This document shows positions 1 to 64,000 of a stretch of DNA of 64,000 nucleotides, piece after piece. Every line of letters starts with the position of its first letter. Position 1 is the stretch's first letter. Origin of the DNA: Sphaerochaeta pleomorpha str. Grapes (GTDB lineage: Bacteria > Spirochaetota > Spirochaetia > Sphaerochaetales > Sphaerochaetaceae); the NCBI RefSeq assembly GCF_000236685.1, contig NC_016633.1, positions 1,922,001 to 1,986,000 on the forward strand, in the 5' to 3' direction. The notes below the pieces were generated by a model, which worked only from the letters and a program-made list of their open reading frames with translations, was not told the origin of the DNA and did not search any database. A program made the translations under genes and the position numbers.

Positions 1-1
1 A

Positions 2-367
2 AACGAATATCCGGTTGTCCAGAATGAAAAGGTCCAGCATGCCCTACGCATCATGCATCGCCATTACTCCTCGCCGCTGACACTCGACACCTTGGCCTCA
101 GAATGCAAAGTGCATAAAGTATATCTGTGCAGGGTCTTTTCGAGGGATGTGGGAATGCCTTGCCACGAATACTTGCAGAAACTGCGTTTACGAAAATCCA
201 TTCCCCTGCTTTTTATCGGAAAAGAATCGAACAAAGAAATCGCCCTCCAGGTAGGGTTTACATCCTATGACCAATTCAGCAAAGCATTTCATCGGGAAAT
301 GGGAATGTCCCCCCATCGGTATAAAGAATTGCATAAAGAAGATAGGGGAAACCTATACAGGTACTGA
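2..367 (+). CDS. AraC-family transcriptional regulator, C-terminal part (cut by window start)
   Basis: The frame is open from base 2, so this is the 3' end of a longer gene. The visible 121 residues are a complete AraC-type DNA-binding domain with two helix-turn-helix units: LASECKVHKVYLCRVF in the first, and IALQVGFTSYDQFSKAFHREMGMSPHRYK in the second, which carries the family's GF..xxFxxxFKxxxGxSP signature. The sensory N-terminal part lies outside the window. It sits about 160 bases upstream of, and codirectional with, a sugar-binding protein and two sugar permeases, so control of that transporter is the obvious inference. The internal ATG at 53 is not a credible start because it falls inside the domain. 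Confidence 0.9.
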   Translation, partial: NEYPVVQNEKVQHALRIMHRHYSSPLTLDTLASECKVHKVYLCRVFSRDVGMPCHEYLQKLRLRKSIPLLFIGKESNKEIALQVGFTSYDQFSKAFHREMGMSPHRYKELHKEDRGNLYRY

Positions 368-524
368 GCCATGCTTGACTTCTGGTTTCTATATTCTATA
401 ATTAGTTATAGGAAAAAGAATTATGTTATTTTTTGCAGTAAAAGGTTAAGAAATCACGTGCATAACTTCCTCTTTTTCCTTGGGTTTGTTCATCTGGAAT
501 TGTTTTGTTACCAGAGGAGGTGTT

Positions 525-1841
525 ATGAAAAAGCTACATGTTTGGCTCTGTCTTTCGGTGATCCTATCGCTGTGCATGGTTCCTCTAACGGCCCAGGCCC
601 AAACGGAACAAGCCATGGCTGCCAAGCCAATGGTAGAGCAAGTTGTCCTCAACCAAAATGTGCCCAAAGGTGATTTGGAGATTTTTTCCTGGTGGGCAGG
701 GGATGAAGGACCAGCTTTGGAAGCGCTTATCAAGGTCTTCGAAAGGAAATACCCTAATATCAAGCTGACCAATGCCACGGTTACCGGAGGTTCAGGGGTA
801 AATGCAAAAGCGGTGCTGAAAACCAGGATGCTCGGAGGCGATCCTCCCGGAAGCTTCCAGGTACATGCAGGTCAGGAATTGATCGGGACCTGGGTTAGTG
901 CAAACAGGATTCTCGACCTCACCCCGCTCTTCGAGCAGGAAGGGTGGATGGAAGTATTCCCAAAAGACCTTTTGAAATTTTTGAGTACCGAAGATGGTAT
1001 CTGGTCTGTTCCTGTCAACATCCACCGGTCGAATGTCCTCTGGTTTATGCCAGGGAGGCTGAAAGCCTGGGGAATCGAGGCCCCGAAGACCTGGGATGAG
1101 TTTTTGAAGATTGCCCCGGCTATCAAAGCAAAGGGAGTCGTTCCACTTTCCCTCGCACAGACCTGGACTGCCAACCAGCTGTGGGAATGTGTTGCCCTGG
1201 GAGTCCTGGGCGCTGACGACTATGATGCCCTCTGGAGAGGTGAAATCTCCTGGGTCGACCCAAAAATCGTACACGTCTGGGAAGTTTTCGGTATGATCCT
1301 CCAATATACCAATACCGATGCAGCCTCCCTTTCCTGGCAACAGGCTACCGATATGGTGGTCAAAGGCCAGGCAGCCTTCAATCTGATGGGCGACTGGGCT
1401 GCAGGCTATATGTCTACCACCCTTAGTCTCAAACCAATGATTGACTATGGCTGGGTAGCTTCCCCGGGGACCAACGGAGTGTTCATGTTCCTGGCTGACA
1501 GTTTTGGCAGCCCGAAGGGGACAAAGAATCCCGATGCAACCCTTGCCTGGTTGAAAGTCTGTGGGTCAAAGGAAGGTTCTGACGCGTTCAACCCCTTGAA
1601 AGGATCGATATCGGCACGTAAGGACAGTGATTTGAATCTGTATAATACCTATTCAAAGTCTGCTGCAAAGGATTACCAAACGAATAGGATAGTCGGTTCT
1701 CTAGCCCATGGAGTCGTTGCCAATGAGGGCTTTATGAACGACTTTTCTACGGTCATGGAGATGTATCTGAATAGTAAGGATGCCAAACAGGCTGCCAACG
1801 CATGCCAAGCCATTGCAATTCAGAATAGAATGGGCAAGTAA
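525..1841 (+). CDS. Extracellular solute-binding protein, CUT1 sugar ABC transporter
   Basis: 438 residues. Start chosen at 525: AGAGGAGG lies five bases upstream and the following 20 residues form a signal peptide (MKKLHVWLCLSVILSLCMV, then an Ala-x-Ala-type site near TAQAQ). After it comes DLEIFSWWAGDEGPALEAL, the usual first strand of family 1 sugar-binding proteins, and later a typical lobe with FNLMGDWAAGYM. There is no lipobox, so a periplasmic protein is expected. It delivers a sugar or oligosaccharide to the permeases at 1903 and 3031. No ATPase gene is present, so a shared MsmK-type ATPase elsewhere is inferred. The substrate cannot be told from sequence. Confidence 0.93.
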   Translation: MKKLHVWLCLSVILSLCMVPLTAQAQTEQAMAAKPMVEQVVLNQNVPKGDLEIFSWWAGDEGPALEALIKVFERKYPNIKLTNATVTGGSGVNAKAVLKTRMLGGDPPGSFQVHAGQELIGTWVSANRILDLTPLFEQEGWMEVFPKDLLKFLSTEDGIWSVPVNIHRSNVLWFMPGRLKAWGIEAPKTWDEFLKIAPAIKAKGVVPLSLAQTWTANQLWECVALGVLGADDYDALWRGEISWVDPKIVHVWEVFGMILQYTNTDAASLSWQQATDMVVKGQAAFNLMGDWAAGYMSTTLSLKPMIDYGWVASPGTNGVFMFLADSFGSPKGTKNPDATLAWLKVCGSKEGSDAFNPLKGSISARKDSDLNLYNTYSKSAAKDYQTNRIVGSLAHGVVANEGFMNDFSTVMEMYLNSKDAKQAANACQAIAIQNRMGK

Positions 1842-1856
1842 GTAACTCCAGACCGG

Positions 1857-1885
1857 GGGAGAGGGCTCTTGCCCTCTCCCTTTTT
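1857..1885 (+). terminator. Intercistronic hairpin with U-tract after the binding-protein gene
   Basis: Perfect 10-bp inverted repeat (GGGAGAGGGC, loop TCTT, GCCCTCTCCC) followed by five T. It lies between the binding-protein gene and the first permease. Such hairpins usually act as partial terminators or 3' stabilisers that give more binding protein than permease. Confidence 0.85.
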
Positions 1886-1902
1886 AAAGCGATGGGATGT
1901 AT

Positions 1903-3027
1903 ATGAAAGAACAAAAGAAAAACACCTTTTTATCAGTTCTTTTGCTCCTGCCCTCCATAATCCTTGTCGGGGTTTTTGTCTATGGTTTCATCGGTAATAC
2001 TATCTACATCTCGCTCACCGACTGGGGACACGGGGCGGGCAGCCTTTCCTTCGACCCTGTCAAGAATTTCATCGGTTTGGAAAATTATCGCCAGCTCTTT
2101 TCGGGTTTCATCTATTCCAGGTTCCGCCAAGACCTGGTAAATACCGTTTTCTATTCTTTCTTTTTGATAATCGGGGCTTTGTTCTTTGGCTTCCTGTTCG
2201 CAGTCTTGCTCGACCGGAAGCTAAAAAGCGAAGGATTTTTCCGAACCATCTTCCTGTACCCGATGGCCTTGGCCTTCATTGTCTCGGGTACTATATGGCG
2301 ATGGTTGCTTGCCCCGAGCGGAGGGTTGAATATTCTGCCCACCTTCATTGGGTTGCCACCAGTAAAGTTCCTGTGGACCAGCAGCAAGATAAGTATCTTT
2401 CATTTCAATTGGCAGAATGTCTTGCTGTTGCTCTTTGTTTTCATCGGAATCCTGGCAGCGATAGTACTGGGAAGGGCTTTGACCGAAAGAGTCAGGAGCA
2501 AAAGGAAAATCTGGAAGGCAGCCCTTGTCTGTGCCTTTTCTTTTTTGTATGTGTTCATTCTCCATCCCCTCCTTCCCCCTATTCTTCCCTTTGCAGAAGA
2601 TCACGGGTACAACCTTGCCACGTTAGGGATTTCCATAGCCTCTGTGTGGCAATACAGCGGGTACACCATGGCTCTCTACCTTGCAGGGCTCAGGGGATTG
2701 CCTGAGACGATCAGGGAATCGGCACAACTCGACGGGGCAAGCGAATTCACCTATTACTGGAAAATCGCCATCCCCAATGTACGGCCTATCACCCTCAGTG
2801 CCGTCATTATCATTGCCCATATCTCGCTCAAGCTCTTTGATTTGATTTATGCGATGGCAGGATCAGACAATGCAAACACCGGGCACCCTTCCATCAACAT
2901 GTATCTTACGACCTTCCGGGCAAACAATTTCTCCGTTGGCGCTTCGATGGCAGTTGTCCTGTTTCTGCTTTCCGCTCTCTTTATCATACCCTATCTGGTG
3001 AGTTCCCACCGGGGAAGGAGAGTATAG
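1903..3027 (+). CDS. Sugar ABC transporter permease (CUT1, MalF-type)
   Basis: 374 residues, strongly hydrophobic, with an N-terminal membrane segment (LLLLPSIILVGVFVYGFI) and several more. Near the end is the EAA loop, ETIRESAQLDGASEFTYYWK, which contacts the ATPase. An unusual stretch of about 80 residues in the middle (around 165-235) adds a segment LLLLFVFIGILAAIVLG, a basic KRKIWK patch and another hydrophobic segment, making the protein longer than the usual 290-300. Two in-frame ATGs exist, at 1897 and 1903; the GATGGG element is correctly spaced only for 1903. It is the partner of the permease at 3031. Confidence 0.92.
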   Translation: MKEQKKNTFLSVLLLLPSIILVGVFVYGFIGNTIYISLTDWGHGAGSLSFDPVKNFIGLENYRQLFSGFIYSRFRQDLVNTVFYSFFLIIGALFFGFLFAVLLDRKLKSEGFFRTIFLYPMALAFIVSGTIWRWLLAPSGGLNILPTFIGLPPVKFLWTSSKISIFHFNWQNVLLLLFVFIGILAAIVLGRALTERVRSKRKIWKAALVCAFSFLYVFILHPLLPPILPFAEDHGYNLATLGISIASVWQYSGYTMALYLAGLRGLPETIRESAQLDGASEFTYYWKIAIPNVRPITLSAVIIIAHISLKLFDLIYAMAGSDNANTGHPSINMYLTTFRANNFSVGASMAVVLFLLSALFIIPYLVSSHRGRRV

Positions 3028-3030
3028 ATC

Positions 3031-3861
3031 ATGGGGAAAAAGAGATCAGTCAATCCAAAACGAGTATTTCTCTATGTGGTTCTTATCATCTTTGTGATTC
3101 TATTCTTGGTCCCAATGTATATGACAATCGTCACCTCATTGAAAAAGCCTGCCGAGATTAACCTGCTTACAGCCTGGAAATGGCCGGAGAAAGCTTTTTT
3201 CACCAGTTACCGGAATGCCTGGAAGCTATTGGGCCCAAACATGAGAAACAGCTTGGTCCTCACTATTACAGCAACGGTAATCTCGGCATTTTTAGGATCG
3301 TTGAATGGCTATATTTTCTCAAAGAACAGGTTCCGTTCCAGTGAACTTATCTTCACCCTGTTATTGTTCGGTATGTTTATCCCGTATCAGATAATCCTCA
3401 TTCCATTGTTTCAGGTATTGCGCAACCTTGGCCTCTATGGTTCGCTCTCGGGCCTCATCCTTGCCCATATCATCTATGGTATCCCCATTGTCACACTCTT
3501 GTTCCGCAATTTCTATGACCAGATCCCCTCTGACATACTTGAGTCTGCAAGACTCGACGGGGCAGGTTTCTTTGGCATATTTGGGCGTATTATGCTTCCG
3601 CTCTCCATGCCTGGGTTCGTAACAGTCGGCATCTGGCAGATTACCCAGATCTGGAATGAATTCCTCTGGGGAATCACCTTGACCAGGCAAGAATCGAACC
3701 CGATTACTGTCGGGCTTTCAAAACTTGCAGGGGGACAAGCGGTCAGTTGGAACCTGCCGATGGCAGGTGCTTTGATAACCGCTCTCCCCATCCTCGTCAT
3801 GTATGTCTTGCTGGGTAAATATTTCATCAAGGGACTGTTGTCCGGTTCGGTGAAAGGATGA
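3031..3861 (+). CDS. Sugar ABC transporter permease (CUT1, MalG-type)
   Basis: 276 residues, the normal length for this family. It has six expected membrane segments, beginning with VFLYVVLIIFVILFLVPMYM, and the conserved EAA loop DILESARLDGAGFFGIFGRI. The C-terminus KYFIKGLLSGSVKG is typical of MalG-like permeases. It starts three bases after the preceding permease stop, so the two are co-translated. It forms the second half of the membrane channel fed by the binding protein at 525. The gene ends only two bases from the convergent MarR gene at 3864, with no terminator between them. Confidence 0.93.
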   Translation: MGKKRSVNPKRVFLYVVLIIFVILFLVPMYMTIVTSLKKPAEINLLTAWKWPEKAFFTSYRNAWKLLGPNMRNSLVLTITATVISAFLGSLNGYIFSKNRFRSSELIFTLLLFGMFIPYQIILIPLFQVLRNLGLYGSLSGLILAHIIYGIPIVTLLFRNFYDQIPSDILESARLDGAGFFGIFGRIMLPLSMPGFVTVGIWQITQIWNEFLWGITLTRQESNPITVGLSKLAGGQAVSWNLPMAGALITALPILVMYVLLGKYFIKGLLSGSVKG

Positions 3862-3863
3862 CT

Positions 3864-4310
3864 TTACTGCAGGGGAAAAAAGGTTTGCAGAGAATCGTTG
3901 AGAAAGCCTACTGCCTGGAAAAACTTCTCTTTTTCCTCTTCTGCAAGGGTATCGAGTAAGCTTTGGATATACACCAAATGGCTCTTTTTAAAGTCAGATG
4001 CAAGGGTTTCGCCTTTTTCTGTCAAGCTCAAACGGAACACCCGTTTGTCCTGTGGGTCCTGTTCCTTTTCAATATAGCCAAACTGTAATAGCTTGTTGGA
4101 AACAGGCGTGAAGGAACCTTTTTCAAGGTTCAAATGCCTGCTCAGCTCTGCCATTGAGGAAGACTTACAAAAGTGCAAGTGCAATAAGGTCAACATATGC
4201 GTCTGGTTAAGCCCATCGGGCATCGTATACTTGTAAAGGTGTTGTTTGAAAAACAACCGCTCAAGTTTCATTTTAACGTCGATTATACTCTTCAAACGCA
4301 GGTCTTCCAT
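3864..4310 (-). CDS. MarR-family transcriptional regulator
   Basis: 148 residues with a winged helix: MAELSRHLNLEKGSFTPVSNKL (recognition helix region), then IEKEQDPQDKRVFRLSLTEKGE, the MarR wing with its D-x-R signature. The start at 4310 is set by a well-placed AGGGAGG, which lies inside the last codons of the upstream exporter gene. A longer reading to 4349 would lack this site. It is the second gene of an exporter-regulator pair, and such regulators commonly repress the linked efflux pump and release on binding a small molecule. The ligand is unknown. Confidence 0.88.
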   Translation of the reverse strand: MEDLRLKSIIDVKMKLERLFFKQHLYKYTMPDGLNQTHMLTLLHLHFCKSSSMAELSRHLNLEKGSFTPVSNKLLQFGYIEKEQDPQDKRVFRLSLTEKGETLASDFKKSHLVYIQSLLDTLAEEEKEKFFQAVGFLNDSLQTFFPLQ

Positions 4311-4311
4311 A

Positions 4312-5661
4312 CTAACAGACCTCCCTTGCAGCATCCTTCTTGCGGGCAAGAATCAAGACCACAAAGGTTACCAGTATGGCAAAGCCATCGGCAATAGGAG
4401 TGGCAGCCCAGACTCCGTCCAATCCCCACATCGAAGGAAGGATGAAAAGAAGGGGGAGCAAGAACAAAAACTGCCTGAGCATTCCCAATATCATCGAAAC
4501 CGTACCTTTTCCAACTGCCTGGAAATAAGCTACACCGATTAAGTTAATACTCAACAGAGGGAGCATCAAAAGGAAAATCCTGAGCCCGTTTTTCGTGACA
4601 GCGACGGTAGACGATCCGCTTTCAAGGAACATGCTGATAAAGGTAGTGGGAAAGAGCTGCATGAGTAAAAACACGATGGTGGAAAAAGCGATACCGATAA
4701 AAATCCCCAGGCGCAACGTTTTACTGACCCTATCCTTCTGTTTTGCCCCATGGTTATACCCAATGATAGGCATAATGCCTTGGGTGATACCGATGATTGG
4801 CATAATAAAGAAGGTATAGAGACTGTTTATCACCCCCATCGCGGTAACTGCGGCAACCCCGCCATAATAGGAAAGCCCCCTGTTGATAAACAACATGGCA
4901 ATGCTGGTTCCAACCGTTGAGAGAAAGGTTGCAAAACCGATGGTAACAATCTGGACAAGGATCACCCTCTTCAGGGCAAAATCCTTGATACTAAGATGCA
5001 GATGGCTTTTTCCCCTGAGATAGAAACTCACAAGAATAGCAAGTCCAACCAGCTGTCCCGCAACAGTAGCGATGGCCGCCCCTGCGACGCCCCAGCCAAA
5101 TATACGTATGAAAACGAAATCGAGAACGATGTTGGTCAAGGCAGAGCTGATCATGGCCACCATGGACAAGAGGGGCCTCCCCTCTGTCCTGACTGAGCTA
5201 TTCAGAATGAACGAGAGCATCTGGAAAATAAAACCTGCTATGATAATTCTCAGATAGGTCGTTGCATAGTTCATGACCTCGGCTGTTGCTCCAAAAAGAT
5301 TCAGGATCGACTGGAGGTTTGTAAATATCGTTACAAGGATTACTGCGGTTACCAAAAGACCGAACCCAAGGGTGTTTCCAAAGACCTGACTTGCTGCTTT
5401 CTCGTCCTTTTGACCAAGTTTGATAGAAAGCAGGGAAGCCCCACCTATTCCTATGAGATTTGCGAAGGCAAAGATGATCATCATGACAGGGAATGCGATG
5501 GTAAGGCCTGCCAGGGCTTCTTCGCCTGCAAACTGACCTATAAATACCCGGTCAACCACGTTGTAGATTGCATTTACCACCATGGCAATGACTGCCGGTA
5601 TCGAATATTGTGCCAAGAGTTTGCCTATGGGTTTTGTACCCAGTTCTGCTGTTTTATCCAT
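4312..5661 (-). CDS. MATE-family multidrug/toxin efflux protein
   Basis: About 449 residues from the ATG at 5661, matching the usual MATE length. It shows twelve hydrophobic segments and the duplicated MATE fold, with PIGKLLAQYSIPAVIAMVVN at the N-terminus and VVDRVFIGQFAGEEALAGL in the first repeat. It should export cationic or toxic compounds using a sodium or proton gradient. The frame extends to an ATG at 5781, but that adds a polar 40-residue tail and has no ribosome site; 5661 has only a distant AAGGA, so the start is not firm. The stop is one base from the MarR start, so both are one transcript. Confidence 0.9.
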   Translation of the reverse strand: MDKTAELGTKPIGKLLAQYSIPAVIAMVVNAIYNVVDRVFIGQFAGEEALAGLTIAFPVMMIIFAFANLIGIGGASLLSIKLGQKDEKAASQVFGNTLGFGLLVTAVILVTIFTNLQSILNLFGATAEVMNYATTYLRIIIAGFIFQMLSFILNSSVRTEGRPLLSMVAMISSALTNIVLDFVFIRIFGWGVAGAAIATVAGQLVGLAILVSFYLRGKSHLHLSIKDFALKRVILVQIVTIGFATFLSTVGTSIAMLFINRGLSYYGGVAAVTAMGVINSLYTFFIMPIIGITQGIMPIIGYNHGAKQKDRVSKTLRLGIFIGIAFSTIVFLLMQLFPTTFISMFLESGSSTVAVTKNGLRIFLLMLPLLSINLIGVAYFQAVGKGTVSMILGMLRQFLFLLPLLFILPSMWGLDGVWAATPIADGFAILVTFVVLILARKKDAAREVC

Positions 5662-5977
5662 ACTTTGTATGTGTCCTTGTAGAGAAGTGCCTGGTATCGC
5701 CGGAAGGCTGACCAAATGCTTTATTCTTTCTCTTTTGTTTGGTTTGTTTTCTAACTGTTGAAGAACATACTGACTTTCCATTCTTTTGTAAAGTAGTTTG
5801 CTTTCTAACTATCTACATTCTGTACTCCTTCTTTCTTATACCGTGCATCATCTCATAGGATGACTAACAACCCCAATACAGGAAAAGGAGCGTGAAGGAA
5901 TACTAGCAAGGGTTGCTTCAGGATATTGAACTATACTGCCAAGTATATATTCTTGGGTGTATCATAGGATTCCTTTT
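5662..5977 (-). other. Intergenic region upstream of the MATE gene
   Basis: 316 bases without a convincing gene. Near the MATE end, TAGTT-(8)-AACTA (arms at about 5796 and 5809) could be a weak MarR site. An AAGGAG followed by ATG-TAG at 5818-5813 (minus strand) forms a start-stop pair with no product. Nothing else stands out. Confidence 0.4.
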
Positions 5978-6937
5978 CTATAGGTTCTTTTTGTTTTCAA
6001 AAGAGGAGAGATTTTCTCGTAGCCTGTCAATTGAGGGTGTCTGCATATGGCTTTGCATAATCAAGGTATCGAACTCGGCTTGCAGGCAAGACATCTCTGC
6101 TGTTGCCACGATGCAATGCTTTGCCATAGTTGTCTCGGCAAGCTTGGTTTTCAAAACAACCCTAAATACCCTGGCTGTTATCCCTACCGGTAATTTCATA
6201 TACCATAGTTTCGAGGGTCTAGTTTTTATCCCCAGCGCATGCAGTACAGCAAAACCTTCCTTGATACCATGCAACATGAGGCATACGCTTTCATAAGACT
6301 TGGCAAGGCGATAATTATCACAATCGAATTGGTATAATGCATTTGCGATACTCGTCACCATCGCAACATGGGTTTTTTGCCAACTATCCATATCATCGCA
6401 AAAAACGGAGGGAATGCCCGCAAGATTGAAAGCGGTAATCAATTGACGCACACGCTCCGTCTTCCTGCCATTATATTCCCCAAATGTCGTAGTCTGAAAT
6501 GCTCGCAGTATCCCTTTTCCAATGAAATAAACGACATTACTCCCAATGCGCTCACCACCTGCGGAAGGAAAAGCAATCATCAGTCTCTCGCTGCCTATGG
6601 CTTTTGCCCATTTCTCGTACCCTCCGGCAGTATTGACGACGAATACAATATTCTTTGAACAATTTCGCGCAAGAATGGGTAATATACTGTCCACTTGCGT
6701 CCGTTGCATCACTACAAGGATGTAGTCGAACGAATCATCTGGTGCTAGCTGTTCAATTATATTAACGGGAATGATCTCATCCGAGTGTGCACCAGGCTTG
6801 GAAAGCACCACACCATTGTGCCGAAGCTCCTCAAGCCGCCTACCTCGTGCCAGTACCGTCACATCCTTTCCCGATGCAGCAAGCCTACCTGCAAAAATGC
6901 TACCGATAACCCCTGCTCCGTAAATCAAAACGCGCAT
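5978..6937 (-). CDS. Ketopantoate reductase (ApbA/PanE)-family oxidoreductase
   Basis: 319 residues. The N-terminus MRVLIYGAGVIGS is a Rossmann G-x-G-x-x-G nucleotide site, and the layout (NAD(P) domain, then helical C-terminal domain) is that of ApbA/PanE proteins. The second catalytic lysine region is recognisable (SWQKTHVAMVTSIANAL), but the first lysine, usually in a V-x-x-K segment near residue 70, is replaced by VVMQRTQ. A true 2-dehydropantoate reductase role is therefore doubtful. The ATG at 6937 is preceded by GGCAGGAGGT. It begins two bases after the stop of the ATC-hydrolase-like gene, so the two are co-transcribed. Confidence 0.8.
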   Translation of the reverse strand: MRVLIYGAGVIGSIFAGRLAASGKDVTVLARGRRLEELRHNGVVLSKPGAHSDEIIPVNIIEQLAPDDSFDYILVVMQRTQVDSILPILARNCSKNIVFVVNTAGGYEKWAKAIGSERLMIAFPSAGGERIGSNVVYFIGKGILRAFQTTTFGEYNGRKTERVRQLITAFNLAGIPSVFCDDMDSWQKTHVAMVTSIANALYQFDCDNYRLAKSYESVCLMLHGIKEGFAVLHALGIKTRPSKLWYMKLPVGITARVFRVVLKTKLAETTMAKHCIVATAEMSCLQAEFDTLIMQSHMQTPSIDRLRENLSSFENKKNL

Positions 6938-6939
6938 GT

Positions 6940-7596
6940 TCACCTCCTGCCTTCAAAACCTTTTTCAGGAGACCATGCACAGAGCCCTTCTCTATGATAC
7001 CGGCAGTTACAACAATCATCTCCGTCTCCCAGGGTTTTTGTACGCTCAAATCCATTACCCATCAGATACGAAACCATATAATCCATGCGGCATATACCAG
7101 GCAATAAACCATCCGCATCAAAATCATGGGCAAGCTTTTTAAGTCCACATTCTGTAATATCTATTTCAAAGGTGTTATCACTGACCTCGCGATAGGCAAT
7201 CTGCCAGTCATAAGGGTGCAATTCCTTTTTCAGTTGACGTTCAGCATGCATGGCTGCCTTTTTTTTGAAGCCGTTGATATAGGATTTACCTGCCAGATGC
7301 AACAGACCCCTGGGTATGATCGTTATCATTCTTTCGTTCATCAGCCAAATATTTTCCCATATTTCCTGCTGTTCTAGCTTCAATTCCATAAAAGCCTTAT
7401 ACCATGCTATATACGCCGGGCCAAATTGATAATTGAAAGAGAAAATACTTTTGCCTATGTCAGGTACCTGAGGCAGAATCTCATACAGTTTTTCTTTGGA
7501 GATTGTTTTGAAATCATTGAAGAATCCTTTACCATATTTTCTCGTCAATAGGTTGCGGCTTCGAAGCATTGTCACTACGTAAATTGTTTTTTCCAC
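6940..7596 (-). CDS. L-2-amino-thiazoline-4-carboxylic acid hydrolase-family protein
   Basis: 218 residues. The C-terminal half matches my memory of the ATC hydrolase family: FEIDITECGLKKLAHDFDADGLLPGICRMDYMVSYLMGNG, then GDGDDCCNCRYHR, where the family has a conserved G-D-x-x-C-(D/N)-F/C-R motif. Family members hydrolyse a cyclic thiazoline on the route to cysteine, or act on unknown substrates. Start at 7596 is a GTG with GAGGT seven bases upstream; the next ATG, at 7569, has none. There is no signal peptide. It is the first gene of a two-gene operon with the ApbA-like reductase. The family call is from memory and moderately sure; the substrate is unknown. Confidence 0.7.
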   Translation of the reverse strand: MEKTIYVVTMLRSRNLLTRKYGKGFFNDFKTISKEKLYEILPQVPDIGKSIFSFNYQFGPAYIAWYKAFMELKLEQQEIWENIWLMNERMITIIPRGLLHLAGKSYINGFKKKAAMHAERQLKKELHPYDWQIAYREVSDNTFEIDITECGLKKLAHDFDADGLLPGICRMDYMVSYLMGNGFERTKTLGDGDDCCNCRYHREGLCAWSPEKGFEGRR

Positions 7597-8522
7597 GGAG
7601 CTTACCTCATTCCAGTCAGATTGGTCGAGACAGAAAGTAATCTACTACACTCAGCATAGGGTTTGACAGGTTTTTGTATTTGCGCTTGCAGCGATCTCTC
7701 TTCCTTTGTCCTCTCTGCCAAGATTACATACCATATTCAAGATTCACTTGCGGTAATTATTTTCCATCCAATGGACGGAGCAAATTACGAGTATCGGTAT
7801 ACTCGTTCTCGCAAAACGTTCGTAAATCCTTTGGAAAACATTTTTGGTAGTCGCCGTTAACATCTGCCATTGGTTGCCTGCTTTCAGTCAGAAAGGAATC
7901 CTCCATTTCTCACCGTTGGGGGTTGTTTCCATTTCTCTTATGACACTGCAATTTCAAAAGTAAATGTTCCGGTAATATATAAAAAATCACCCATGGAACA
8001 GCTACTGTCCCACAGATGTATAAAGCTCCATCTGTTGCTACAAATACTGTAGCCCGGCATTATACCCAAAGATAATGCCTGTTCAGTTTGTACTGTTGAG
8101 CGTGCATTCTTTTAAGAATGATCTGCAGTGCAAAGATACTACTATCAAGTATCTTTGAAAGCCCCGTTTTGTCAACAAATATTTCCGCAGAGAGTCTGAA
8201 AAGTTTAAAACTGCAATACTACCGTACTGGGGGGGGGAGAGCCCCCACAAGAAGGCTGAACCGATAGGAAGGAAAGATCATTTGCTTGGAGAAGTTCCTT
8301 TTCCTTAGATAGAAGATAATGAAGACCATGCCCAAACCGATACCTATGAGAGGTCAATCCAATTTCTTCCCATTGAAAATATATCGCTTGCCATGCATTT
8401 TGAAGTACTGGTTGCAGGAGATACACTCTGGTGCTTAATTATCCCTCCCGCTTTCCCACTGGCAATCGATTCTGGTTCAGCAATCAAAGGTCTTCCCAAG
8501 GCAAACTATTCGATATCAACCG
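7597..8522. other. Gene-poor, probably decayed stretch
   Basis: No ORF here has both a ribosome site and a recognisable domain; the short ones run in conflicting frames and look random. A run of nine G occurs around 8228-8236. Codon-like stretches on the minus strand (8205-8426, and a stop-rich stretch near 7900-8050) may be remnants of genes but I could not assign them. The region is followed by a clear regulator pseudogene, consistent with decay of a whole module. Confidence 0.5.
8131..8157. repeat. Perfect 10-bp inverted repeat
   Basis: CAAAGATACT, seven-base spacer ACTATCA, AGTATCTTTG. No T-tract follows on either strand, so it is not a normal terminator. It could be an operator or the end of a lost element. 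Confidence 0.6.
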
Positions 8523-8744
8523 TATCGAGTTGGAGGAAAAAGGGAAATACCTATCTTGTTTTGGCTATAGAAAACTTAAGTCATGCGTTACTGGCAACTG
8601 AAAGAACTGGAAAGAGACAATTTCGTTGTGCGCAAAGAATATTTCCAGGTTTCCCCCAAGGTTGAATATCGCTTGCCGAAAAAGGATTTTCGCTTATGGC
8701 TATCATACATTTGCCCTGTTAATGGGGGCAGATACATTAGCTGA
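8523..8744 (+). pseudogene. Degraded HxlR-type winged-helix regulator
   Basis: In frame from 8532 the sequence reads GGKREIPILFWL, the HxlR motif usually seen as GGKWKxxILWxL, and then hits TAG at 8568 and TAA at 8577. The shifted frame between them reads FGYRKLKSCV, matching the F-x-E/R-L-K-R segment. From 8583 the first frame resumes as QLKELERDNFVVRKEYFQVS and PKVEYRL, the family's QL-x-x-LE-x-DG-x-x-x-R and P-x-VEY-x-L motifs. The order of motifs is right, but the frame is broken by stops and the piece between helices is short, so this is a dead gene. The N-terminal C-P motif is not visible. Confidence 0.72.
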
Positions 8745-8797
8745 CCTCTGAAGGAGAAATTGAGAAGGAACCTTTTCAAGGCAACCGCTAGGTTCGA

Positions 8798-9406
8798 TTA
8801 CGTTGTCTGGGATTTCCTTCTGGTTCCCTGCAGCACTTTTTCTTTATTCTCTGTATGTTCATCCAGGAGAAATGGTGCCCAACTCCCTTCAAAGTGCTCG
8901 ATTTCCCCCTGCCAATAGAGCAGGCGGTCGTAATAGGACTTGATTTTCTCTTCGACCGCCATCTGGCAGCCGTCCAGACCTTGTGTGTAGACAATTGCCG
9001 ATAGCTCATAGAAAACCAGCCCCAAAGCATGGGTTTCTACATGTACGGTAGAACAAGCCTGCCCTATTGCATGGGCAAGCAATCCTGTCACGGTATCTGT
9101 ATGTTCTTTTGCAACTGCATGGCAGGCCAGGATTGCTTTCCTGGCTACAGGCATTTTGACATCACCCCTTGCCCAGGCTTGGCAGGTCTGCAAAGCCGTA
9201 CGGGGCCTGGTTTCCAAAGGATGGCCAATTTCAAACAGGGTTAAAGGCGCCTGTGCACAATCGAAAGCCCAGAGGACCAAGGTACGGTGCTTCTGTTCTC
9301 CAATCAGATGCATAAGATCCTGGAGACATTCACTGTCCCTTGAGAATAACAATTGGTTTCCCTTTTTGTATTTCAAGGCAAGGGACGCGTCAATGGCTCC
9401 AAGCAT
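8798..9406 (-). CDS. Imm5-like putative immunity protein
   Basis: 202 residues from the ATG at 9406. It is helical, with the run CQAWARGDVKMPVARKAILA, then AHAIGQACSTVHVETHALGL. This W-A-R-G-(x)n-A-R and AIGQA-x-x-x-x-H-x-x-H-A pattern is the one I associate with Imm5-type proteins, found as antidotes next to polymorphic toxins and also alone. No toxin gene is nearby; its neighbours are an rRNA methyltransferase and a decayed region. The longer frame to 9448 overlaps the methyltransferase and begins with an unrelated sequence, so 9406 is preferred although its ribosome site is weak. Function in this cell is unknown. Confidence 0.6.
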   Translation of the reverse strand: MLGAIDASLALKYKKGNQLLFSRDSECLQDLMHLIGEQKHRTLVLWAFDCAQAPLTLFEIGHPLETRPRTALQTCQAWARGDVKMPVARKAILACHAVAKEHTDTVTGLLAHAIGQACSTVHVETHALGLVFYELSAIVYTQGLDGCQMAVEEKIKSYYDRLLYWQGEIEHFEGSWAPFLLDEHTENKEKVLQGTRRKSQTT

Positions 9407-9413
9407 AGTACTG

Positions 9414-10571
9414 TTAAACCCGTTCCAAAAGTACAATGGTCTCCACATGGGTAGTATGGGGGAACATGTCCACAGGTTGTATTCCCCTCACTTCATAGGG
9501 GCTGAACTTGAGCATATAGCGTAGGTCACGTTCAAGGGTGATGGCATTGCAGGAGATATATATGATTTTCCTTGGAGCCATTTTGAGCGCGGCGGCAAGG
9601 AATCGTTCGTCGCTTCCGGCCCGAGGCGGATCAAGGAACAGAACATCGCAGCTTTTCTTGTCTTTGGCCATTTGCTTAAGATAGGCAGAGGCATCGTCAC
9701 AGACAAAATCAACGTTCGACAGGTTGTTGTTCCTTGCATTCACCATGGCATCTTCAATAGCATCGGGGCTTACCTCAATACCGAGCACATGCTTGACCCC
9801 TTTGCTTGCGGCAATAAGAGCGATGGTCCCGGTTCCGCAATAGGCATCAATTACTTCATCAGTATCCTTCAACTGGGCCATTTTCATTGCGATGTTGAAC
9901 AGCACTTCTGTTTGTACAGGGTTGACCTGAAAGAAAGACTTTGCAGAGATACGGAACATCAGACCACAGAGTTTTTCCTCGATGAAGCCTTTGCCGAAGA
10001 GGATTTTCTCAGGAATTTCACTGAGCACCATACTCGTCTGGTCATAGTTCATGTTCAACGAGATGGTGGCAATCTCGGGATGCTGCTGCTTCAAGGCACT
10101 GAGGAAATCATCCTTTGAGGGAATGGGCCACTGCCCGCAGACCAAAACAACCATGACATGGCCGCTATAGCGGGAGGTTTTGATAAGGACATGACGGATA
10201 TAACCCATCTGTTCGTCTTCATCATACGGTTCGATACCGAACCGTGTCATGAGGGAACGAATCGTACCAAGAATAGCATCGGCGGTAGGGTCTTCGACCA
10301 GACAGTCACGGATGGCAACGATATGGTGGGTTCCTTCGCGGTAGATTCCGCTGATTACTTTACCACGGAGATCCCTGCCGAAAACTGCCTGGACTTTGGT
10401 GCGATACCGGGTAGGATCTTCCATTCCGATGATAGGAGCAACCGTTCCAAACTTATCAAGCATCTCTTCAACGTATTCCATCTTATATTCCAACTGTTCG
10501 GGATAGGGATACTCCATCAACTGGCAACCGCCACACTCCCGCGCAAGGGGACATTGTTTGTAATTTTTCAT
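9414..10571 (-). CDS. 23S rRNA (uracil-5-)-methyltransferase, RumA/RlmD family
   Basis: 385 residues. The N-terminus has the iron-sulfur cysteines C7, C13 and C16 (CPLARECGGC), with a fourth in IRDCLVED. There is no TRAM domain ahead of them. The C-terminal SAM-dependent domain shows FFQVNPVQTE, DAYCGTGTIALIAA (SAM loop), FLDPPRAGSD and the catalytic cysteine in IYISCNAITLERD, followed by the proton-abstracting region near the end (HTTHVETIVLLER). It methylates a uridine of 23S rRNA at C5; which of U747 or U1939 is not decidable here. The Imm5-like gene starts just beyond its stop. Confidence 0.93.
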   Translation of the reverse strand: MKNYKQCPLARECGGCQLMEYPYPEQLEYKMEYVEEMLDKFGTVAPIIGMEDPTRYRTKVQAVFGRDLRGKVISGIYREGTHHIVAIRDCLVEDPTADAILGTIRSLMTRFGIEPYDEDEQMGYIRHVLIKTSRYSGHVMVVLVCGQWPIPSKDDFLSALKQQHPEIATISLNMNYDQTSMVLSEIPEKILFGKGFIEEKLCGLMFRISAKSFFQVNPVQTEVLFNIAMKMAQLKDTDEVIDAYCGTGTIALIAASKGVKHVLGIEVSPDAIEDAMVNARNNNLSNVDFVCDDASAYLKQMAKDKKSCDVLFLDPPRAGSDERFLAAALKMAPRKIIYISCNAITLERDLRYMLKFSPYEVRGIQPVDMFPHTTHVETIVLLERV

Positions 10572-10606
10572 ACTGTTACGGTGCCGACAAAAGAGTTCTT
10601 TGTCAA

Positions 10607-10635
10607 TTGTCTTTCCTGTGCTCCTTTGGTATGAT
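10607..10635 (+). promoter_or_regulatory. Extended -10 sigma-70 promoter, candidate leaderless start
   Basis: TTGTCT, a 17-bp spacer ending TGG, then TATGAT at 10630-10635. The ATG of the next gene is at 10642, six bases after the -10, where transcription would begin. No ribosome site fits in the space, so the mRNA may start at its own start codon. Confidence 0.6.
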
Positions 10636-10641
10636 TATGCC

Positions 10642-11394
10642 ATGAAATACCTACGCTTTTCCTACCAGGACTCAGTGCACTACGGTATCCTGCAAGACAA
10701 TACCGTCCAGGTCCTTGACGGCAGCCCATTCGGCTCCTATACCGTCACTGACAAAAAACTTGCATTGGATAAGGTAAAAATCCTTACCCCTTGTAATTAT
10801 ACCAAGGCTGTATGCATCGGATTGAATTATCGCGACCATGCAGAGGAATTCCAGCTTCCCATCCCGACTGAGCCGGTGGTCTTTATCAAACCCTCGACTG
10901 CCAGTCTCGATCCTCTGGGGACCATTGTCTATCCACCTCAGTGCCATCGTCTGGACTATGAGGCGGAACTTGCCATCGTTATCGGGAAAAAAGCAAAGAA
11001 TATTGAGGAACAGGATGTCAAAGAATACATCCTCGGCTACACCTGTGCCAATGATATCACCGCACGTGACCTGCAACCCAAACAGGGGCAGTGGACCGTG
11101 GCAAAAAGTTTCGATACCTTCTGTCCCTTCGGTCCGTTTATCAGTGATGAGGTCAACCCTTCCAACCTGGTTATCGAAAGCAGGGTAAATGGCAAGACGA
11201 TGCAGAAGTCAAACTCGAAACACCTGATCTTCAGCGTTCCCTTCCTGGTCAGTTATCTTTCCAAGGTAATGACATTGCTTCCCGGGGACATCATTCTCAC
11301 CGGCACCCCAGGCGGGATTAGTGGTATGCACAAAGGCGATACCGTGGAGATTATCATTGAGGGTTTAGGGACACTGAAAAATACCATCGGGTAA
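10642..11394 (+). CDS. Fumarylacetoacetate hydrolase-family protein
   Basis: 250 residues. It has the FAH fold signatures: CIGLNYRDHAEE, VFIKPSTAS, LDYEAELAIVIGKKA (metal-binding D-x-E-x-E), GYTCANDITARDLQ, and GDIILTGTPGG near the end. Proteins of this size act as acylpyruvate hydrolases, oxaloacetate tautomerases or decarboxylases and similar; the exact substrate cannot be read. The start at 10642 (MKYLRFSYQDSVHYGIL) is preferred over 10600, because the upstream codons contain the promoter. It stands alone, with divergent rlmD upstream and a terminator downstream. Confidence 0.9.
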   Translation: MKYLRFSYQDSVHYGILQDNTVQVLDGSPFGSYTVTDKKLALDKVKILTPCNYTKAVCIGLNYRDHAEEFQLPIPTEPVVFIKPSTASLDPLGTIVYPPQCHRLDYEAELAIVIGKKAKNIEEQDVKEYILGYTCANDITARDLQPKQGQWTVAKSFDTFCPFGPFISDEVNPSNLVIESRVNGKTMQKSNSKHLIFSVPFLVSYLSKVMTLLPGDIILTGTPGGISGMHKGDTVEIIIEGLGTLKNTIG

Positions 11395-11419
11395 ACCAGC
11401 CTGTTTTCCTATTGCTTTT

Positions 11420-11464
11420 AAAAAGGCCCACTGCCAGAATGTATTTCTGCACTGGGCCTTTTTT
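11420..11464. terminator. Intrinsic terminator after the FAH-family gene
   Basis: AAAAAGGCCCA pairs perfectly with TGGGCCTTTTT across a loop that itself contains CAGAA/TTCTG. The A-tract and T-tract make it able to work in both directions. Confidence 0.9.
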
Positions 11465-11579
11465 CCAGCCATAAAAACAGAGCAGAAATCCAATCTTCAT
11501 ACTGAATATAAAGATACCATCTCTTTTTTCCCTGAACGCTTCCTTCAATGATAATATAAGGGAAAGAGAGGATACATGT

Positions 11580-12545
11580 ATGGAACACCATCCAGTCGTA
11601 CTCACAGAGAAGATTGCCATTGGCATCAGCATGTGCGCCATGGGTTGTCCGGTACGGTATAATGGCAAAGCCATTGACGTATTGACCGTACTAGGACGGG
11701 AAAGACAGGACTTCATCTGGTGTCCGGTATGCCCGGAATGCCTGGCCGGGTTGGGGGTTACCCGTGACCCCATACACCTCACCAGTGGTTGTGGTGATGA
11801 CGTATGGACTGGGGAAGCCGGGATAAGGAACCGAGGCGGAAAGGTAGTAACAGAGGCTGTGATCGAAGGTTGCAAGGACAGTCTCAAAGCACTCCAACGG
11901 TGTAATACAAAAGCCTTTGTCTACATGGATGGCAGTCCTTCCTGTGGGGTATATCGAACCACCTTGAAAAATACACGCAGGGGGAATCCCCCTGGAGTAT
12001 TCGGATCCCTGCTCCTCAAGGAGGGGTATTTTCTCATTCCTTCCAGTGACCTGCAGAGTCCATTGAAATGGTGGGACTGGAGACGAAGGCTTTTGGCCTT
12101 CCACTGGTTTGCAAATCTCCAGCTTTCCGGCTTACAAGAGCTCTATGATGCATGGTACCGTCTCAAGTTCCTCTGCCAGGAACTGGACAATACCTGGGCA
12201 AGGGAAATGGGCAGGACACTCGCTACATTGAGTAAGGAGGACTTTGCTTCATTCGAACCGGAGTTCAGACTTCAGGTTTTAAATCTGCTTCGCCGTCCCT
12301 CTACCCCCGCAAAGATTACAAACAGCCTTTGGAAACATTATTCCCACTATAGAAAGAGCCGAGGCAAGCGTGTCGAGGAAATCAATTCCCCTGATTTCAA
12401 GCGAAATGTCACGACCATCGCCAAGGAGTTGCTGAAGATGGAAAGGACTGCGGTAGAGGATGATTTCCTGTTTGGAGCCTCCCCTGTTATCTATCGGGAC
12501 CAGAGAAGACTGGAGGCAATCGAAAAGCGGAAAACCGAGGAATGA
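11580..12545 (+). CDS. DUF523-DUF1722 fusion protein (YbgA-like)
   Basis: 321 residues in two parts. Residues 10-160 are DUF523: GISMCAMGCPVRYNG, CPVCPECLAGLGVTRDP and the hallmark MDGSPSCGVYRT, rich in conserved cysteines that suggest metal or iron-sulfur binding. Residues 180-315 are DUF1722: FHWFANLQLSGLQEL and KHYSHYRKSRGKR. The same fusion is widespread in bacteria; its biochemical role is not settled. Start at 11580 is preceded by GAGAGG at good spacing. It is monocistronic and converges on the lipoprotein gene of the purine operon. Confidence 0.87.
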   Translation: MEHHPVVLTEKIAIGISMCAMGCPVRYNGKAIDVLTVLGRERQDFIWCPVCPECLAGLGVTRDPIHLTSGCGDDVWTGEAGIRNRGGKVVTEAVIEGCKDSLKALQRCNTKAFVYMDGSPSCGVYRTTLKNTRRGNPPGVFGSLLLKEGYFLIPSSDLQSPLKWWDWRRRLLAFHWFANLQLSGLQELYDAWYRLKFLCQELDNTWAREMGRTLATLSKEDFASFEPEFRLQVLNLLRRPSTPAKITNSLWKHYSHYRKSRGKRVEEINSPDFKRNVTTIAKELLKMERTAVEDDFLFGASPVIYRDQRRLEAIEKRKTEE

Positions 12546-12683
12546 TACCCTAGACACCGCGCATGTATCTCTTTTTGCGTCTATAGATTTCTCTTGTCCC
12601 CTTATGGTCCAAGAGCATCCCTGTTTATGGTCATTTTTGTATTGTTGGGGATTCCAGCAAGAAAAGCCAGCCTTTCCAGCTTG

Positions 12684-13145
12684 TTAAATCCACTTTACGA
12701 CTTTGTTCGCAAACTTGTCCTTATAGGACCCATCGACGATATCTTTGAATACAAAGAAGTAGTAGTCACCGTTTTCATAACGAATGGGAATCGTATACTC
12801 CTCTCCTTCCAATCTGGAAGCTACGGTACAGACAGCCAAACCATCATTCCTTTGGGGTAGTGTCAGCTCTGCCAAAAACAGATAGAGCGGGGTCAAATAA
12901 GGATAGGTACAGTCTTCTTGGTAGTTGCTCACAAAAGCATCTTCCCCGATTCTCTCTCTCAGGTCTTGCGTAAGGTAGCCATAGATTTCACGGGGTCTGT
13001 TTTCATTAATAGCCCTGACCAGGCTTTCGGTACGTTCTGTGGCATGGGTAAAATTGGCATTATGCCAGGTCAGATCCCTGTTTGTCGAACATGATACAGA
13101 TAAGACGACGAGTATAAACCAGATTATAACAATATACTTCTTCAT
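12684..13145 (-). CDS. Small putative lipoprotein at the end of the purine-transport operon
   Basis: 153 residues. The N-terminus MKKYIVIIWFILVVLSVSCS is a lipoprotein signal with cysteine at residue 19. The remainder is acidic and soluble, with no family I can name; the size and the end (YYFFVFKDIVDG) resemble NTF2-like or DUF4878-type domains but this is only an impression. Its ATG overlaps the stop of the upstream permease (ATGA), so it is translated with the BMP-family importer. It may be an accessory of that importer or a passenger. Confidence 0.75.
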   Translation of the reverse strand: MKKYIVIIWFILVVLSVSCSTNRDLTWHNANFTHATERTESLVRAINENRPREIYGYLTQDLRERIGEDAFVSNYQEDCTYPYLTPLYLFLAELTLPQRNDGLAVCTVASRLEGEEYTIPIRYENGDYYFFVFKDIVDGSYKDKFANKVVKWI

Positions 13146-14071
13146 TTTTCATTCCTCGAATAGGGGATCCCAAACCCTCCGGGGAAATTGACATACTTGG
13201 AAACACCAAGTAAAACCAAAACAGTCAGAATATAGGGCAAGGCCTGTAAAAGCTGGGAAGGCACAGCCACCCCAATTGATTGCAGTCTCATCTGAAGCGT
13301 ATTGGCACAGCCGAAAAGCAATGCTGCCAGAAGAACACGAACAGGTAACCAACGTGCAAAAACCACAACGGCAATGGCAATGAACCCACGACCAGCTATC
13401 ATATGGTCAGTATAGGTATTCATATATCCCAAGGACATGGTTGCCCCTGCCAAGCCAGAGTACAATCCACCAAGGATGACACTGCTATATCTGATCAGTC
13501 CCACCTTGATACCTTTTGCATCAGCTGCGGAGGGGTACTCCCCTACCGCCTTTACCTGTAACCCAAACACAGTCTTTTCCATCACAAACCAAGTTACCAG
13601 GACCAAAATTAGTGCAAAGTAAAAGGTCCCGTTGTGACTGAAAAACACCGGACCGACAAAAGGAATCTCCCCGAGTTTTCCAAAATTAACCGGTGCAAAG
13701 TTTTGGACCACTGGGGGAAGCTTCCTCACCCCGAAAACCACCCGATACAGATAGGAAGCAAATCCAGTACCGAACATGGTAAGGGCGGTACCCGCTATTA
13801 CCTGGTTTGCCTTGACAGTAATGCTCAAGTAGGCCATAAAAGCCCCGATAGCCATCCCAGCTATACCGGCACAAAGCATACCTACAATAAGATTCTGAGT
13901 GAAAAAGGCTGTCATAAAACCTACAAGGCATCCAATAATCATGGTCCCTTCCACAGAAAGGTCCATGATTCCCGCCTTCTGCGTGTATACCTGTCCCAAT
14001 GCAGCAAGGATGATCGGTGTACTGGTACGTAAAGTTCCGCTGAGCAAACTGATGATAAAATCATTATTCAT
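13142..14071 (-). CDS. Nucleoside/purine ABC transporter permease (YufQ/NupQ-type)
   Basis: 309 residues from the ATG at 14071, which has GAGGG ten bases upstream; the frame runs on to 14104 without a site. It is very hydrophobic. The N-terminus LLSGTLRTSTPIILAALGQV and QKAGIMDLSVEGTM are the conserved region of the smaller permease in BMP-family importers. The start overlaps the end of the preceding permease by eight bases, and the stop overlaps the lipoprotein start. With YufP-like and the double ATPase it forms the inner-membrane channel. Confidence 0.93.
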   Translation of the reverse strand: MNNDFIISLLSGTLRTSTPIILAALGQVYTQKAGIMDLSVEGTMIIGCLVGFMTAFFTQNLIVGMLCAGIAGMAIGAFMAYLSITVKANQVIAGTALTMFGTGFASYLYRVVFGVRKLPPVVQNFAPVNFGKLGEIPFVGPVFFSHNGTFYFALILVLVTWFVMEKTVFGLQVKAVGEYPSAADAKGIKVGLIRYSSVILGGLYSGLAGATMSLGYMNTYTDHMIAGRGFIAIAVVVFARWLPVRVLLAALLFGCANTLQMRLQSIGVAVPSQLLQALPYILTVLVLLGVSKYVNFPGGFGIPYSRNEK

Positions 14072-15119
14072 GTTCTTTGACCCTCTTTTGTTTTTGCTGG
14101 CCAAACATAGTGCTGCTTATGACAAACACTATTACCAAAGACTGTATGATCGTAACCAGGGAAAAGGGAACTCCGCAAAAACGCTGCATACTTGCACCGC
14201 CTACCACCAAGGCACTGAAAAGAAGCGAGGAAAGGAGGATACCGAAAGGGTGCAGGCCCCCTAACAAGGCAACGACCGTGGCTACAGAACCCAAGGAACC
14301 GGCTAGGTTGTCCTGTAGGCGCCCATGGATACCCATTACATCTATCCACCCGGCAACTGCTGCGAACGCAGCTGAAATTCCCAAGGTAAGGATAATCTGG
14401 CGATTGACGTTCAAACCACACAAGCGTGCAACTTTCTGGTTCTGACCAACCATTTTTACCTGAAACCCTTCCTTCGTATGCCAGAACAGATAGAGCAGAA
14501 CTACCAGGGCAAGGGCAAGAAACAGACCGGAGTGAAGTCTTGTCCCTTTTAGCAACTTCGTAAAAAGCACCTGCGAGGAAACAAGACAAGACTGGGGAAA
14601 ACCATGACCCTGGGGATCCATCATCGGGCCATAGACAAGAAAACTCAGAAAATATGCTACGATGTAATCGAACATGAGCGTTGTTATGACTTCATTTGCA
14701 TTCAGCTTGGCTTTCATGACCCCGATAAAGGCTCCATAGAGAAAACCTGCCGCAACAGAGGCCAAAAACGACACAAGAAGCATGAGAGGGACCGGTAGGT
14801 TGGAATAGACACAGACCCAGACTGCAACGATTGCCCCCATCGTATATTGCCCGTTACCCCCGATATTCCAAAGCTGGGCTTTGAAAGCTACACTTGTTCC
14901 CAAGGATATAACCAGTATGGGAATCATCTTTACCAGGGTCTCAGAGAAGCTATATCGAGAACCGAAGGCACCGGAAAACAATGTTTTATAACTCTCAAAG
15001 GGATCGAAACCACTGAGGGCAAGAACCCCTGCTCCAATGAGCAATGCACACAATACAGAGATTACAGAAGGAAGCATCTGCCTTCCGATATTTGAAATTT
15101 TATTGTAGGTAGGCTTCAT
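14064..15119 (-). CDS. Nucleoside/purine ABC transporter permease (YufP/NupP-type)
   Basis: 351 residues. After a cytoplasmic start (MKPTYNKISNIGRQ) come about ten hydrophobic segments, with FKAQLWNIGGNGQYTMGAIV and AKLNANEVITTLMFDYIVAY matching the larger permease of BMP-family importers. The ATG overlaps the ATPase stop (ATGA), showing translational coupling. Confidence 0.93.
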   Translation of the reverse strand: MKPTYNKISNIGRQMLPSVISVLCALLIGAGVLALSGFDPFESYKTLFSGAFGSRYSFSETLVKMIPILVISLGTSVAFKAQLWNIGGNGQYTMGAIVAVWVCVYSNLPVPLMLLVSFLASVAAGFLYGAFIGVMKAKLNANEVITTLMFDYIVAYFLSFLVYGPMMDPQGHGFPQSCLVSSQVLFTKLLKGTRLHSGLFLALALVVLLYLFWHTKEGFQVKMVGQNQKVARLCGLNVNRQIILTLGISAAFAAVAGWIDVMGIHGRLQDNLAGSLGSVATVVALLGGLHPFGILLSSLLFSALVVGGASMQRFCGVPFSLVTIIQSLVIVFVISSTMFGQQKQKRVKEHE

Positions 15120-16645
15120 ACGTATAGTTCCTTATTGCAAATACCGGCCATCATCTGACCTACTATCTCAACGCCCTCCTGAGGCATTACGATTCCCATG
15201 GACCTACCCCCATACATCACCAGAATCCGATCGGCAATCTGAAAAATCTCCTCAAGGTCTGCGGACACGAGCAAAACAGCCCCGCCTGCATTACGGACAT
15301 CAAGCATTTGCTGCCGTACATATTCCATAGCGCCTATATCCAGCCCCCTGGTTGGGTTGCTTGCTACCAGTAGGGAAGGGCCTTGGGACAGCTCCCTGGC
15401 AAGAATAACCTTCTGCTGGTTGCCTCCGCTCAAATTCTTTACCTCGGTGTCCAACCCTTGGCTTTTGATTGCATAGGCTTTGGACAAATCTTCGGCAACT
15501 GTATCAATTTTCTTTTTGTGCAAGAAAAGGGCTCCGCTAACGGCCTTACTTCGAAACATTTTCAAAATCAGGTTGTCCCTGATAGACCAAGACATGACCA
15601 ATCCGGCAGTCTGCCTGTCCTCGGGGATATAGGAGACATGGTTTGCGATGATACATGCCGGGGATTTTCCCGTCAGGTCTTTTCCCTCGAGCTGGAAGGA
15701 CCCTTGCGTACTCTTTCGCAGTCCCACAAGAACCTCGCACAACTCCTTCTGTCCATTCCCGTCAACACCGGCAATTGCGAGGATTTCTCCTCGCCTGACA
15801 GCAAAAGACAGGTCTTTCAAGGCCACAAGGCCACGTTCGTTCTTTGCACAAAGGTTCTGCACGACCAGCTTGTCTTCCCCGCAGAGTTTGCGCTGGGTAT
15901 CGAAATCAAACAAAACATCTCGACCAACCATCATTCGGGAAAGATCTTCCTTTCGCACTGATGCATCAATCTTGGCAGTACCGGCGACCTTACCGTTTTT
16001 CAATACGGTCACTTCATCGGCAATCTGAATAATTTCGTCCAAGTGATGGCTGATCAAGATGATAGATTTTCCTGCTTTACGAAGGGCTTTGAGGATTACA
16101 AAGAACTCCTGGGCCTCTTCGGGTGTCAATACCGCTGTAGGTTCATCAAGAATCAAGACAGAGGCATCGCGGTAGAGAGCGGAAAGGATTTCCACCCGCT
16201 GTTGTTCCCCGACACTCAGATTGCCGATTTTGGCATCTGGGTCGATATTTAGGGTAAAATCCCCAGATAACTGAAGTATTCTCTTTTTGACGACTCTAGG
16301 GTTGAGCAGGGGATACCTGCTGATCTTAAGTCCCAGGAGGAAATTCTCGGTTACCGTCATGGTTCGCACCAGCTTGAAATGCTGGTGTACCATTCCGATC
16401 CCCCGTCTCATTCCCTCTTTTGGGCTATGCTCAAGGGCAAGCTCTTCCCCAAATACAAGAATCTTACCCTCGTCTGCATTCTGCAAACCAAACAATACAT
16501 TCATCAGGGTAGTTTTCCCAGCCCCATTCTCACCTAACAAACCATGTATCGTGCCACTGCGAAGCGTAAAATCAACATGGTCGTTTGCTGCCTGACTGCC
16601 AAAATATTTTGAAATATTCATCATTTGGACTGCATATTCACTCAT
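15116..16645 (-). CDS. Nucleoside/purine ABC transporter ATP-binding protein (double NBD, YufO-type)
   Basis: 509 residues with two ATPase halves. The first has Walker A GLLGENGAGKTTLMN, Q-loop GMVHQHFKLV, signature LSVGEQQRVEI and Walker B VLILDEPTAVLTPEE. The second is typically degenerate at Walker A (GVDGNGQKELCEVL) but keeps the signature LSGGNQQKVILAREL and SNPTRGLD. This pattern is the rule for CUT2/BMP-type importers. The start at 16645 has GGGAGAG six bases upstream; the open frame goes on to 16696 with no site. It powers the YufP/YufQ-like permeases. Confidence 0.94.
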   Translation of the reverse strand: MSEYAVQMMNISKYFGSQAANDHVDFTLRSGTIHGLLGENGAGKTTLMNVLFGLQNADEGKILVFGEELALEHSPKEGMRRGIGMVHQHFKLVRTMTVTENFLLGLKISRYPLLNPRVVKKRILQLSGDFTLNIDPDAKIGNLSVGEQQRVEILSALYRDASVLILDEPTAVLTPEEAQEFFVILKALRKAGKSIILISHHLDEIIQIADEVTVLKNGKVAGTAKIDASVRKEDLSRMMVGRDVLFDFDTQRKLCGEDKLVVQNLCAKNERGLVALKDLSFAVRRGEILAIAGVDGNGQKELCEVLVGLRKSTQGSFQLEGKDLTGKSPACIIANHVSYIPEDRQTAGLVMSWSIRDNLILKMFRSKAVSGALFLHKKKIDTVAEDLSKAYAIKSQGLDTEVKNLSGGNQQKVILARELSQGPSLLVASNPTRGLDIGAMEYVRQQMLDVRNAGGAVLLVSADLEEIFQIADRILVMYGGRSMGIVMPQEGVEIVGQMMAGICNKELYV

Positions 16646-16667
16646 CGGAGCTCTCCCCTGTTGCACA

Positions 16668-16693
16668 GGGAGGACTACAATTGCAGTCCTCCC
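16668..16693 (-). terminator. Intercistronic hairpin between binding protein and ATPase genes
   Basis: A 9-bp perfect inverted repeat, GGGAGGACT and AGTCCTCCC, with an eight-base loop. No U-tract follows in the transcript direction, so it probably serves as a 3' stabiliser or weak attenuator that favours binding-protein mRNA. Confidence 0.6.
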
Positions 16694-16707
16694 CATCTTG
16701 TTTTCTC

Positions 16708-17730
16708 TTATTTTTCAAATTCAGGAATCACAATTGTTCCATCAAGGATTCCCTTTTCGATTTCGTCCATCTTCTCGAATACGGACGCAGGGTACTTGTC
16801 TTTGAACTGGTTGAAGGAAGAAACCTGCAAGCCTTTGTTGGCAACATCAATCCAGTAGAACTTGTTTTCCCTGTTGAGGAAATTGCCATCAAGTACGTCT
16901 TGGACAATTTCACGAATAACAAGGTCCCAACGATAATCGATACCGCTTACCACGTTGTTTGGAGCAAGGACATTCTGGTTGATGATGTTGGAAAGAACCA
17001 ACTTATCTGATTGAAGCCCTGCATTGACAACACCCAAACCGATACCGTCGCCACTGTGCCAGATTACATCGACTCCACTGTCATACATTCCCAGGGCCCC
17101 TTCCTTTGCTTTGGCAGCGTCACGCCAGTCGCCAGTATAGAACTCTTGGATTACGATATTGGGATTAATCGAACGGGCACCCATCTTGAAGCCTTCATGG
17201 CCACGATAGATCTCCGAAGCATCCCCACCACCGATGACACCGATTTTACCTGTCTCGGTAATCAGGGCAGCCAAGGCTCCCATCAAATAGCCACCCTGAC
17301 CGAGTTTGACGTCATATACACAGGAGTTGATAACCGATTTGTATCCGGTACCCAAGGCAAAGCAGGTATCAGGAAACTGTTCGGCAACCTTGATGATTGG
17401 TTCCATGAACTGGAAACCATGGCCGAAAATCAAATCATATCCACGGGAAGCAAAGTCCATGAGGGCTGGTTCGATATCTGCAACTTCATAGACATCTTCG
17501 ACATAGGTAACACTAATTGCACTTCCCTGCTCGCTCTCGATCTGCTTCATCCCTTCATAAAAAGCCTGGTTGAAAGAAACATCATCAATTTTCCCCGGGA
17601 GGATAACAGCAATTTTCAAAGGCTTGGTACCCGAATCACCGGTTTTTTCCGTAACTTCTTTTGACCCACCGGCAAATGTAATGCCACACGCAACAACACC
17701 CAACAGAGCAATGAGAAACCATTTTTTCAT
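16708..17730 (-). CDS. BMP-family nucleoside/purine-binding lipoprotein
   Basis: 340 residues. The start at 17730 has GGAGAGGTG seven bases upstream. The N-terminus MKKWFLIALLGVVACG is a lipoprotein signal (cysteine 15). The mature part shows BMP/PnrA features: KIAVILPGKIDDVSFNQAFY, DLIFGHGFQFMEPI, GYLMGALAAL and KIGVIGGGDASE. Members bind purine nucleosides or bases. It follows the xanthine dehydrogenase genes in the same direction, which argues for a purine substrate such as xanthine, hypoxanthine or a nucleoside. It is the first gene of the importer section. Confidence 0.93.
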   Translation of the reverse strand: MKKWFLIALLGVVACGITFAGGSKEVTEKTGDSGTKPLKIAVILPGKIDDVSFNQAFYEGMKQIESEQGSAISVTYVEDVYEVADIEPALMDFASRGYDLIFGHGFQFMEPIIKVAEQFPDTCFALGTGYKSVINSCVYDVKLGQGGYLMGALAALITETGKIGVIGGGDASEIYRGHEGFKMGARSINPNIVIQEFYTGDWRDAAKAKEGALGMYDSGVDVIWHSGDGIGLGVVNAGLQSDKLVLSNIINQNVLAPNNVVSGIDYRWDLVIREIVQDVLDGNFLNRENKFYWIDVANKGLQVSSFNQFKDKYPASVFEKMDEIEKGILDGTIVIPEFEK

Positions 17731-17772
17731 TGAAACACCTCTCCACGTTGTACGAAACTGTTTATCAATTGA

Positions 17773-17789
17773 CATACCTGACAGGTATG
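17773..17789. promoter_or_regulatory. 17-bp palindrome, candidate operator ahead of the BMP gene
   Basis: CATACCTG-A-CAGGTATG, perfect 8-bp arms with a single central base, 43 bases upstream of the binding-protein start and just after the xdh stop. There is no U-tract. It differs from the palindrome in front of the GntR gene, so a different regulator, or an mRNA-processing role, is possible. Confidence 0.5.
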
Positions 17790-17801
17790 GTTCGCGCGTA
17801 C

Positions 17802-20099
17802 TTATGCTTTCTGCCCCTCAATCGCTTCCAGAACCCGTTGGGCAGTGGCAGGATGCAGCAGGCCGGCACTCTTTGTATGGTCGCTTACCGCTTCCACGGC
17901 ATCCCTCAGTGCGTTGAATACCGAAACCCCATAAATCAAAGGAGGTTCCCCGACGCCTTTGGACCCCAAAACCCCGGCAACTTTGTCTTTGGATGGAACA
18001 AGATTGACATCCATGACAGGGGGAAAATCAGAGATGAGGGGAACTTTGTAAGTCGAGAAAGAAGTTGCAAGCGACTTTCCCTGTGGTGAATACTGAATAT
18101 CTTCGGTAGTCACAAACCCAAGGCCCTGCATAAAGCCACCTACCACCTGGCCCCGGTCGATTTCGTAGTCAAGGATGTTCCCTCCCTCATGGCGGAGATG
18201 AACCTGGGTAAGGGCATAGGTACCTGTCAAGGTGTTTACTTCCACCTCAGCCAGGCAAACCCCATTGGTAAAATAGGAGAATGGGGTCCCTTTGCCTTTC
18301 AAGATGTCATAGCTTAGTCCCGGCGTCGCATAGTGAGCCTGGGCACCAAGATTGCAACGGTTGAAATAACAATAGGACGCTAGGGAGGCAAATGTTTGTT
18401 TCTCACTGGCCATACGCACGTCCCACCACATTCCATCCTTGAACTCGATGTAATTGGGGGCTTCTGCCAGATGGAATTTCTCGCTAAGGAATTTGGCAGC
18501 GGCTTTTTCCAATTCAGTGCGAATCTGCAAGCAAGCCATTCTAGCAGCTTCTCCATTGAGGTCGGTACCGGTAGAGGCTGCAGTCGAAGCTACGCACCCA
18601 ATTCTTTTGGTATTGGTGCTTTCGCAATGGACACTGTCTTCGCTGACTCCCAAGGTTTCGGCAACTATCATCTCTACTTTCGTATAGAGACCCTGTCCCA
18701 TGTCGATACCGCCATGGCTCACGCTAATTGACCCGTCGCTATAGACATATACCAATGCGTTCCCTTGGTTGAGAAACGTTGCAGTAAACCCTATCCCGTA
18801 TTTGACGGGCACAATCCCGATACCCCGTTTGGTATACCGATGGGATCTATTGAAAGCATCGCAGGCTGAACGAAGCGAAGGGTAATCACAGTCGGTCATT
18901 AAAGTCTCATAAATCTGAGGAATGGCGACTTCCTCGAGGACCATGTCATAGGGGGTTTTCTGCCCATCATGGATAAAATTCCTCTGTTGAATTTCCATAA
19001 CCGGCAAACCTAGGTTCTGGGCAATTCCAGCAATGATCGCTTCCATAACCAAAGTTGCCTGGGGAGCCCCGAATCCCCTAAAGGCAGTATTCGCCGGCAG
19101 ATTTGTCTGGCAACAATAGCCTGTAATCCTTGCATTGGCGAGGAAATAGGGCCCACAGATACCTAAAACGGCCCTTTCCATGATGGCTACTGTAAAATCC
19201 TCATAGAATCCCCCATTGGCATACATATCCACTTCAAAGGCGGTAATTACCCCTTTGGCATTATACCCTACACGGTAATTGCTTTTATAAGGATGGCGTT
19301 TGCCTGTCCAGGCAAAATCATCGCTCCTGTCAAGAATAACAGCACAGCTTTTCCCACTCATATATAGACCGAGGGCTGCAATTCCAGCCCACATGGTTCC
19401 ACCGCGTTCCTTGCCTCCGAAGGCTCCACCGACTCGGTCTACATCAACTTCAACTTTATTGACGGGAAGTCCCAGCAGAAGGGCCACCACCTCCTGTATA
19501 TCGGTTACCGCTTGGGTCCCACAGTGAATCTTCACTCCCACCCCATGTTCACCCTTCATGGCAAAAGCCCTTTGGGTTTCTATATAGGCGTGTTCCTGGG
19601 CATGGGACTCAAACGTACCCTCGAGTACGCCATAGGCATTAATAAAACCTTCCTCAAGATTACCGGAGGTCACTGTCAACGGGGCCTCATAAAAGCATTT
19701 TTTGTCTATGGCTTGGTCCAGGGAGAGAATCGGTTCCTGTACTGCGACGAGTACATGTACAAGTCGGGCTGCCTTGCGTGCTGTCTCGGCATCGGTTGCA
19801 AGTACCACACCGACCGGTTGACCTATATATTCTACGGTATCAAAGGCAAGCAGGGGTTCTTCCACCCTCCTGATAGCTCCAATTGCATTCTGTCCGGGAA
19901 TATCTGAGGCAACAAAGTGCCCGACTACTCCTGGGAGGGCTAAGATTGGTGAAAAATCAACGGTAATGAGTTTTCCCTTGGCTTCAGGGGAAACGACAGG
20001 ATAGGCATACAGGAAGGTAGAAAGGTTTTCAGACTCCCCTGAGAACTTTGCTTCCCCGGTAACTAGGGGTTGGAGGTTTTGTGCACGTTTATTGCTCAT
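17802..20099 (-). CDS. Xanthine dehydrogenase-type molybdenum-binding subunit
   Basis: 765 residues, the usual size. It shows VEYIGQPVGVVLA, the substrate-pocket glutamate region QEHAYIETQ, GGAFGGKE (molybdopterin site), TAFRGFGAPQA with the conserved arginine, GGIDMGQGLYTK, and the catalytic glutamate in GSKGVGEPPLIYG. All residues expected of a xanthine or hypoxanthine hydroxylase are present. The ATG overlaps the stop of the iron-sulfur/FAD subunit gene (ATGA). It would hydroxylate purines brought in by the downstream importer. No XdhC-like insertion factor is encoded nearby. Confidence 0.9.
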   Translation of the reverse strand: MSNKRAQNLQPLVTGEAKFSGESENLSTFLYAYPVVSPEAKGKLITVDFSPILALPGVVGHFVASDIPGQNAIGAIRRVEEPLLAFDTVEYIGQPVGVVLATDAETARKAARLVHVLVAVQEPILSLDQAIDKKCFYEAPLTVTSGNLEEGFINAYGVLEGTFESHAQEHAYIETQRAFAMKGEHGVGVKIHCGTQAVTDIQEVVALLLGLPVNKVEVDVDRVGGAFGGKERGGTMWAGIAALGLYMSGKSCAVILDRSDDFAWTGKRHPYKSNYRVGYNAKGVITAFEVDMYANGGFYEDFTVAIMERAVLGICGPYFLANARITGYCCQTNLPANTAFRGFGAPQATLVMEAIIAGIAQNLGLPVMEIQQRNFIHDGQKTPYDMVLEEVAIPQIYETLMTDCDYPSLRSACDAFNRSHRYTKRGIGIVPVKYGIGFTATFLNQGNALVYVYSDGSISVSHGGIDMGQGLYTKVEMIVAETLGVSEDSVHCESTNTKRIGCVASTAASTGTDLNGEAARMACLQIRTELEKAAAKFLSEKFHLAEAPNYIEFKDGMWWDVRMASEKQTFASLASYCYFNRCNLGAQAHYATPGLSYDILKGKGTPFSYFTNGVCLAEVEVNTLTGTYALTQVHLRHEGGNILDYEIDRGQVVGGFMQGLGFVTTEDIQYSPQGKSLATSFSTYKVPLISDFPPVMDVNLVPSKDKVAGVLGSKGVGEPPLIYGVSVFNALRDAVEAVSDHTKSAGLLHPATAQRVLEAIEGQKA

Positions 20100-21517
20100 A
20101 GGGTTTCCTCCCTTCCACTCTGTTTCAGGAAATGGGATACTACATGGTTTGCGACAAGCGCTTTCCGATAGGAGGCTGAACCCCTGATATCAGAAAGGGG
20201 AACAACCTTCTCACTAAGCGAAGTACCGATTGCTTCAATTTCCTCAACCGGAATCTCAAGGGAAAGGTCTTTGTCCTTCAGGTCGAAGGTAACCACCGTA
20301 GGGGCTACACCCCCGATAGAAATGGTCCAGTGCACAATATCTTTTCCCTGCACGACCATATTCGAAGCACTGTTAATCGAAGCAATGTCTACACTCGATC
20401 GTTTTCCTGTCTTGAGGAACGAGATAGTCTGTCCAGCTTGCAACGGAGGTATGATTACTTCGAGTACGATTTCCCCTTTTTCCAGTTGCATTTGCTTATA
20501 CCCCGTGTAGAACGAGGTTAGGTTCAGTTCCCTTAGTTTCCCCTTTGCATTCACGACCAACACTGTGGCATTGGCAGACGAAAGAATTACCGTTGCATCG
20601 CCTATGGGAGAGGCATTGCAAAGGTTTCCCCCAAGTGTAGCAACATTACGAATCTGTTTCGATGCCATTTGCAGCTGTAGTTGGCCTAGGGTCGGAAGCC
20701 AATTGAGTACCGTCCTGTCAAGCACAATGCTCTCAAGCGGTAAGGCTGCGCCAATATGCAGACCATCTTCCTTGATTTCTATTCGTCTTGATTCTTCAAG
20801 CTGAATGACATCGATAACCTGAAGGGGGCGTTCTCCCTTTGTATGGAAGGAAACCCCGAGATCAGTCAAACCGGAAATAATCTGTGCATCTGGCATTTGC
20901 TGCAGGGCTACGCACAGTTCATCGATTGTCACAGGGGTCCTCCATTCTTCAGTATTCAGAAATTGCGAAAGATTCTTCACAGCATTCTGGCAAGACCGAA
21001 TGGAGGGGGGAACAATTATCTCGGTTCCTTGGTAGCCTATCATCTGTTCTGCAGCTTTTCGAATACCCTCGTACCCTGTGCACCGGCAAATATTGCCCTG
21101 CAAGGCTATCTCCACATCCTTCATATCAGGGATGGGGTTCATAGAGAATAACGAGAAGAACGACATGACAAAACCTGGCGAACAGAAACCGCACTGGACA
21201 CCATGTTTGTCGATTATGGCTTTCTGTATGCAGCTGAGCGCTGTCTGATTTCCTACCCCTTCGACTGTCACCAGAGACTTTCCCTGCAATCTTCCCACGG
21301 GTAAAAGACAGGAGGCCACTGAACGGTATACAAACCCTGATTCTTCCCAAGACCCGATGGAAACTGTACAGGCCCCGCAATCTCCATCTGAGCATCCTTC
21401 CTTGGTCCCTGTCATTTCCAGTTCGCTACGCAGCAGATCAACGGTCCTTTGCATAGGATCTGCAAGAATTGTTTTTTTCTCCCCATTGAGGAAAAAGGAT
21501 ATAGGTATCTTATGCAC
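20096..21517 (-). CDS. Xanthine dehydrogenase-type iron-sulfur/FAD subunit
   Basis: 473 residues. The N-terminal 160 hold two [2Fe-2S] domains: EGCSDGDCGACTV, then QCGFCSPGFVMS and NICRCTGYEGI. The C-terminal part from about residue 190 is an FAD domain with LGGNLCNASPIGDA. Fusing these parts while leaving the molybdenum subunit separate is a known bacterial arrangement. A GTG start at 21517 is chosen because AAGGA sits eight bases upstream; the alternative TTG at 21523 is too close. It transfers electrons from the molybdenum subunit to NAD or another acceptor. It follows the GntR gene by 18 bases. Confidence 0.92.
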   Translation of the reverse strand: MHKIPISFFLNGEKKTILADPMQRTVDLLRSELEMTGTKEGCSDGDCGACTVSIGSWEESGFVYRSVASCLLPVGRLQGKSLVTVEGVGNQTALSCIQKAIIDKHGVQCGFCSPGFVMSFFSLFSMNPIPDMKDVEIALQGNICRCTGYEGIRKAAEQMIGYQGTEIIVPPSIRSCQNAVKNLSQFLNTEEWRTPVTIDELCVALQQMPDAQIISGLTDLGVSFHTKGERPLQVIDVIQLEESRRIEIKEDGLHIGAALPLESIVLDRTVLNWLPTLGQLQLQMASKQIRNVATLGGNLCNASPIGDATVILSSANATVLVVNAKGKLRELNLTSFYTGYKQMQLEKGEIVLEVIIPPLQAGQTISFLKTGKRSSVDIASINSASNMVVQGKDIVHWTISIGGVAPTVVTFDLKDKDLSLEIPVEEIEAIGTSLSEKVVPLSDIRGSASYRKALVANHVVSHFLKQSGREETL

Positions 21518-21535
21518 GTTCAAATTCCTTCTGTT

Positions 21536-22378
21536 TTAATTAACTTGGTTCTCGTTGTTTAAACCGGATGAGTATACATCCTGTCTTCTCAGCATACTGA
21601 GCCGGATATATCTAGTATCGAAATAGGCATTTACTTTCAAAATAGGAACTTGGCGCAAGGTGTAATACACAGAGTGCAATTGCAACAAGGCCAAGGGTTT
21701 CTCTTTGATCGAATAAGGTTTGAAGTTTCTCAAATCCTCAGTAGTGCAGGCGAGAAGATCGGCGATATCGCTGGCCACCTGGACGCCACCCTGAGCTAGC
21801 AGGACATCGAACGTTGAGGCTTTGATTTCTTCCTTTGTAAGGGAATGACCTTGCAAGAGAGAAAGCGGGAATATATCCTCACAAAAAATAACTGGCATAC
21901 CATCGGCAAAGAAAACCTTATGGACAATATAGATTTGATCACCTTTCTTCAGATCCAATTCCTGGGCAGTAAGAGGATCGGGAGTATGAAGGGTTACTGA
22001 TAAGACTTCTACAGAGGCCGTGTAACCGCAAGCATTGATAGCTTGTTCAAACTCTACAGCCGGAGTAAGTTTTACCTTTAGGCTCTTATAGTTGCAGTTA
22101 ATGTACGTCCCTTTGCCATGCAAGGAATAAATCACGCCTTCCTGGGCAAGTTCCTTGATGACTTCACGCAATGATATGCGACTCACATGTAAAGCTTCAG
22201 CCAAGGCCATCTCACTTGGGAGCTTGAATCTTCCGGCCTGATATTCTGTATCTATGAATTCAAGAAGGTTTCTTCTTGTCGTTACCGTAACGGACGAACT
22301 GATCACAGGTCGTATTGTTGAAGGAGTGTTATTGTGTTGCTTTACCGTTTGAGATTCATGTTCCATTTTACCCGCCAT
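21536..22378 (-). CDS. GntR-family (HutC/UTRA) transcriptional regulator
   Basis: 280 residues. The winged helix spans about residues 32-95: FKLPSEMALAEALHVSRISL and REVIKELAQEGVIYSLHGKGTYI. A UTRA ligand-binding domain follows (QIYIVHKVFFADGMPVIFCEDIFP). It is the first gene of the operon with xanthine dehydrogenase and the BMP importer, so a purine or a derivative is the likely effector. A perfect palindrome overlaps its own promoter, pointing to autorepression. The start may be 22378 or 22366; neither has a strong ribosome site. Confidence 0.9.
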   Translation of the reverse strand: MAGKMEHESQTVKQHNNTPSTIRPVISSSVTVTTRRNLLEFIDTEYQAGRFKLPSEMALAEALHVSRISLREVIKELAQEGVIYSLHGKGTYINCNYKSLKVKLTPAVEFEQAINACGYTASVEVLSVTLHTPDPLTAQELDLKKGDQIYIVHKVFFADGMPVIFCEDIFPLSLLQGHSLTKEEIKASTFDVLLAQGGVQVASDIADLLACTTEDLRNFKPYSIKEKPLALLQLHSVYYTLRQVPILKVNAYFDTRYIRLSMLRRQDVYSSGLNNENQVN

Positions 22379-22411
22379 TGTTAGTATATTGCATACACAT
22401 TTATCGAGAGA

Positions 22412-22430
22412 TAAGAGGTAAGACCTCTTA
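22412..22430 (-). promoter_or_regulatory. Candidate GntR operator
   Basis: TAAGAGGT-AAG-ACCTCTTA, perfect 8-bp arms with a three-base spacer. It lies directly after the -10 and so covers the transcription start, the place for a repressor. It is 34-52 bases upstream of the GntR start. Confidence 0.7.
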
Positions 22431-22431
22431 C

Positions 22432-22460
22432 TTTATAACATAGCATTCCACTACTGGCAA
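22432..22460 (-). promoter_or_regulatory. Promoter of the gntR-xdh-BMP operon
   Basis: On the minus strand, -35 TTGCCA (22460-22455), 17-bp spacer, -10 TATAAA (22437-22432). Confidence 0.65.
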
Positions 22461-22748
22461 GAAATTACAAAATGCAATTAACTATATTCGAGCGATTTTG
22501 TTTTAATTTTTTGAAAGCTTGCCTAAAGATCAGGATGGAAGGCAAGTAGAATGGACAGGTTTCACAAAATTGTTGTCCTGCAGTCAAAACTGTATGTACA
22601 TACATTACTCACTCAGATAGCAAGCAACAGAAAAAACCCACTTCAATCGCTATTTTCCAGAAATAATAGCTACAGAAGTGGGGTAAAAACAGTCATCCCT
22701 CAGTCGAGGGTTTACACCTTCTTATCCAGGTGCGGTTGTCCCAGACTA
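22461..22748. other. Intergenic region between the purine operon and the DUF6544-like gene
   Basis: No gene is seen. It holds the upstream flank of the purine-operon promoter and the terminator at 22631-22683. The small ORF at 22551-22937 crosses the next gene antisense and has no ribosome site. Confidence 0.6.
22631..22683 (-). terminator. Terminator of the MarR/DUF6544-like operon
   Basis: On the minus strand CCCCACTTC and GAAGTGGG close a long hairpin with an inner GCTATT/AATAGC stem, followed by TTTTTT. Confidence 0.85.
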
Positions 22749-23603
22749 TCAGAAATACTCAATATTTACATTGTCACTGTCAAAATAAAGGAGGTCTCCC
22801 TCACTGTAGTTCCAACTTGCCTGCATGAGGGAGGGAAGCAGCAGGTCATCGACTTTGTGGTAGTTGCCGCAGTGGGCTGTCCACCTCACCTGCTCCATTT
22901 TCCCATCCATACTGGTCGCCATCCGATCATCGGTTGAGAAATAAATCATCTCGCCTTCTTCAGAAAAGGTAAAAACACCACTACAGCTAAAATTGTAATA
23001 TGCAATCGTTGCCTTGGCATGGGTATCGTCGATTGACTCCCAGCTTATATAGTCCTGCAAGGCCGAAGAGGGGACAAACAGGCACTCGCTGAGCATGGTT
23101 ACCAAAGAAGCAGAGCCCATTGCATTCCCTTTCTGGTTAAACAGGGTAAACATCTTTCCCAGAACCCCCTTCATCGAGCCTTTCCCGGCAACAAAGGAAT
23201 CCAAGCCCTCGAAGGGAAGCCTATAGATCGATGAATCTATATAGGCGATACGCTCGGGTTTTGCAACCGCATTGTACTGGGTATAATCTATGGCTATTGT
23301 CGGCTTGTCTCGGCCAAGGGAAAACGCCACATTCTTGAATGTCGCTTTCATTCCCTGCATCTTTGCTTTCCCAATAAAGCCGCAATGTCTGAAATATCGC
23401 TGGACAGGAAGAGGAAGGGATGCGATATCTGCTTCGGAGAATACCTCGCCACCTGCTTCTGTGAAAGAAAAATTCTGTTGTGCCAACCTCTCGAATTCGG
23501 TTTTCGTCGGTGAATAGGGCAACAGGAAATACACGATAACACAAAGAAGAATAAAGCCTAACCCTAAGAGAATACCCATGATTACGGTTCCTTTTTTATA
23601 CAT
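22749..23603 (-). CDS. Membrane-anchored DUF6544/DUF6920-like protein
   Basis: 284 residues. One N-terminal membrane segment, VIMGILLGLGFILLCVIVYF, is followed by an extracytoplasmic domain of about 240 residues. The motif LPLPVQRYFRHCGFIG and the later YISWESIDDTHAKATI are what I recall from DUF6544 proteins, which are lipoprotein-localisation-fold-like and of unknown role. The start at 23603 lies inside the last codons of the MarR gene (eight-base overlap), which fixes the operon. The longer frame to 23702 lies within MarR and is not used. It may be the regulated output of that MarR protein. Confidence 0.72.
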   Translation of the reverse strand: MYKKGTVIMGILLGLGFILLCVIVYFLLPYSPTKTEFERLAQQNFSFTEAGGEVFSEADIASLPLPVQRYFRHCGFIGKAKMQGMKATFKNVAFSLGRDKPTIAIDYTQYNAVAKPERIAYIDSSIYRLPFEGLDSFVAGKGSMKGVLGKMFTLFNQKGNAMGSASLVTMLSECLFVPSSALQDYISWESIDDTHAKATIAYYNFSCSGVFTFSEEGEMIYFSTDDRMATSMDGKMEQVRWTAHCGNYHKVDDLLLPSLMQASWNYSEGDLLYFDSDNVNIEYF

Positions 23604-24045
23604 GTTTCTTTTCCATTTGCTCGATATTTCTGGCGAGCAGAGAAAACCCCTCACAAAGCCCCTGCAACGTTTCAGAGGAAAACCCTTGAAAGAGTCTCTC
23701 AAGAAACGCCACTTCCCTCTCTTCCCTTCCTTTCAGATACTCAAGACAATCCGAAGTCACGGAAACCTGAAGGACCCTTGCATCTTCTGAGCTCTTCTCC
23801 ATTTTCAGAAAGCCTAGTTTTTCCAGCAGCGATGCCATTTTCTTGGTATTCTGGTGGGAACTCCCTCCCAGGGCAGCAAGCTCACCAAGGGATAAAGAGT
23901 CCTTGCCGCTGTGCATCAGCAATGCAAGCAAAAGCCATTGCTTCACTGTAATCTTATCATCGAATTTATCACCGATAACCTGCAACCTATTTGACAGTGC
24001 AAACAGACTGCCAAATACAAACGCTTTCCTTTCCATCTCTTCCAT
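23596..24045 (-). CDS. MarR-family transcriptional regulator
   Basis: 149 residues with a MarR winged helix: SLGELAALGGSSHQNTKKMA, and LEKLGFLKMEKSSEDARVLQVSV across the wing, with the typical D-x-R. The gene has a strong promoter with a palindrome on the start site, so it is probably self-repressed. It is co-transcribed with the DUF6544-like gene. Confidence 0.88.
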   Translation of the reverse strand: MEEMERKAFVFGSLFALSNRLQVIGDKFDDKITVKQWLLLALLMHSGKDSLSLGELAALGGSSHQNTKKMASLLEKLGFLKMEKSSEDARVLQVSVTSDCLEYLKGREEREVAFLERLFQGFSSETLQGLCEGFSLLARNIEQMEKKHV

Positions 24046-24065
24046 ATACGCATCACACCCTTTTA

Positions 24066-24112
24066 GTAACTGGTTACCTTTTAATATATAGCAGTTCCCT
24101 TTCCCCTGTCAA
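24066..24112 (-). promoter_or_regulatory. Promoter with palindromic operator ahead of the MarR gene
   Basis: Minus strand: consensus -35 TTGACA (24112-24107), 18-bp spacer, -10 TATATT (24088-24083). Just downstream, GTAAC-CA-GTTAC (24077-24066) covers the expected start of transcription. Confidence 0.72.
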
Positions 24113-24421
24113 GAATACCTTAAGGTAGCTGTCTTTTCCTCTTCTCACCCTACCAAAAGCCCTTTACCATAGGTCCTGACAGGTAATTGCTGTGCATAAT
24201 CCTATACAATCCTTCATTAGACTTTTGAAAATAGCAAAAAAGACTTCATCGAAGTCAGAATAAGGCTCCAGACCAATGACAAGATAAGTTGAATAGGGGT
24301 TGGTTGAATCAACGGTATTCATTTCTGCAAAACCTATAGAGAGGACCCTAAAGAGAAACCCGCCTTGGTTTTTCACCGGCGGGCTTCTCTCATTTGGCTA
24401 ACCTAAACCAAGAGAACACAG
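24113..24421. other. Intergenic region between marR and asnB
   Basis: About 310 bases between the divergent-side MarR promoter and the asnB stop. It contains the asnB terminator at 24352-24390. The 70-codon minus-strand ORF at 24164-24376 begins inside that terminator and has no ribosome site. Confidence 0.55.
24352..24390 (-). terminator. Terminator of asnB
   Basis: CCCGCC pairs with GGCGGG, extended by AGAGAA/TTCTCT. In the asnB direction the hairpin is followed by TTTCTCTTT. Confidence 0.75.
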
Positions 24422-26107
24422 TTATTTGTTGTAAGCCTCGTCATGTACTCCAAAGATTGCCCTTCCGCTGGGCTCGTTCATCTTCTTGAAGGCTTCGTCC
24501 CATTCCAGGGCAATGGCGGTGGAACAGGCAACGGAGGCTTCATGGGGAACACACTTTGCAGCACTTTCACTAGGGAAATGGCTGGCGAACAGGGAACGGT
24601 AATAATACTCTTCCTTGGTGGCAGGCGTATTGACGGCAAAGCGCTTAGAGGCAGATGCAAACTGCTCGTCTGTCACCGCTTCGCTTGTCATCTTTTTAAG
24701 TGTATCGATCCAGTTATACCCGACACCGTCGCTGAACTGTTCCTTCTGCCTCCAGGTTATCTCGGGAGGAAGAAAATCCTTGAAAGCCTCGCGAACAATC
24801 CACTTTTCAATAAGGGGCTTGCCGTTCTCTTGGATCGGGGACATCTTTGACTCGGGATTCAGGTTCATGGCAATATCCATGAACTCTTTGTCCAAGAACG
24901 GAACACGCCCTTCAACACCCCAGGCTGCAAGAGATTTGTTAGCCCTCAGGCAGTCATAGAGGTGCAGTTTACTCAACTTACGTACGGTCTCTTCATGGAA
25001 TTCCCTGGCATTCGGAGCCTTATGGAAGTAGAGATAGCCCCCGAAGAGCTCGTCACTCCCTTCCCCTGAGAGCACCATCTTGATTCCCATCGACTTGATA
25101 ACCCTGGCAAGCAGATACATCGGGGTAGCTGCCCTGATAGTGGTAATATCATAGGTTTCCAGATGATATACAACATCGCTGAGTGCATCGAGGGCTTCCT
25201 GGATGGTAAAATGTACCTCATGGTGAACCGTACCAATGAAATCGGCTGCAATTTTTGCTGCCTTCAAGTCAGGAGAACCCTCCAGACCTATGGCAAACGA
25301 ATGCAGACGAGGCCACCAGGCTGCTTCTGAGTCACCTGACTCTACACGTTTCTGGGCATACATGGCAGTGACAGCTGCAATAACCGAACTATCAAGTCCG
25401 CCTGAAAGCAACACCCCATAAGGAACATCACTCATGAGCTGGCGCTTAACTGCGGCTTCCAGACCCGTACGGACAGCTTCTACGCTGCTTGAGTTGTCTT
25501 TAACGTTGTCATAGCTCTCCCAGGAACGGGAATACCATTTGGTAGCAGCTTTGTCCGGGCTGTAGAAATACTGACCTGGGAAAAATTCCTCGATAGTCGT
25601 ACAGGTACCCTCAAGGGCCTTCAACTCGCTGGCGACATAATAGCGACCTTCACCGTCCCAACCCTGATAGAGGGGAATAATTCCCATATGGTCACGGGCA
25701 ATGAAATAGACATCTTTTTCCCTATCGTAGAGGGCAAAGGCAAAAATCCCGTTGAGTTCCTCAAGGAAATCGGGCCCTTTGTCCCTATAGAGAGCCAGGA
25801 TGACCTCACAGTCACTCTGGGTCAAGAATTCATAGGTACCTTCATACTGCTTGCGGATTTCCTGGTGATTATAGATTTCGCCGTTGACAGCAAGAACCAA
25901 ATTACCATCTTTGCTATAAAGCGGTTGTCCTCCACTGAGCGGATCGACGATTGCCAGCCTTTCATGGCTGATAATCGCGTCCGATCCCGTATAGATACCG
26001 GACCAATCCGGACCTCTATGACGAATCTTCCGCGACATGTCCAGTACCTTGGCCCGCAAGGGAGCACTGTCACCTTTGATGTCAAACATACCTACAAATC
26101 CACACAT
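24422..26107 (-). CDS. asnB: Asparagine synthase (glutamine-hydrolysing)
   Basis: 561 residues. The start at 26107 gives MCGFVGMF, where cysteine 2 is the glutaminase nucleophile exposed after methionine removal, and GGAGGT lies upstream. The N-terminal class II glutaminase domain has RHRGPDWSG and HERLAIVDP, and VNGEIYNHQEIRK. The C-terminal synthetase domain has the PP-loop LLSGGLDSSVIAA and LSGEGSDELFGGY. It makes asparagine from aspartate, ATP and glutamine. It follows argD by 82 bases, and that gap holds its own promoter and a hexaloop/terminator leader like those of glnN and the glutamate synthase operon. Confidence 0.95.
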   Translation of the reverse strand: MCGFVGMFDIKGDSAPLRAKVLDMSRKIRHRGPDWSGIYTGSDAIISHERLAIVDPLSGGQPLYSKDGNLVLAVNGEIYNHQEIRKQYEGTYEFLTQSDCEVILALYRDKGPDFLEELNGIFAFALYDREKDVYFIARDHMGIIPLYQGWDGEGRYYVASELKALEGTCTTIEEFFPGQYFYSPDKAATKWYSRSWESYDNVKDNSSSVEAVRTGLEAAVKRQLMSDVPYGVLLSGGLDSSVIAAVTAMYAQKRVESGDSEAAWWPRLHSFAIGLEGSPDLKAAKIAADFIGTVHHEVHFTIQEALDALSDVVYHLETYDITTIRAATPMYLLARVIKSMGIKMVLSGEGSDELFGGYLYFHKAPNAREFHEETVRKLSKLHLYDCLRANKSLAAWGVEGRVPFLDKEFMDIAMNLNPESKMSPIQENGKPLIEKWIVREAFKDFLPPEITWRQKEQFSDGVGYNWIDTLKKMTSEAVTDEQFASASKRFAVNTPATKEEYYYRSLFASHFPSESAAKCVPHEASVACSTAIALEWDEAFKKMNEPSGRAIFGVHDEAYNK

Positions 26108-26125
26108 ATTCAGTACCTCCAGATA

Positions 26126-26169
26126 CAAAAAAGACGTTCCTCTCCCTTAAGATTGGAACGCCTTTGTTC
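26126..26169 (-). promoter_or_regulatory. asnB leader: AAAGGC hexaloop hairpin overlapping a terminator
   Basis: Minus strand: GAAC-AAAGGC-GTTC (26169-26156) is a 4-bp stem with a six-base loop that has A at position 1 and G at 4. The same loop plus 3' side, AAAGGCGTTCC (26165-26155), pairs over 11 bp with GGAACGTCTTT (26140-26130), followed by a T-tract: an intrinsic terminator just ahead of asnB. The two structures exclude each other. This matches the leaders of glnN and the glutamate synthase operon. Confidence 0.72.
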
Positions 26170-26177
26170 TTGGGAGG

Positions 26178-26206
26178 ATAGTACTTGCTTCAGGCCAAAG
26201 ATGCAA
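26178..26206 (-). promoter_or_regulatory. asnB promoter within the argD 3' end
   Basis: Minus strand -35 TTGCAT (26206-26201), 17-bp spacer, -10 TACTAT (26183-26178). Expected start near 26171, two bases before the hexaloop hairpin. Confidence 0.55.
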
Positions 26207-27386
26207 GAGCCAGATCGACAATTGCCATTGCTTTATCAATATCACCCTTTTCTACAACCAAGGGAGGAACGAACCTGAGCACATCATATCCCGCACCCAA
26301 AACCAACAATCCCTGCTCAAAACAGGCATCTACAACCTTTCTTGGAGGAATTGATAACACCAACCCATCTAGCAAACCCCTGCCCCTTACAGAAAGGCAG
26401 AGTGTCGGGTATTTTATTACCAGCTTCTCCAGTTCCGACCGAAGGTAGGCACCCATTTTTTCCACGTGGGAACAAAGGTCCGTTTCTTGCAAACGCCCTA
26501 TCATTTCGCATGCACCAGCCATGGCCAGGGCATTGCCACCAAAAGTAGAGGCATGGTCGCCAGGAGAAAATACCCTATCGGCCTTCCCCTTGGTGACCAT
26601 TGCACCGGCAGGGACTCCCCCTGCAAGCGCCTTGGCCAAGGTTAGGATATCGGGCTGGACCCCATAGGTCTGGAAGGCAAACGGCTTTCCGCTCCGCCCC
26701 ATCCCGCATTGCACCTCGTCGAAAATCAAAAGCAGGTTCTTTTCGTCGCAGAGATCCCTCAACCCTTGGAGAAATTCCTTGGTTGCCGGGACGATGCCCC
26801 CTTCACCCTGGATAGGCTCGACCATAATGGCGCAAGTAGAGTCAGAAACCGTAGCTTTCACACTTGCAAGGTCATTGAAGAGTGCATAGGAGAATCCGGT
26901 TGGAAGCGGATCGAAATTGACATGGTATTTATCCTGCCCTGTGGCTGTAATGGCACCATAGGTCCTGCCGTGGAATGAATGGACCATGGTAACGATATCT
27001 GTCCGGATTGGGTCAGAGGAATGGCCGAACTTACGGGCAAGCTTCAAAGCAGCCTCGTTTGCCTCTGCCCCGCTATTACAGAAAAACACCCTGTCCATAT
27101 CGGCAAGCTCAGTCAAGGTCTTTGCCGCTTTGATGGCATAGGTATTGTAATAGAGGTTTGAACAGTGTAGCAAACCACTGTCCAGGACCCCTTTCAGAGC
27201 CTTGGTAAGGCCTGCATCGCCATAGCCAAGGGCGTTGACTGCAATGCCTCCGACAAAATCCAAGTATTGCTTCCCATCAACATCGGTAAGATAACAACCC
27301 TTACCACTGGAAAATACTACCGGGACCTGGCTATAGGTATCGAGCAGGTATTGTTTACCCGCATTGATCAGTGTCTGTGCTTCCAA
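26190..27386 (-). CDS. argD: Acetylornithine aminotransferase
   Basis: 398 residues, class III PLP aminotransferase. Visible motifs are LDFVGGIAVNALGY, FFCNSGAEANEAALKLARK, SFHGRTYGAI, IFDEVQCGMGRSG and the PLP lysine in LTLAKALAGGVP. It converts N-acetylglutamate semialdehyde to N-acetylornithine. The start is TTG at 27386, directly after the argB stop, with GGGAGG eight bases upstream; no ATG is available nearby. It is the fourth gene of the argCJBD operon. Confidence 0.94.
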   Translation of the reverse strand: MEAQTLINAGKQYLLDTYSQVPVVFSSGKGCYLTDVDGKQYLDFVGGIAVNALGYGDAGLTKALKGVLDSGLLHCSNLYYNTYAIKAAKTLTELADMDRVFFCNSGAEANEAALKLARKFGHSSDPIRTDIVTMVHSFHGRTYGAITATGQDKYHVNFDPLPTGFSYALFNDLASVKATVSDSTCAIMVEPIQGEGGIVPATKEFLQGLRDLCDEKNLLLIFDEVQCGMGRSGKPFAFQTYGVQPDILTLAKALAGGVPAGAMVTKGKADRVFSPGDHASTFGGNALAMAGACEMIGRLQETDLCSHVEKMGAYLRSELEKLVIKYPTLCLSVRGRGLLDGLVLSIPPRKVVDACFEQGLLVLGAGYDVLRFVPPLVVEKGDIDKAMAIVDLALASLA

Positions 27387-28268
27387 TTACTTTTCCTCCC
27401 TCGTTACCATTGTCCCGATACCTCGGGTAGTGAAGATTTCCAGCAAAATCGCGTGGGTAACCCTTCCATCGAGTACGTGAACACTCTTCACACCTTTTTC
27501 AAGTGCATCGAGACAACACTGTACCTTTGGGATCATGCCCCCGTTTATCGTTCCATCGGCAATGTAATCCATCGCCTGGTTTTCAGTCAGGAAACGCAGA
27601 ATGGTCGAAGGATCATTCTTATCCTTGAGAATCCCCTCTACATCAGTGAGAAAAATCAACTTCTGCGCAGAGAGGGCCCCGGCAACCGCACTGGCTGCAT
27701 AATCGGCATTGATATTATACGTCTGGGAATGCTCATCAACCCCAACAGGGGACAAGACCGGAACAAAGCCATTGCCGAGCAAGGTGTTGAGCAAGGTCGT
27801 ATCGACCTTGTCTATTTTGCCGACGAACCCGAGGTCCCGCCCTTTGGCATCCAGTTTCTTTGAGGCGAGCAGCGTATGGCCGTCTTTTCCGCTAATCCCG
27901 ACCGAAGGGATGCCCACTGCCTGCAATTCCTCCACCAGGTCTTTTCCGATTGAACCGGAAAGGACCATCTCCGCGATTTTCGCAGTTTCCTTGTCAGTTA
28001 CCCGCAACCCATCGAGAAACTCAGTCTGTTTTCCCATTTTCTGCAACATCTCGGTAATCTCTTTTCCACCGCCATGCACCACGACCGGGTTCAACCCGAT
28101 GTATTTCATCATGGCAATATCCTGGACAACCGACTTGCGCAGTTTCTCGTCAATCATGGCCGACCCGCCATATTTGACAACTACTACGTTACCGGCAAAC
28201 TTGCGAATATACGGAATGGCTTCGATGAGTACCTCGGCCTTGAGGATTTCCTGTTCCAAATGTTTCAT
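27387..28268 (-). CDS. argB: Acetylglutamate kinase
   Basis: 293 residues, amino-acid kinase fold: VVVKYGGSAMIDEKL, VVVHGGGKEIT, GISGKDGHTL and the nucleotide region FLTDVEGILKD. It phosphorylates N-acetylglutamate. Two adjacent ATGs exist at 28271 and 28268; AGGAG is better spaced for 28268. The argJ stop overlaps the start (TGATG). The N-terminal extension before VVVKYGG is of moderate length, consistent with an arginine-sensitive type, but that is inference. Confidence 0.95.
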   Translation of the reverse strand: MKHLEQEILKAEVLIEAIPYIRKFAGNVVVVKYGGSAMIDEKLRKSVVQDIAMMKYIGLNPVVVHGGGKEITEMLQKMGKQTEFLDGLRVTDKETAKIAEMVLSGSIGKDLVEELQAVGIPSVGISGKDGHTLLASKKLDAKGRDLGFVGKIDKVDTTLLNTLLGNGFVPVLSPVGVDEHSQTYNINADYAASAVAGALSAQKLIFLTDVEGILKDKNDPSTILRFLTENQAMDYIADGTINGGMIPKVQCCLDALEKGVKSVHVLDGRVTHAILLEIFTTRGIGTMVTREEK

Positions 28269-28270
28269 CA

Positions 28271-29497
28271 TCAACTCCTATAGTCCCCGTTGATCCGCAC
28301 ATATTCGTACGAAAGGTCACACCCCCAGGCAGTCCCCGATCCCGAACCTTCCCCGACGTTGGCAAAAACCTGTACTTCTTTCTCTAACAGAATGGTTTTG
28401 GCAAGTTTTTCGTCGAAGACAATCGGCTGCCCTTCTTTGACCACGACGAGGCTTCCTTTTGCCGAGGCAAAGGAAAGGGTTACACAAGCAGGATCGAATG
28501 AAGCCCCGCTGTAGCCCATGGCACAGAGAATCCTTCCCCAGTTGGCATCGCTCCCGAAAAAAGCAGCCTTTACGAGATTGCTCTTTACCACCGAACGGGC
28601 CAAAGTCTGTGCTGTCTTCTTGTCCCTGGCCCCGTTTACCTGCACCTCGATAAACTTCCCTGCCCCTTCACCGTCTCGAACAATCGCCTTGGCAAGATAC
28701 GTATGGACATAATCGAACGCCTGGGTGAAATCGTCCCAATAAGGACCGCCGGGAACAAGGGAGGGACATTGGCTCATGCCATTTGCCAGTACCAGAACAG
28801 TATCGTTGGTAGAGGTATCACCATCGACACTGATCATATTATAACTATCAACAACCGTATTACCTAAAAGCTGCTGCAACACACTTTTCTCGATAACTGC
28901 ATCGGTAGTGATAAAGCTCAGCATGGTAGCCATATTCGGGTGTATCATACCGGAACCTTTGGCCATACCCCCGATATGGACCATCGTATCACCGATAGCA
29001 ACCTCAACTGCTATTTCCTTGGAGAAGGTATCGGTGGTGCAGATAGCCTCAGCGGCAAGGCTTGCCGCCTCTTTCCCTTCTTTCAGTTCTTTTGCACAGA
29101 GTCCAATTCCCTTGGTTACCGTATCCATGGGAAGGGGAACACCGATAACCCCGGTGGAGCAGACAAGGATAGACTCGGAACCAAAGGATTTTCCCAGTGC
29201 CAGGGCAGTCAGGGAAGCCATGGTTTTGGTATCTTCCATGCCTTGCTTGCCCGTACAGGCATTTGCATTGCCACTGTTGATGACAATCCCCTTTACCGTT
29301 TTTGACTCTGCTACAAGTTTCTGGTCCCAGAGTACAGGGGCTGCCTTCACAAGGTTTGTGGTAAAGGAGCCGGCAAAGGTGCATTCCTGTAAGGAAACCA
29401 CCAGGGCCAAGTCTTTCTTCCGCTTCTTGATACCACTGGCAATACCACTGGCCAAAAAGCCTTTTGCTGCGGTTACACCGCCTTCAATTGTATGCAT
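28271..29497 (-). CDS. argJ: Glutamate N-acetyltransferase / amino-acid acetyltransferase
   Basis: 408 residues. The self-cleavage site is clear: KGSGMIHPNMATML, with the nucleophilic threonine in ATML. Other motifs are INSGNANACTGKQG and SVDGDTSTNDTV, and GSDANWGRILCAMGYSG. It recycles the acetyl group from acetylornithine to glutamate and, in bifunctional forms, also makes acetylglutamate from acetyl-CoA. It lies between argC and argB with overlaps that indicate one operon. No argE or argA is seen. Confidence 0.95.
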   Translation of the reverse strand: MHTIEGGVTAAKGFLASGIASGIKKRKKDLALVVSLQECTFAGSFTTNLVKAAPVLWDQKLVAESKTVKGIVINSGNANACTGKQGMEDTKTMASLTALALGKSFGSESILVCSTGVIGVPLPMDTVTKGIGLCAKELKEGKEAASLAAEAICTTDTFSKEIAVEVAIGDTMVHIGGMAKGSGMIHPNMATMLSFITTDAVIEKSVLQQLLGNTVVDSYNMISVDGDTSTNDTVLVLANGMSQCPSLVPGGPYWDDFTQAFDYVHTYLAKAIVRDGEGAGKFIEVQVNGARDKKTAQTLARSVVKSNLVKAAFFGSDANWGRILCAMGYSGASFDPACVTLSFASAKGSLVVVKEGQPIVFDEKLAKTILLEKEVQVFANVGEGSGSGTAWGCDLSYEYVRINGDYRS

Positions 29498-29509
29498 GGG
29501 GCTGATCTC

Positions 29510-30550
29510 CTATAAGGGGTTTGCAACACAGGCTACCAAACCAGTCTGTTCGCCTAGGTTGCATCGTATATTCATGTTCTGAACCGCCTGGCCGGCAGCT
29601 CCTTTCATCAGGTTGTCAATCGCACCGACGGCAATGACACGATTCGTACGATGGTCTACCACCCACCCGATCGCACAACTGTTGGTTCCTTTTACGAAAC
29701 GGGTTTCAGGAAGGGAGGAACCCATCAGGCGAATAAACGGTTCGTTCCCATACCACTTGCGGTAGGCTTCTTCAATCTGTTGTTCGGTAACGCCTTTTTT
29801 AAGACTGGCATAGCAGGTAGACAGGATCCCACGGTTCATCGGAACCAAGTGGGGCGTAAACTGAACCAAAAGAGTTTCGCCTGCAATGCGGGAAAGCTCC
29901 TGTTCAATCTCAGGGGTATGCCGGTGGGTTGTAACACCGTAAGCCTTGCATGATTCATTGCATTCACAGAACAGGGAAGCGGTTTTTTCTGCTCGCCCGG
30001 CTCCGCTTACCCCACTTGCACTGTCAATGATGATCGTGGATCGGTCGATAAGGTTTTCGCCTACAAGAGGAGAGAGCGTCAAAATGGAGCAGGTGGTATA
30101 ACATCCGGGGTTCGCTATCAAAGAAGCGCTCTGTATCTTTTCCCGGTTGAGCTCACAGAGCCCATAGACTGCTTTTGCCAGCAACTCTTTGCTCCCATGC
30201 TTTGCTTTGTACCAAGTCTCATAGGTAAGCGAATCAGAGAGTCGAAAATCGGCGCCAAGGTCAATTACGATACATCGGTTTAAAATCTCCTCACTGACAA
30301 GGTCGCTGGCCATGGGGCTGGGCAAAGCCAGAAACAGGACGGAACAACGCTGACTCGCCTTTTGGAGGTCCTCTTCTTCCAGAACCAGGTCGCATAAGCC
30401 CTGCATGGAGGGATATACAGTGGAAAACTTCTTCCCTGCATACGAATGTGAGGCAAGATAGGTTATAGCTACTCCACTGTGATTGGAAAGCAAATACACC
30501 AATTGGGCGCCTGCATATCCTGTTGCTCCGATGATTCCGACGTTGACCAT
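29510..30550 (-). CDS. argC: N-acetyl-gamma-glutamyl-phosphate reductase
   Basis: 346 residues. The N-terminus MVNVGIIGATGYAGAQLV is the NADP site; the catalytic cysteine is in ANPGCYTTCS, and HRHTPEIEQEL holds the catalytic histidine region. The start at 30550 has GGAGG six bases upstream. It reduces the acyl phosphate made by ArgB. It is the first gene of argCJBD, with a possible promoter and two imperfect arginine-box-like sites upstream. Confidence 0.95.
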   Translation of the reverse strand: MVNVGIIGATGYAGAQLVYLLSNHSGVAITYLASHSYAGKKFSTVYPSMQGLCDLVLEEEDLQKASQRCSVLFLALPSPMASDLVSEEILNRCIVIDLGADFRLSDSLTYETWYKAKHGSKELLAKAVYGLCELNREKIQSASLIANPGCYTTCSILTLSPLVGENLIDRSTIIIDSASGVSGAGRAEKTASLFCECNESCKAYGVTTHRHTPEIEQELSRIAGETLLVQFTPHLVPMNRGILSTCYASLKKGVTEQQIEEAYRKWYGNEPFIRLMGSSLPETRFVKGTNSCAIGWVVDHRTNRVIAVGAIDNLMKGAAGQAVQNMNIRCNLGEQTGLVACVANPL

Positions 30551-30578
30551 ACCAACCTCCAAATACGTTAGTGGTATA

Positions 30579-30651
30579 ATTATACAAAAACTCGGAAAAA
30601 TAACTAGCTTTTATGTATATATTCTCACAATTTTATGCATAAATATTAATC
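30579..30651 (-). promoter_or_regulatory. Possible argC promoter and tandem ARG-box-like sites
   Basis: Minus-strand -10 TATAAT at 30584-30579; the -35 is weak. Upstream, TATGTATATATTCTCACA (30612-30629) and TATGCATAAATATTAATC (30634-30651) resemble half-matched ArgR boxes, four bases apart. No argR gene is in the window, so this is tentative. Confidence 0.35.
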
Positions 30652-31335
30652 AAACCAAGTAATATCACTTACAGAAAAAGAAAATCCTAGTTTTTGATGG
30701 AGAGAGATTGAGGCATTATTCCCTTTCACGATATTGCAGTAGGGAATCTGCCCTTGGGCAAGAAGCCTGTTGCAGTAGTGTTTCTCAAGGGCAAAAGCCA
30801 GACCCTTCCGCCTTGCCTGGGGGAAAATCTCGAGCATTCCCAGGGCACCCTCAACGTGGCACCCCATGAAACCGGCAAGCTCCCCGTCGAGAAGAACTCC
30901 CTCAAGGACACCGGAAACAATTCGCTCATGTATATAGGAAGGTGAAACAAGATGATAATTGCGAATCACCTGTTGCTCGTCAGCTAGGACAATTTTCCTG
31001 AAAGAAAACGTTGGGTCCTCATTGAACGGCTGCCCTTTGAGGTATGCTGCCTGTATGCATGACAGATCCTTGCGATACCCTTCTGCTTCTAGCAGGGGTA
31101 TGCAGAAATCCTGATGGCAACAAACAGGGCGGCCATCATGGTTGATCAGAGAAACCAATTTTGGAGCTTCCCTTTCCTCAAAGACCGTAAGGATCCATGA
31201 CCCGCCATTTTTTATGTTCAGCAAGACTCCAGAGTCGTCGGCAACGACAACACAAGCCTTACCTTGCTTCAGCGGCTGCAGCATATCAACATGGTCCAGA
31301 AGCCCATGGGCTTCTAGTATTTCTTGAGCATCCAT
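30646..31335 (-). CDS. GNAT-family N-acetyltransferase
   Basis: 229 residues. The C-terminal 100 form a GNAT/FR47-like domain: LDGELAGFMGCHVEGALGML, then EIFPQARRKGLAFALEKHYC (acetyl-CoA loop with R-x-x-G-x-A) and NIVKGNNASISLHQKLGFS. The N-terminal 110 residues are less conserved. The substrate is unknown. It lies directly upstream of argC, in the same direction, with the argC promoter region between; a link to arginine metabolism is possible but not shown. Confidence 0.85.
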   Translation of the reverse strand: MDAQEILEAHGLLDHVDMLQPLKQGKACVVVADDSGVLLNIKNGGSWILTVFEEREAPKLVSLINHDGRPVCCHQDFCIPLLEAEGYRKDLSCIQAAYLKGQPFNEDPTFSFRKIVLADEQQVIRNYHLVSPSYIHERIVSGVLEGVLLDGELAGFMGCHVEGALGMLEIFPQARRKGLAFALEKHYCNRLLAQGQIPYCNIVKGNNASISLHQKLGFSFSVSDITWFD

Positions 31336-31365
31336 GAAAAAACCTTACTGCAAAGAATCCCTTTT

Positions 31366-32013
31366 TTACAACGATTCAAGCATCATTTTGACATGTTTCT
31401 TGAGTACTTCGTCAATTTCTATCTCTGAAACCTTATACGTGGCACCATAGCGCCCATTGGCCATCAAATTCTTGTAGGCAGTGGCTATCCATTCCATAGC
31501 CTGTTTTGGTGTGACTACTCCGGTATCGATAATCAAATCAAAGTCCTGGGCACTGTTGCAGTCAAGATGCAGGTCAGACTCAAGGAAAGACTGGCGAACG
31601 GCATCGTTATTGGTGATATGCTTTTCAGCTTCCTCGCGGACCATTCCATGTACTTGCATCTGCCTTTCCACACGGAGTCCAAAGGGTGCTTTGACCCTGA
31701 CATTGAGCACATCGCCATATTCCTTGAATATCCCAAAACCGCCCCTTCCGACAATAACTACATTGCCATGCTGTGCAATAGATCGCATGGTCTGGATAAG
31801 GAACTCAACCGTTTTGGCACGCTGTGCATCGAATCGTTCCCAAAAGTTTGGCTTGTTATCATAGACTTCGTCGAACTGGCTGAATCCATATTCACGCATA
31901 ATGCGAGCTATGAATTGTTTGTCTACATAAACCAAGCCAAGATTCTTTGCAACTTCCTTTCCAATATAGGAACCTGCACTGCCCATCTCCCTGGAAATAG
32001 TGATAACGCCCAT
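31366..32013 (-). CDS. Cytidylate kinase-like family protein
   Basis: 215 residues. It opens with GVITISREMGSAGSYIGKEV, the phosphate-binding loop of the cytidylate-kinase-like (AAK/Cytidylate_kin2) family, then LGLVYVDKQFIARI and VVIVGRGGFGIF, and FGLRVERQM with the lid arginines. GGGAGG precedes the ATG. Such proteins are standalone kinases of uncertain substrate and differ from Cmk. It precedes the acetyltransferase gene by 30 bases. Confidence 0.85.
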   Translation of the reverse strand: MGVITISREMGSAGSYIGKEVAKNLGLVYVDKQFIARIMREYGFSQFDEVYDNKPNFWERFDAQRAKTVEFLIQTMRSIAQHGNVVIVGRGGFGIFKEYGDVLNVRVKAPFGLRVERQMQVHGMVREEAEKHITNNDAVRQSFLESDLHLDCNSAQDFDLIIDTGVVTPKQAMEWIATAYKNLMANGRYGATYKVSEIEIDEVLKKHVKMMLESL

Positions 32014-32181
32014 GGCATCCTCCCTTTTTTTCCCTCAGGGAATGTACTTCAACTTCATTCCTGAAAGGTCTTACTAGGCGACTGACAAGAACATGACTGG
32101 AAACAAAGACGATAACGCCTCCTGTAACTCTATTGTAGGCATCACAAAACAGAGAAGTCAAGGAAAGGACAAGCAGGGAAT

Positions 32182-33189
32182 TCAATCCCTGAGTTGCAAC
32201 AACTTCCCTTTTGAAAGCTTGATTGCAGAAATAATCTTCACAGATTCCCTTGCAGAAACTGCATCGACACAGACAGGCTTGTCTTCAAGCACAGAGGAAT
32301 AGAACGACTCAATCAATCGACCATGGGAAAGGCCCCATTCACTTTTCTCACCGGTAGCGACCTCCGACGGAAAAAACTCTTGTCTTCCATCACTGACTAT
32401 CTCCAACCCCTTTTGCTCCACCTTCATACGCCCCTTTTCGCAGACGATCTCAAGGGAAGCTGTTTTGAATTCCTTTGCACAGTTGGTAAAGTATCCGACA
32501 GCGTGAAAACCAGCCTCAAAATTAAAATTGACCATTATGGAGTCTTCTACCTCATATTCTGTGTTTTGCCGCAAATGTGCATCCACTGCAGACAAACTCG
32601 AAACCTTCCCACACAGATATTGCAGAAGATCCAAGGTATGGATCGACTGATTGATGATGCATCCCCCTCCCTCAGTCTCGTAGCGACCTCTCCAGGGACT
32701 CTTCGCATAATAATCACCCTCCCTGTGCCACATCACCAAGGCAGCCGCGCTGATTATCTTCCCATAGGCTTCCCTTTCCAGCAGGTCCTTGGCCATCAGG
32801 GAGGCTTCATTCAACCTGTTTTGAAAACAAATGCACAACTTTCGGTTTGTGGCCTGAGAAACGGCAAGCATGCGATTGGCATCGCTTACATGAATAGACA
32901 ATGGTTTTTCGCATAAAACATCTTTTCCACTCTCCAAGGCTTTTATCACCAGTTCGGGATGGGTGAAATGAGGGGTTACGATATGGATACAATCGACACG
33001 CGGGTCTTGCAGCACATGGTCCAGATTATCAGTGGGTTGCCCCCCGAAAAGAAGACTGAAAGCCTCTGCTTTCGGTAAGTCGATATCCACACAGTACAAC
33101 AAATGGGCTCTATTGCTTGCCTTTATTGCCTTGCCATGGTTTCTCGCTACTGCACCGCAACCTACAACGGCAACACCTAATCGTTTCAA
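32182..33189 (-). CDS. Gfo/Idh/MocA-family oxidoreductase
   Basis: 335 residues. The NAD(P) site GVAVVGCGAVARNHGKAI opens the protein; DVLCEKPLSIHVSDANRML contains the conserved E-K-P motif with the catalytic lysine; GGGCIINQSIHTLDLLQYLCG is the substrate-side H-x-x-D motif. The start is a TTG at 33189 with AGAGG eight bases upstream. It lies just after the AraC-type regulator gene and is one of three paralogues in the locus (also at 35446 and 39349), which likely act in turn on a modified or uronic sugar. Confidence 0.92.
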   Translation of the reverse strand: MKRLGVAVVGCGAVARNHGKAIKASNRAHLLYCVDIDLPKAEAFSLLFGGQPTDNLDHVLQDPRVDCIHIVTPHFTHPELVIKALESGKDVLCEKPLSIHVSDANRMLAVSQATNRKLCICFQNRLNEASLMAKDLLEREAYGKIISAAALVMWHREGDYYAKSPWRGRYETEGGGCIINQSIHTLDLLQYLCGKVSSLSAVDAHLRQNTEYEVEDSIMVNFNFEAGFHAVGYFTNCAKEFKTASLEIVCEKGRMKVEQKGLEIVSDGRQEFFPSEVATGEKSEWGLSHGRLIESFYSSVLEDKPVCVDAVSARESVKIISAIKLSKGKLLQLRD

Positions 33190-33192
33190 TTT

Positions 33193-35421
33193 CTATACCT
33201 CTTTTCCTGATTTTATCAGATCCTTATAATTTCCGGGCGTCATGGCTTCTTCACTCTTAAAGACCCTCATGAATGTCCTCAAACTTCCAAAACCACACTT
33301 TTCTGCCACAATATCAAGATTTCCATCCTCTTTAAGCAATCTTTTCGCATATACGATACGGGCACTGTTAATGTAGTCGGAAATCAACTGACGGTTATAT
33401 TTCTTAAAAAGTCTGGACAAATTGACAGCTGACAAATTCATTTCATCGGCAATCGACGAGACACTCATATTTTTATCGCAGAAATGCTCTTCAATATAGG
33501 CTACAACCAAATTATAGAGGGCAAGATCCCTCTGGTCCTGGACACTAACCACGTTTCTTGACACAACCTCGCAAATCTGGTGTATCACCTCTTCTAAATC
33601 CTCCTTGACCTGGTCAATCGAGGTATTCTGGAGAATCGGATGTAAATTTATCTCCGGATAGGAGGAAAAAAGCTTTTCATCAAGCCTGCTGAACACTTTG
33701 ATTACCGTCCCGGCAATATTTAACATCAGGAATCTCAAGACCTGTGGGGTTATTTCTTTCTCGATATTCACCTCGATAACCGATGAAATTGTCTCCAGTA
33801 CGCTTTTCTCATCCCCAATCTTCAAGGCGTTCGCAATTGCAAGCTCTACCTCTATCGAATATTCAAAGCTCCGCCCTCTTACCATTTTTATCATATCACG
33901 ATAAAAAACGGGTTCCGGTGTTTTGGGGGAACGAAGGGTGAAGGACAGGACATCCTGAGCCTGGGTTAAAGCCCTTGACAGATACAGCGGGGTATAATGT
34001 AAATCAGAAGAATAGAGATGAAGTGAATGGTGTGTTTGCACTGCCAACATTACTGAGGAGATTAAACCATATTCCTCCTCGATATTTTTTTCCGGGACAT
34101 TCAGCAGAAAACCTGTATACGAACCTGGCCGAAAGCAAAAACATGACATTCCCTGGTCCTTGAACAGGGCAATGATTGCCTTCGCTGTTTCTTCGCTGAC
34201 CTCGTTTTCCCTGCATACCAATACAAAAAAATACGTGGAACTGAAATCAATTCCATTGCTTGCCATCAGATTCTTGTCCGGTACCTTCTGGTTATGTTGT
34301 TTCTCAACCAAGGAAAGTATCAGTTGGCTTTGCAGGAACTGACCTTTTTCCTTTTTCTCATTCTGGATCCTGACAATGGAATCTCCGATATAAGACAATT
34401 CATCACCCTTTCCCTCAAACGGTTTATCCTCAAAGATCCTTAGTACGGTATCGACCCGTTTGTAACTTTTCCTGGTCAAGGTCAACACAAAGGCAATACC
34501 GGTCACAAAGCAGAAAAGCAGACAAATGAAAAAGGTTTTCTGAATGAGTACAGCTTTGGCAAGGAAGGTTTCCTTGTCTGCATAGATCATATAGGTCCAG
34601 TTCTGGATATCACTATTTGCGGTCGCAAACATATAACTCTCGCCTTCCACTTCTTTATCAAAGACATTTTCCTTATTGGAATCTACATACGAGGCAACAT
34701 CAGAAAGGCCAAAAGGAACAGTATTGTTATAATAGATAACATCAAGGCGGTTTCGGTCAAAAACAACAATGTTTCTCGTAGTCTCTGTATGCATCCGCTC
34801 CCTATCGAGTAAAAAAACAACATTGCTATATACCTGACCTCTCGGAATAAGCCTCAAAGGCTTTATCATGAGCGTTTTTTTGGCAACCCCACCTCCTTGG
34901 GTAACTACAGAAAAATCAAGGAATAAGGGCGAAATATACTTTTTCATTATGAGCGTGTTATATTCCTCATAACTCATCGAGGCGCCCTGGAGATAGGCAT
35001 TATAGAACAAATGACTGTCCGCATAACTATTACTGCCTATTGCAAGGTCAAATGAGGGAATATAAAGAATAACTTCTTCCAGTTTCTCATGGCCACTGAT
35101 TATTTTTGCCATCGCCTGTTGGGCAAGAAACAGATCATATGATTCCAGACTCTCTCGGTTTTCACTTTTCAATACGTTCGACACCGGTGGAGAATTTGCC
35201 AAATCCTCACTGATAGAAGAAGCTTGCTGCATCAGACCATCCCAATATATCTGGACTTGTCCAACCGAGAGCGTGTTGTAATATTGGATTTCGCCTTTCA
35301 GCATAGAAACATAGTACATAGAGATAAAAACAAACACAAAAAGCGGTATTAAAAATACCGCCATATAGGAGATAAACCATTTAACTTCGATGCTCTGTGT
35401 ATTAGAAAAATGCTTTCCCAT
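33193..35421 (-). CDS. Membrane sensor regulator with AraC DNA-binding domain
   Basis: 742 residues. Membrane segments at about 14-36 (FISYMAVFLIPLFVFVFISM) and 290-315 (FFICLLFCFVTGIAFVLTL) frame an extracytoplasmic sensor of some 250 residues. A middle cytoplasmic part of 300 residues follows, and residues about 640-735 are an AraC double helix-turn-helix (VSSIADEMNLSAVNLSRLF, IVAEKCGFGSLRTFMRVFK). This one-component architecture is common next to LplABC-type oligosaccharide loci, where it senses an external sugar or binding protein. It is placed among the genes it probably activates. Confidence 0.92.
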   Translation of the reverse strand: MGKHFSNTQSIEVKWFISYMAVFLIPLFVFVFISMYYVSMLKGEIQYYNTLSVGQVQIYWDGLMQQASSISEDLANSPPVSNVLKSENRESLESYDLFLAQQAMAKIISGHEKLEEVILYIPSFDLAIGSNSYADSHLFYNAYLQGASMSYEEYNTLIMKKYISPLFLDFSVVTQGGGVAKKTLMIKPLRLIPRGQVYSNVVFLLDRERMHTETTRNIVVFDRNRLDVIYYNNTVPFGLSDVASYVDSNKENVFDKEVEGESYMFATANSDIQNWTYMIYADKETFLAKAVLIQKTFFICLLFCFVTGIAFVLTLTRKSYKRVDTVLRIFEDKPFEGKGDELSYIGDSIVRIQNEKKEKGQFLQSQLILSLVEKQHNQKVPDKNLMASNGIDFSSTYFFVLVCRENEVSEETAKAIIALFKDQGMSCFCFRPGSYTGFLLNVPEKNIEEEYGLISSVMLAVQTHHSLHLYSSDLHYTPLYLSRALTQAQDVLSFTLRSPKTPEPVFYRDMIKMVRGRSFEYSIEVELAIANALKIGDEKSVLETISSVIEVNIEKEITPQVLRFLMLNIAGTVIKVFSRLDEKLFSSYPEINLHPILQNTSIDQVKEDLEEVIHQICEVVSRNVVSVQDQRDLALYNLVVAYIEEHFCDKNMSVSSIADEMNLSAVNLSRLFKKYNRQLISDYINSARIVYAKRLLKEDGNLDIVAEKCGFGSLRTFMRVFKSEEAMTPGNYKDLIKSGKEV

Positions 35422-35445
35422 TCTTATTTGTTTTACTTCCTCATC

Positions 35446-36564
35446 TCATTTTTTTGAATTGCGAATCTTATGTTGCAAGAGATCATAATACAAATCTGCA
35501 TCAATAGGTAAGGAAACCCAATTCCCTTCCTGCCAGGAAGACAAATGGATTGCATTCGATAGTGCCAGACCTTTTATGCCTTCCTCGCCAGGGACCATTA
35601 AGGAAGTACCATGCAATATTGCGTCACAGAAATTCTGTAATATTCCGCAATGGCTTGTATAGGTTCCCTTCGTGGGAATCTCGATTTTCCAGCACTCAGG
35701 CTGACCAATGCCTCCTATGAAGCGAGCATTGAATGCAGAGCAAGATTCCCTAAGCCGATGGAATACGATAGAGTCATTCTCGACAACAATTTTGCCTCGA
35801 TCTCCACATATTTCCAATCGATTGGTTCCCGGAGCATCTGCTATTGTCGTAATATAACATCCCGTAGCGCCATTTGGATATTCAAAAATCGCATATACAT
35901 CATCCTCTACTTCTATATCCCTGTGTTTCCCATAATATACTTGTGAACGGATTCTTGAAGGCATGCCACATATCCACTGGAACAAATCAAGATTATGAGG
36001 GTTCTGATTTAGCAAGACACCTCCGCCCTCACCTTTCCAGGTAGCTCTCCAAGGACTTTGATCATAGTAACTCTGAGCTCTGAACCAATTGGTGATTATC
36101 CAGTTGGTTCTTGTTATTTCCCCAAGCTCTCCACTGGTAACAAGCTCCCGAACCTTTTGGTATAAGGGATTCGTCCTTTGATTGAACATTACCCCGAATA
36201 CCAATTCGGGATGTTTTCTTGCTTCCTCGTTAAGTTCCTGTACCTGCTTTGTATACACCCCGGCAGGCTTTTCCACCATGATATGCTTACCATTTTTCAA
36301 GCCGGCGATACCGTAGACAGGATGCAAATAATGGGGAACGCAAATATGGATGGCCTCAACCAACGTAGAGGCAATGAGTTCTTCAGCGGTAGAGAAAACC
36401 GCCAGGCTTTCACCGTACAGGTTCCTCGCCGATTCCCGTTTTTTTTCATCAATGTCTGCAATTGCAACCAGCGTACAATTTGGCACCTTGCCAGATGTCA
36501 GCGCTTTTGCATGCTGAAAACCAATAGTACCAAATCCGATAATCCCTAGTTTTACTTTTTCCAT
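35446..36564 (-). CDS. Gfo/Idh/MocA-family oxidoreductase
   Basis: 372 residues. NAD(P) site KLGIIGFGTIGFQHAKAL, catalytic HIMVEKPAGVYTKQVQEL, and the substrate motif GGGVLLNQNPHNLDLFQWIC. The ATG directly follows the stop of the TIM-barrel gene at 36565. It belongs to a different subfamily from its neighbour at 32182 (about 35 residues longer, N-P-H-N-L-D instead of S-I-H-T-L-D), so it probably acts on a different intermediate. Confidence 0.93.
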   Translation of the reverse strand: MEKVKLGIIGFGTIGFQHAKALTSGKVPNCTLVAIADIDEKKRESARNLYGESLAVFSTAEELIASTLVEAIHICVPHYLHPVYGIAGLKNGKHIMVEKPAGVYTKQVQELNEEARKHPELVFGVMFNQRTNPLYQKVRELVTSGELGEITRTNWIITNWFRAQSYYDQSPWRATWKGEGGGVLLNQNPHNLDLFQWICGMPSRIRSQVYYGKHRDIEVEDDVYAIFEYPNGATGCYITTIADAPGTNRLEICGDRGKIVVENDSIVFHRLRESCSAFNARFIGGIGQPECWKIEIPTKGTYTSHCGILQNFCDAILHGTSLMVPGEEGIKGLALSNAIHLSSWQEGNWVSLPIDADLYYDLLQHKIRNSKK

Positions 36565-37326
36565 TTATTTGTATGACCTCAAAGTGTTAAGCGAACGTAT
36601 TGAATCCTCTTGCATATGCTCGGTCTTTCCCTCGATACTCATCGTTCCTTGGTATCCTATCTGGTGCAAGGCTGCAAAAAATGCATCAATGTCCGGATCG
36701 CATTGCACGGGATAGCAGCGAGTATCCCTGATTGCGATGTGCGTGTGTACAATCTCCCTAATCATGGTTATCTCAGCAAAATCCTCATTGTTTTTCACCA
36801 TATGGAACATATCGGATAACAACTTCACGTTGTCTTTGGAAACCACCGATACCAACATCTCCCCTTCTATGAGAGTATTGAGCATATTGGTCTCATCATG
36901 GTTCAAGGACTCAATGGCGATGGTAATTCCATATTTTGCAGCGACGTCGGCGGTTTTCCTGGTAACGGCAACCAGTCGTTCAAATCCTTCCCTGTAGCTC
37001 ATGAAAGAAGGAAGATTACGGCTTTTCCCTGAACCAAACACGGCAATATCAGCACCCAGACGATGCATCCTCGAAAAGGCGGTTTCCAGATAATCGAGCA
37101 TTTCCATTTGCTGCTTTTCATTCAGTTGAAGCAAAGCCAAAGTCTTTGGAAATAGCAAATTGCACCGTTCCACCTTGATTTTTGCCTGATTCACCTGGTT
37201 GCAGGCCTGATTGAATTCTTCTTCTGTCATGGCAGCAAGGCCATTCAAGGGAACTTCCAGATACTCAAACCCCAGTTTTTCAGCCTCATCTATCTGACTG
37301 ATTTTTCCACATAGACCAAATCTCAT
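36565..37326 (-). CDS. TIM-barrel sugar phosphate isomerase/epimerase-like protein
   Basis: 253 residues. MRFGLCGKISQIDEAEKLGF is a typical AP2Ec-barrel start; GITIAIESLNHDETNML and LLSDMFHM carry the metal-binding E, H and D, and MSIEGK near the end the last glutamate. The start at 37326 is preferred over 37362, since AAAGGA is upstream and the longer form overlaps the lyase gene. It is expected to isomerise or epimerise a keto-sugar produced by the neighbouring dehydrogenases. Confidence 0.88.
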   Translation of the reverse strand: MRFGLCGKISQIDEAEKLGFEYLEVPLNGLAAMTEEEFNQACNQVNQAKIKVERCNLLFPKTLALLQLNEKQQMEMLDYLETAFSRMHRLGADIAVFGSGKSRNLPSFMSYREGFERLVAVTRKTADVAAKYGITIAIESLNHDETNMLNTLIEGEMLVSVVSKDNVKLLSDMFHMVKNNEDFAEITMIREIVHTHIAIRDTRCYPVQCDPDIDAFFAALHQIGYQGTMSIEGKTEHMQEDSIRSLNTLRSYK

Positions 37327-37327
37327 C

Positions 37328-39352
37328 TTATTTATCCTTTCCGATTGCAATTTCCTGACCAAAAGAAACGGAATAACCAGCTATCCTGACATGTGCCTGA
37401 ACAGAGGACAATTCCACTTCCCCTTGAACTGCATACGGGGCAATAATGGTTACAAAACGTAGGGGAGCTGTTTTGTGAGAACAGATACAGAGTTGGGGAG
37501 TCGGTTGACGATTCGGGTAGCCATAGGAAACCCAACCGCCCTTTGGATCTTCGCTTCCTTCCAATTGGCGATTTAGGGAGTCAGGATCCGAGCAAAAAAC
37601 AGAAAATCCGTGCTCAGTCCCCTTTTGTGTCGTATACCGATAGCCTGTCCTCGATTCTTGTTGCAAAGTCCCCGGGGCAAAATTGAAATACAACCGAATA
37701 TCATGGTTTTCCTTGCCCGGACCTGTCAGTTCATCTTCCAGAATATAGATATCGTTGGGCAAACGGACAAACCTCCTCCTATGAAAAAGGGAATCCTCCA
37801 TAAACGCGTAGCCGTTATGGGAAATATCCATAATCCAGAAGTCATCCTTTTTTTCGAATTTATTGACCAAGGTGCGTACCCCGCGAACCCTCTCAACCCC
37901 GCTGACAGTGCCCATGATATGGTTATCGACGGCAATCGTATTATGTGAGGCAACCCCGGTAAAATAGGCTCGCCAGTCTTTCCAACAGGAACTGTTGTAT
38001 ATATAGCGACCACAATCGATGAGGATATCCTCACCTTTGACCATCAATTCCAGATGGCCTTGGTCATTATGGCTATGGGTGCTTCTTTCGCCTCTTTCCA
38101 GCCAGACCCCATGTAAAAGGGCATAGGAATCATCCGCTCCATATCCACTCCTCATAAGATATATTCCGGCATCAAACCGTTTCGCCAAAATTGCCGGGGC
38201 CTCTCCTTCCTTGCGGCAAGTAGCGACATATAAAAAGTCTTTTCTGCCAGTCAGGGTATGCATTATCTTGAAATAGGACCGCAATTCGTTCAAATCTTCA
38301 GGATCAAAACTCAGGTTCATGCCTTCATACAAAGAGGTATCGCTACGACTGGTCGTCAGATCATCCCTATCGGCATCCCCGAACATCGGAGTGGAGAGAT
38401 CCGGTTTGACCAATGTCATTACATATTCAGCTGTCCGCTCCAATATCGAAAGCATATACGGGGCAACCTCGATAGTATTGAGGACACACATCCGGTAGGC
38501 CTGTAAAAATGCAATGCTCGCAACCATATGGTAAATCGGGGTACGTTCCATATGGACCCCGTCGTTGTCAAAACAATAGAGCACTTCATGCATCACCCGT
38601 TGGTAGCCGGTTTTGAACCACGATGTCGCCTTGCTAAATTCTGGAAAGAAAATACCGCATTGGAACAAGGCCGAACATTCCATACTCAGCCAATTGCTGG
38701 AACGATTGTGATTGCTGTAATGCGTCATCAAGAATTCTGCATGGTCATGGATCAAATCCAAGAAAATCATCAAAGATTCATCGTCGAAAGCAGATGAGGA
38801 CCTGAAGACCTCAAAGCAAGCCAACCAGTTCGTATAGATTCTCATCCCAGTCTCTATCGTTCGCCAGGCATGACCAGGAAACTTGAACTTGGTTTCAAAC
38901 GTGCTGTCTTCCATGAAAGGCTCAACAGGCCACGCCAAGGCAAAACTGCGCATCTGAGCAACAAATTCCCTGACATACTTTTCGTCCTTCGTCTGGGCAT
39001 AGGCTCGAACCAAAGGCTGCCAATAGATTGTCCTGTACAACGACCAAGACCATTCGTTATCCCTAGAGGTATTTTCGGTTGGGTTAAAATGCCAGTCAAT
39101 CATATTGCCGAATTGATGCCCGTAGATATATTTGTTCAATGTATCCTCGGCCTCTTTCAATACCAAGGGGTCAAGGCAGGACCCGGCTTCATCTTTAGAA
39201 AAAAGGTATAGGGGCTCCTTTCTGGTCCTAAAATGGTTGAGTATCGCACTTGCAGCCTCTTTTTGGTTTCCCTGTTCAAGCAAAGCCTTTGCTTCGATGA
39301 ATTCGTCTCTCTTCAGATCAATCCTATCTAAAAAATCTTCAATTTCACTCAT
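37328..39352 (-). CDS. Heparinase II/III-family polysaccharide lyase, apparently cytoplasmic
   Basis: 674 residues. The N-terminal alpha/alpha toroid (to about residue 370) has HNRSSNWLSMECSAL, holding the conserved N and W, and MERTPIYHMVA with the catalytic tyrosine and histidine. The C-terminal beta-sandwich starts near 390 and has STHSHNDQGHLELMVKGEDI, with the metal-binding and catalytic histidines. There is no signal peptide or lipobox, which is unusual for the family and implies cleavage of imported uronate-containing oligosaccharides inside the cell. The start overlaps the stop of the Gfo/Idh/MocA gene at 39349 (ATGA). Confidence 0.88.
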   Translation of the reverse strand: MSEIEDFLDRIDLKRDEFIEAKALLEQGNQKEAASAILNHFRTRKEPLYLFSKDEAGSCLDPLVLKEAEDTLNKYIYGHQFGNMIDWHFNPTENTSRDNEWSWSLYRTIYWQPLVRAYAQTKDEKYVREFVAQMRSFALAWPVEPFMEDSTFETKFKFPGHAWRTIETGMRIYTNWLACFEVFRSSSAFDDESLMIFLDLIHDHAEFLMTHYSNHNRSSNWLSMECSALFQCGIFFPEFSKATSWFKTGYQRVMHEVLYCFDNDGVHMERTPIYHMVASIAFLQAYRMCVLNTIEVAPYMLSILERTAEYVMTLVKPDLSTPMFGDADRDDLTTSRSDTSLYEGMNLSFDPEDLNELRSYFKIMHTLTGRKDFLYVATCRKEGEAPAILAKRFDAGIYLMRSGYGADDSYALLHGVWLERGERSTHSHNDQGHLELMVKGEDILIDCGRYIYNSSCWKDWRAYFTGVASHNTIAVDNHIMGTVSGVERVRGVRTLVNKFEKKDDFWIMDISHNGYAFMEDSLFHRRRFVRLPNDIYILEDELTGPGKENHDIRLYFNFAPGTLQQESRTGYRYTTQKGTEHGFSVFCSDPDSLNRQLEGSEDPKGGWVSYGYPNRQPTPQLCICSHKTAPLRFVTIIAPYAVQGEVELSSVQAHVRIAGYSVSFGQEIAIGKDK

Positions 39353-40485
39353 ATGGTTTCCTCGATTTTGTTTAATGAAGGCAAGCTAGCTTCGGCATAG
39401 CAATCAGAGAAGAGTTTTGCCAACCCTTCGATTGGATAGAACACATCCCCGGCATCTTCCCACCTAGCCCCTATATTCAGCAACGAGGGCAAATCCTGGA
39501 CAGCGGCAATGACCCGTAAATGCTCCTTGCAGGTTTCCAATTCACAACTAGGACGCCTGTCCTTGCCTGACAAAAAAATCGCTTCATGGAATTTCTGCAA
39601 CTTATCACCCTGCCCAAAGGCCGAATAATCCTTGATCAGATTTCCTGACAGATCATACGAGGTAATACCCGTGCCACCATCCTTGATGACCGCCCGGGAA
39701 AAATGATATTCAAAAAAAGGTCCGATTTTGCTTTCCTTGATGCAATGGGCCGTATAGTAATAGAGGGGAGTGCCATTGACATCCTTTGCACAAAGGGCAA
39801 CTGCATCATAGTTCTCGATTGTTGGATTGCCCTTGAGGGTAATACCCTCAACTGATTTCACTGTAGTCGTGGAATTCCACCCATTGCCCAAGACAAACAA
39901 CATATTCTGGAAGTCATGGGCGCAAGCATTGCTAAAGGGACTGTCATAGACCTTCGTTCCGTGAACAATTTTTCTGCCTGCCCAACTATTGCGGGTGTAA
40001 TAGGATTCACCTCTTCTCATCAAGCGAATAGCCTTGAGCAAAACGGGTTTTCCATATATACCCTGCTGGATATCTTTTTTCAGGGCTTGTATATCGGGTC
40101 GGTAGCACATCTGATATCCTATGGCTACGAGTGTCCCGCTCTTCCTTTGCAGTTCAATCAATTCATACAACTCGGCTTCCTCGATGCAAGGAGGCTTCTC
40201 ACAGAGAATATCCTTACCTTTCAGCAATGCCTTTTTCATGTATTCGAAATGCGTATGGATAGGGGAAGCGATAACTACCAAGGTACACTCACTGTCTAGG
40301 GCCGTATCATAATTCTCGTAGATTTTGATACCCCGAGAAAGGATATCCTCATAGCGGGCACTCCTTGCAGCATAGGGATCACAAATTCCCTCCACCGAAT
40401 AATCGTTAGAAGGACAATCCAAGACCTCCTGCAAATAGTTTTCACCATATCCCCCGATTCCAACCAACAAAATTCTTGGCTTCAT
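39349..40485 (-). CDS. Gfo/Idh/MocA-family oxidoreductase
   Basis: 378 residues. NAD(P) site ILLVGIGGYGENYLQEVL, catalytic DILCEKPPCIEEAELYEL. The substrate side is divergent, with DSPFSNACAHDFQNMLFVLG in place of the usual H-x-x-D motif. It overlaps the upstream flavoprotein gene and the downstream lyase gene by ATGA junctions, so production of the three proteins is tightly linked. It likely oxidises or reduces a sugar freed by the lyase. Confidence 0.9.
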   Translation of the reverse strand: MKPRILLVGIGGYGENYLQEVLDCPSNDYSVEGICDPYAARSARYEDILSRGIKIYENYDTALDSECTLVVIASPIHTHFEYMKKALLKGKDILCEKPPCIEEAELYELIELQRKSGTLVAIGYQMCYRPDIQALKKDIQQGIYGKPVLLKAIRLMRRGESYYTRNSWAGRKIVHGTKVYDSPFSNACAHDFQNMLFVLGNGWNSTTTVKSVEGITLKGNPTIENYDAVALCAKDVNGTPLYYYTAHCIKESKIGPFFEYHFSRAVIKDGGTGITSYDLSGNLIKDYSAFGQGDKLQKFHEAIFLSGKDRRPSCELETCKEHLRVIAAVQDLPSLLNIGARWEDAGDVFYPIEGLAKLFSDCYAEASLPSLNKIEETI

Positions 40486-41714
40486 CGGTTTTTTTCCTCG
40501 TACGCATCCTTCAGTATCTTACCTGCATCTACAGACAAGGCTCCGACAGGACAGACCTGGAAGCAATACCCGCAACCGATGCAACTGTCCAATTTATGGG
40601 CAACTTTTCCTTCCAGGACCAAGCTATCTTGCCAACAGACATCCACGCAATGGCCACAGCCAATGCATTTCTCTGCATCCACCTGAGTCTGTTTGTACCT
40701 GTTTCCCAAACAAGCTGTCCGGTAATCACTAACTTCCTTGTCCATGGAAAAAAGTTTCAAAGCATCGCCGGTCAGACTTTTCATATCAGGGTAACCATTG
40801 GAATCCATCCAGGCCTCTGTTTGCCTGATAACGTTTTTGACGGCAGAAACCCCACCACTGCAGGCAAGTGCACCAATCTGGACACAGTTGGAACCAGCCA
40901 TCAAAATTTGCAAAGCCTGTGTATGGCTGAACACCCCGCCACCTGCAAACAGGGGAAGGTCGATACCATTGGTTCTGGCTTCGGCTATTGCATAACAAAC
41001 AATGGGGGTTGCCTGGGTTCCGCCATACCCAGAACCCGGACGAGCCTGGGTTGTCTTCCAATCGAGATCAAAGACAAAACCTTTCCAACGGGCAGTCGGC
41101 CCCACGGCCGTAGCCCCGGCAGCTTTTGCATATCGCATGGAAGTAAGGACATCACAGCTTTCCAAGGCCAACTTGACCATGACAGGAGTTGAGGGAACCG
41201 CTGCCTTGATCATCTGGGTGCAATGGGCAACCAACTGGTAATACTGGAAGGTCCGGTCTTTTGCAACGGCTACCCCTGGGGTATTGAAATGGAGCTCTAT
41301 CGCATCGGCTCCTGCCAAGGTCAATTCCTTGGCTTGCCTGATCCACTCCTTTTCCCAATCCCCACCCTTGACGATATCGCTATAGTGTCCCACCGATACC
41401 CAAAGTTTGATATCCTTGTCCAAATTTCTCTTGATTGCCCTGACCTCTTCGCAATACTGCTCCAAAGTCGAAATACTATCCTTTATCTGGGTGCCTACGG
41501 CATGGCTATGAATCGCCGAACCACCGAACATAGCCTTGGCCGAAGGGTAGACATAAGAGCCTCCACCGCTTCCATGCCCGAAATTTCTCAGGACCAAAGC
41601 CCCAGGTCGGGCAGCCGCGCTTTTCAACAGATTTCTTGCACCCTGGGTAGCAGGGGACGAAGCGATGACAAAAGGGTTGATCATATCGAATTCTTCTACA
41701 TATAAGTCTGCCAT
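40482..41714 (-). CDS. PreA/dihydroorotate dehydrogenase-like flavoprotein with 4Fe-4S domain
   Basis: 410 residues. Residues 1-310 are a DHOD-type FMN barrel: INPFVIASSPATQGARNL, ADAIELHFNTPG, PVMVKLA and LPLFAGGGVFSHTQAL (phosphate site). Residues 345-400 are a two-cluster ferredoxin: EKCIGCGHCVDVC and DSCIGCGYCFQVCPVGAL. The domain order is that of PreA, the dihydropyrimidine dehydrogenase subunit, but no PreT partner is nearby and the gene sits within the carbohydrate operon. GAGGT precedes the start. It may reduce an unsaturated sugar-derived compound instead of a pyrimidine; that is inference. Confidence 0.88.
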   Translation of the reverse strand: MADLYVEEFDMINPFVIASSPATQGARNLLKSAAARPGALVLRNFGHGSGGGSYVYPSAKAMFGGSAIHSHAVGTQIKDSISTLEQYCEEVRAIKRNLDKDIKLWVSVGHYSDIVKGGDWEKEWIRQAKELTLAGADAIELHFNTPGVAVAKDRTFQYYQLVAHCTQMIKAAVPSTPVMVKLALESCDVLTSMRYAKAAGATAVGPTARWKGFVFDLDWKTTQARPGSGYGGTQATPIVCYAIAEARTNGIDLPLFAGGGVFSHTQALQILMAGSNCVQIGALACSGGVSAVKNVIRQTEAWMDSNGYPDMKSLTGDALKLFSMDKEVSDYRTACLGNRYKQTQVDAEKCIGCGHCVDVCWQDSLVLEGKVAHKLDSCIGCGYCFQVCPVGALSVDAGKILKDAYEEKNR

Positions 41715-41716
41715 AA

Positions 41717-42445
41717 TTACCTCACTAGCTGATGCAAAGTTGCTGCATCTTCCAAAAATTGATCTTCTCGGTCGCCCATTACAAATTCCAGCAATGCATA
41801 ATGGTCACCTGCCAAATTGGACAGGTATCCTTTCCATTCTTCAACACCCTCTTGCAGAGGGCGTTTGACCGGCCCATTCATAAAAAAAACATGCAGGTAC
41901 GCAAGCCTTTGGGTAATCCTTTCCAGTCCAGCTTTCCGTTCTTGCAGGGAGAGGGCAACTATTGGTTGCCACAGGCTCTTGCAAGAAGGAGCCAAGGAAA
42001 GTAACTTTGCGGCACTTTCATTTGAATCGGTCAGGGTATCCTTGTGAAATTCAAAGGCAATCTCTATTCCTTCAAGAGAACACTGTTGGGCTAACGTTTC
42101 AGCTTCTTTTGCCAAGGAGGCAAAGGATGCCGGCTTTACTTCCCTTGAGGGGATTTTCCCTGCCCATATCCTGATGGTAGGAGCTCCCAAGGCCTGGGCC
42201 AATTCCAAAACCGGGGCAAAATCCTGGTTTTCCCCGAGTTTATAGTAGGATCCCAAGGCAACAATGGTTATATTCCTTTCCTTGCATAGTTGCCTTACTT
42301 CTGCTGCTTCAGCAGGATTGCCAAGATGGACATGCCATCCTTCACTCCATTCAACGGCCTTGAGTTGTGCTTTCCCCATGAGATCAAGTACTTGCCGCAC
42401 AGTATGTTTTTTGAAGGTAACCGAAACCAGCCCTGGTAGTATCAT
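41717..42445 (-). CDS. TIM-barrel sugar phosphate isomerase/epimerase-like protein
   Basis: 242 residues. LKAVEWSEGWHVHLG opens the barrel, IRIWAGKIPS follows, GIEIAFEFHKDTLTDS carries the metal-binding glutamate and histidine, and YLHVFFMNGP and ALLEFVMGD complete the site. Its ATG overlaps the reductase stop (TAATG). It is the second barrel protein of the locus and only distantly like the one at 36565. Confidence 0.87.
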   Translation of the reverse strand: MILPGLVSVTFKKHTVRQVLDLMGKAQLKAVEWSEGWHVHLGNPAEAAEVRQLCKERNITIVALGSYYKLGENQDFAPVLELAQALGAPTIRIWAGKIPSREVKPASFASLAKEAETLAQQCSLEGIEIAFEFHKDTLTDSNESAAKLLSLAPSCKSLWQPIVALSLQERKAGLERITQRLAYLHVFFMNGPVKRPLQEGVEEWKGYLSNLAGDHYALLEFVMGDREDQFLEDAATLHQLVR

Positions 42446-43443
42446 TATAATGCCTTGACTCCCTTCCAGACCAAATCATCCACAGGGATTCCCAAACGGG
42501 TGTTTTCCTCTCTGGTCTTGACCATACCTTCTCCGGGAAACCGTACAACCTGACCAGGAATTTGGGGAATCGAACGTTTCAGGTCCTGAAGGCTTGCCTC
42601 GATTTTCTCTTCCATTGCATTCTTGTCCGGAAAAGCATCCAGATTGATTGCTATGAAAATCTGACTGAGTTCCGTTTCATTGGGAAGTTTTCCGATTTCA
42701 TAACTGGTCTTACCCCCACTGAGGGTCGCGCAGATCAAGTCCAGAACCAATGACAGCCCAGAACCCTTCCAGTAGCCAATAGGAAATACTTGATGGGTCT
42801 CCAGAATTTTCCCTGGGTCAGTAGTCATGTTCCCTTCCGAATCAAAGCCACCAGGAATTGGCAACTCCTTTCCTAAACGGTTATACATTTCCAATTTTCC
42901 ATAACTAAACATGGACATGGCAACATCCAGCAATACAGGTACTTCTCCATGGGGAATGGCCACCACCATGGGGTTATTTCCCAAATGGGCATCTTTTGCC
43001 CCCCAAGGCGGCATGTTTGGTACAGTGTTCGTCCAGAGAATACCGATGCAATTTTCCTTTGCAGCAAGCAAGCCATAAGCGCCTGGGCGCATCCAATGGT
43101 TGGTATTGGAAAGTGTTACACAGCCAAATACATGTTCTTTGGCCAATGCGATGGATCGTTCCATTGCTGAAAGTGCATTCAAATTTCCCGGTCCCTTGTT
43201 TCCGTTCCATCGCTCAAAACTGCCAAACTTTCCTTCAAAGGAAGGCTCAGCGGTTATATGTACACTGCCATTCTTCACACTGGTAATAAATTTGGGAAAT
43301 CGATTCAGGCCATGGGTATATACACCATCAAGGGAAGCCTCGGCAAACAACCTTGCAGAAATCTTAGCCTTTTCCTTTGAAAGGCCATATTTGACCAGTA
43401 CCCTTTCAAATTCCCCAACCATCTCATCATATTGGACTCTCAT
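42445..43443 (-). CDS. YiaK/DlgD-like 2,3-diketo-L-gulonate reductase (Ldh family)
   Basis: 332 residues, the same length as E. coli YiaK as I recall it. Shared segments include GVYTHGLNRFPKFI, NTNHWMRPGAYGLLAA with the catalytic histidine, GILWTNTVPNMPPWGAKDA, GNNPMVVAIP, SMSMFSYGKLEMYNR-like and GYWKGSGLSLVLD. YiaK reduces 2,3-diketo-L-gulonate in L-ascorbate/L-lyxose-type pathways with NADH. In this locus it may act on a keto-uronate from lyase products. GGGAGG lies six bases upstream of the ATG. It follows the ABC permease genes. Confidence 0.85.
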   Translation of the reverse strand: MRVQYDEMVGEFERVLVKYGLSKEKAKISARLFAEASLDGVYTHGLNRFPKFITSVKNGSVHITAEPSFEGKFGSFERWNGNKGPGNLNALSAMERSIALAKEHVFGCVTLSNTNHWMRPGAYGLLAAKENCIGILWTNTVPNMPPWGAKDAHLGNNPMVVAIPHGEVPVLLDVAMSMFSYGKLEMYNRLGKELPIPGGFDSEGNMTTDPGKILETHQVFPIGYWKGSGLSLVLDLICATLSGGKTSYEIGKLPNETELSQIFIAINLDAFPDKNAMEEKIEASLQDLKRSIPQIPGQVVRFPGEGMVKTREENTRLGIPVDDLVWKGVKAL

Positions 43444-43455
43444 CTATATCCTCCC

Positions 43456-44334
43456 TTATCCTTTTACAGCCCCGATCATTACACCTTTGACAAAGTATTT
43501 TTGCATAAAGGGATAAATACATAATATTGGGGCAGTAGCGACAACGATGGTTGCATACTTAATCGTCTCGCTTACCAAACCCAAATCATCGCCCGAACCG
43601 GCAGTCATCATGGAAGTATCATCCTGTATAAGGATTTCTCTCAGGATCAACTGCAGGGGGTAGAGGGCTTTATCACGTAGGAAAATCATTGCATTGAACC
43701 AACTGTTCCAATGTGAAACCGCATAATAGAGCGTAATCACTGCCAATGTGGCTTGAGTCAAGGGAACCATGATGCTGAACAGGACCCTAAAATGGGTAGC
43801 ACCATCGATCATTGCCGATTCGGGAAGGCTGTCAGGTACTGCTGCCATTGCTGTTCTCATAATAATCAAATTGAAAGTATTAATTGCAACAGGGAAAATT
43901 AGGGCCCAGATGGTACCATCCAACCCAACAGTCCTGACTGTAAGATAGAAGGGAATCGTCCCCCCTGTAAAATACATGGTAAATACGATCAACATGGTAA
44001 ACAATGGATTGAAAAGGACATTCTTCCTTGAGAGAACATAAGAACCTAACAAGGTCAAAAACAAGTTCAAACTGGTCCCGACGACAACAACAAATATCGT
44101 ATTTCTATATCCGGTGAGAATATTAGGATTCCTCGCTACGGCTTTATAAGCATCCAAGGTAAACCCTAAGGGCCTCAGTATCATCCCTTTATGGGCCATA
44201 ACCTTAATAGGATCACTGAACGAGGAAAACAGGATATTCAACAAAGGGACCAGGATAACCAAAGCAAGCAAGCCGGTAATTACATAATTAAAAATACCGA
44301 ATACCCTTTCCGCTTTTGAAATTTTTATTTTCAT
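43456..44334 (-). CDS. Oligosaccharide ABC transporter permease (LplC/YtcP-type)
   Basis: 292 residues with about six membrane segments, starting FNYVITGLLALVILVPLLNI. Family features: SFSDPIKVMAHKGMILRPLGF, the EAA loop DSLPESAMIDGATHFRVLF, and the end QKYFVKGVMIGAVKG. AGGAG precedes the start. It pairs with the LplB-type permease at 44345 and the binding protein at 45711. No ATPase gene is linked. Confidence 0.93.
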   Translation of the reverse strand: MKIKISKAERVFGIFNYVITGLLALVILVPLLNILFSSFSDPIKVMAHKGMILRPLGFTLDAYKAVARNPNILTGYRNTIFVVVVGTSLNLFLTLLGSYVLSRKNVLFNPLFTMLIVFTMYFTGGTIPFYLTVRTVGLDGTIWALIFPVAINTFNLIIMRTAMAAVPDSLPESAMIDGATHFRVLFSIMVPLTQATLAVITLYYAVSHWNSWFNAMIFLRDKALYPLQLILREILIQDDTSMMTAGSGDDLGLVSETIKYATIVVATAPILCIYPFMQKYFVKGVMIGAVKG

Positions 44335-44344
44335 CTTTTATCTC

Positions 44345-45316
44345 CTACCACAGACTGTTTCCACTAACTTTTTTTGACAATCTGTTAGTAAAATAGACTA
44401 AAGCGAAACTGATTATAGAATTGAACATCCCTACAGCTGCAGAATAGGACCAGTTGAACTCAAGCAACCCTTTTCTATATACATAGGTGGAAATAACATC
44501 AGATACCTCATAGGTCAAAGGGTTGTATAGCAATATGATTTTCTCATACCCAATGTTAAACATTTTCCCGACCTGGAGAATCAACATGATGATAATAGTT
44601 GGAGCCAAACAAGGAATGGTAATGTTCACCAACTGTCGCATTTTGCCTGCACCGTCTATCCTTGCAGCCTCATACAACTCTGCGTCGATTGCAGTAAGAG
44701 CCGAGAGATAGATTATCGAATTCCAGCCAATCAGTTGCCAGATGCCAGAGGAAATATAGATTGAAAGAAAGTACTTCGGATTGTTCAACATCGTAGACTG
44801 GGGAAACCCAAAATGACCCAAGAAAGAAGTAATCGCACCACTTGAAGAGGTCAACTGTACAATCATCCCACAAATCACAACCACGGAAATAAAGTGAGGC
44901 AGATACGTAATAGTCTGAACCCATCTGGAATACGTCTTGCTTCTCAACTCATTGATCAAAAGAGCCAGGATGATAGGCATCGGAAAACTAACCACTAAGG
45001 TCATGACACTGATCCTGATGGTATTCAAGAAAATCCTTGAAAAATAGTAATCCTTAAAGAAAGCCTTGAAATGCTTCAGGCCAACCCAGGAACTGGAAAC
45101 AAAGCCTCTCGCAGGGGTGTAATTCTTGAATGCAATCGAAAGGCCAATCATAGGGCCGTACTGAAAAATTGCATAGTAGAGTAACACGGGGACTATCAAT
45201 AGATACAATTCCTTGTTTCTTCTAAAATCCCTGTCTATTTTTTGTCTTAGGGTCATATTGCAAAGTTGCATTCCATAGCTGCCATATTTGCTTTGACCTG
45301 TTCTTTTCTCTCGCAT
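44345..45316 (-). CDS. Oligosaccharide ABC transporter permease (LplB/YteP-type)
   Basis: 323 residues from the ATG at 45316, chosen for AAGGAG seven bases upstream; the frame extends to 45349 without one. It begins basic, then LYLLIVPVLLYYAIFQYGPM and the family signature GLSIAFKNYTPARGF. The EAA loop is AELYEAARIDGAGKMRQLV. It is the first half of the channel, ten bases ahead of its partner gene. Confidence 0.93.
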   Translation of the reverse strand: MREKRTGQSKYGSYGMQLCNMTLRQKIDRDFRRNKELYLLIVPVLLYYAIFQYGPMIGLSIAFKNYTPARGFVSSSWVGLKHFKAFFKDYYFSRIFLNTIRISVMTLVVSFPMPIILALLINELRSKTYSRWVQTITYLPHFISVVVICGMIVQLTSSSGAITSFLGHFGFPQSTMLNNPKYFLSIYISSGIWQLIGWNSIIYLSALTAIDAELYEAARIDGAGKMRQLVNITIPCLAPTIIIMLILQVGKMFNIGYEKIILLYNPLTYEVSDVISTYVYRKGLLEFNWSYSAAVGMFNSIISFALVYFTNRLSKKVSGNSLW

Positions 45317-45710
45317 GAACAAACTCCTTACCATGACCTGTAGTATCAAGGCATAGAGTTAGTTCTGTAAATTGACAGCTTATGAAATCGGTATGTCAAA
45401 ATTTTCAAACTAAATATTTTTTTATATTATAAATAGTTATATTAATTTTTAATTCATACGCATTTTTTTATGCTTTTGCAAGAAGAAAAACGAGACCATT
45501 GGTTCTCATTCCGAATCTCTGTAAAAAGGGAAACCAGCGGGGTCGTAGTTCTACTGACAGGAGAAAGCAATCCCTTCTCGGAGGGACTATTTGCTGAATC
45601 GTTAGGGTAAACAGGTTATTCGGCTTACCTGCTTGAAAATGCAAAAGGGGGAAGACTGCGAAAGTCTTCCCCCCTGAATAGGAGCTGGATCATAAAGATA
45701 CAGCTATCTG
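45317..45710. other. Intergenic region between binding-protein and permease genes
   Basis: 394 bases. It holds the strong hairpin at 45647-45673, a short imperfect repeat (GAGACC-ATT-GGTTCTC, near 45490), and a very A/T-rich stretch (45400-45470) with a TATAAT-like element on the minus strand that may serve as a second promoter for the permeases. No gene is seen. Confidence 0.55.
45647..45673 (-). terminator. Terminator/attenuator after the binding-protein gene
   Basis: Perfect 11-bp stem, GGGGGAAGACT with AGTCTTCCCCC, five-base loop, followed on the minus strand by TTTT. It should limit read-through from the binding-protein gene to the permeases. Confidence 0.85.
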
Positions 45711-47291
45711 TTATTTAGCCATATAACTATCGTAGGCTGCCTGCTTGATCTTGATTGCGTCTTCAATTCCAAACTTTTTCAGTTGGGCAACATATTTGTC
45801 AAAGTCGCTTATCGGTAGAATTCCTGCGATGAACTTTGACTCCATCTCCTCTGAATAGGTTTTGACATTGTTAAGGATCTGGGCCAAAGTCTCGCTATCT
45901 TCAATCGAAGGAGAGGCCGGCGGATAGATATACTTGCCCATATCGGTCATTGTCCACAGTTTCAAAGCTTCTTTGAGCTCAGGAAGCTGATAGTATTGTT
46001 CCAACTCTCTCTGGTCCTGGACGAAAGGACCGCTGATATGGCCTCTCATATAGGTACTCATTGCTTGGTTAATCGAAAGTCCATCGGCATTATGCATGAC
46101 AACATCGGAATACGTCGGATATCCATCAACCAAGGTATATGTGAGATCTTCAATACCAAAGTTTACCAGCATATGCCCTTCTTCCCCGTAGCTGTAATCC
46201 AAAAATTTTGCTACGGCTGCTACGTCCTTGCAAGAAGTAGAAATAGCAGAACTGCTTCCACTATTATTGTACAGGGTGTTCATCTTGCTGAACTTGGAAT
46301 TTCTCCCTTCTACCGCACTCATCGGCGGAGCACTTACCAGCTCGACGGCAGGGTTGGTTTTCTGCATCGCAGGAAGCCAAGTCCCAATACCTGAACCGCC
46401 CGGCGCATAGGTTGCCCCGACTTCATTGTTCAAAACTTTTGTTGCTTGGATCTTTTTATCGACAGAGAAAAAATCGTTATCCAAAAGACCTTCTTTATAC
46501 CACCGGGCAACGGTCTCCAGATAATTCTTTCTTTCCGGTTCGAGCAAACCAAAATGTACGGATCCGTTTTCAACATAAAAATCATCATAACTATCGAAAC
46601 CAGGGGCCAAGGCCCTGCTGACATGGTCTTTCCTCAGGGTCATGGGATTCTTTATGCCCATTGCCTTGAATCCTCTTAGCATTGTTTCCCATGCTTGTGG
46701 GGTACGGGGAACATCAGTAATGCCTAACTTATTCATCAGGTCCTTACGGATTACCCAACCTTCACTAAAGATAAGCATGTTATCTTCATAGGACAAACCT
46801 CTGAGAAACGGGAAAACATAATAAGTTCCATCGTCGGTGCTTATCATTTTTGCGACGTCAGGATTATCTTCAAGTAATTTTGAGATATTGGGACAATATT
46901 CTTTAAATACATCGTTGAGGGGAATAATGACGCCATCTTCTATTGCAGAAGCCGGAGAACCGGGATAATCGATCCAGTTATATTCTATGACATCGGGATA
47001 ATTCCCAGAAGCAACAAGGATATTAAACCCTTCATTTATCTGGGCAGTACTACCTGTAGCTACATGTTGGAACTTGAGCTTCACATTAGTCCTTTTCTCC
47101 AATTCCTTGGTATACTCAGTAAGTCCCTGATTCTGTGCAATTTGTGCAATATTTGCATTCAACGGAACCCAATAGGAAATCTCCACGGGTCCTGCCCCTG
47201 CAACATTCATCTCGCTTTCTTTCTCGCCTCTAGCATATGCCGTTGACACTATAAGCAAAAGAGCTACCATACAAATCAGACTTTTTTTCAC
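45711..47291 (-). CDS. Extracellular oligosaccharide-binding protein (LplA/LipO-type)
   Basis: 526 residues. The start is a GTG at 47291 with GGAGG five bases upstream; it begins a signal peptide (KKSLICMVALLLIVSTAYA, cleaved before RGEKE). Upstream codons in the same frame are not a signal and are excluded. The mature part is of the large LplA type: VEISYWVPLNANIAQIAQNQ and GNYPDVIEYNWIDYPG, with WVIRKDLMNKLGI and PRTPQAWETMLRGFKA. It captures an oligosaccharide for the LplB/LplC permeases. It is the first gene of the leftward carbohydrate operon. Confidence 0.92.
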   Translation of the reverse strand: MKKSLICMVALLLIVSTAYARGEKESEMNVAGAGPVEISYWVPLNANIAQIAQNQGLTEYTKELEKRTNVKLKFQHVATGSTAQINEGFNILVASGNYPDVIEYNWIDYPGSPASAIEDGVIIPLNDVFKEYCPNISKLLEDNPDVAKMISTDDGTYYVFPFLRGLSYEDNMLIFSEGWVIRKDLMNKLGITDVPRTPQAWETMLRGFKAMGIKNPMTLRKDHVSRALAPGFDSYDDFYVENGSVHFGLLEPERKNYLETVARWYKEGLLDNDFFSVDKKIQATKVLNNEVGATYAPGGSGIGTWLPAMQKTNPAVELVSAPPMSAVEGRNSKFSKMNTLYNNSGSSSAISTSCKDVAAVAKFLDYSYGEEGHMLVNFGIEDLTYTLVDGYPTYSDVVMHNADGLSINQAMSTYMRGHISGPFVQDQRELEQYYQLPELKEALKLWTMTDMGKYIYPPASPSIEDSETLAQILNNVKTYSEEMESKFIAGILPISDFDKYVAQLKKFGIEDAIKIKQAAYDSYMAK

Positions 47292-47522
47292 CTTTTCCTC
47301 CTCCTCGAAAAACAATAAAATTCCAAAAACAAAAGCCAAAGGGCAACTTGTTTTCAGGCTTATTGTCCTTCCGGAAAATTCCGATTGTAAATGGACAAAT
47401 CGTTGTCGCACTATGTCAGTATTTTCAGAAAAATGTCAATTCTTTTTAATAAATAGATTTAGACACATTTAATTCTTTCATGCATGCCTTTTTGGAAATA
47501 TACATCGCACTAGTCATTAGGG

Positions 47523-47528
47523 TATAAT
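47523..47528 (+). promoter_or_regulatory. -10 box of the GH43 gene
   Basis: Perfect TATAAT, 20 bases before the ATG at 47548, with AGGTGG as ribosome site between. No good -35 is seen, so an activator such as the AraC protein at 33193 may be needed. Confidence 0.5.
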
Positions 47529-47547
47529 TTGCAAAGGTGGTGAAAAA

Positions 47548-49077
47548 ATGTTCAACAATCCAATCCTCCCTGGTTTCAATCCAGATCCTTCGATTTGTAA
47601 GGCAAATGGAAAATATTACATTGTCGTTTCAACCTTTGAGTATTTCCCAGGGCTTCCCATATATAGCAGCGACAATCTCATTACCTGGGAATTCTGTTGT
47701 TTTGCCCTGACTAAAAAAGAGCATCTTGATCTTTCAACGAGCAAAAATTCTGCAGGGTTGTATGCCCCAACAATCAGATACCATGACAATCAGTTCTATA
47801 TAGTCTGTACCAATAAGGCAACTATAGGGAATTTCCTCATTACTACGAAAAATATCCTAGGCCCTTGGTCTGAGCCTATTTCTATCGGGACGAAGGGAAT
47901 CGATCCATCACTATTCTGGGATGACGACGGTTCCTGTTTTTACTGTTCAACGGGAAGCGAAGGAAATGTCAGGGGTATTATCGGATATTATCTGGATGTA
48001 CAGACAGGAAAGGCGTTGTCAACACCTAGATTGATTAGCCGTGGGAATGGAGGTCATTCAGTTGAAGGTCCTCATATTTTCAAAAAAGAAGGGTATTATT
48101 ACCTACTCACGGCAGAAGGGGGGACAGAATACAACCACCATGAAACCATTGCAAGGTCCACTTCCCTGACTGGTCCATATGAAGGGCCGACTAAAAGCAC
48201 GATTCTCTCGCAGGTAGGGGAAAAGGAAAATCCTGTACAGGCAACTGGGCATGTCGATATGTTCCAAGATGAAGATAACAACTGGTATGCAGTCTTTTTA
48301 GGTATCAGAAAATTCGGAAAAGCCTTGCTCCATAACCTCGGAAGGGAAACTTTCATGGAAAAAGTATCCTGGAGTAGCGCTGGGTGGCCAGTTATTGGTT
48401 CAGACGGAATAACCAAAATTATATCTGACACTAGAAATCAGGTACTGACAATTCCCTTTGATGCCCAATTCGACGCCCATCCCTGGCAATATCTTCGTTA
48501 TAAAAGAGAAAATTATTTCAGGATTGCCAAAGAAACCCTTATCGTTGATGACCACGGTGACAGAAACAAGAAAATCCCCGCTTTGCTTTGTTACCGCCAG
48601 ACAGCATTCTCCCAAGTTTTTTCAGTATCCGTAGACACAGAAAAATCCCAGGCTGAATATTATGGAGTTACTGCTTTCTATAATAGTGATTATCATTATG
48701 ACCTTGTAATCAGTGACAGAACAATTGTCCTGGCCTATACAATCCATGGGTTGACAGCAATTCAATGCAAAACACCAATTTCAGGAAATCGAATGCATTT
48801 GGAAATCATGACAGATAGAGAATCCTATTCTTTTTTCTGCAATGATACTTTGGTTGGGAGATTGCCAATTGCAGGACTGTGCACGGAAACCACAATGTAC
48901 ATGACATTTACCGGTACTCTGTTCGGCTTATTCTCGTACAATGGCAAGGCAGTCTTTATCGATGGGTTGACTATCAAAACCTTGGAAGGCAACAAGGAGA
49001 AAAGTCAAGACAACCCATCCCAACCGAATTTCAGGACACTCTCCACAAAGACCCTCACAAGGTCAGGGTCGAACTGA
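47548..49077 (+). CDS. Glycoside hydrolase family 43 protein (beta-xylosidase/arabinofuranosidase-like)
   Basis: 509 residues. The five-blade propeller opens with NPILPGFNPDPSICKANGKY (general base D13), then GIDPSLFWDDDG (D119) and GGHSVEGPHIFKK (general acid E173). A C-terminal sandwich follows from about residue 310. There is no signal peptide, so it acts on imported oligosaccharides, in line with the cytoplasmic lyase. It is divergent from the transporter operon. The last 24 codons run antisense into the convergent GGDEF/HD-GYP gene, so the tail KSQDNPSQPNFRTLSTKTLT is probably a late extension. Confidence 0.9.
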   Translation: MFNNPILPGFNPDPSICKANGKYYIVVSTFEYFPGLPIYSSDNLITWEFCCFALTKKEHLDLSTSKNSAGLYAPTIRYHDNQFYIVCTNKATIGNFLITTKNILGPWSEPISIGTKGIDPSLFWDDDGSCFYCSTGSEGNVRGIIGYYLDVQTGKALSTPRLISRGNGGHSVEGPHIFKKEGYYYLLTAEGGTEYNHHETIARSTSLTGPYEGPTKSTILSQVGEKENPVQATGHVDMFQDEDNNWYAVFLGIRKFGKALLHNLGRETFMEKVSWSSAGWPVIGSDGITKIISDTRNQVLTIPFDAQFDAHPWQYLRYKRENYFRIAKETLIVDDHGDRNKKIPALLCYRQTAFSQVFSVSVDTEKSQAEYYGVTAFYNSDYHYDLVISDRTIVLAYTIHGLTAIQCKTPISGNRMHLEIMTDRESYSFFCNDTLVGRLPIAGLCTETTMYMTFTGTLFGLFSYNGKAVFIDGLTIKTLEGNKEKSQDNPSQPNFRTLSTKTLTRSGSN

Positions 49078-51017
49078 GTCCCTGCATTTCTCTTTAGCTC
49101 GAGAGCCGCTTCCTCGAAACTGACACTCTTTCGGTAGGTCCTCTCACTCGTCATGGCATCAAAGGAATCAGCAATGGATATGATACGGGCCTGAATGGGA
49201 ATTTCATACCCATTCAAGGCTTTTGGATACCCTTTCCCGTCAAACCGTTCGTGATGGGCCAGCACATGTCGGGCAAGTACATTCATTTCCTCGACAGAAA
49301 CCAGGATACGATAGCCTATTTCAGGATGCCGTTTCATTTCAGACCACTCTTCGTGCGTAAGTTTCCCTTCTTTGTTCAAAATCGATTCGCTGATGGCAAT
49401 CTTTCCGATATCGTGGAGTAATCCCAGCAATTTGATCTCACTTACCTGATGCTCGCTCATCTCCAAGGCCACCGCAAGGTTCTCGCAAAGGGCGGAAACC
49501 CTTCTCGAGTGCAGTTCCTCCCGTTTGTTTTTCTCATGCAGGGTATTGATGATTGCATAGACAGCCTGCCCTCTCATATGGGGAGTTTCGACAAGCTTCC
49601 TGTTCCCTACATCCTTTTCGGCACTCTTGATCCCATCGTTAAGGTCGTCGTTCTCACTGCAGAGCTCACAAAGCCCAAAGGTGATTGAAGGGTGGACCGA
49701 AGCCATAACCTGTATCTGCGCCACCTGTTCCTGGATAGATAAAATCATCTGCTCTGCTTTCTTTGCCTCGGTATTAGGGAGAATCAATGCTATCTCGTCC
49801 CCTCCGACCCTGGCAGCATAATCATTCTCCCTCAAGAAAGATTTGACAATCAGGGTAATACGCTTTATCAGCGCATTGCCCTCCTCTCGGCCAAAAGCCT
49901 CATTGATGATGCGCAACCCATTGATATCCCCGAAAACAACCGAGAGAGGAAGATTATCCTGCAAAGAAAGGTCACGAACATAATCTTCAAAATGACCTCT
50001 GTTATACATTCCGGTAAGATAATCGTGGTTGATCGCCTGCAAAATCCTCTGCTCTTCGCTCTTCCTTCGGGAAATATCAGTAGTCATGCAGAGTGACTGT
50101 CGTTCTTCTTTTGGACCGATATACACCACAGTGATGGCTAGATTGGTCCATACAATCTGCCCATCGCCCCGTATAAAACGCTTATCAACGGAAAACGGCC
50201 CGTCATCGCCTTCCCTCATTTTCTTGGAAAGTTCTGCAGATACGCCAAGGTCATCGGAAAAGGTTATATCTTTCCATTCCATCTGCAGGAGTCTATCTTT
50301 CTGGATTCCCAAAATCTCCAGGTATTTCTGATTCACGTCCAAAATCTTTCCCGTATAGAAATCGGTCAGGGACATGCCGATGGGAGCCTGCTTGAACATC
50401 GTCTTGAACCTGATTTCGCTGTCCTTAAGGTCCCTGACTATGGCAGACCGATGGACCTGGTTGAAAATGAGCAGACAGAGCAGGAAGGTCCCTATCGGAT
50501 AAAAAACAAGGATGGGGATAGTCATTGTCTCCAGAACTGCATAGCGAAAGGGCTCTGGCAACAAAAACATGGAAAAATACATACCCACATGGTTTATAAA
50601 ACCAATGAGAAGGTATTCAAGCCCCAGAAAAGGGGTTTTCAGATAGACATATTTATATCGGAACATATGCCAGAGGGAACCTATGCAAGCTGATAATACG
50701 ATAGTCGACAAACCGCTTATCATTCCCGCTCCCCCTATCCAAACCCGATACACAGCCATCATGGCAACAGAAATGAGGGTCGGGACAGCACCAAAGGCCA
50801 TAGCGGTAACACAAATCAGAATGGAGCGGGAATCAAAGACGATTCCTGAACTAAGCACGACAGGATTAATCATGATCAAGATTCCGGCAAACCCGATGAT
50901 AAAACCGATAATGACGCTATGGTCTCGAAGCGTTTGATATTCTTTAAAAGGATAGGTTGCGTATACCACACTCAAAGAAAGTAGCAATGCCATATTGTTG
51001 ATAAGTGCGATAATCAT
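49005..51017 (-). CDS. 5TMR-LYT, PAS, GGDEF and HD-GYP signalling protein
   Basis: 670 residues. Residues 1-190 are membrane spanning, with VTAMAFGAVPTLISVAMMAV typical of the 5TM sensor of LytS-type proteins. A PAS domain follows (FKTMFKQAPIGMSLTDFYTG). The GGDEF domain has DYLTGMYNRGHFEDY and RVGGDEIALILP, a GGDEI variant. The HD-GYP domain has LLHDIGKIAISES and HHERFDGKGYP, with all metal ligands visible. It may make and degrade c-di-GMP, and the HD-GYP part looks active. The start at 51017 has GGAGGG just upstream. Its 3' end overlaps the GH43 gene by 73 bases. Confidence 0.92.
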   Translation of the reverse strand: MIIALINNMALLLSLSVVYATYPFKEYQTLRDHSVIIGFIIGFAGILIMINPVVLSSGIVFDSRSILICVTAMAFGAVPTLISVAMMAVYRVWIGGAGMISGLSTIVLSACIGSLWHMFRYKYVYLKTPFLGLEYLLIGFINHVGMYFSMFLLPEPFRYAVLETMTIPILVFYPIGTFLLCLLIFNQVHRSAIVRDLKDSEIRFKTMFKQAPIGMSLTDFYTGKILDVNQKYLEILGIQKDRLLQMEWKDITFSDDLGVSAELSKKMREGDDGPFSVDKRFIRGDGQIVWTNLAITVVYIGPKEERQSLCMTTDISRRKSEEQRILQAINHDYLTGMYNRGHFEDYVRDLSLQDNLPLSVVFGDINGLRIINEAFGREEGNALIKRITLIVKSFLRENDYAARVGGDEIALILPNTEAKKAEQMILSIQEQVAQIQVMASVHPSITFGLCELCSENDDLNDGIKSAEKDVGNRKLVETPHMRGQAVYAIINTLHEKNKREELHSRRVSALCENLAVALEMSEHQVSEIKLLGLLHDIGKIAISESILNKEGKLTHEEWSEMKRHPEIGYRILVSVEEMNVLARHVLAHHERFDGKGYPKALNGYEIPIQARIISIADSFDAMTSERTYRKSVSFEEAALELKRNAGTQFDPDLVRVFVESVLKFGWDGLS

Positions 51018-51080
51018 GAACCCTCCGATCTCTATACAGGTACGCAACAGAATATTCTGAGCCTTGTGGGCTTTTTTACA

Positions 51081-51995
51081 TCACTTCAAAAAAATTACTT
51101 TGTTTCGCCCTGTTTCCTTTGCAAGGTACAAAGCCTTGTCAGCCCTACCAATCAATTTGGAAATATCCGTATCATAAGAAGAAACCTCTGAAACCCCGAT
51201 GCACACTTGAATATTCATTGTCTGGTTTTCATAGACGAACGGATGGTCCTGCACTGACTGCCTGAGCTGTTCACACCTCTGCATTACTTGCTCTGTAGTC
51301 AGGCCGACTACAGAAATGACAAACTCATCCCCGCCAAAACGGGCAATCGTATGGGAAACCGAAAAGACAGATTTAGCAATTGAAGTAAATTCCTTGAGGA
51401 CATAGTCCCCCGCAAGGTGCCCATGGTTGTCATTGATGTTTTTGAAATGGTCGATATCACACAAAAGGACATGCACTGAAACCCTGTTGATCAAATACCT
51501 CTGGAGTTCTTCGGTTATACGTTCAAGGAAAAACCTTCTGTTGGCAATCGCCGTCAGAGGGTCGAGATAGGACAGATCATTCAATCTCTGGTGCAGGATT
51601 TTTCGCTCTGAAATATTGATAAGCATAGCAGTTACTGCACGGTAGCCCTTATAGGGGCTCGGCAAGGGATACATACGTGCCTCAAACCATTGAAGTCCCC
51701 CGGGACCATTTTTATCGGGAAGGTCGACTTGTTCGGTCTGCAGTTCATATTCGAAACAATTGAGGGTGTTCCCTTTGAGTGTCTCCGTGATTTTATCCAT
51801 AAAGAAACGGGCAAATTCAGGTTCAAGGAAATCAAAAAGGTTCCTGCCTTTCAAGGTATGTGCATCATCATAAAGGGTGCGTTCTGTTCCGCCAAAAACC
51901 TCAAGATAGATGCCATCTTCAGAAATAACCAGAAAAGGATCGGGGATCGTATTGAAAAGAGATAGGGAAAGTTCTGACAAATTCTCTGATTCCAT
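51081..51995 (-). CDS. PAS-GGDEF diguanylate cyclase
   Basis: 304 residues. An N-terminal PAS domain (LFNTIPDPFLVISEDGIYLE) is followed by a GGDEF domain: LSYLDPLTAIANRRFFLERI, CDIDHFKNINDNHGHLAGD and ARFGGDEFVIS with the canonical active-site loop. No membrane segment. The allosteric I-site R-x-x-D is not seen at its usual place. It should make c-di-GMP in the cytosol. It lies 64 bases upstream of the GGDEF/HD-GYP gene in the same direction. Confidence 0.92.
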   Translation of the reverse strand: MESENLSELSLSLFNTIPDPFLVISEDGIYLEVFGGTERTLYDDAHTLKGRNLFDFLEPEFARFFMDKITETLKGNTLNCFEYELQTEQVDLPDKNGPGGLQWFEARMYPLPSPYKGYRAVTAMLINISERKILHQRLNDLSYLDPLTAIANRRFFLERITEELQRYLINRVSVHVLLCDIDHFKNINDNHGHLAGDYVLKEFTSIAKSVFSVSHTIARFGGDEFVISVVGLTTEQVMQRCEQLRQSVQDHPFVYENQTMNIQVCIGVSEVSSYDTDISKLIGRADKALYLAKETGRNKVIFLK

Positions 51996-52092
51996 GCTTC
52001 CAACCCCCTTTTGCTAAATGCCATTATGATACCATTCTTTCAGTAAAAAGAATAACGATATTTCAAATTACAAAAAACTTCTACCCAAAAAT

Positions 52093-52119
52093 GAGGTCTC
52101 CTTGTCAAAGGGAGACCTC
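52093..52119 (-). terminator. Terminator of glnN
   Basis: Perfect 9-bp stem GAGGTCTCC/GGAGACCTC with a nine-base loop, followed on the minus strand by ATTTTTG. Confidence 0.88.
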
Positions 52120-52158
52120 AAAGAAGAAAAAAGGAGGTTGCAATACAAATTGAGAAAA

Positions 52159-54249
52159 TTATACTGAGAAAAGCAGTTCTTCATAGGTCGGCAACGGCCA
52201 GGCTTTATCGGAAACCAACAATTCCATTTCATCACAGATAGCACGAACAGTAGCCATTTCGGGAAGAATCTGGGCATGGTAGAAACGTGCACTTTCGGTA
52301 ATGTCACTGATCATCTTTGCCTCAACTACAAGCTTCTCAAGGGTTTCTGTTTCTTTTGCAAGGCTATCGCATAGATTGCTCAACTGTGAAACCAGCTCGG
52401 TTTCATAGGACAGGGAAAGTGAGGAAACCAATGCATGCTTGCTTACAGCAGAGGAAGCGAGATTCCCTGTAAATTGGCTGACTGCTGGCATTATCTGCCT
52501 TCTGATCATATCAACCATGGTCAAAGCTTCAATATTGATGGTCTTCGAATAGTTTTCCATGACGATGTCATATCGGCTATGGATTTCAGTAGTCGAGAAA
52601 ATATTGAATTTCTTGAACACTTCGATATTCTTGGGTGCAATGAAAGTAGGCAGGGCATCAACTGTCGACTTAAGATTGAGAAGACCCCTACGGGAAGCTT
52701 CTTCAACCCATTCCGAGCTGTAGTTATTGCCGTTGAATACAATTCTACGGTGTTGCTGGTAGGTCTCCTTGACAAGTTTGGCCAGTTCAAGGGAGAAATC
52801 CTTTGCACCTTCAAGCTGTCTGGCAAAAATTTCCAAACGGTCGGCAATGATGGTGTTGAGAATGATGTTCGGACCAGATACGCTGAACGAAGAGCCAAGC
52901 ATGCGGAACTCAAACTTGTTTCCGGTAAAAGCAAACGGGCTGGTGCGGTTTCTATCAGTCGTATCCTTGGGGAAATGGGGAAGTACATGAACGCCAAGAA
53001 GCATCGACTGACGTGCTTTGTTCGCAGATACCGTACCATTGGCAATGGAATCGAGAATTCCCGTGAGCTCGTCACCGAGGAACATCGAAACGATGGCAGG
53101 AGGAGCCTCATTGGCGCCAAGACGGTGGTCGTTTCCAGCACTTGCAACAGAAACTCTCATTAAATCCTGATAATCATCGACTGCTGCAATGACGGCAACC
53201 AGGAAAAGCAAGAACTGCTCATTGTCCTTGGGACTATCACCAGGTTCAAGCAAATTGACGCCGGTGTCGGTGGAGATGGACCAGTTGTTATGCTTACCCG
53301 ATCCATTGACGCCTGCAAACGGCTTTTCATGAAGCAGGCAGACAAGGCCGTGACGGTCTGCAACCTTCTTCATCATTTCCATGGTGAGCTGGTTATGATC
53401 GGTTGCAATGTTGCTGCTGGTAAAGATGGGTGCAAGTTCATGCTGGCTGGGGGCAACTTCGTTGTGTTCCGTCTTTGCAAGGATTCCGAGCTTCCATAAT
53501 TCGGTATCGAGTTCCTGCATGAAGGCAGCTACCCGTGGCTTGAGACTACCAAAATAGTGGTCTTCCATCTCCTGTCCTTTGGGAGGACGGGCACCAAGAA
53601 GGGTCCTGCCAGCATTGATAAGGTCCTTGCGCTTGAGGAAAAGGGATTTGTCGAGAAGAAAATATTCCTGCTCGGGCCCAACGGTGGTAACTACACGCTT
53701 GACCTCGGTCTTTCCGAACAAATGGAGAATCCTGACAGCCTGTTCGCTGATAGCTTCCATGGAACGGAGCAACGGAGTCTTTTTATCCAATACTTCCCCG
53801 CTATAGGAACAGAAAGCGGTGGGAATGCACAGAGTCTTTTCCTTGATAAAGGCGTAGCTGCTTGGATCCCATGCAGTATAGCCACGGGCTTCAAAGGTTG
53901 CCCTCAGGCCACCGGAGGGAAAGGAAGATGCATCAGGCTCACCCTTGATCAATTCCTTGCCGGAGAATTCCAAGAGAGCAAGACCATCTTTTGTAGGGGT
54001 AATGAAGCTCTCATGTTTCTCTGCAGTAATTCCTGTCATAGGTTGGAACCAGTGGGTATAGTGGGTAACCCCATTGTCCAGAGCCCATTCTTTCATGGCA
54101 TGCGCGACCACGTTTGCAATGTTGAGGTCAAGGTCTTTGCCTTCCCGAGTTGTTTCTTTGAGGGCTTTGTATGTCTCCTTCGGCAGACATTCACGCATTT
54201 TCTTATCATTGAATACCATAGAACCAAAGTAATCTGCTACTGTTTCCAT
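52159..54249 (-). CDS. glnN: Glutamine synthetase type III
   Basis: 696 residues, the size of type III enzymes. It has GSIII features: VADYFGSMVFNDKKMRECLP at the N-terminus, THWFQPMTGITAEKHESF, TVGPEQEYFLLDKSLF (metal-binding E-x-E), NEVAPSQHELAP, GVNGSGKHNNWSISTDTGVN and GNDHRLGANEAPPAIVS. It joins ammonia to glutamate. The start at 54249 has GGAGG eight bases upstream; the earlier ATG at 54276 has none. A 170-base leader with hexaloop hairpins and a terminator precedes it, divergent from the glutamate synthase operon. Confidence 0.95.
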   Translation of the reverse strand: METVADYFGSMVFNDKKMRECLPKETYKALKETTREGKDLDLNIANVVAHAMKEWALDNGVTHYTHWFQPMTGITAEKHESFITPTKDGLALLEFSGKELIKGEPDASSFPSGGLRATFEARGYTAWDPSSYAFIKEKTLCIPTAFCSYSGEVLDKKTPLLRSMEAISEQAVRILHLFGKTEVKRVVTTVGPEQEYFLLDKSLFLKRKDLINAGRTLLGARPPKGQEMEDHYFGSLKPRVAAFMQELDTELWKLGILAKTEHNEVAPSQHELAPIFTSSNIATDHNQLTMEMMKKVADRHGLVCLLHEKPFAGVNGSGKHNNWSISTDTGVNLLEPGDSPKDNEQFLLFLVAVIAAVDDYQDLMRVSVASAGNDHRLGANEAPPAIVSMFLGDELTGILDSIANGTVSANKARQSMLLGVHVLPHFPKDTTDRNRTSPFAFTGNKFEFRMLGSSFSVSGPNIILNTIIADRLEIFARQLEGAKDFSLELAKLVKETYQQHRRIVFNGNNYSSEWVEEASRRGLLNLKSTVDALPTFIAPKNIEVFKKFNIFSTTEIHSRYDIVMENYSKTINIEALTMVDMIRRQIMPAVSQFTGNLASSAVSKHALVSSLSLSYETELVSQLSNLCDSLAKETETLEKLVVEAKMISDITESARFYHAQILPEMATVRAICDEMELLVSDKAWPLPTYEELLFSV

Positions 54250-54353
54250 TCCCTTTTCCTCCAAAGCAATTTTCATGGGGTATCTGGCTACTCCCTTCGT
54301 CAGTCTGAACGCCGATTGGCCGCGACAGAAAGGAGAGAGCCACCCAACCCCTT

Positions 54354-54371
54354 CCCGATTTCTGTATCGGG
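54354..54371 (-). promoter_or_regulatory. Second hexaloop hairpin in the glnN leader (ACAGAA loop)
   Basis: Minus strand CCCGAT-ACAGAA-ATCGGG: a perfect 6-bp stem with a six-base loop that again has A at 1 and G at 4. It lies downstream of the terminator, unlike the usual ANTAR target order. Confidence 0.5.
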
Positions 54372-54421
54372 AAAAAGAGAAAGGCGCCGTAGCCCAATTA
54401 GAGACTACAGCGCCTTTGCTG
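54369..54421 (-). promoter_or_regulatory. glnN leader: AAAGGC hexaloop hairpin overlapping a terminator
   Basis: Minus strand: CAGC-AAAGGC-GCTG (54421-54408). The loop and 3' side, AAAGGCGCTGTAG (54417-54405), also pair over 13 bp with CTACGGCGCCTTT (54392-54380), followed by TCTCTTTTTC. So the small hairpin and the terminator exclude each other. The loop has A1 and G4. Confidence 0.75.
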
Positions 54422-54429
54422 ATGCCACC

Positions 54430-54459
54430 TTTCTACTGCAAATAAGCCTTGCTTGTCAA
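54430..54459 (-). promoter_or_regulatory. glnN promoter
   Basis: Minus strand consensus -35 TTGACA (54459-54454), 18-bp spacer, weak -10 TAGAAA (54435-54430). Start expected near 54423, immediately before the hexaloop hairpin. Confidence 0.55.
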
Positions 54460-54504
54460 CGAATTAACCCAAAAAAGTGTAAAAATATATTTTTAGCCAC
54501 CCTC

Positions 54505-54533
54505 GTGACAAAGTTTTCCATCTTCTGTATGAT
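54505..54533 (+). promoter_or_regulatory. Promoter of the glutamate synthase operon
   Basis: -35 GTGACA (54505-54510), 17-bp spacer, -10 TATGAT (54528-54533). Start expected near 54540, about nine bases before the hexaloop hairpin. The region between this and the glnN promoter (54460-54504) is A/T-rich without a further clear site. Confidence 0.6.
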
Positions 54534-54548
54534 GATTCCAATTAACTC

Positions 54549-54620
54549 TGGACAAAGACGTCCACCAAAAAAGACTTGCAAAAGGTAAGTCTCGTTTGGT
54601 GGGCGTCTTTTTCATTTTTT
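54549..54620 (+). promoter_or_regulatory. Glutamate synthase operon leader: AAAGAC hexaloop hairpin overlapping a terminator
   Basis: TGGAC-AAAGAC-GTCCA (54549-54564) is a 5-bp stem with a six-base loop (A1, G4). The loop and 3' side, AAAGACGTCCACCAAA (54554-54569), also pair over 16 bp (one G-U) with TTTGGTGGGCGTCTTT (54595-54610), then TTCATTTTTT: a strong terminator. Within its loop is a further AGACTT/AAGTCT stem. GAGGGAG, the ribosome site, follows at once. Confidence 0.78.
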
Positions 54621-54633
54621 GAGGGAGAACACC

Positions 54634-55737
54634 ATGGACGAATATCACCAACGATTACCACTTGAGGGAGAGGAACGGTATTCCAGCGGATGTGCAATCA
54701 GTGGCATCATCAGCAAGAAAGGAACCCGATTCTCCGGAAGAAGCGCTATCACGTCGATTAGCGTGATGCACGACCGTTCCAACGGTCTTGGGGGCGGATT
54801 CGCAGGCTATGGGATTTATCCCGAGTACAAAGATTTCTATGCCTTCCATATATTCTATTACGGCAATGAGGCCAAGAAAGCCTGTGAAGATTACCTGGAA
54901 GAACATTTCGATTTGATCAACCTGTCAAAAATCCCTACAGAGAAACATCCCAATATTACCGATGAACCCCTGATCTGGAGATATTTTGTCACTCCGCTCC
55001 CGACAAAACTGGCAAGCAGCCAACTAGATGAGAAGGAATATACTGCCCGTTGCGTAATAGCAATCAATACAAATATCAAGGGAGCCTATGTCTTTTCCTC
55101 CGGAAAGAACATGGGTGTCTTCAAAGCCGTCGGGTATCCGGAAGACGTCGGTGAATTCTACCGCCTTGACGACTATAAAGGGTATTCCTGGACTGTACAC
55201 GGTCGGTATCCTACCAACACCCCCGGCTGGTGGGGAGGGGCACATCCCTTCGCACTTCTTGACTATTCGGTAGTGCATAACGGGGAAATCTCCTCCTATG
55301 ACGCCAACAGGCGTTTCATCGAGATGTTCGGGTACCATTGCACCCTCCAGACCGACACCGAGGTCATCACCTATATGATCGACTATCTGAACCGTCGGCA
55401 AGGCTTGACCCTTGAAGAGCTGGCACACGTAATTGCAGCCCCCTTCTGGTCGACCATCGAGAGGAAAAGCGAGGCTGAGAAAGCTGAGTACACTTTCTTG
55501 AGAAATACGTTTGCAAGCATGCTCATAACCGGACCTTTCTCCATCATCCTCGGATTCAACGGAGGACTGATGGCGCTCAACGATCGCTTGAAGCTCCGTT
55601 CCCTGGTAGCAGCAGAAAAAGACGATATGGTGTATCTCGCAAGCGAAGAGGCCGCTATCAGGATTATCGAACCAAACCCAACCAGGGTGTGGCACCCAAG
55701 TGGCGGGCAACCGGTAATCATTACCCTCGACAAGTAA
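54634..55737 (+). CDS. Split glutamate synthase, glutaminase (GATase II) subunit
   Basis: 367 residues. It corresponds to the amidotransferase domain of large GltB and of archaeal-type split enzymes. The nucleophile is probably C20 in SSGCAISGIISKKG, exposed after propeptide removal. WTVHGRYPTNTPGWWGGAHP and VVHNGEISSYDANRRFIEM are class II glutaminase signatures. It releases ammonia from glutamine for the synthase subunit at 55750. The start at 54634 has GAGGGAG upstream. It is the first gene of the operon after the hexaloop leader. Confidence 0.92.
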   Translation: MDEYHQRLPLEGEERYSSGCAISGIISKKGTRFSGRSAITSISVMHDRSNGLGGGFAGYGIYPEYKDFYAFHIFYYGNEAKKACEDYLEEHFDLINLSKIPTEKHPNITDEPLIWRYFVTPLPTKLASSQLDEKEYTARCVIAINTNIKGAYVFSSGKNMGVFKAVGYPEDVGEFYRLDDYKGYSWTVHGRYPTNTPGWWGGAHPFALLDYSVVHNGEISSYDANRRFIEMFGYHCTLQTDTEVITYMIDYLNRRQGLTLEELAHVIAAPFWSTIERKSEAEKAEYTFLRNTFASMLITGPFSIILGFNGGLMALNDRLKLRSLVAAEKDDMVYLASEEAAIRIIEPNPTRVWHPSGGQPVIITLDK

Positions 55738-55749
55738 AAGGAATGGCAT

Positions 55750-57255
55750 ATGGCAATCAATTATTTATATCCCGACTTTGAAGTACTGAGAGATACGCAG
55801 CGATGCATTACCTGCAGGGTCTGCGAACGCCAATGTGCAAACGAAGTACATAGTTTTGACAAAGACACCAACAGGATGGTCGCTGACGACAGCAAATGCG
55901 TCAACTGCCACCGATGCGTCTCCCTCTGCCCCACCCATGCCTTGAAAATCGTCAAGACTGACCATTGTTTCAAGGCCAATGCAAACTGGAAAGGCGAAGT
56001 AATCCAGAATATCTACCGTCAGGCAGGAAGCGGCGGGGTACTCCTGGCTTCCATGGGAACCCCCAAAGACTACCCTGTCTATTGGGATAAGATGCTTATA
56101 AATGCCTCCCAGGTAACAAACCCCTCCATCGACCCACTGCGTGAGCCGATGGAGACAAGAACCTACCTTGGGCAGAAAACGCCAAAGATCAAGCGCGATG
56201 AAAACGGCAAGATTATCACCGACACCCCTCCCCAGCTTACCTTGAACATACCTATCATGTTCAGCGCGATGTCCTACGGGTCCATCAGTTACAACGCGCA
56301 CAAAAGCCTTGCCCTTGCAGCGGAGAAGCTGGGCATCTATTACAACACCGGGGAAGGTGGTCTGCACGAGGACTTCTATACATATGGAAAAAACACCATC
56401 GTGCAGGTTGCTTCGGGTAGATTCGGGGTACACCCCGATTACCTGAACACAGGCGCTGCAATCGAGATCAAAATGGGGCAAGGTGCAAAACCAGGAATCG
56501 GCGGGCACCTCCCCGGGGCAAAAATAGGGGAAGATATCTCCAAGACCCGAATGATCCCCGAGCACGCAGATGCCATCAGTCCGGCTCCTCACCATGATAT
56601 CTATTCCATCGAGGATTTACGTCAACTTGTCTATGCCCTCAAAGAAGCGACCGAGTATAAGAAACCTATCATTGTAAAGGTTGCCGCTGTCCATAACATT
56701 TCTGCCATCGCATCAGGCATTGCCCGTAGCGGTGCCGATATCATTGCCATCGACGGATTCCGTGGAGGCACAGGTGCTGCCCCTGCCATGATCAGGGATA
56801 ACGTCGGGATTCCTATCGAACTTGCCCTTGCCAGTGTCGACCGCCGGCTCAGGCAGGAAGGAATCAGAAACAATGTCAGTTTGGTAGTCGGGGGTTCCAT
56901 CAGAAGCAGTGCCGATGTCATCAAGGCCATCGCCCTCGGTGCCGATGCCATCTATGTCGCAACCAGTGCTTTGCTTGCCCTTGGCTGCCACCTTTGCAGG
57001 ACTTGCCAGCTGGGCAAGTGTAACTGGGGTATTGCAACCCAACGGCCTGAGCTGGTAAAGCGTCTCAACCCTGAAATCGGGTCAGAACGGCTGGTCAACC
57101 TCATTACTGCCTGGAACCATGAGATCAAGGAGATGATGGGGGGAATGGGTATCAACTCAATAGAGGCCCTCAGAGGCAACCGCCTCATGCTCAGGGGCAT
57201 CGGGCTTACCGAAACCGAATTGGAGATCCTTGGGATTATGCACGCTGGACAATAG
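55750..57255 (+). CDS. Split glutamate synthase, FMN-binding catalytic subunit with ferredoxin domain
   Basis: 501 residues. The N-terminal 65 are a two-cluster ferredoxin (CITCRVCERQC at 19-29; CVNCHRCVSLC at 50-60). The rest is the glutamate synthase barrel: FSAMSYGSISYNAHKSLALA, NTGEGGLHEDFY, KPGIGGHLPGAKI, DGFRGGTGAAP and GCHLCRTCQLGKC, the third iron-sulfur site. It joins ammonia to 2-oxoglutarate and reduces to glutamate. It follows the glutaminase gene by 12 bases. Confidence 0.94.
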   Translation: MAINYLYPDFEVLRDTQRCITCRVCERQCANEVHSFDKDTNRMVADDSKCVNCHRCVSLCPTHALKIVKTDHCFKANANWKGEVIQNIYRQAGSGGVLLASMGTPKDYPVYWDKMLINASQVTNPSIDPLREPMETRTYLGQKTPKIKRDENGKIITDTPPQLTLNIPIMFSAMSYGSISYNAHKSLALAAEKLGIYYNTGEGGLHEDFYTYGKNTIVQVASGRFGVHPDYLNTGAAIEIKMGQGAKPGIGGHLPGAKIGEDISKTRMIPEHADAISPAPHHDIYSIEDLRQLVYALKEATEYKKPIIVKVAAVHNISAIASGIARSGADIIAIDGFRGGTGAAPAMIRDNVGIPIELALASVDRRLRQEGIRNNVSLVVGGSIRSSADVIKAIALGADAIYVATSALLALGCHLCRTCQLGKCNWGIATQRPELVKRLNPEIGSERLVNLITAWNHEIKEMMGGMGINSIEALRGNRLMLRGIGLTETELEILGIMHAGQ

Positions 57256-57264
57256 GAGAATACA

Positions 57265-57693
57265 ATGAGAAGGGTTTACGTCAATGAACAATGGTGCCTT
57301 GGATGTCATCTCTGCGAATTTTACTGTGCCTATGCAAATTCCGGTGAAGAGAATATGGTCAAGGCCCTCAAGGATGCCATTATCAGGCCGCGCATCAAGG
57401 TAGAGGAAAAGGACGGCATCAGCTTTGCAGTCAACTGCCGTCACTGCAGTGAGCCACTATGCGTGAAAAGCTGCATTGCAGGCGCACTTTCCCAGACAGA
57501 TGGGCTGATCGTAATCGACCAGAGTAAATGTGTAGGTTGTTTTTCCTGCATCATGGCCTGTCCGTACGGGGCTTTGATGCCGAACGAAAATGGCGTTATG
57601 CAAAAATGTGAACTGTGTACTTCCAATACACATGGAAACCCCGAATGCGTCAAAGGTTGCCCGAACAAGGCAATCGTATTTGAGGAGCGGTGA
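57265..57693 (+). CDS. 4Fe-4S ferredoxin-like electron-transfer subunit
   Basis: 142 residues with at least three or four cluster sites: WCLGCHLCEFYC, CRHCSEPLCVKSC, CVGCFSCIMACPYGAL and CELCTSNTHGNPECVKGCP. This HycB/CooF-type layout links electron carriers to redox enzymes. It lies between the synthase and the flavoprotein, so it should pass electrons between them. Confidence 0.9.
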   Translation: MRRVYVNEQWCLGCHLCEFYCAYANSGEENMVKALKDAIIRPRIKVEEKDGISFAVNCRHCSEPLCVKSCIAGALSQTDGLIVIDQSKCVGCFSCIMACPYGALMPNENGVMQKCELCTSNTHGNPECVKGCPNKAIVFEER

Positions 57694-57694
57694 T

Positions 57695-58927
57695 ATGAAC
57701 TATGTAATCATTGGAAATTCAATTGCCTCGGTCGGATGTATCGAGAGCATCAGGAAAATCGACGAAGCGGGAACCATTACAGTCATTGGAGATGAAGCCC
57801 ACCAGTGTTATTCCCGTCCGCTCATCTCCTACCTGCTCGAAGGAAAGACCACCAAGGAAAAAATGGTCTATCGATCACCCGAGTTCTATGAACAGAACCA
57901 GGTAAAGCTTGTTCTGGGAAAAAAGGCAACCCGAATCGATTCCGGCGAAAAACACGTAATCTTGGAGGATGGGGCAACCTATCCCTATGACAAACTCCTT
58001 GTCGCTACCGGTTCCTGCCCGTTCGTCCCTCCCATGAAAAACCTTGAAGCAGTGAAGAACCGTTTCTCGTTCATGAAACTCGACGATGCCAATGAACTTG
58101 AGAAATCAATTGCAAAGGATAGCAGAGTCCTGATCATCGGGGCAGGTCTCATCGGCCTTAAATGTGCCGAAGGTATCTACAACCGGGTAAAATCAATAAC
58201 CGTCGTTGACCTGGCAAAAAGGGTTCTTCCAAGCATCCTTGACGAAGAAGGGTCCAGCCTGGTAGAAAAACACCTGCACGAAAAAGGCATAACCTGCATC
58301 CTGGGCGACAGCGTGTCCGAATTCCAGGATAATGATGCATTGTTGAAAAGTGGGACTGTAGTCGGTTTCGATATTGTGGTACTCGCCGTAGGCGTCCGGC
58401 CCAATGTTTCGCTGGTCAAAGATGCAGGGGGAGCTACCAACCGGGCCATCTTGATCGACGAGCAGTGCAAGACCTCCCTCGAGGACATCTATTCGGCAGG
58501 AGACTGTACAGAGGGCGTAGACTTTGTCAGTGGGGAACGAAAGGTCTTGGCCATTCTTCCCAATGCCTATATGCAGGGAGAAATTGCCGGAAAGAACATG
58601 GCAGGAGAGAGTGCCTCTTTCGACAAAGGCATGGCAATGAATGCAATCGGGTTCTTTGGTTTGCATATCATTACGGCTGGGTCCTATATCGGGGAAGCTA
58701 TCGTAATTCGCTCAAAAGCAGGCTATAAAAGGCTGTTTATCCAAAACGGCCATCTCGTTGGCTATATCCTTATCGGGGACATGATCGACCGGGCGGGTAT
58801 CTATACGTCCTTGGTCAGGAACAAGACGGATCTTTCCACAATCGATTTCGAATTGATAAGCGAACAGCCCATGCTGATGGCGTTCGCGAAGAAAGACCGG
58901 GTACAGAAACTGGGAGATGCACAATGA
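57695..58927 (+). CDS. NAD(P)/FAD-dependent oxidoreductase of the glutamate synthase complex
   Basis: 410 residues from the ATG at 57695 (GAGGAG upstream, two bases after the ferredoxin stop). FAD site MNYVIIGNSIASVGCIESI, second dinucleotide site VLIIGAGLIGLKCAE, and the FAD-end motif DIYSAGDCTEG. It belongs to the nitrite reductase/rubredoxin reductase-like group and would feed NAD(P)H electrons to the ferredoxin and synthase subunits. The FAD loop G-N-S-I-A-S is a variant of G-x-G-x-x-G, as often in this group. Confidence 0.92.
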   Translation: MNYVIIGNSIASVGCIESIRKIDEAGTITVIGDEAHQCYSRPLISYLLEGKTTKEKMVYRSPEFYEQNQVKLVLGKKATRIDSGEKHVILEDGATYPYDKLLVATGSCPFVPPMKNLEAVKNRFSFMKLDDANELEKSIAKDSRVLIIGAGLIGLKCAEGIYNRVKSITVVDLAKRVLPSILDEEGSSLVEKHLHEKGITCILGDSVSEFQDNDALLKSGTVVGFDIVVLAVGVRPNVSLVKDAGGATNRAILIDEQCKTSLEDIYSAGDCTEGVDFVSGERKVLAILPNAYMQGEIAGKNMAGESASFDKGMAMNAIGFFGLHIITAGSYIGEAIVIRSKAGYKRLFIQNGHLVGYILIGDMIDRAGIYTSLVRNKTDLSTIDFELISEQPMLMAFAKKDRVQKLGDAQ

Positions 58928-59649
58928 AAACCATACAAGTAGGATTGACTCATTTCCAGGACTTGAATCGGGAAATACGGGAATGTCAGGATACGGAATT
59001 ACAGCTTGACGATGTGAATGGCCAACGCTACATAGGTTGTGCTCTCAAAAACAAGGCTATCACCATAAACGGGACAGCAGGAAATGCCCTCGGTTCCTAT
59101 CTCGATGGATCTACCATAACGGTAAACGGCAATGCCCAGGATGCTACAGGGGACACCATGAATGAAGGCTCTATCATCGTCCATGGAAGTTGTGGCGATG
59201 CCGCCGGGTATTCCATGCGTGGTGGCCGAATCTTTATCCGTGACAGCTCAGGCTACCGGGCAGGTATCCATATGAAAGCGTACCAGGAAAAACAACCTGT
59301 TTTAATCGTCGGAGACAGGGCTGGCAGTTTTCTCGGTGAGTACCTCGCAGGAGGCACGATTATCGTCCTTGGATTGAACCAAGAAGGAAAACCTCCTGTA
59401 GGATATTTCTGTGGAACAGGTATGCATGGTGGAAAAATTTACCTCAGATGTGATACTCTACCATCAGACCTACCGCAACAGGTTTCAGCCTCTGATGCAA
59501 CGAAAGAGGACATGGATGAGATTTCTGACAATCTTGAGGCTTTTTGCCAAGTCTTTGACCTAGACAAAAAAGCTGTCTTATCGCACCATTTTTTCGTATT
59601 AAGGCCAAACTCAAGCACGCCTTACAAGATGTTGTATACCTATGTATAA
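58924..59649 (+). CDS. Split glutamate synthase, GXGXG beta-helix subunit
   Basis: 241 residues. The repeats of GNALGSYLDGSTITVNG, GDTMNEGSIIVHG, GDAAGYSMRGGRIFIRD and GSFLGEYLAGGTIIVLG form the right-handed helix of the GltB C-terminal domain, ending with GTGMHGGKIYLR. In the large enzyme this domain supports the ammonia tunnel. The ATG overlaps the flavoprotein stop (ATGA). Together, 54634, 55750 and 58924 rebuild a GltB-like chain from separate proteins. Confidence 0.93.
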   Translation: MKTIQVGLTHFQDLNREIRECQDTELQLDDVNGQRYIGCALKNKAITINGTAGNALGSYLDGSTITVNGNAQDATGDTMNEGSIIVHGSCGDAAGYSMRGGRIFIRDSSGYRAGIHMKAYQEKQPVLIVGDRAGSFLGEYLAGGTIIVLGLNQEGKPPVGYFCGTGMHGGKIYLRCDTLPSDLPQQVSASDATKEDMDEISDNLEAFCQVFDLDKKAVLSHHFFVLRPNSSTPYKMLYTYV

Positions 59650-59665
59650 TCCCGGGAGGACAGCA

Positions 59666-60946
59666 ATGACCAATACACAAGATGAAGTAATGCAGTTTAT
59701 TAAGGAGCAGGATGTACGTTTTGTCCGCCTTGTTTTCTGTGATATCTTCGGTCATATGAAGAATATCTCCATCTCGGAGGATGAACTGCCAAGGGCCTTC
59801 GCTTCAGGTATTTCTTTTGATGCATCAGCGGTTAAAGGCTTCCTCCAGATTGATGAAAGTGACCTATTCCTGTTCCCCGACCCCTCAACCCTGGCAGTTC
59901 TTCCCTGGCGCCCTTCACAGGGAAGGGTTGTAAGGTTTTTCTGTTCTATCATGCGTCCTGACGGTACACCGTTTGAAGGTGACGGCCGGTCCCTTTTACA
60001 GTCAAAAGTCAGGGAAGCTGCCCTTGATGGTTTCAAAATGGGAATAGGCCCCGAATGTGAATTCTACCTTTTTAAAACCGATGAAGAAGGCATGCCTACC
60101 ATGAAACCTCTTGACAATGGCGGTTATCTTGATGTAGCACCATTAGATAAAGGAGAGAACGTCCGGCGGGAAATTTGCCTGACCCTCCAGCAAATGGGTT
60201 TTTATACCGAGCGATCACATCATGAGACAGGACCTGGACAGAATGAGGTCGACTTTAAATATGGGTCGGCCTTGGAAGCCGCAGATAACTTTGTGACGTT
60301 CAAGTCGGTCGTAAAGACTATTGCTGACAGAAGCGGACTCTTTGCTTCTTTTATGCCAAAACCGTTGGTTGGAGAAAGCGGAAGCGGGCTCCATATAAAT
60401 CTCTCCCTTTCACGGGATGGGATAATGGACAAGCGTTTCGAGGAAGCTATGACCGCAGGAATACTCAGAAGGATCAGGGAAATCACCTTGTTCCTCAATC
60501 CGATGGTCAATTCCTATGAACGCCTGGGTGCATTTGAAGCCCCGCGGTACGTAGGCTGGGGAAAGGCTAACAGGTCGTTACTTATTCGTGTTCCTGAGTC
60601 AAGCGGGGAATATAGGAGAATCGAGGTGAGGTCCCCAGATCCTTCCTGCAATCCATACCTGGCGTTTTCATTGCTGATCGTCTCGGCATTGGAAGGGGTA
60701 AAGGAAAATTTGAAAATGCCTTTGGAAGATAGCGGGGATGCTTATCAGAAAAAGGATGGCACCACCCTTCCTTCAACCCTTGCAGAGGCTATGGAGCTTG
60801 CCGAGAACAGCAGTTTTGTGCGCTCGGTCATCCCTGAACGGTTATTAACTTATTTCCTTGAGGCTAAGAAAGCCGATTGGAAAGCCTATGAAGAAAGCAG
60901 CGACAAAACACAAGAGAGCCGCAAGCCTTTCTTTTTGACAACCTAA
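59666..60946 (+). CDS. glnA: Glutamine synthetase type I (short form)
   Basis: 426 residues. FVRLVFCDIFGHMKNISI near the start, FDASAVKGF, GPECEFYLF (metal ligands), HHETGPGQNEVDFK, MPKPLVGESGSGLHINLSL and EVRSPDPSCNPYLAFS are all present. The length, without the insertion and adenylylation-loop tyrosine motif of long forms, fits the GSI-alpha type, controlled by feedback and protein partners. GGGAGG precedes 59666. It is the second glutamine synthetase of the window and sits in front of the ANTAR gene. Confidence 0.94.
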   Translation: MTNTQDEVMQFIKEQDVRFVRLVFCDIFGHMKNISISEDELPRAFASGISFDASAVKGFLQIDESDLFLFPDPSTLAVLPWRPSQGRVVRFFCSIMRPDGTPFEGDGRSLLQSKVREAALDGFKMGIGPECEFYLFKTDEEGMPTMKPLDNGGYLDVAPLDKGENVRREICLTLQQMGFYTERSHHETGPGQNEVDFKYGSALEAADNFVTFKSVVKTIADRSGLFASFMPKPLVGESGSGLHINLSLSRDGIMDKRFEEAMTAGILRRIREITLFLNPMVNSYERLGAFEAPRYVGWGKANRSLLIRVPESSGEYRRIEVRSPDPSCNPYLAFSLLIVSALEGVKENLKMPLEDSGDAYQKKDGTTLPSTLAEAMELAENSSFVRSVIPERLLTYFLEAKKADWKAYEESSDKTQESRKPFFLTT

Positions 60947-60960
60947 TCCCAGGAGGCTGT

Positions 60961-61530
60961 ATGCTTCGTGTCCTTGTAGCTTCATCAACAATGAAAGGGT
61001 GTGAATCCCTTTCAGCCCTCATCAGAGAGTATGAGGGATATGTTGACATCGCTACCAGTGCAAGTTGCAGTGAAACCAGGAGAATGGTCTTCGATAATGA
61101 ATTCGACCTGGTAGTAATAAATGCCCCCTTGATCGATGAATCAGGGGAGGATTTGGCTTCCATGATTACCGAACAGACCTTAGCCGGTGTAATCATGGTG
61201 GTCAGAAGCCAATATCTGGAGACCACTGAAACCATCATGGGAGCAAGTGGAGTCCTGGTTGTGGCAAAGCCGGTAATCAAGCAATTGTTTTTCCAGACGT
61301 TAGGTCTCGCACGTTCGATGCGCAGGCGTCTTACCGTGCTTCAAAACGAAAACAACAAATTACAAAAGAAAATTGAAGAAATAAAACTCATAGATCGGGC
61401 AAAATGGACGTTGATACAGAATCTTGGTATGGATGAACAGCAAGCACATCGTTATATTGAGAAACAGGCGATGGATTTGAGAAAAAGCCGATATGAGGTT
61501 GCTTCAGCAATCCTGAAAACATATCAATAA
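60961..61530 (+). CDS. ANTAR-domain antiterminator with degenerate receiver domain
   Basis: 189 residues. Residues 1-115 have the fold pattern of a response-regulator receiver, but the phosphorylated aspartate is replaced by N54 ([11 protein letters not shown]) and the acidic pair is missing (VLVASS); only K103 (VAKPV) remains. A coiled coil (about 118-143) leads to ANTAR (about 140-187): [20 protein letters not shown] and [20 protein letters not shown], with the conserved A, A-M and R-x-x-x-x-x-V-A positions. ANTAR proteins bind hexaloop hairpins and prevent termination. Phosphate-independent control is implied. GGAGG precedes the start, 14 bases after glnA. Similar glnA-linked ANTAR genes are known in clostridia. 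Confidence 0.92.
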
Positions 61531-61570
61531 GATGAAGAAAAACGAAGAAGAAATTATAGAGGAGATACGT

Positions 61571-63172
61571 ATGTCCAAACACATATTTGTAACTGGTGGA
61601 GTAGTATCAGGGCTAGGAAAAGGTATTACGGCAGCATCGCTCGGGCGATTGCTCAAGGCACGTGGGTTGAAAATTGCAGCACAGAAGCTTGATCCATACA
61701 TGAATGTAGACCCCGGAACGATGAGTCCCTACCAACATGGGGAGGTATTCGTAACCGATGATGGTTCGGAAACCGACCTAGACCTCGGGCATTATGAACG
61801 GTTTATTGACGAGGACCTGAACAAATATTCCAACATGACCAGCGGAAAAGTCTATTGGAATGTCCTTACCAAAGAAAGAAATGGGGAATACCTGGGATCT
61901 ACCGTCCAGATTATCCCCCATGTTACCAATGAAATCAAAAACTTCATCTATGCACTGGGGGAAAAGACCGGGGCCGATGTAGTCATTACCGAAATCGGGG
62001 GAACTACCGGTGATATCGAAAGCCAGCCTTTTTTGGAGGCCATCAGGCAAATCGGGCATGAAGTCGGTCAAGGCAATTGCCTGTTCATCCATGTAACTTT
62101 GATCCCTTACCTCCGCAGCAGCGGGGAACACAAGAGCAAGCCTACCCAGCACTCGGTAAAGGAACTGATGGCCTCGGGCATTTTCCCCGATATCATCGTC
62201 ACGCGCAGCGATGAACCGATCGAACAGGGAATCAAAGACAAGATTGCCCTTTTCTGCAACGTCAAGGAAGATTGCGTAATCGAGAACAAGACCGTTCCCG
62301 TCCTCTACCAGGCACCCATTATGCTCAAAGAAGAAAATCTTGACGATATCGTCTGCAGGGAATTGAACCTCAAGACAAAACAACCTGATCTGAAAGAATG
62401 GAAAGCAATGCTCAGCCGCATCGAGAAAGCCGACAAATGTGTAAAGATTGCGTTGGTTGGTAAATATATCCAATTGCATGATGCCTATCTCTCTGTCATG
62501 GAAGCCCTCAAACATGCCGGCTGGGAGAACGAGAGCCAAGTCGCCATCAAATGGGTCGACTCGGAAAGCGTGACCCCTGACACGGTCTCAATGTTGCTTG
62601 CAGATGTACAGGGTATCCTTGTTCCCGGTGGTTTTGGAGACCGCGGTATCGAAGGCAAGATCGAGGCAGCAAGGTTTGCCAGGGAAAACAATATCCCCTA
62701 TCTTGGGATTTGCCTGGGAATGCAGATTGCAGTAATCGAGTTTGCCCGGAATATTTTGCATATGGAAGATGCGAACTCCCGTGAATTCAACAAAAAGTCA
62801 AAACACACGGTCATTGATTTGATGCCCGACCAGAAGGGAAACATTCCCAAGGGCGGCACCATGCGCCTGGGTTCCTATCCCTGTGCAATAGCTGACGGAA
62901 CCCTTATGCAGAAAGCTTACAAACAAGAAGCCATAGACGAACGGCATAGACACCGATACGAATTCAACAACGAGTATCGCACCGAAATGACCGAAGCAGG
63001 TCTGATAATTTCCGGTACCAGTCCTGACGGCAACCTGGTAGAGGCTGTTGAGTTGAAGGATCATCCTTTCTATCTCGGCGTGCAATACCACCCCGAGTTC
63101 AAGAGCCGCCCGAACAGGGCCCATCCGGTATTCAGGGAATTCATCACTGCCTCCTTGAAGACGGTACTGTAG
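61571..63172 (+). CDS. pyrG: CTP synthase
   Basis: 533 residues. The start at 61571 has GAGGAG upstream; the in-frame codons from 61532 are not part of the family. The synthetase domain has [40 protein letters not shown] and [11 protein letters not shown]. The glutaminase domain has [18 protein letters not shown] with the nucleophilic cysteine, and [10 protein letters not shown]. It makes CTP from UTP and glutamine. It starts 40 bases after the ANTAR gene, so it is likely part of the same glutamine-linked operon. Confidence 0.96.
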
Positions 63173-63280
63173 ATAAAGTTGAAAATCTGGATGGATTCTC
63201 AAAAAGGGTCTGTCCAGATTCCAAAACCCAACAGGGATATCCCTCGGGTAGGTATTCTTGTAGGACGACTCTTGTAATAG
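63173..63280. other. pyrG 3' flank
   Basis: An 8-bp repeat AATCTGGA (63184-63191) and TCCAGATT (63213-63220) forms a hairpin after pyrG without a T-tract; it may be a weak terminator or an mRNA end. The rest is unremarkable. Confidence 0.45.
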
Positions 63281-63309
63281 TTGACAGTTTTCACGCACTG
63301 CAGTAGTTT
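63281..63309 (+). promoter_or_regulatory. tRNA-Ala promoter
   Basis: Consensus -35 TTGACA (63281-63286), 17-bp spacer, -10 TAGTTT (63304-63309), 14 bases before the tRNA. Confidence 0.55.
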
Positions 63310-63323
63310 GTCAGTTGAAAGTC

Positions 63324-63396
63324 GGGGCCATAGCTCACCTGGTAGAGCGACTGGTTCGCAATCAGTAGGTAGAGGGTTCGAGTCCCTTTGGCTCCA
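63324..63396 (+). tRNA. tRNA-Ala (anticodon CGC)
   Basis: 73 bases with a full cloverleaf. Acceptor GGGGCCA pairs with TGGCTCC, including G3-U70, the alanine identity pair. D stem GCTC/GAGC; anticodon stem ACTGG/TCAGT with loop TTCGCAA (CGC at 63357-63359); T stem GAGGG/CCCTT with loop TTCGAGT. A73 is present but CCA is not encoded. Confidence 0.95.
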
Positions 63397-63401
63397 ACGC
63401 A

Positions 63402-63431
63402 GGAACTTCCTTACAGGAGGTTCCTTTTTTT
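63402..63431 (+). terminator. Terminator of tRNA-Ala
   Basis: GGAACTTCC, loop TTACA, GGAGGTTCC, then seven T. Confidence 0.92.
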
Positions 63432-63441
63432 GCATAATAAA

Positions 63442-63460
63442 GCCCTCCGCAACGGAGGGC
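63442..63460 (-). repeat. 8-bp hairpin GCCCTCCG-CAA-CGGAGGGC
   Basis: Perfect stem. On the minus strand it is followed by TTTATTAT, so it could stop transcripts coming from the right, but no gene points that way in view. Confidence 0.4.
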
Positions 63461-63577
63461 CCTCTGGCTACTCTGGGTGTTTCTTCGGTTATTCCCCTTC
63501 TTCGCCACCACAACTATATTCTAGCACTGAAACAGATTGCCGTCAAATAGTTGGGAATAATCAATGTTATTAATATA

Positions 63578-63607
63578 TTGACAATAATGTGTGTCATACA
63601 GTATAAA
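63578..63607 (+). promoter_or_regulatory. padR promoter with inverted repeat
   Basis: -35 TTGACA (63578-63583), 18-bp spacer, -10 TATAAA (63602-63607). TGACA and TGTCA (63579-63596) form a spaced repeat over the -35 and spacer, a possible PadR site. Confidence 0.6.
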
Positions 63608-63624
63608 TAAAACAGAGGGATCCT

Positions 63625-63969
63625 ATGGAAGAAGAACAGTTGATGAACAACCTGCTAACAGAATTGAACAGGGGAACCTTGTCACTTTGCGTACTCAGCC
63701 AGCTGAAAACGCCCCAATACGGATACTCGCTATTGCAAATCCTGAAGGGAAAACAGATCGACATCGAAGCAAATACACTCTATCCGTTACTCAGACGTCT
63801 GGAAACACAGGGATTGCTTGACAGCAGCTGGGACACAAATGAGAGCAGGCCAAGGAAATTCTACCAGCTCAATGAAAAAGGAAAGAACCTTTACGCACTG
63901 CTACTCTCTGAGTGGAAAGAAAATACCATGCATATCTCACAACTTATCAGGGGGAATTCCAATGAATAA
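63625..63969 (+). CDS. PadR-family transcriptional regulator
   Basis: 114 residues, the short (subfamily 2) form. LLTELNRGTLSLCVLSQLKT, then YGYSLLQIL and EANTLYPLLRRLETQGLLDS with RKFYQLNEKGK in the wing are the PadR signature. GAGGGA precedes the ATG. It overlaps the next gene by eight bases. PadR-2 proteins usually repress the membrane protein gene encoded behind them. Confidence 0.93.
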   Translation: MEEEQLMNNLLTELNRGTLSLCVLSQLKTPQYGYSLLQILKGKQIDIEANTLYPLLRRLETQGLLDSSWDTNESRPRKFYQLNEKGKNLYALLLSEWKENTMHISQLIRGNSNE

Positions 63970-64000
63970 TCTCATCAAACGCTATGTTTCGGAAGTAGTA
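63962..64000 (+). CDS. Start of a HAAS/permease-prefix-type membrane protein gene (cut by window end)
   Basis: Only 13 codons are visible, MNNLIKRYVSEVV. This start, and its overlap with a padR gene, are typical of DUF1700/HAAS-domain membrane proteins. The call rests mostly on context. Confidence 0.55.
   Translation, partial: MNNLIKRYVSEVV

Follow-up and report, generated by a model that had tools for sequence, protein, structure and literature searches.

In Enterococcus faecalis, antitermination by EutV needs both hairpins of the target leader, P1 and P2 (Ramesh et al. 2012, PMC3369931). P2 is a small hexaloop hairpin, with A and G at loop positions 1 and 4 (A1/G4), that overlaps an intrinsic terminator, and P1 carries a second A1/G4 hexaloop, a short linker upstream. 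In the 2022 structure of EutV, the ANTAR dimer holds a single hexaloop at any one time; its authors kept the need for both hexaloops in antitermination, gave no final reason for the second one, and asked that natural single-hexaloop sites be looked for (Walshe et al., PMC8934654). As far as the accounts in citing papers go, NitR of Clostridium saccharobutylicum acts by antitermination and induces the GS/GOGAT genes under nitrogen limitation (Stutz et al. 2007, via PMC6316151 and PMC4676874). Clostridium thermocellum has a cluster of this kind, and the expression of its ANTAR gene shifts together with that of the cluster (PMC4676874).

We have analyzed a window of 64,000 nucleotides from Sphaerochaeta pleomorpha str. 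Grapes, in which the leaders of glnN, of the operon from glutamate synthase (glt) through glnA to an ANTAR gene, and of asnB are, judged from sequence and its conservation, very probably attenuators read by the ANTAR protein (60961-61530) at a single hexaloop at the 5' end, with no P1.

Genes of the locus

The ANTAR gene (60961-61530, plus strand), which encodes a regulator with a degenerate receiver domain, is the only one in the complete 3.59-Mb genome. It is read rightwards together with the glutamate synthase subunits and glnA, and glnN is read to the left; the domain matches of the gene products thus bear out the divergent operons of the original prediction. The type III glutamine synthetase (GSIII) gene glnN occupies 52159-54249 on the minus strand (GSIII_N, 3.8e-81). 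Its longest open frame begins at 54276, but the start is probably the ATG at 54249, from the N-terminus METVADYFGS.VFND kept in relatives. On the plus strand, a domain search assigned 54634-55737 to a glutamate synthase protein with a class II glutamine amidotransferase domain, 55750-57255 to one with the FMN/FeS domain, and 57265-59649 to an FeS protein combining the pyridine-nucleotide oxidoreductase and the GXGXG subunit of glutamate synthase. They are followed by glnA for type I glutamine synthetase (59642-60946, plus strand), directly 5' of the ANTAR gene in a conserved gene order. The order in C. saccharobutylicum is glnA-nitR.

CTP synthase, a glutamine-using enzyme, is encoded at 61532-63172 on the plus strand, starting 2 bases past the ANTAR gene, of whose operon it may be a further member. 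Elsewhere in the window, a nickel/cobalt (NiCo) riboswitch aptamer (Rfam RF02683, E 3.9e-15) lies at 8003-8096 on the minus strand.

The glnN and glt leaders

The predicted glnN promoter (54430-54459, minus strand) consists of TTGACA (54459-54454), an 18-nt spacer and the weak -10 element TAGAAA (54435-54430), with a predicted +1 at about 54423. The hairpin CAGC[AAAGGC]GCTG (54421-54408, loop 54417-54412) follows, a putative antiterminator by sequence and covariation with a folding energy of -4.4 kcal/mol on its own. Its loop and 3' arm double as the 5' side of an intrinsic terminator at 54372-54417 including the T-rich tail (stem-loop 54417-54380; 16 bp, 6-nt loop). Another glnN promoter, given by a promoter scan at 54511-54484, was rejected because congeners and orthologues keep TTGACA-18-TA(A/C)AA(A/G), for example with TACAAA or TAAAAG, right before the hairpin (7 nt 5' of it).

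On the opposite strand, the predicted glt promoter (54505-54533, plus) has GTGACA (54505-54510), 17 nt and TATGAT (54528-54533), with a predicted +1 at about 54540. The putative antiterminator TGGAC[AAAGAC]GTCCA (54549-54564, loop 54554-54559; sequence and covariation) folds alone with -6.3 kcal/mol, and its loop and 3' arm again build the 5' arm of the terminator (54554-54616 including the T tail, stem 54554-54611), a 16-bp stem with an inner 8-bp stem-loop on top (MFE -39.1, z-score -9).

The original prediction had placed here, on each strand, a hairpin of 4-5 bp with loop AAAGGC (glnN) or AAAGAC (glt), and these were found at the site with A1 and G4 in both loops. It was also right that loop and 3' side serve as the terminator 5' arm, but both terminators have 16-bp stems, instead of 13 and 16 bp. 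A distance of about ten bases between promoter and hairpin does not hold for glt when counted from the end of the -10 element (15 nt), and this places the hairpin about 9 nt past the predicted start.

A third leader at asnB

A third copy of the leader sits 28 kb from the glnN/glt pair, ahead of asnB for a glutamine-hydrolysing asparagine synthetase (24422-26107, minus strand). This leader (26122-26171, minus) consists of the hairpin GAAC[AAAGGC]GTTC (26169-26156) and an overlapping terminator, and is conserved at asnB in congeners (L167, L195). A candidate promoter, TTGCAT-17-TACTAT (26178-26206, minus), lies 8 nt before the hairpin and is, like the glnN promoter of the window, weak by consensus. 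The leader begins about 20 nt past the stop of the upstream gene (26190-27386, minus), so near that its terminator may also end the upstream transcript.

With asnB the window holds three perfect hexaloop-terminators, where dinucleotide shuffles gave 0.05 on average and never more than 1; this makes chance an unlikely source of the copies, as originally argued. A covariance model run over the 3.59-Mb genome gave E < 1e-5 only for the glnN, glt and asnB leaders; weaker matches (844655, 3393273 and others) were rejected, having no hexaloop stem on inspection.

Conservation in other genomes

For comparison, we collected 80 loci that encode relatives of the ANTAR protein. The module recurs in Bacillota and Spirochaetota in one of two forms, glt-glnA-ANTAR with a divergent glnN or just glnA-ANTAR; Synergistota and Fibrobacterota contributed one member each. 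In almost every locus the gene directly 5' of ANTAR is glnA. Hexaloop-terminator leaders with A1/G4 were found at glnN or asnA-glnN, glt, glnA, amt, carA and gdhA genes, with Clostridia and spirochaetes among the hosts (asnA, amt, carA and gdhA were recognised by eye from the N-termini). The leader precedes 28 of 36 glnN genes, and the other eight have it ahead of an upstream asnA gene or in a 3-bp version. It was likewise detected at 22 of 25 glt genes, two of the remaining three visibly carrying one, and at none of the 26 copies of a second glt gene that served as internal control.

Over 46 leaders, the hairpin is paired in 100% of cells (covariation 0.60 versus 0.23 when shuffled) and the terminator in 96.7% (0.68 versus 0.24), figures that are somewhat inflated, as leaders entered the main set only with a terminator and a hairpin of 4 bp or more. 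In a fairer set, spirochaete leaders collected with a covariance model of the terminator only, the hairpin is kept in 28 of 29. Relatives keep hexaloop and terminator together, and not the terminator without the hexaloop stem, the outcome that would have spoken against the original prediction. Hairpins of the glnN type (AGC..GCU) resemble P2 of the dual motif, and those of the glt type (AAC..GUU) resemble P1.

One amt leader (L183, G101 C11:1156112) has tandem attenuators, CAGC[AAAGGC]GCTG followed by AAAACAC[AAAGGC]GTGTTTT. Spirochaete ANTAR proteins occupy two places in the tree, Sphaerochaeta near Sedimentibacter and Treponema near Tyzzerella (L009, L016, L044 and L074 versus the window, L002 and L003), which suggests from the sequences that the module reached spirochaetes by separate transfers.

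One hairpin in place of two

Compared with a dual-hexaloop target, the leaders have the equivalent of P2, and an ANTAR gene is present in the same genome. The loops had been predicted to fit the established rule for ANTAR targets; this stands for A1 and G4, but the established target is a dual hairpin and only one hairpin is present here. The minimal single-hexaloop motif of Walshe et al. (2022), one A1/G4 hairpin in an ANTAR-encoding genome, is what the leaders contain.

All ANTAR antiterminators that have been tested need P1 (PMC3369931, PMC8934654), and P1 could have been missed in leaders that are in fact classical dual-hexaloop targets, being degenerate or farther upstream, or with transcription starting farther upstream. 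A P1-like hairpin does occur in one of 22 glt leaders (L003) and in two amt leaders. It was found in none of 27 glnN leaders, in none of 28 spirochaete leaders and in none of the other 21 glt leaders, and its frequency over 83 leaders (4, with 1.4-3.0 expected) is that of shuffled sequence, but the same test recovers P1, with linkers of 7-14 nt, in six leaders of EutV-type loci. Moreover, a promoter TTGACA-17-TATAAT typically ends 9-13 nt before the hairpin in relatives, so that any P1 would fall inside the promoter. A missed P1 is therefore improbable. The predicted promoters would not have transcripts start well upstream of the hairpins, another outcome that would have spoken against the original prediction, and by their closeness they would make the hairpin the very first part of the transcript.

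A P1 hidden inside the terminator, as another hexaloop near its apex, was rejected too, since only three leaders have one; these are Ruminococcus amt leaders (L057 10773, L058 2807, L061 7298), with a second A1/G4 hexaloop in the terminator apical stem.

The hairpin stem has a median of 5 bp and -4.5 kcal/mol, and EutV-type P2 stems are mostly 3 bp with a median of -2.75, the latter from six comparison leaders only. The stronger target hairpin may stand in for P1.

Tie between leader and ANTAR gene

Among 100 genomes of the family, leader and ANTAR gene are both present in 53 and both missing in 40, and one has the ANTAR gene only and six the leader only (Fisher p 2.5e-20, not corrected for phylogeny). 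The one genome with ANTAR only does have a leader on inspection, and the six with leader only include some incomplete assemblies or weak ANTAR matches. GSIII (glnN) occurs in 97 of the 100, and in 14 relatives with a close glnN and no ANTAR match no hexaloop-terminator leader was found upstream of glnN. The co-occurrence is partly trivial, since the ANTAR gene and a leader are often parts of a single operon, but a functional tie is suggested by leaders apart from the ANTAR gene, at asnB or on other contigs.

These data also bear on whether the leaders merely terminate constitutively or insulate the divergent genes from each other, the hexaloop being a by-product of terminator sequence. A 16-bp stem with T tail is indeed complete by itself as a terminator. 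However, when small hairpins with the 3' arm at the start of a terminator were scanned for without bias as to loop size or sequence, 59 had a hexaloop and 4-20 had a loop of any other given size; 58 of the 59 have A1 and G4, which were not imposed and which chance would not yield. The covarying hairpin, mutually exclusive with the terminator, has its 5' arm outside it, and the leader is missing where the ANTAR gene is missing, so that plain terminators are very unlikely. Equally unlikely is attenuation by another effector served by the hexaloop (riboswitch, T-box or translated leader peptide): nitrogen genes are known riboswitch targets, but the leaders match no Rfam family at gathering score and no credible one at E up to 5, the conserved part of 14-16 nt plus terminator could not accommodate an aptamer, and 5' of the hairpin lies the promoter.

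The ANTAR protein

The ANTAR domain (PF03861) of the 60961-61530 product scores 60.6 bits, well above the curated cut-off of 27.3. With EutV numbering placed on the homologues via the SMNKR motif, the RNA-contact residues E160, M172 and R175 of EutV are invariant in 80 of 80 homologues, and the position of Y164 is His in all 80. The receiver is a pseudo-receiver: the phospho-Asp is replaced by Asn, the acid pocket by Ser/Ser, and only the Lys is kept, so that the set of acid pocket, phospho-Asp, Thr/Ser and Lys of a phosphorylation-controlled response regulator is not found in this protein. Asn replaces the phospho-Asp in 71 of the 80 homologues, and seven keep Asp. A receiver lacking acid pocket and phospho-Asp makes a partner protein likelier than a kinase, and the signal is, on these residues, probably contact with such a partner and not phosphorylation.

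In AmiR, a pseudo-receiver is already known to be held by a partner (PMC8934654), and by adjacency GlnA is the obvious candidate, as a guess. Control of the receiver by protein contact, most simply with adjacent GlnA as in GS-TnrA of B. subtilis, is compatible with single-hexaloop attenuation and agrees both with the loss of the receiver residues and with the position of glnA next to the ANTAR gene. Adjacency may, however, reflect co-regulation only, and the seven homologues with Asp speak against control by contact; we regard the proposal as tentative and, on balance, doubtful.

Proposed mechanism and its meaning

RNA synthesis would start shortly 5' of the hexaloop hairpin, at a distance of a few nucleotides. 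Without further input, the longer terminator would draw the hairpin's loop and 3' arm into its own stem, and transcription would stop. When nitrogen assimilation is needed, the active ANTAR protein would bind the A1/G4 hexaloop of the single 5'-terminal hairpin and lock it, whereby the terminator would be blocked and the polymerase could pass. Since the ANTAR gene lies inside one of the controlled operons, positive feedback would result. No separate upstream recruitment hairpin (P1) would take part, unlike in the studied eut, nas and ami leaders.

We infer binding, readthrough and induction under nitrogen limitation. The original proposal that an ANTAR protein reads the leader and thereby prevents the terminator has come through comparative tests of conservation, A1/G4, co-occurrence with ANTAR and contact residues, all at the level of sequence. 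Against single-hexaloop attenuation stands that both hairpins were published as necessary for EutV (PMC3369931, PMC8934654), and one may not suffice.

We consider it likely that the leaders represent a widespread class of ANTAR antiterminators with one hexaloop at the extreme 5' end, no recruitment hairpin and glnA-linked pseudo-receiver readers, forming the main switch by which many Clostridia and several spirochaetes attenuate ammonia-assimilation genes. If so, the two-hexaloop rule would be a trait of the eut/nas/ami branch and not of ANTAR regulation generally. The leaders would be natural single-hexaloop sites, and numerous ones, of the kind asked for after the 2022 EutV structure, and they would mark out, for spirochaetes and many gut Clostridia, a regulon of nitrogen assimilation made up of glnN, glt, glnA, amt and asnA/asnB.

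Comparison with known systems

With EutV/EutW of E. faecalis (PMC3369931, PMC8934654) the system shares the A1/G4 hexaloop over an intrinsic terminator, the combination of receiver and ANTAR domains, and E160, M172 and R175. It differs in having no P1, a hairpin predicted at the 5' end of the RNA, a stronger stem, a receiver without phosphorylation residues, and His for Y164. AmiR of Pseudomonas is likewise a pseudo-receiver ANTAR protein, with His at the Y164 position in the alignment, but the amiE leader is dual-hexaloop (PMC3369931), and here no amiC-like partner gene lies beside the ANTAR gene. The glutamate synthase genes of Desulfotomaculum also have ANTAR-associated leaders at nitrogen-assimilation genes; those matches came from a dual-hairpin model, outside which single-hexaloop leaders fall (PMC3369931).

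The NitR system resembles the present one in encoding an ANTAR regulator with glnA; in the accounts of citing papers NitR acts on GS/GOGAT genes, at which the present system has leaders. Since antitermination of these genes by NitR has been reported, the regulatory principle is already known. Beyond what those citing papers relate of NitR, the present system also has leaders at glnN, asnA/asnB and amt, and a spirochaete host; within the open-licence literature, the single 5'-terminal hexaloop architecture proposed here, its breadth and the spirochaete regulon would be new.
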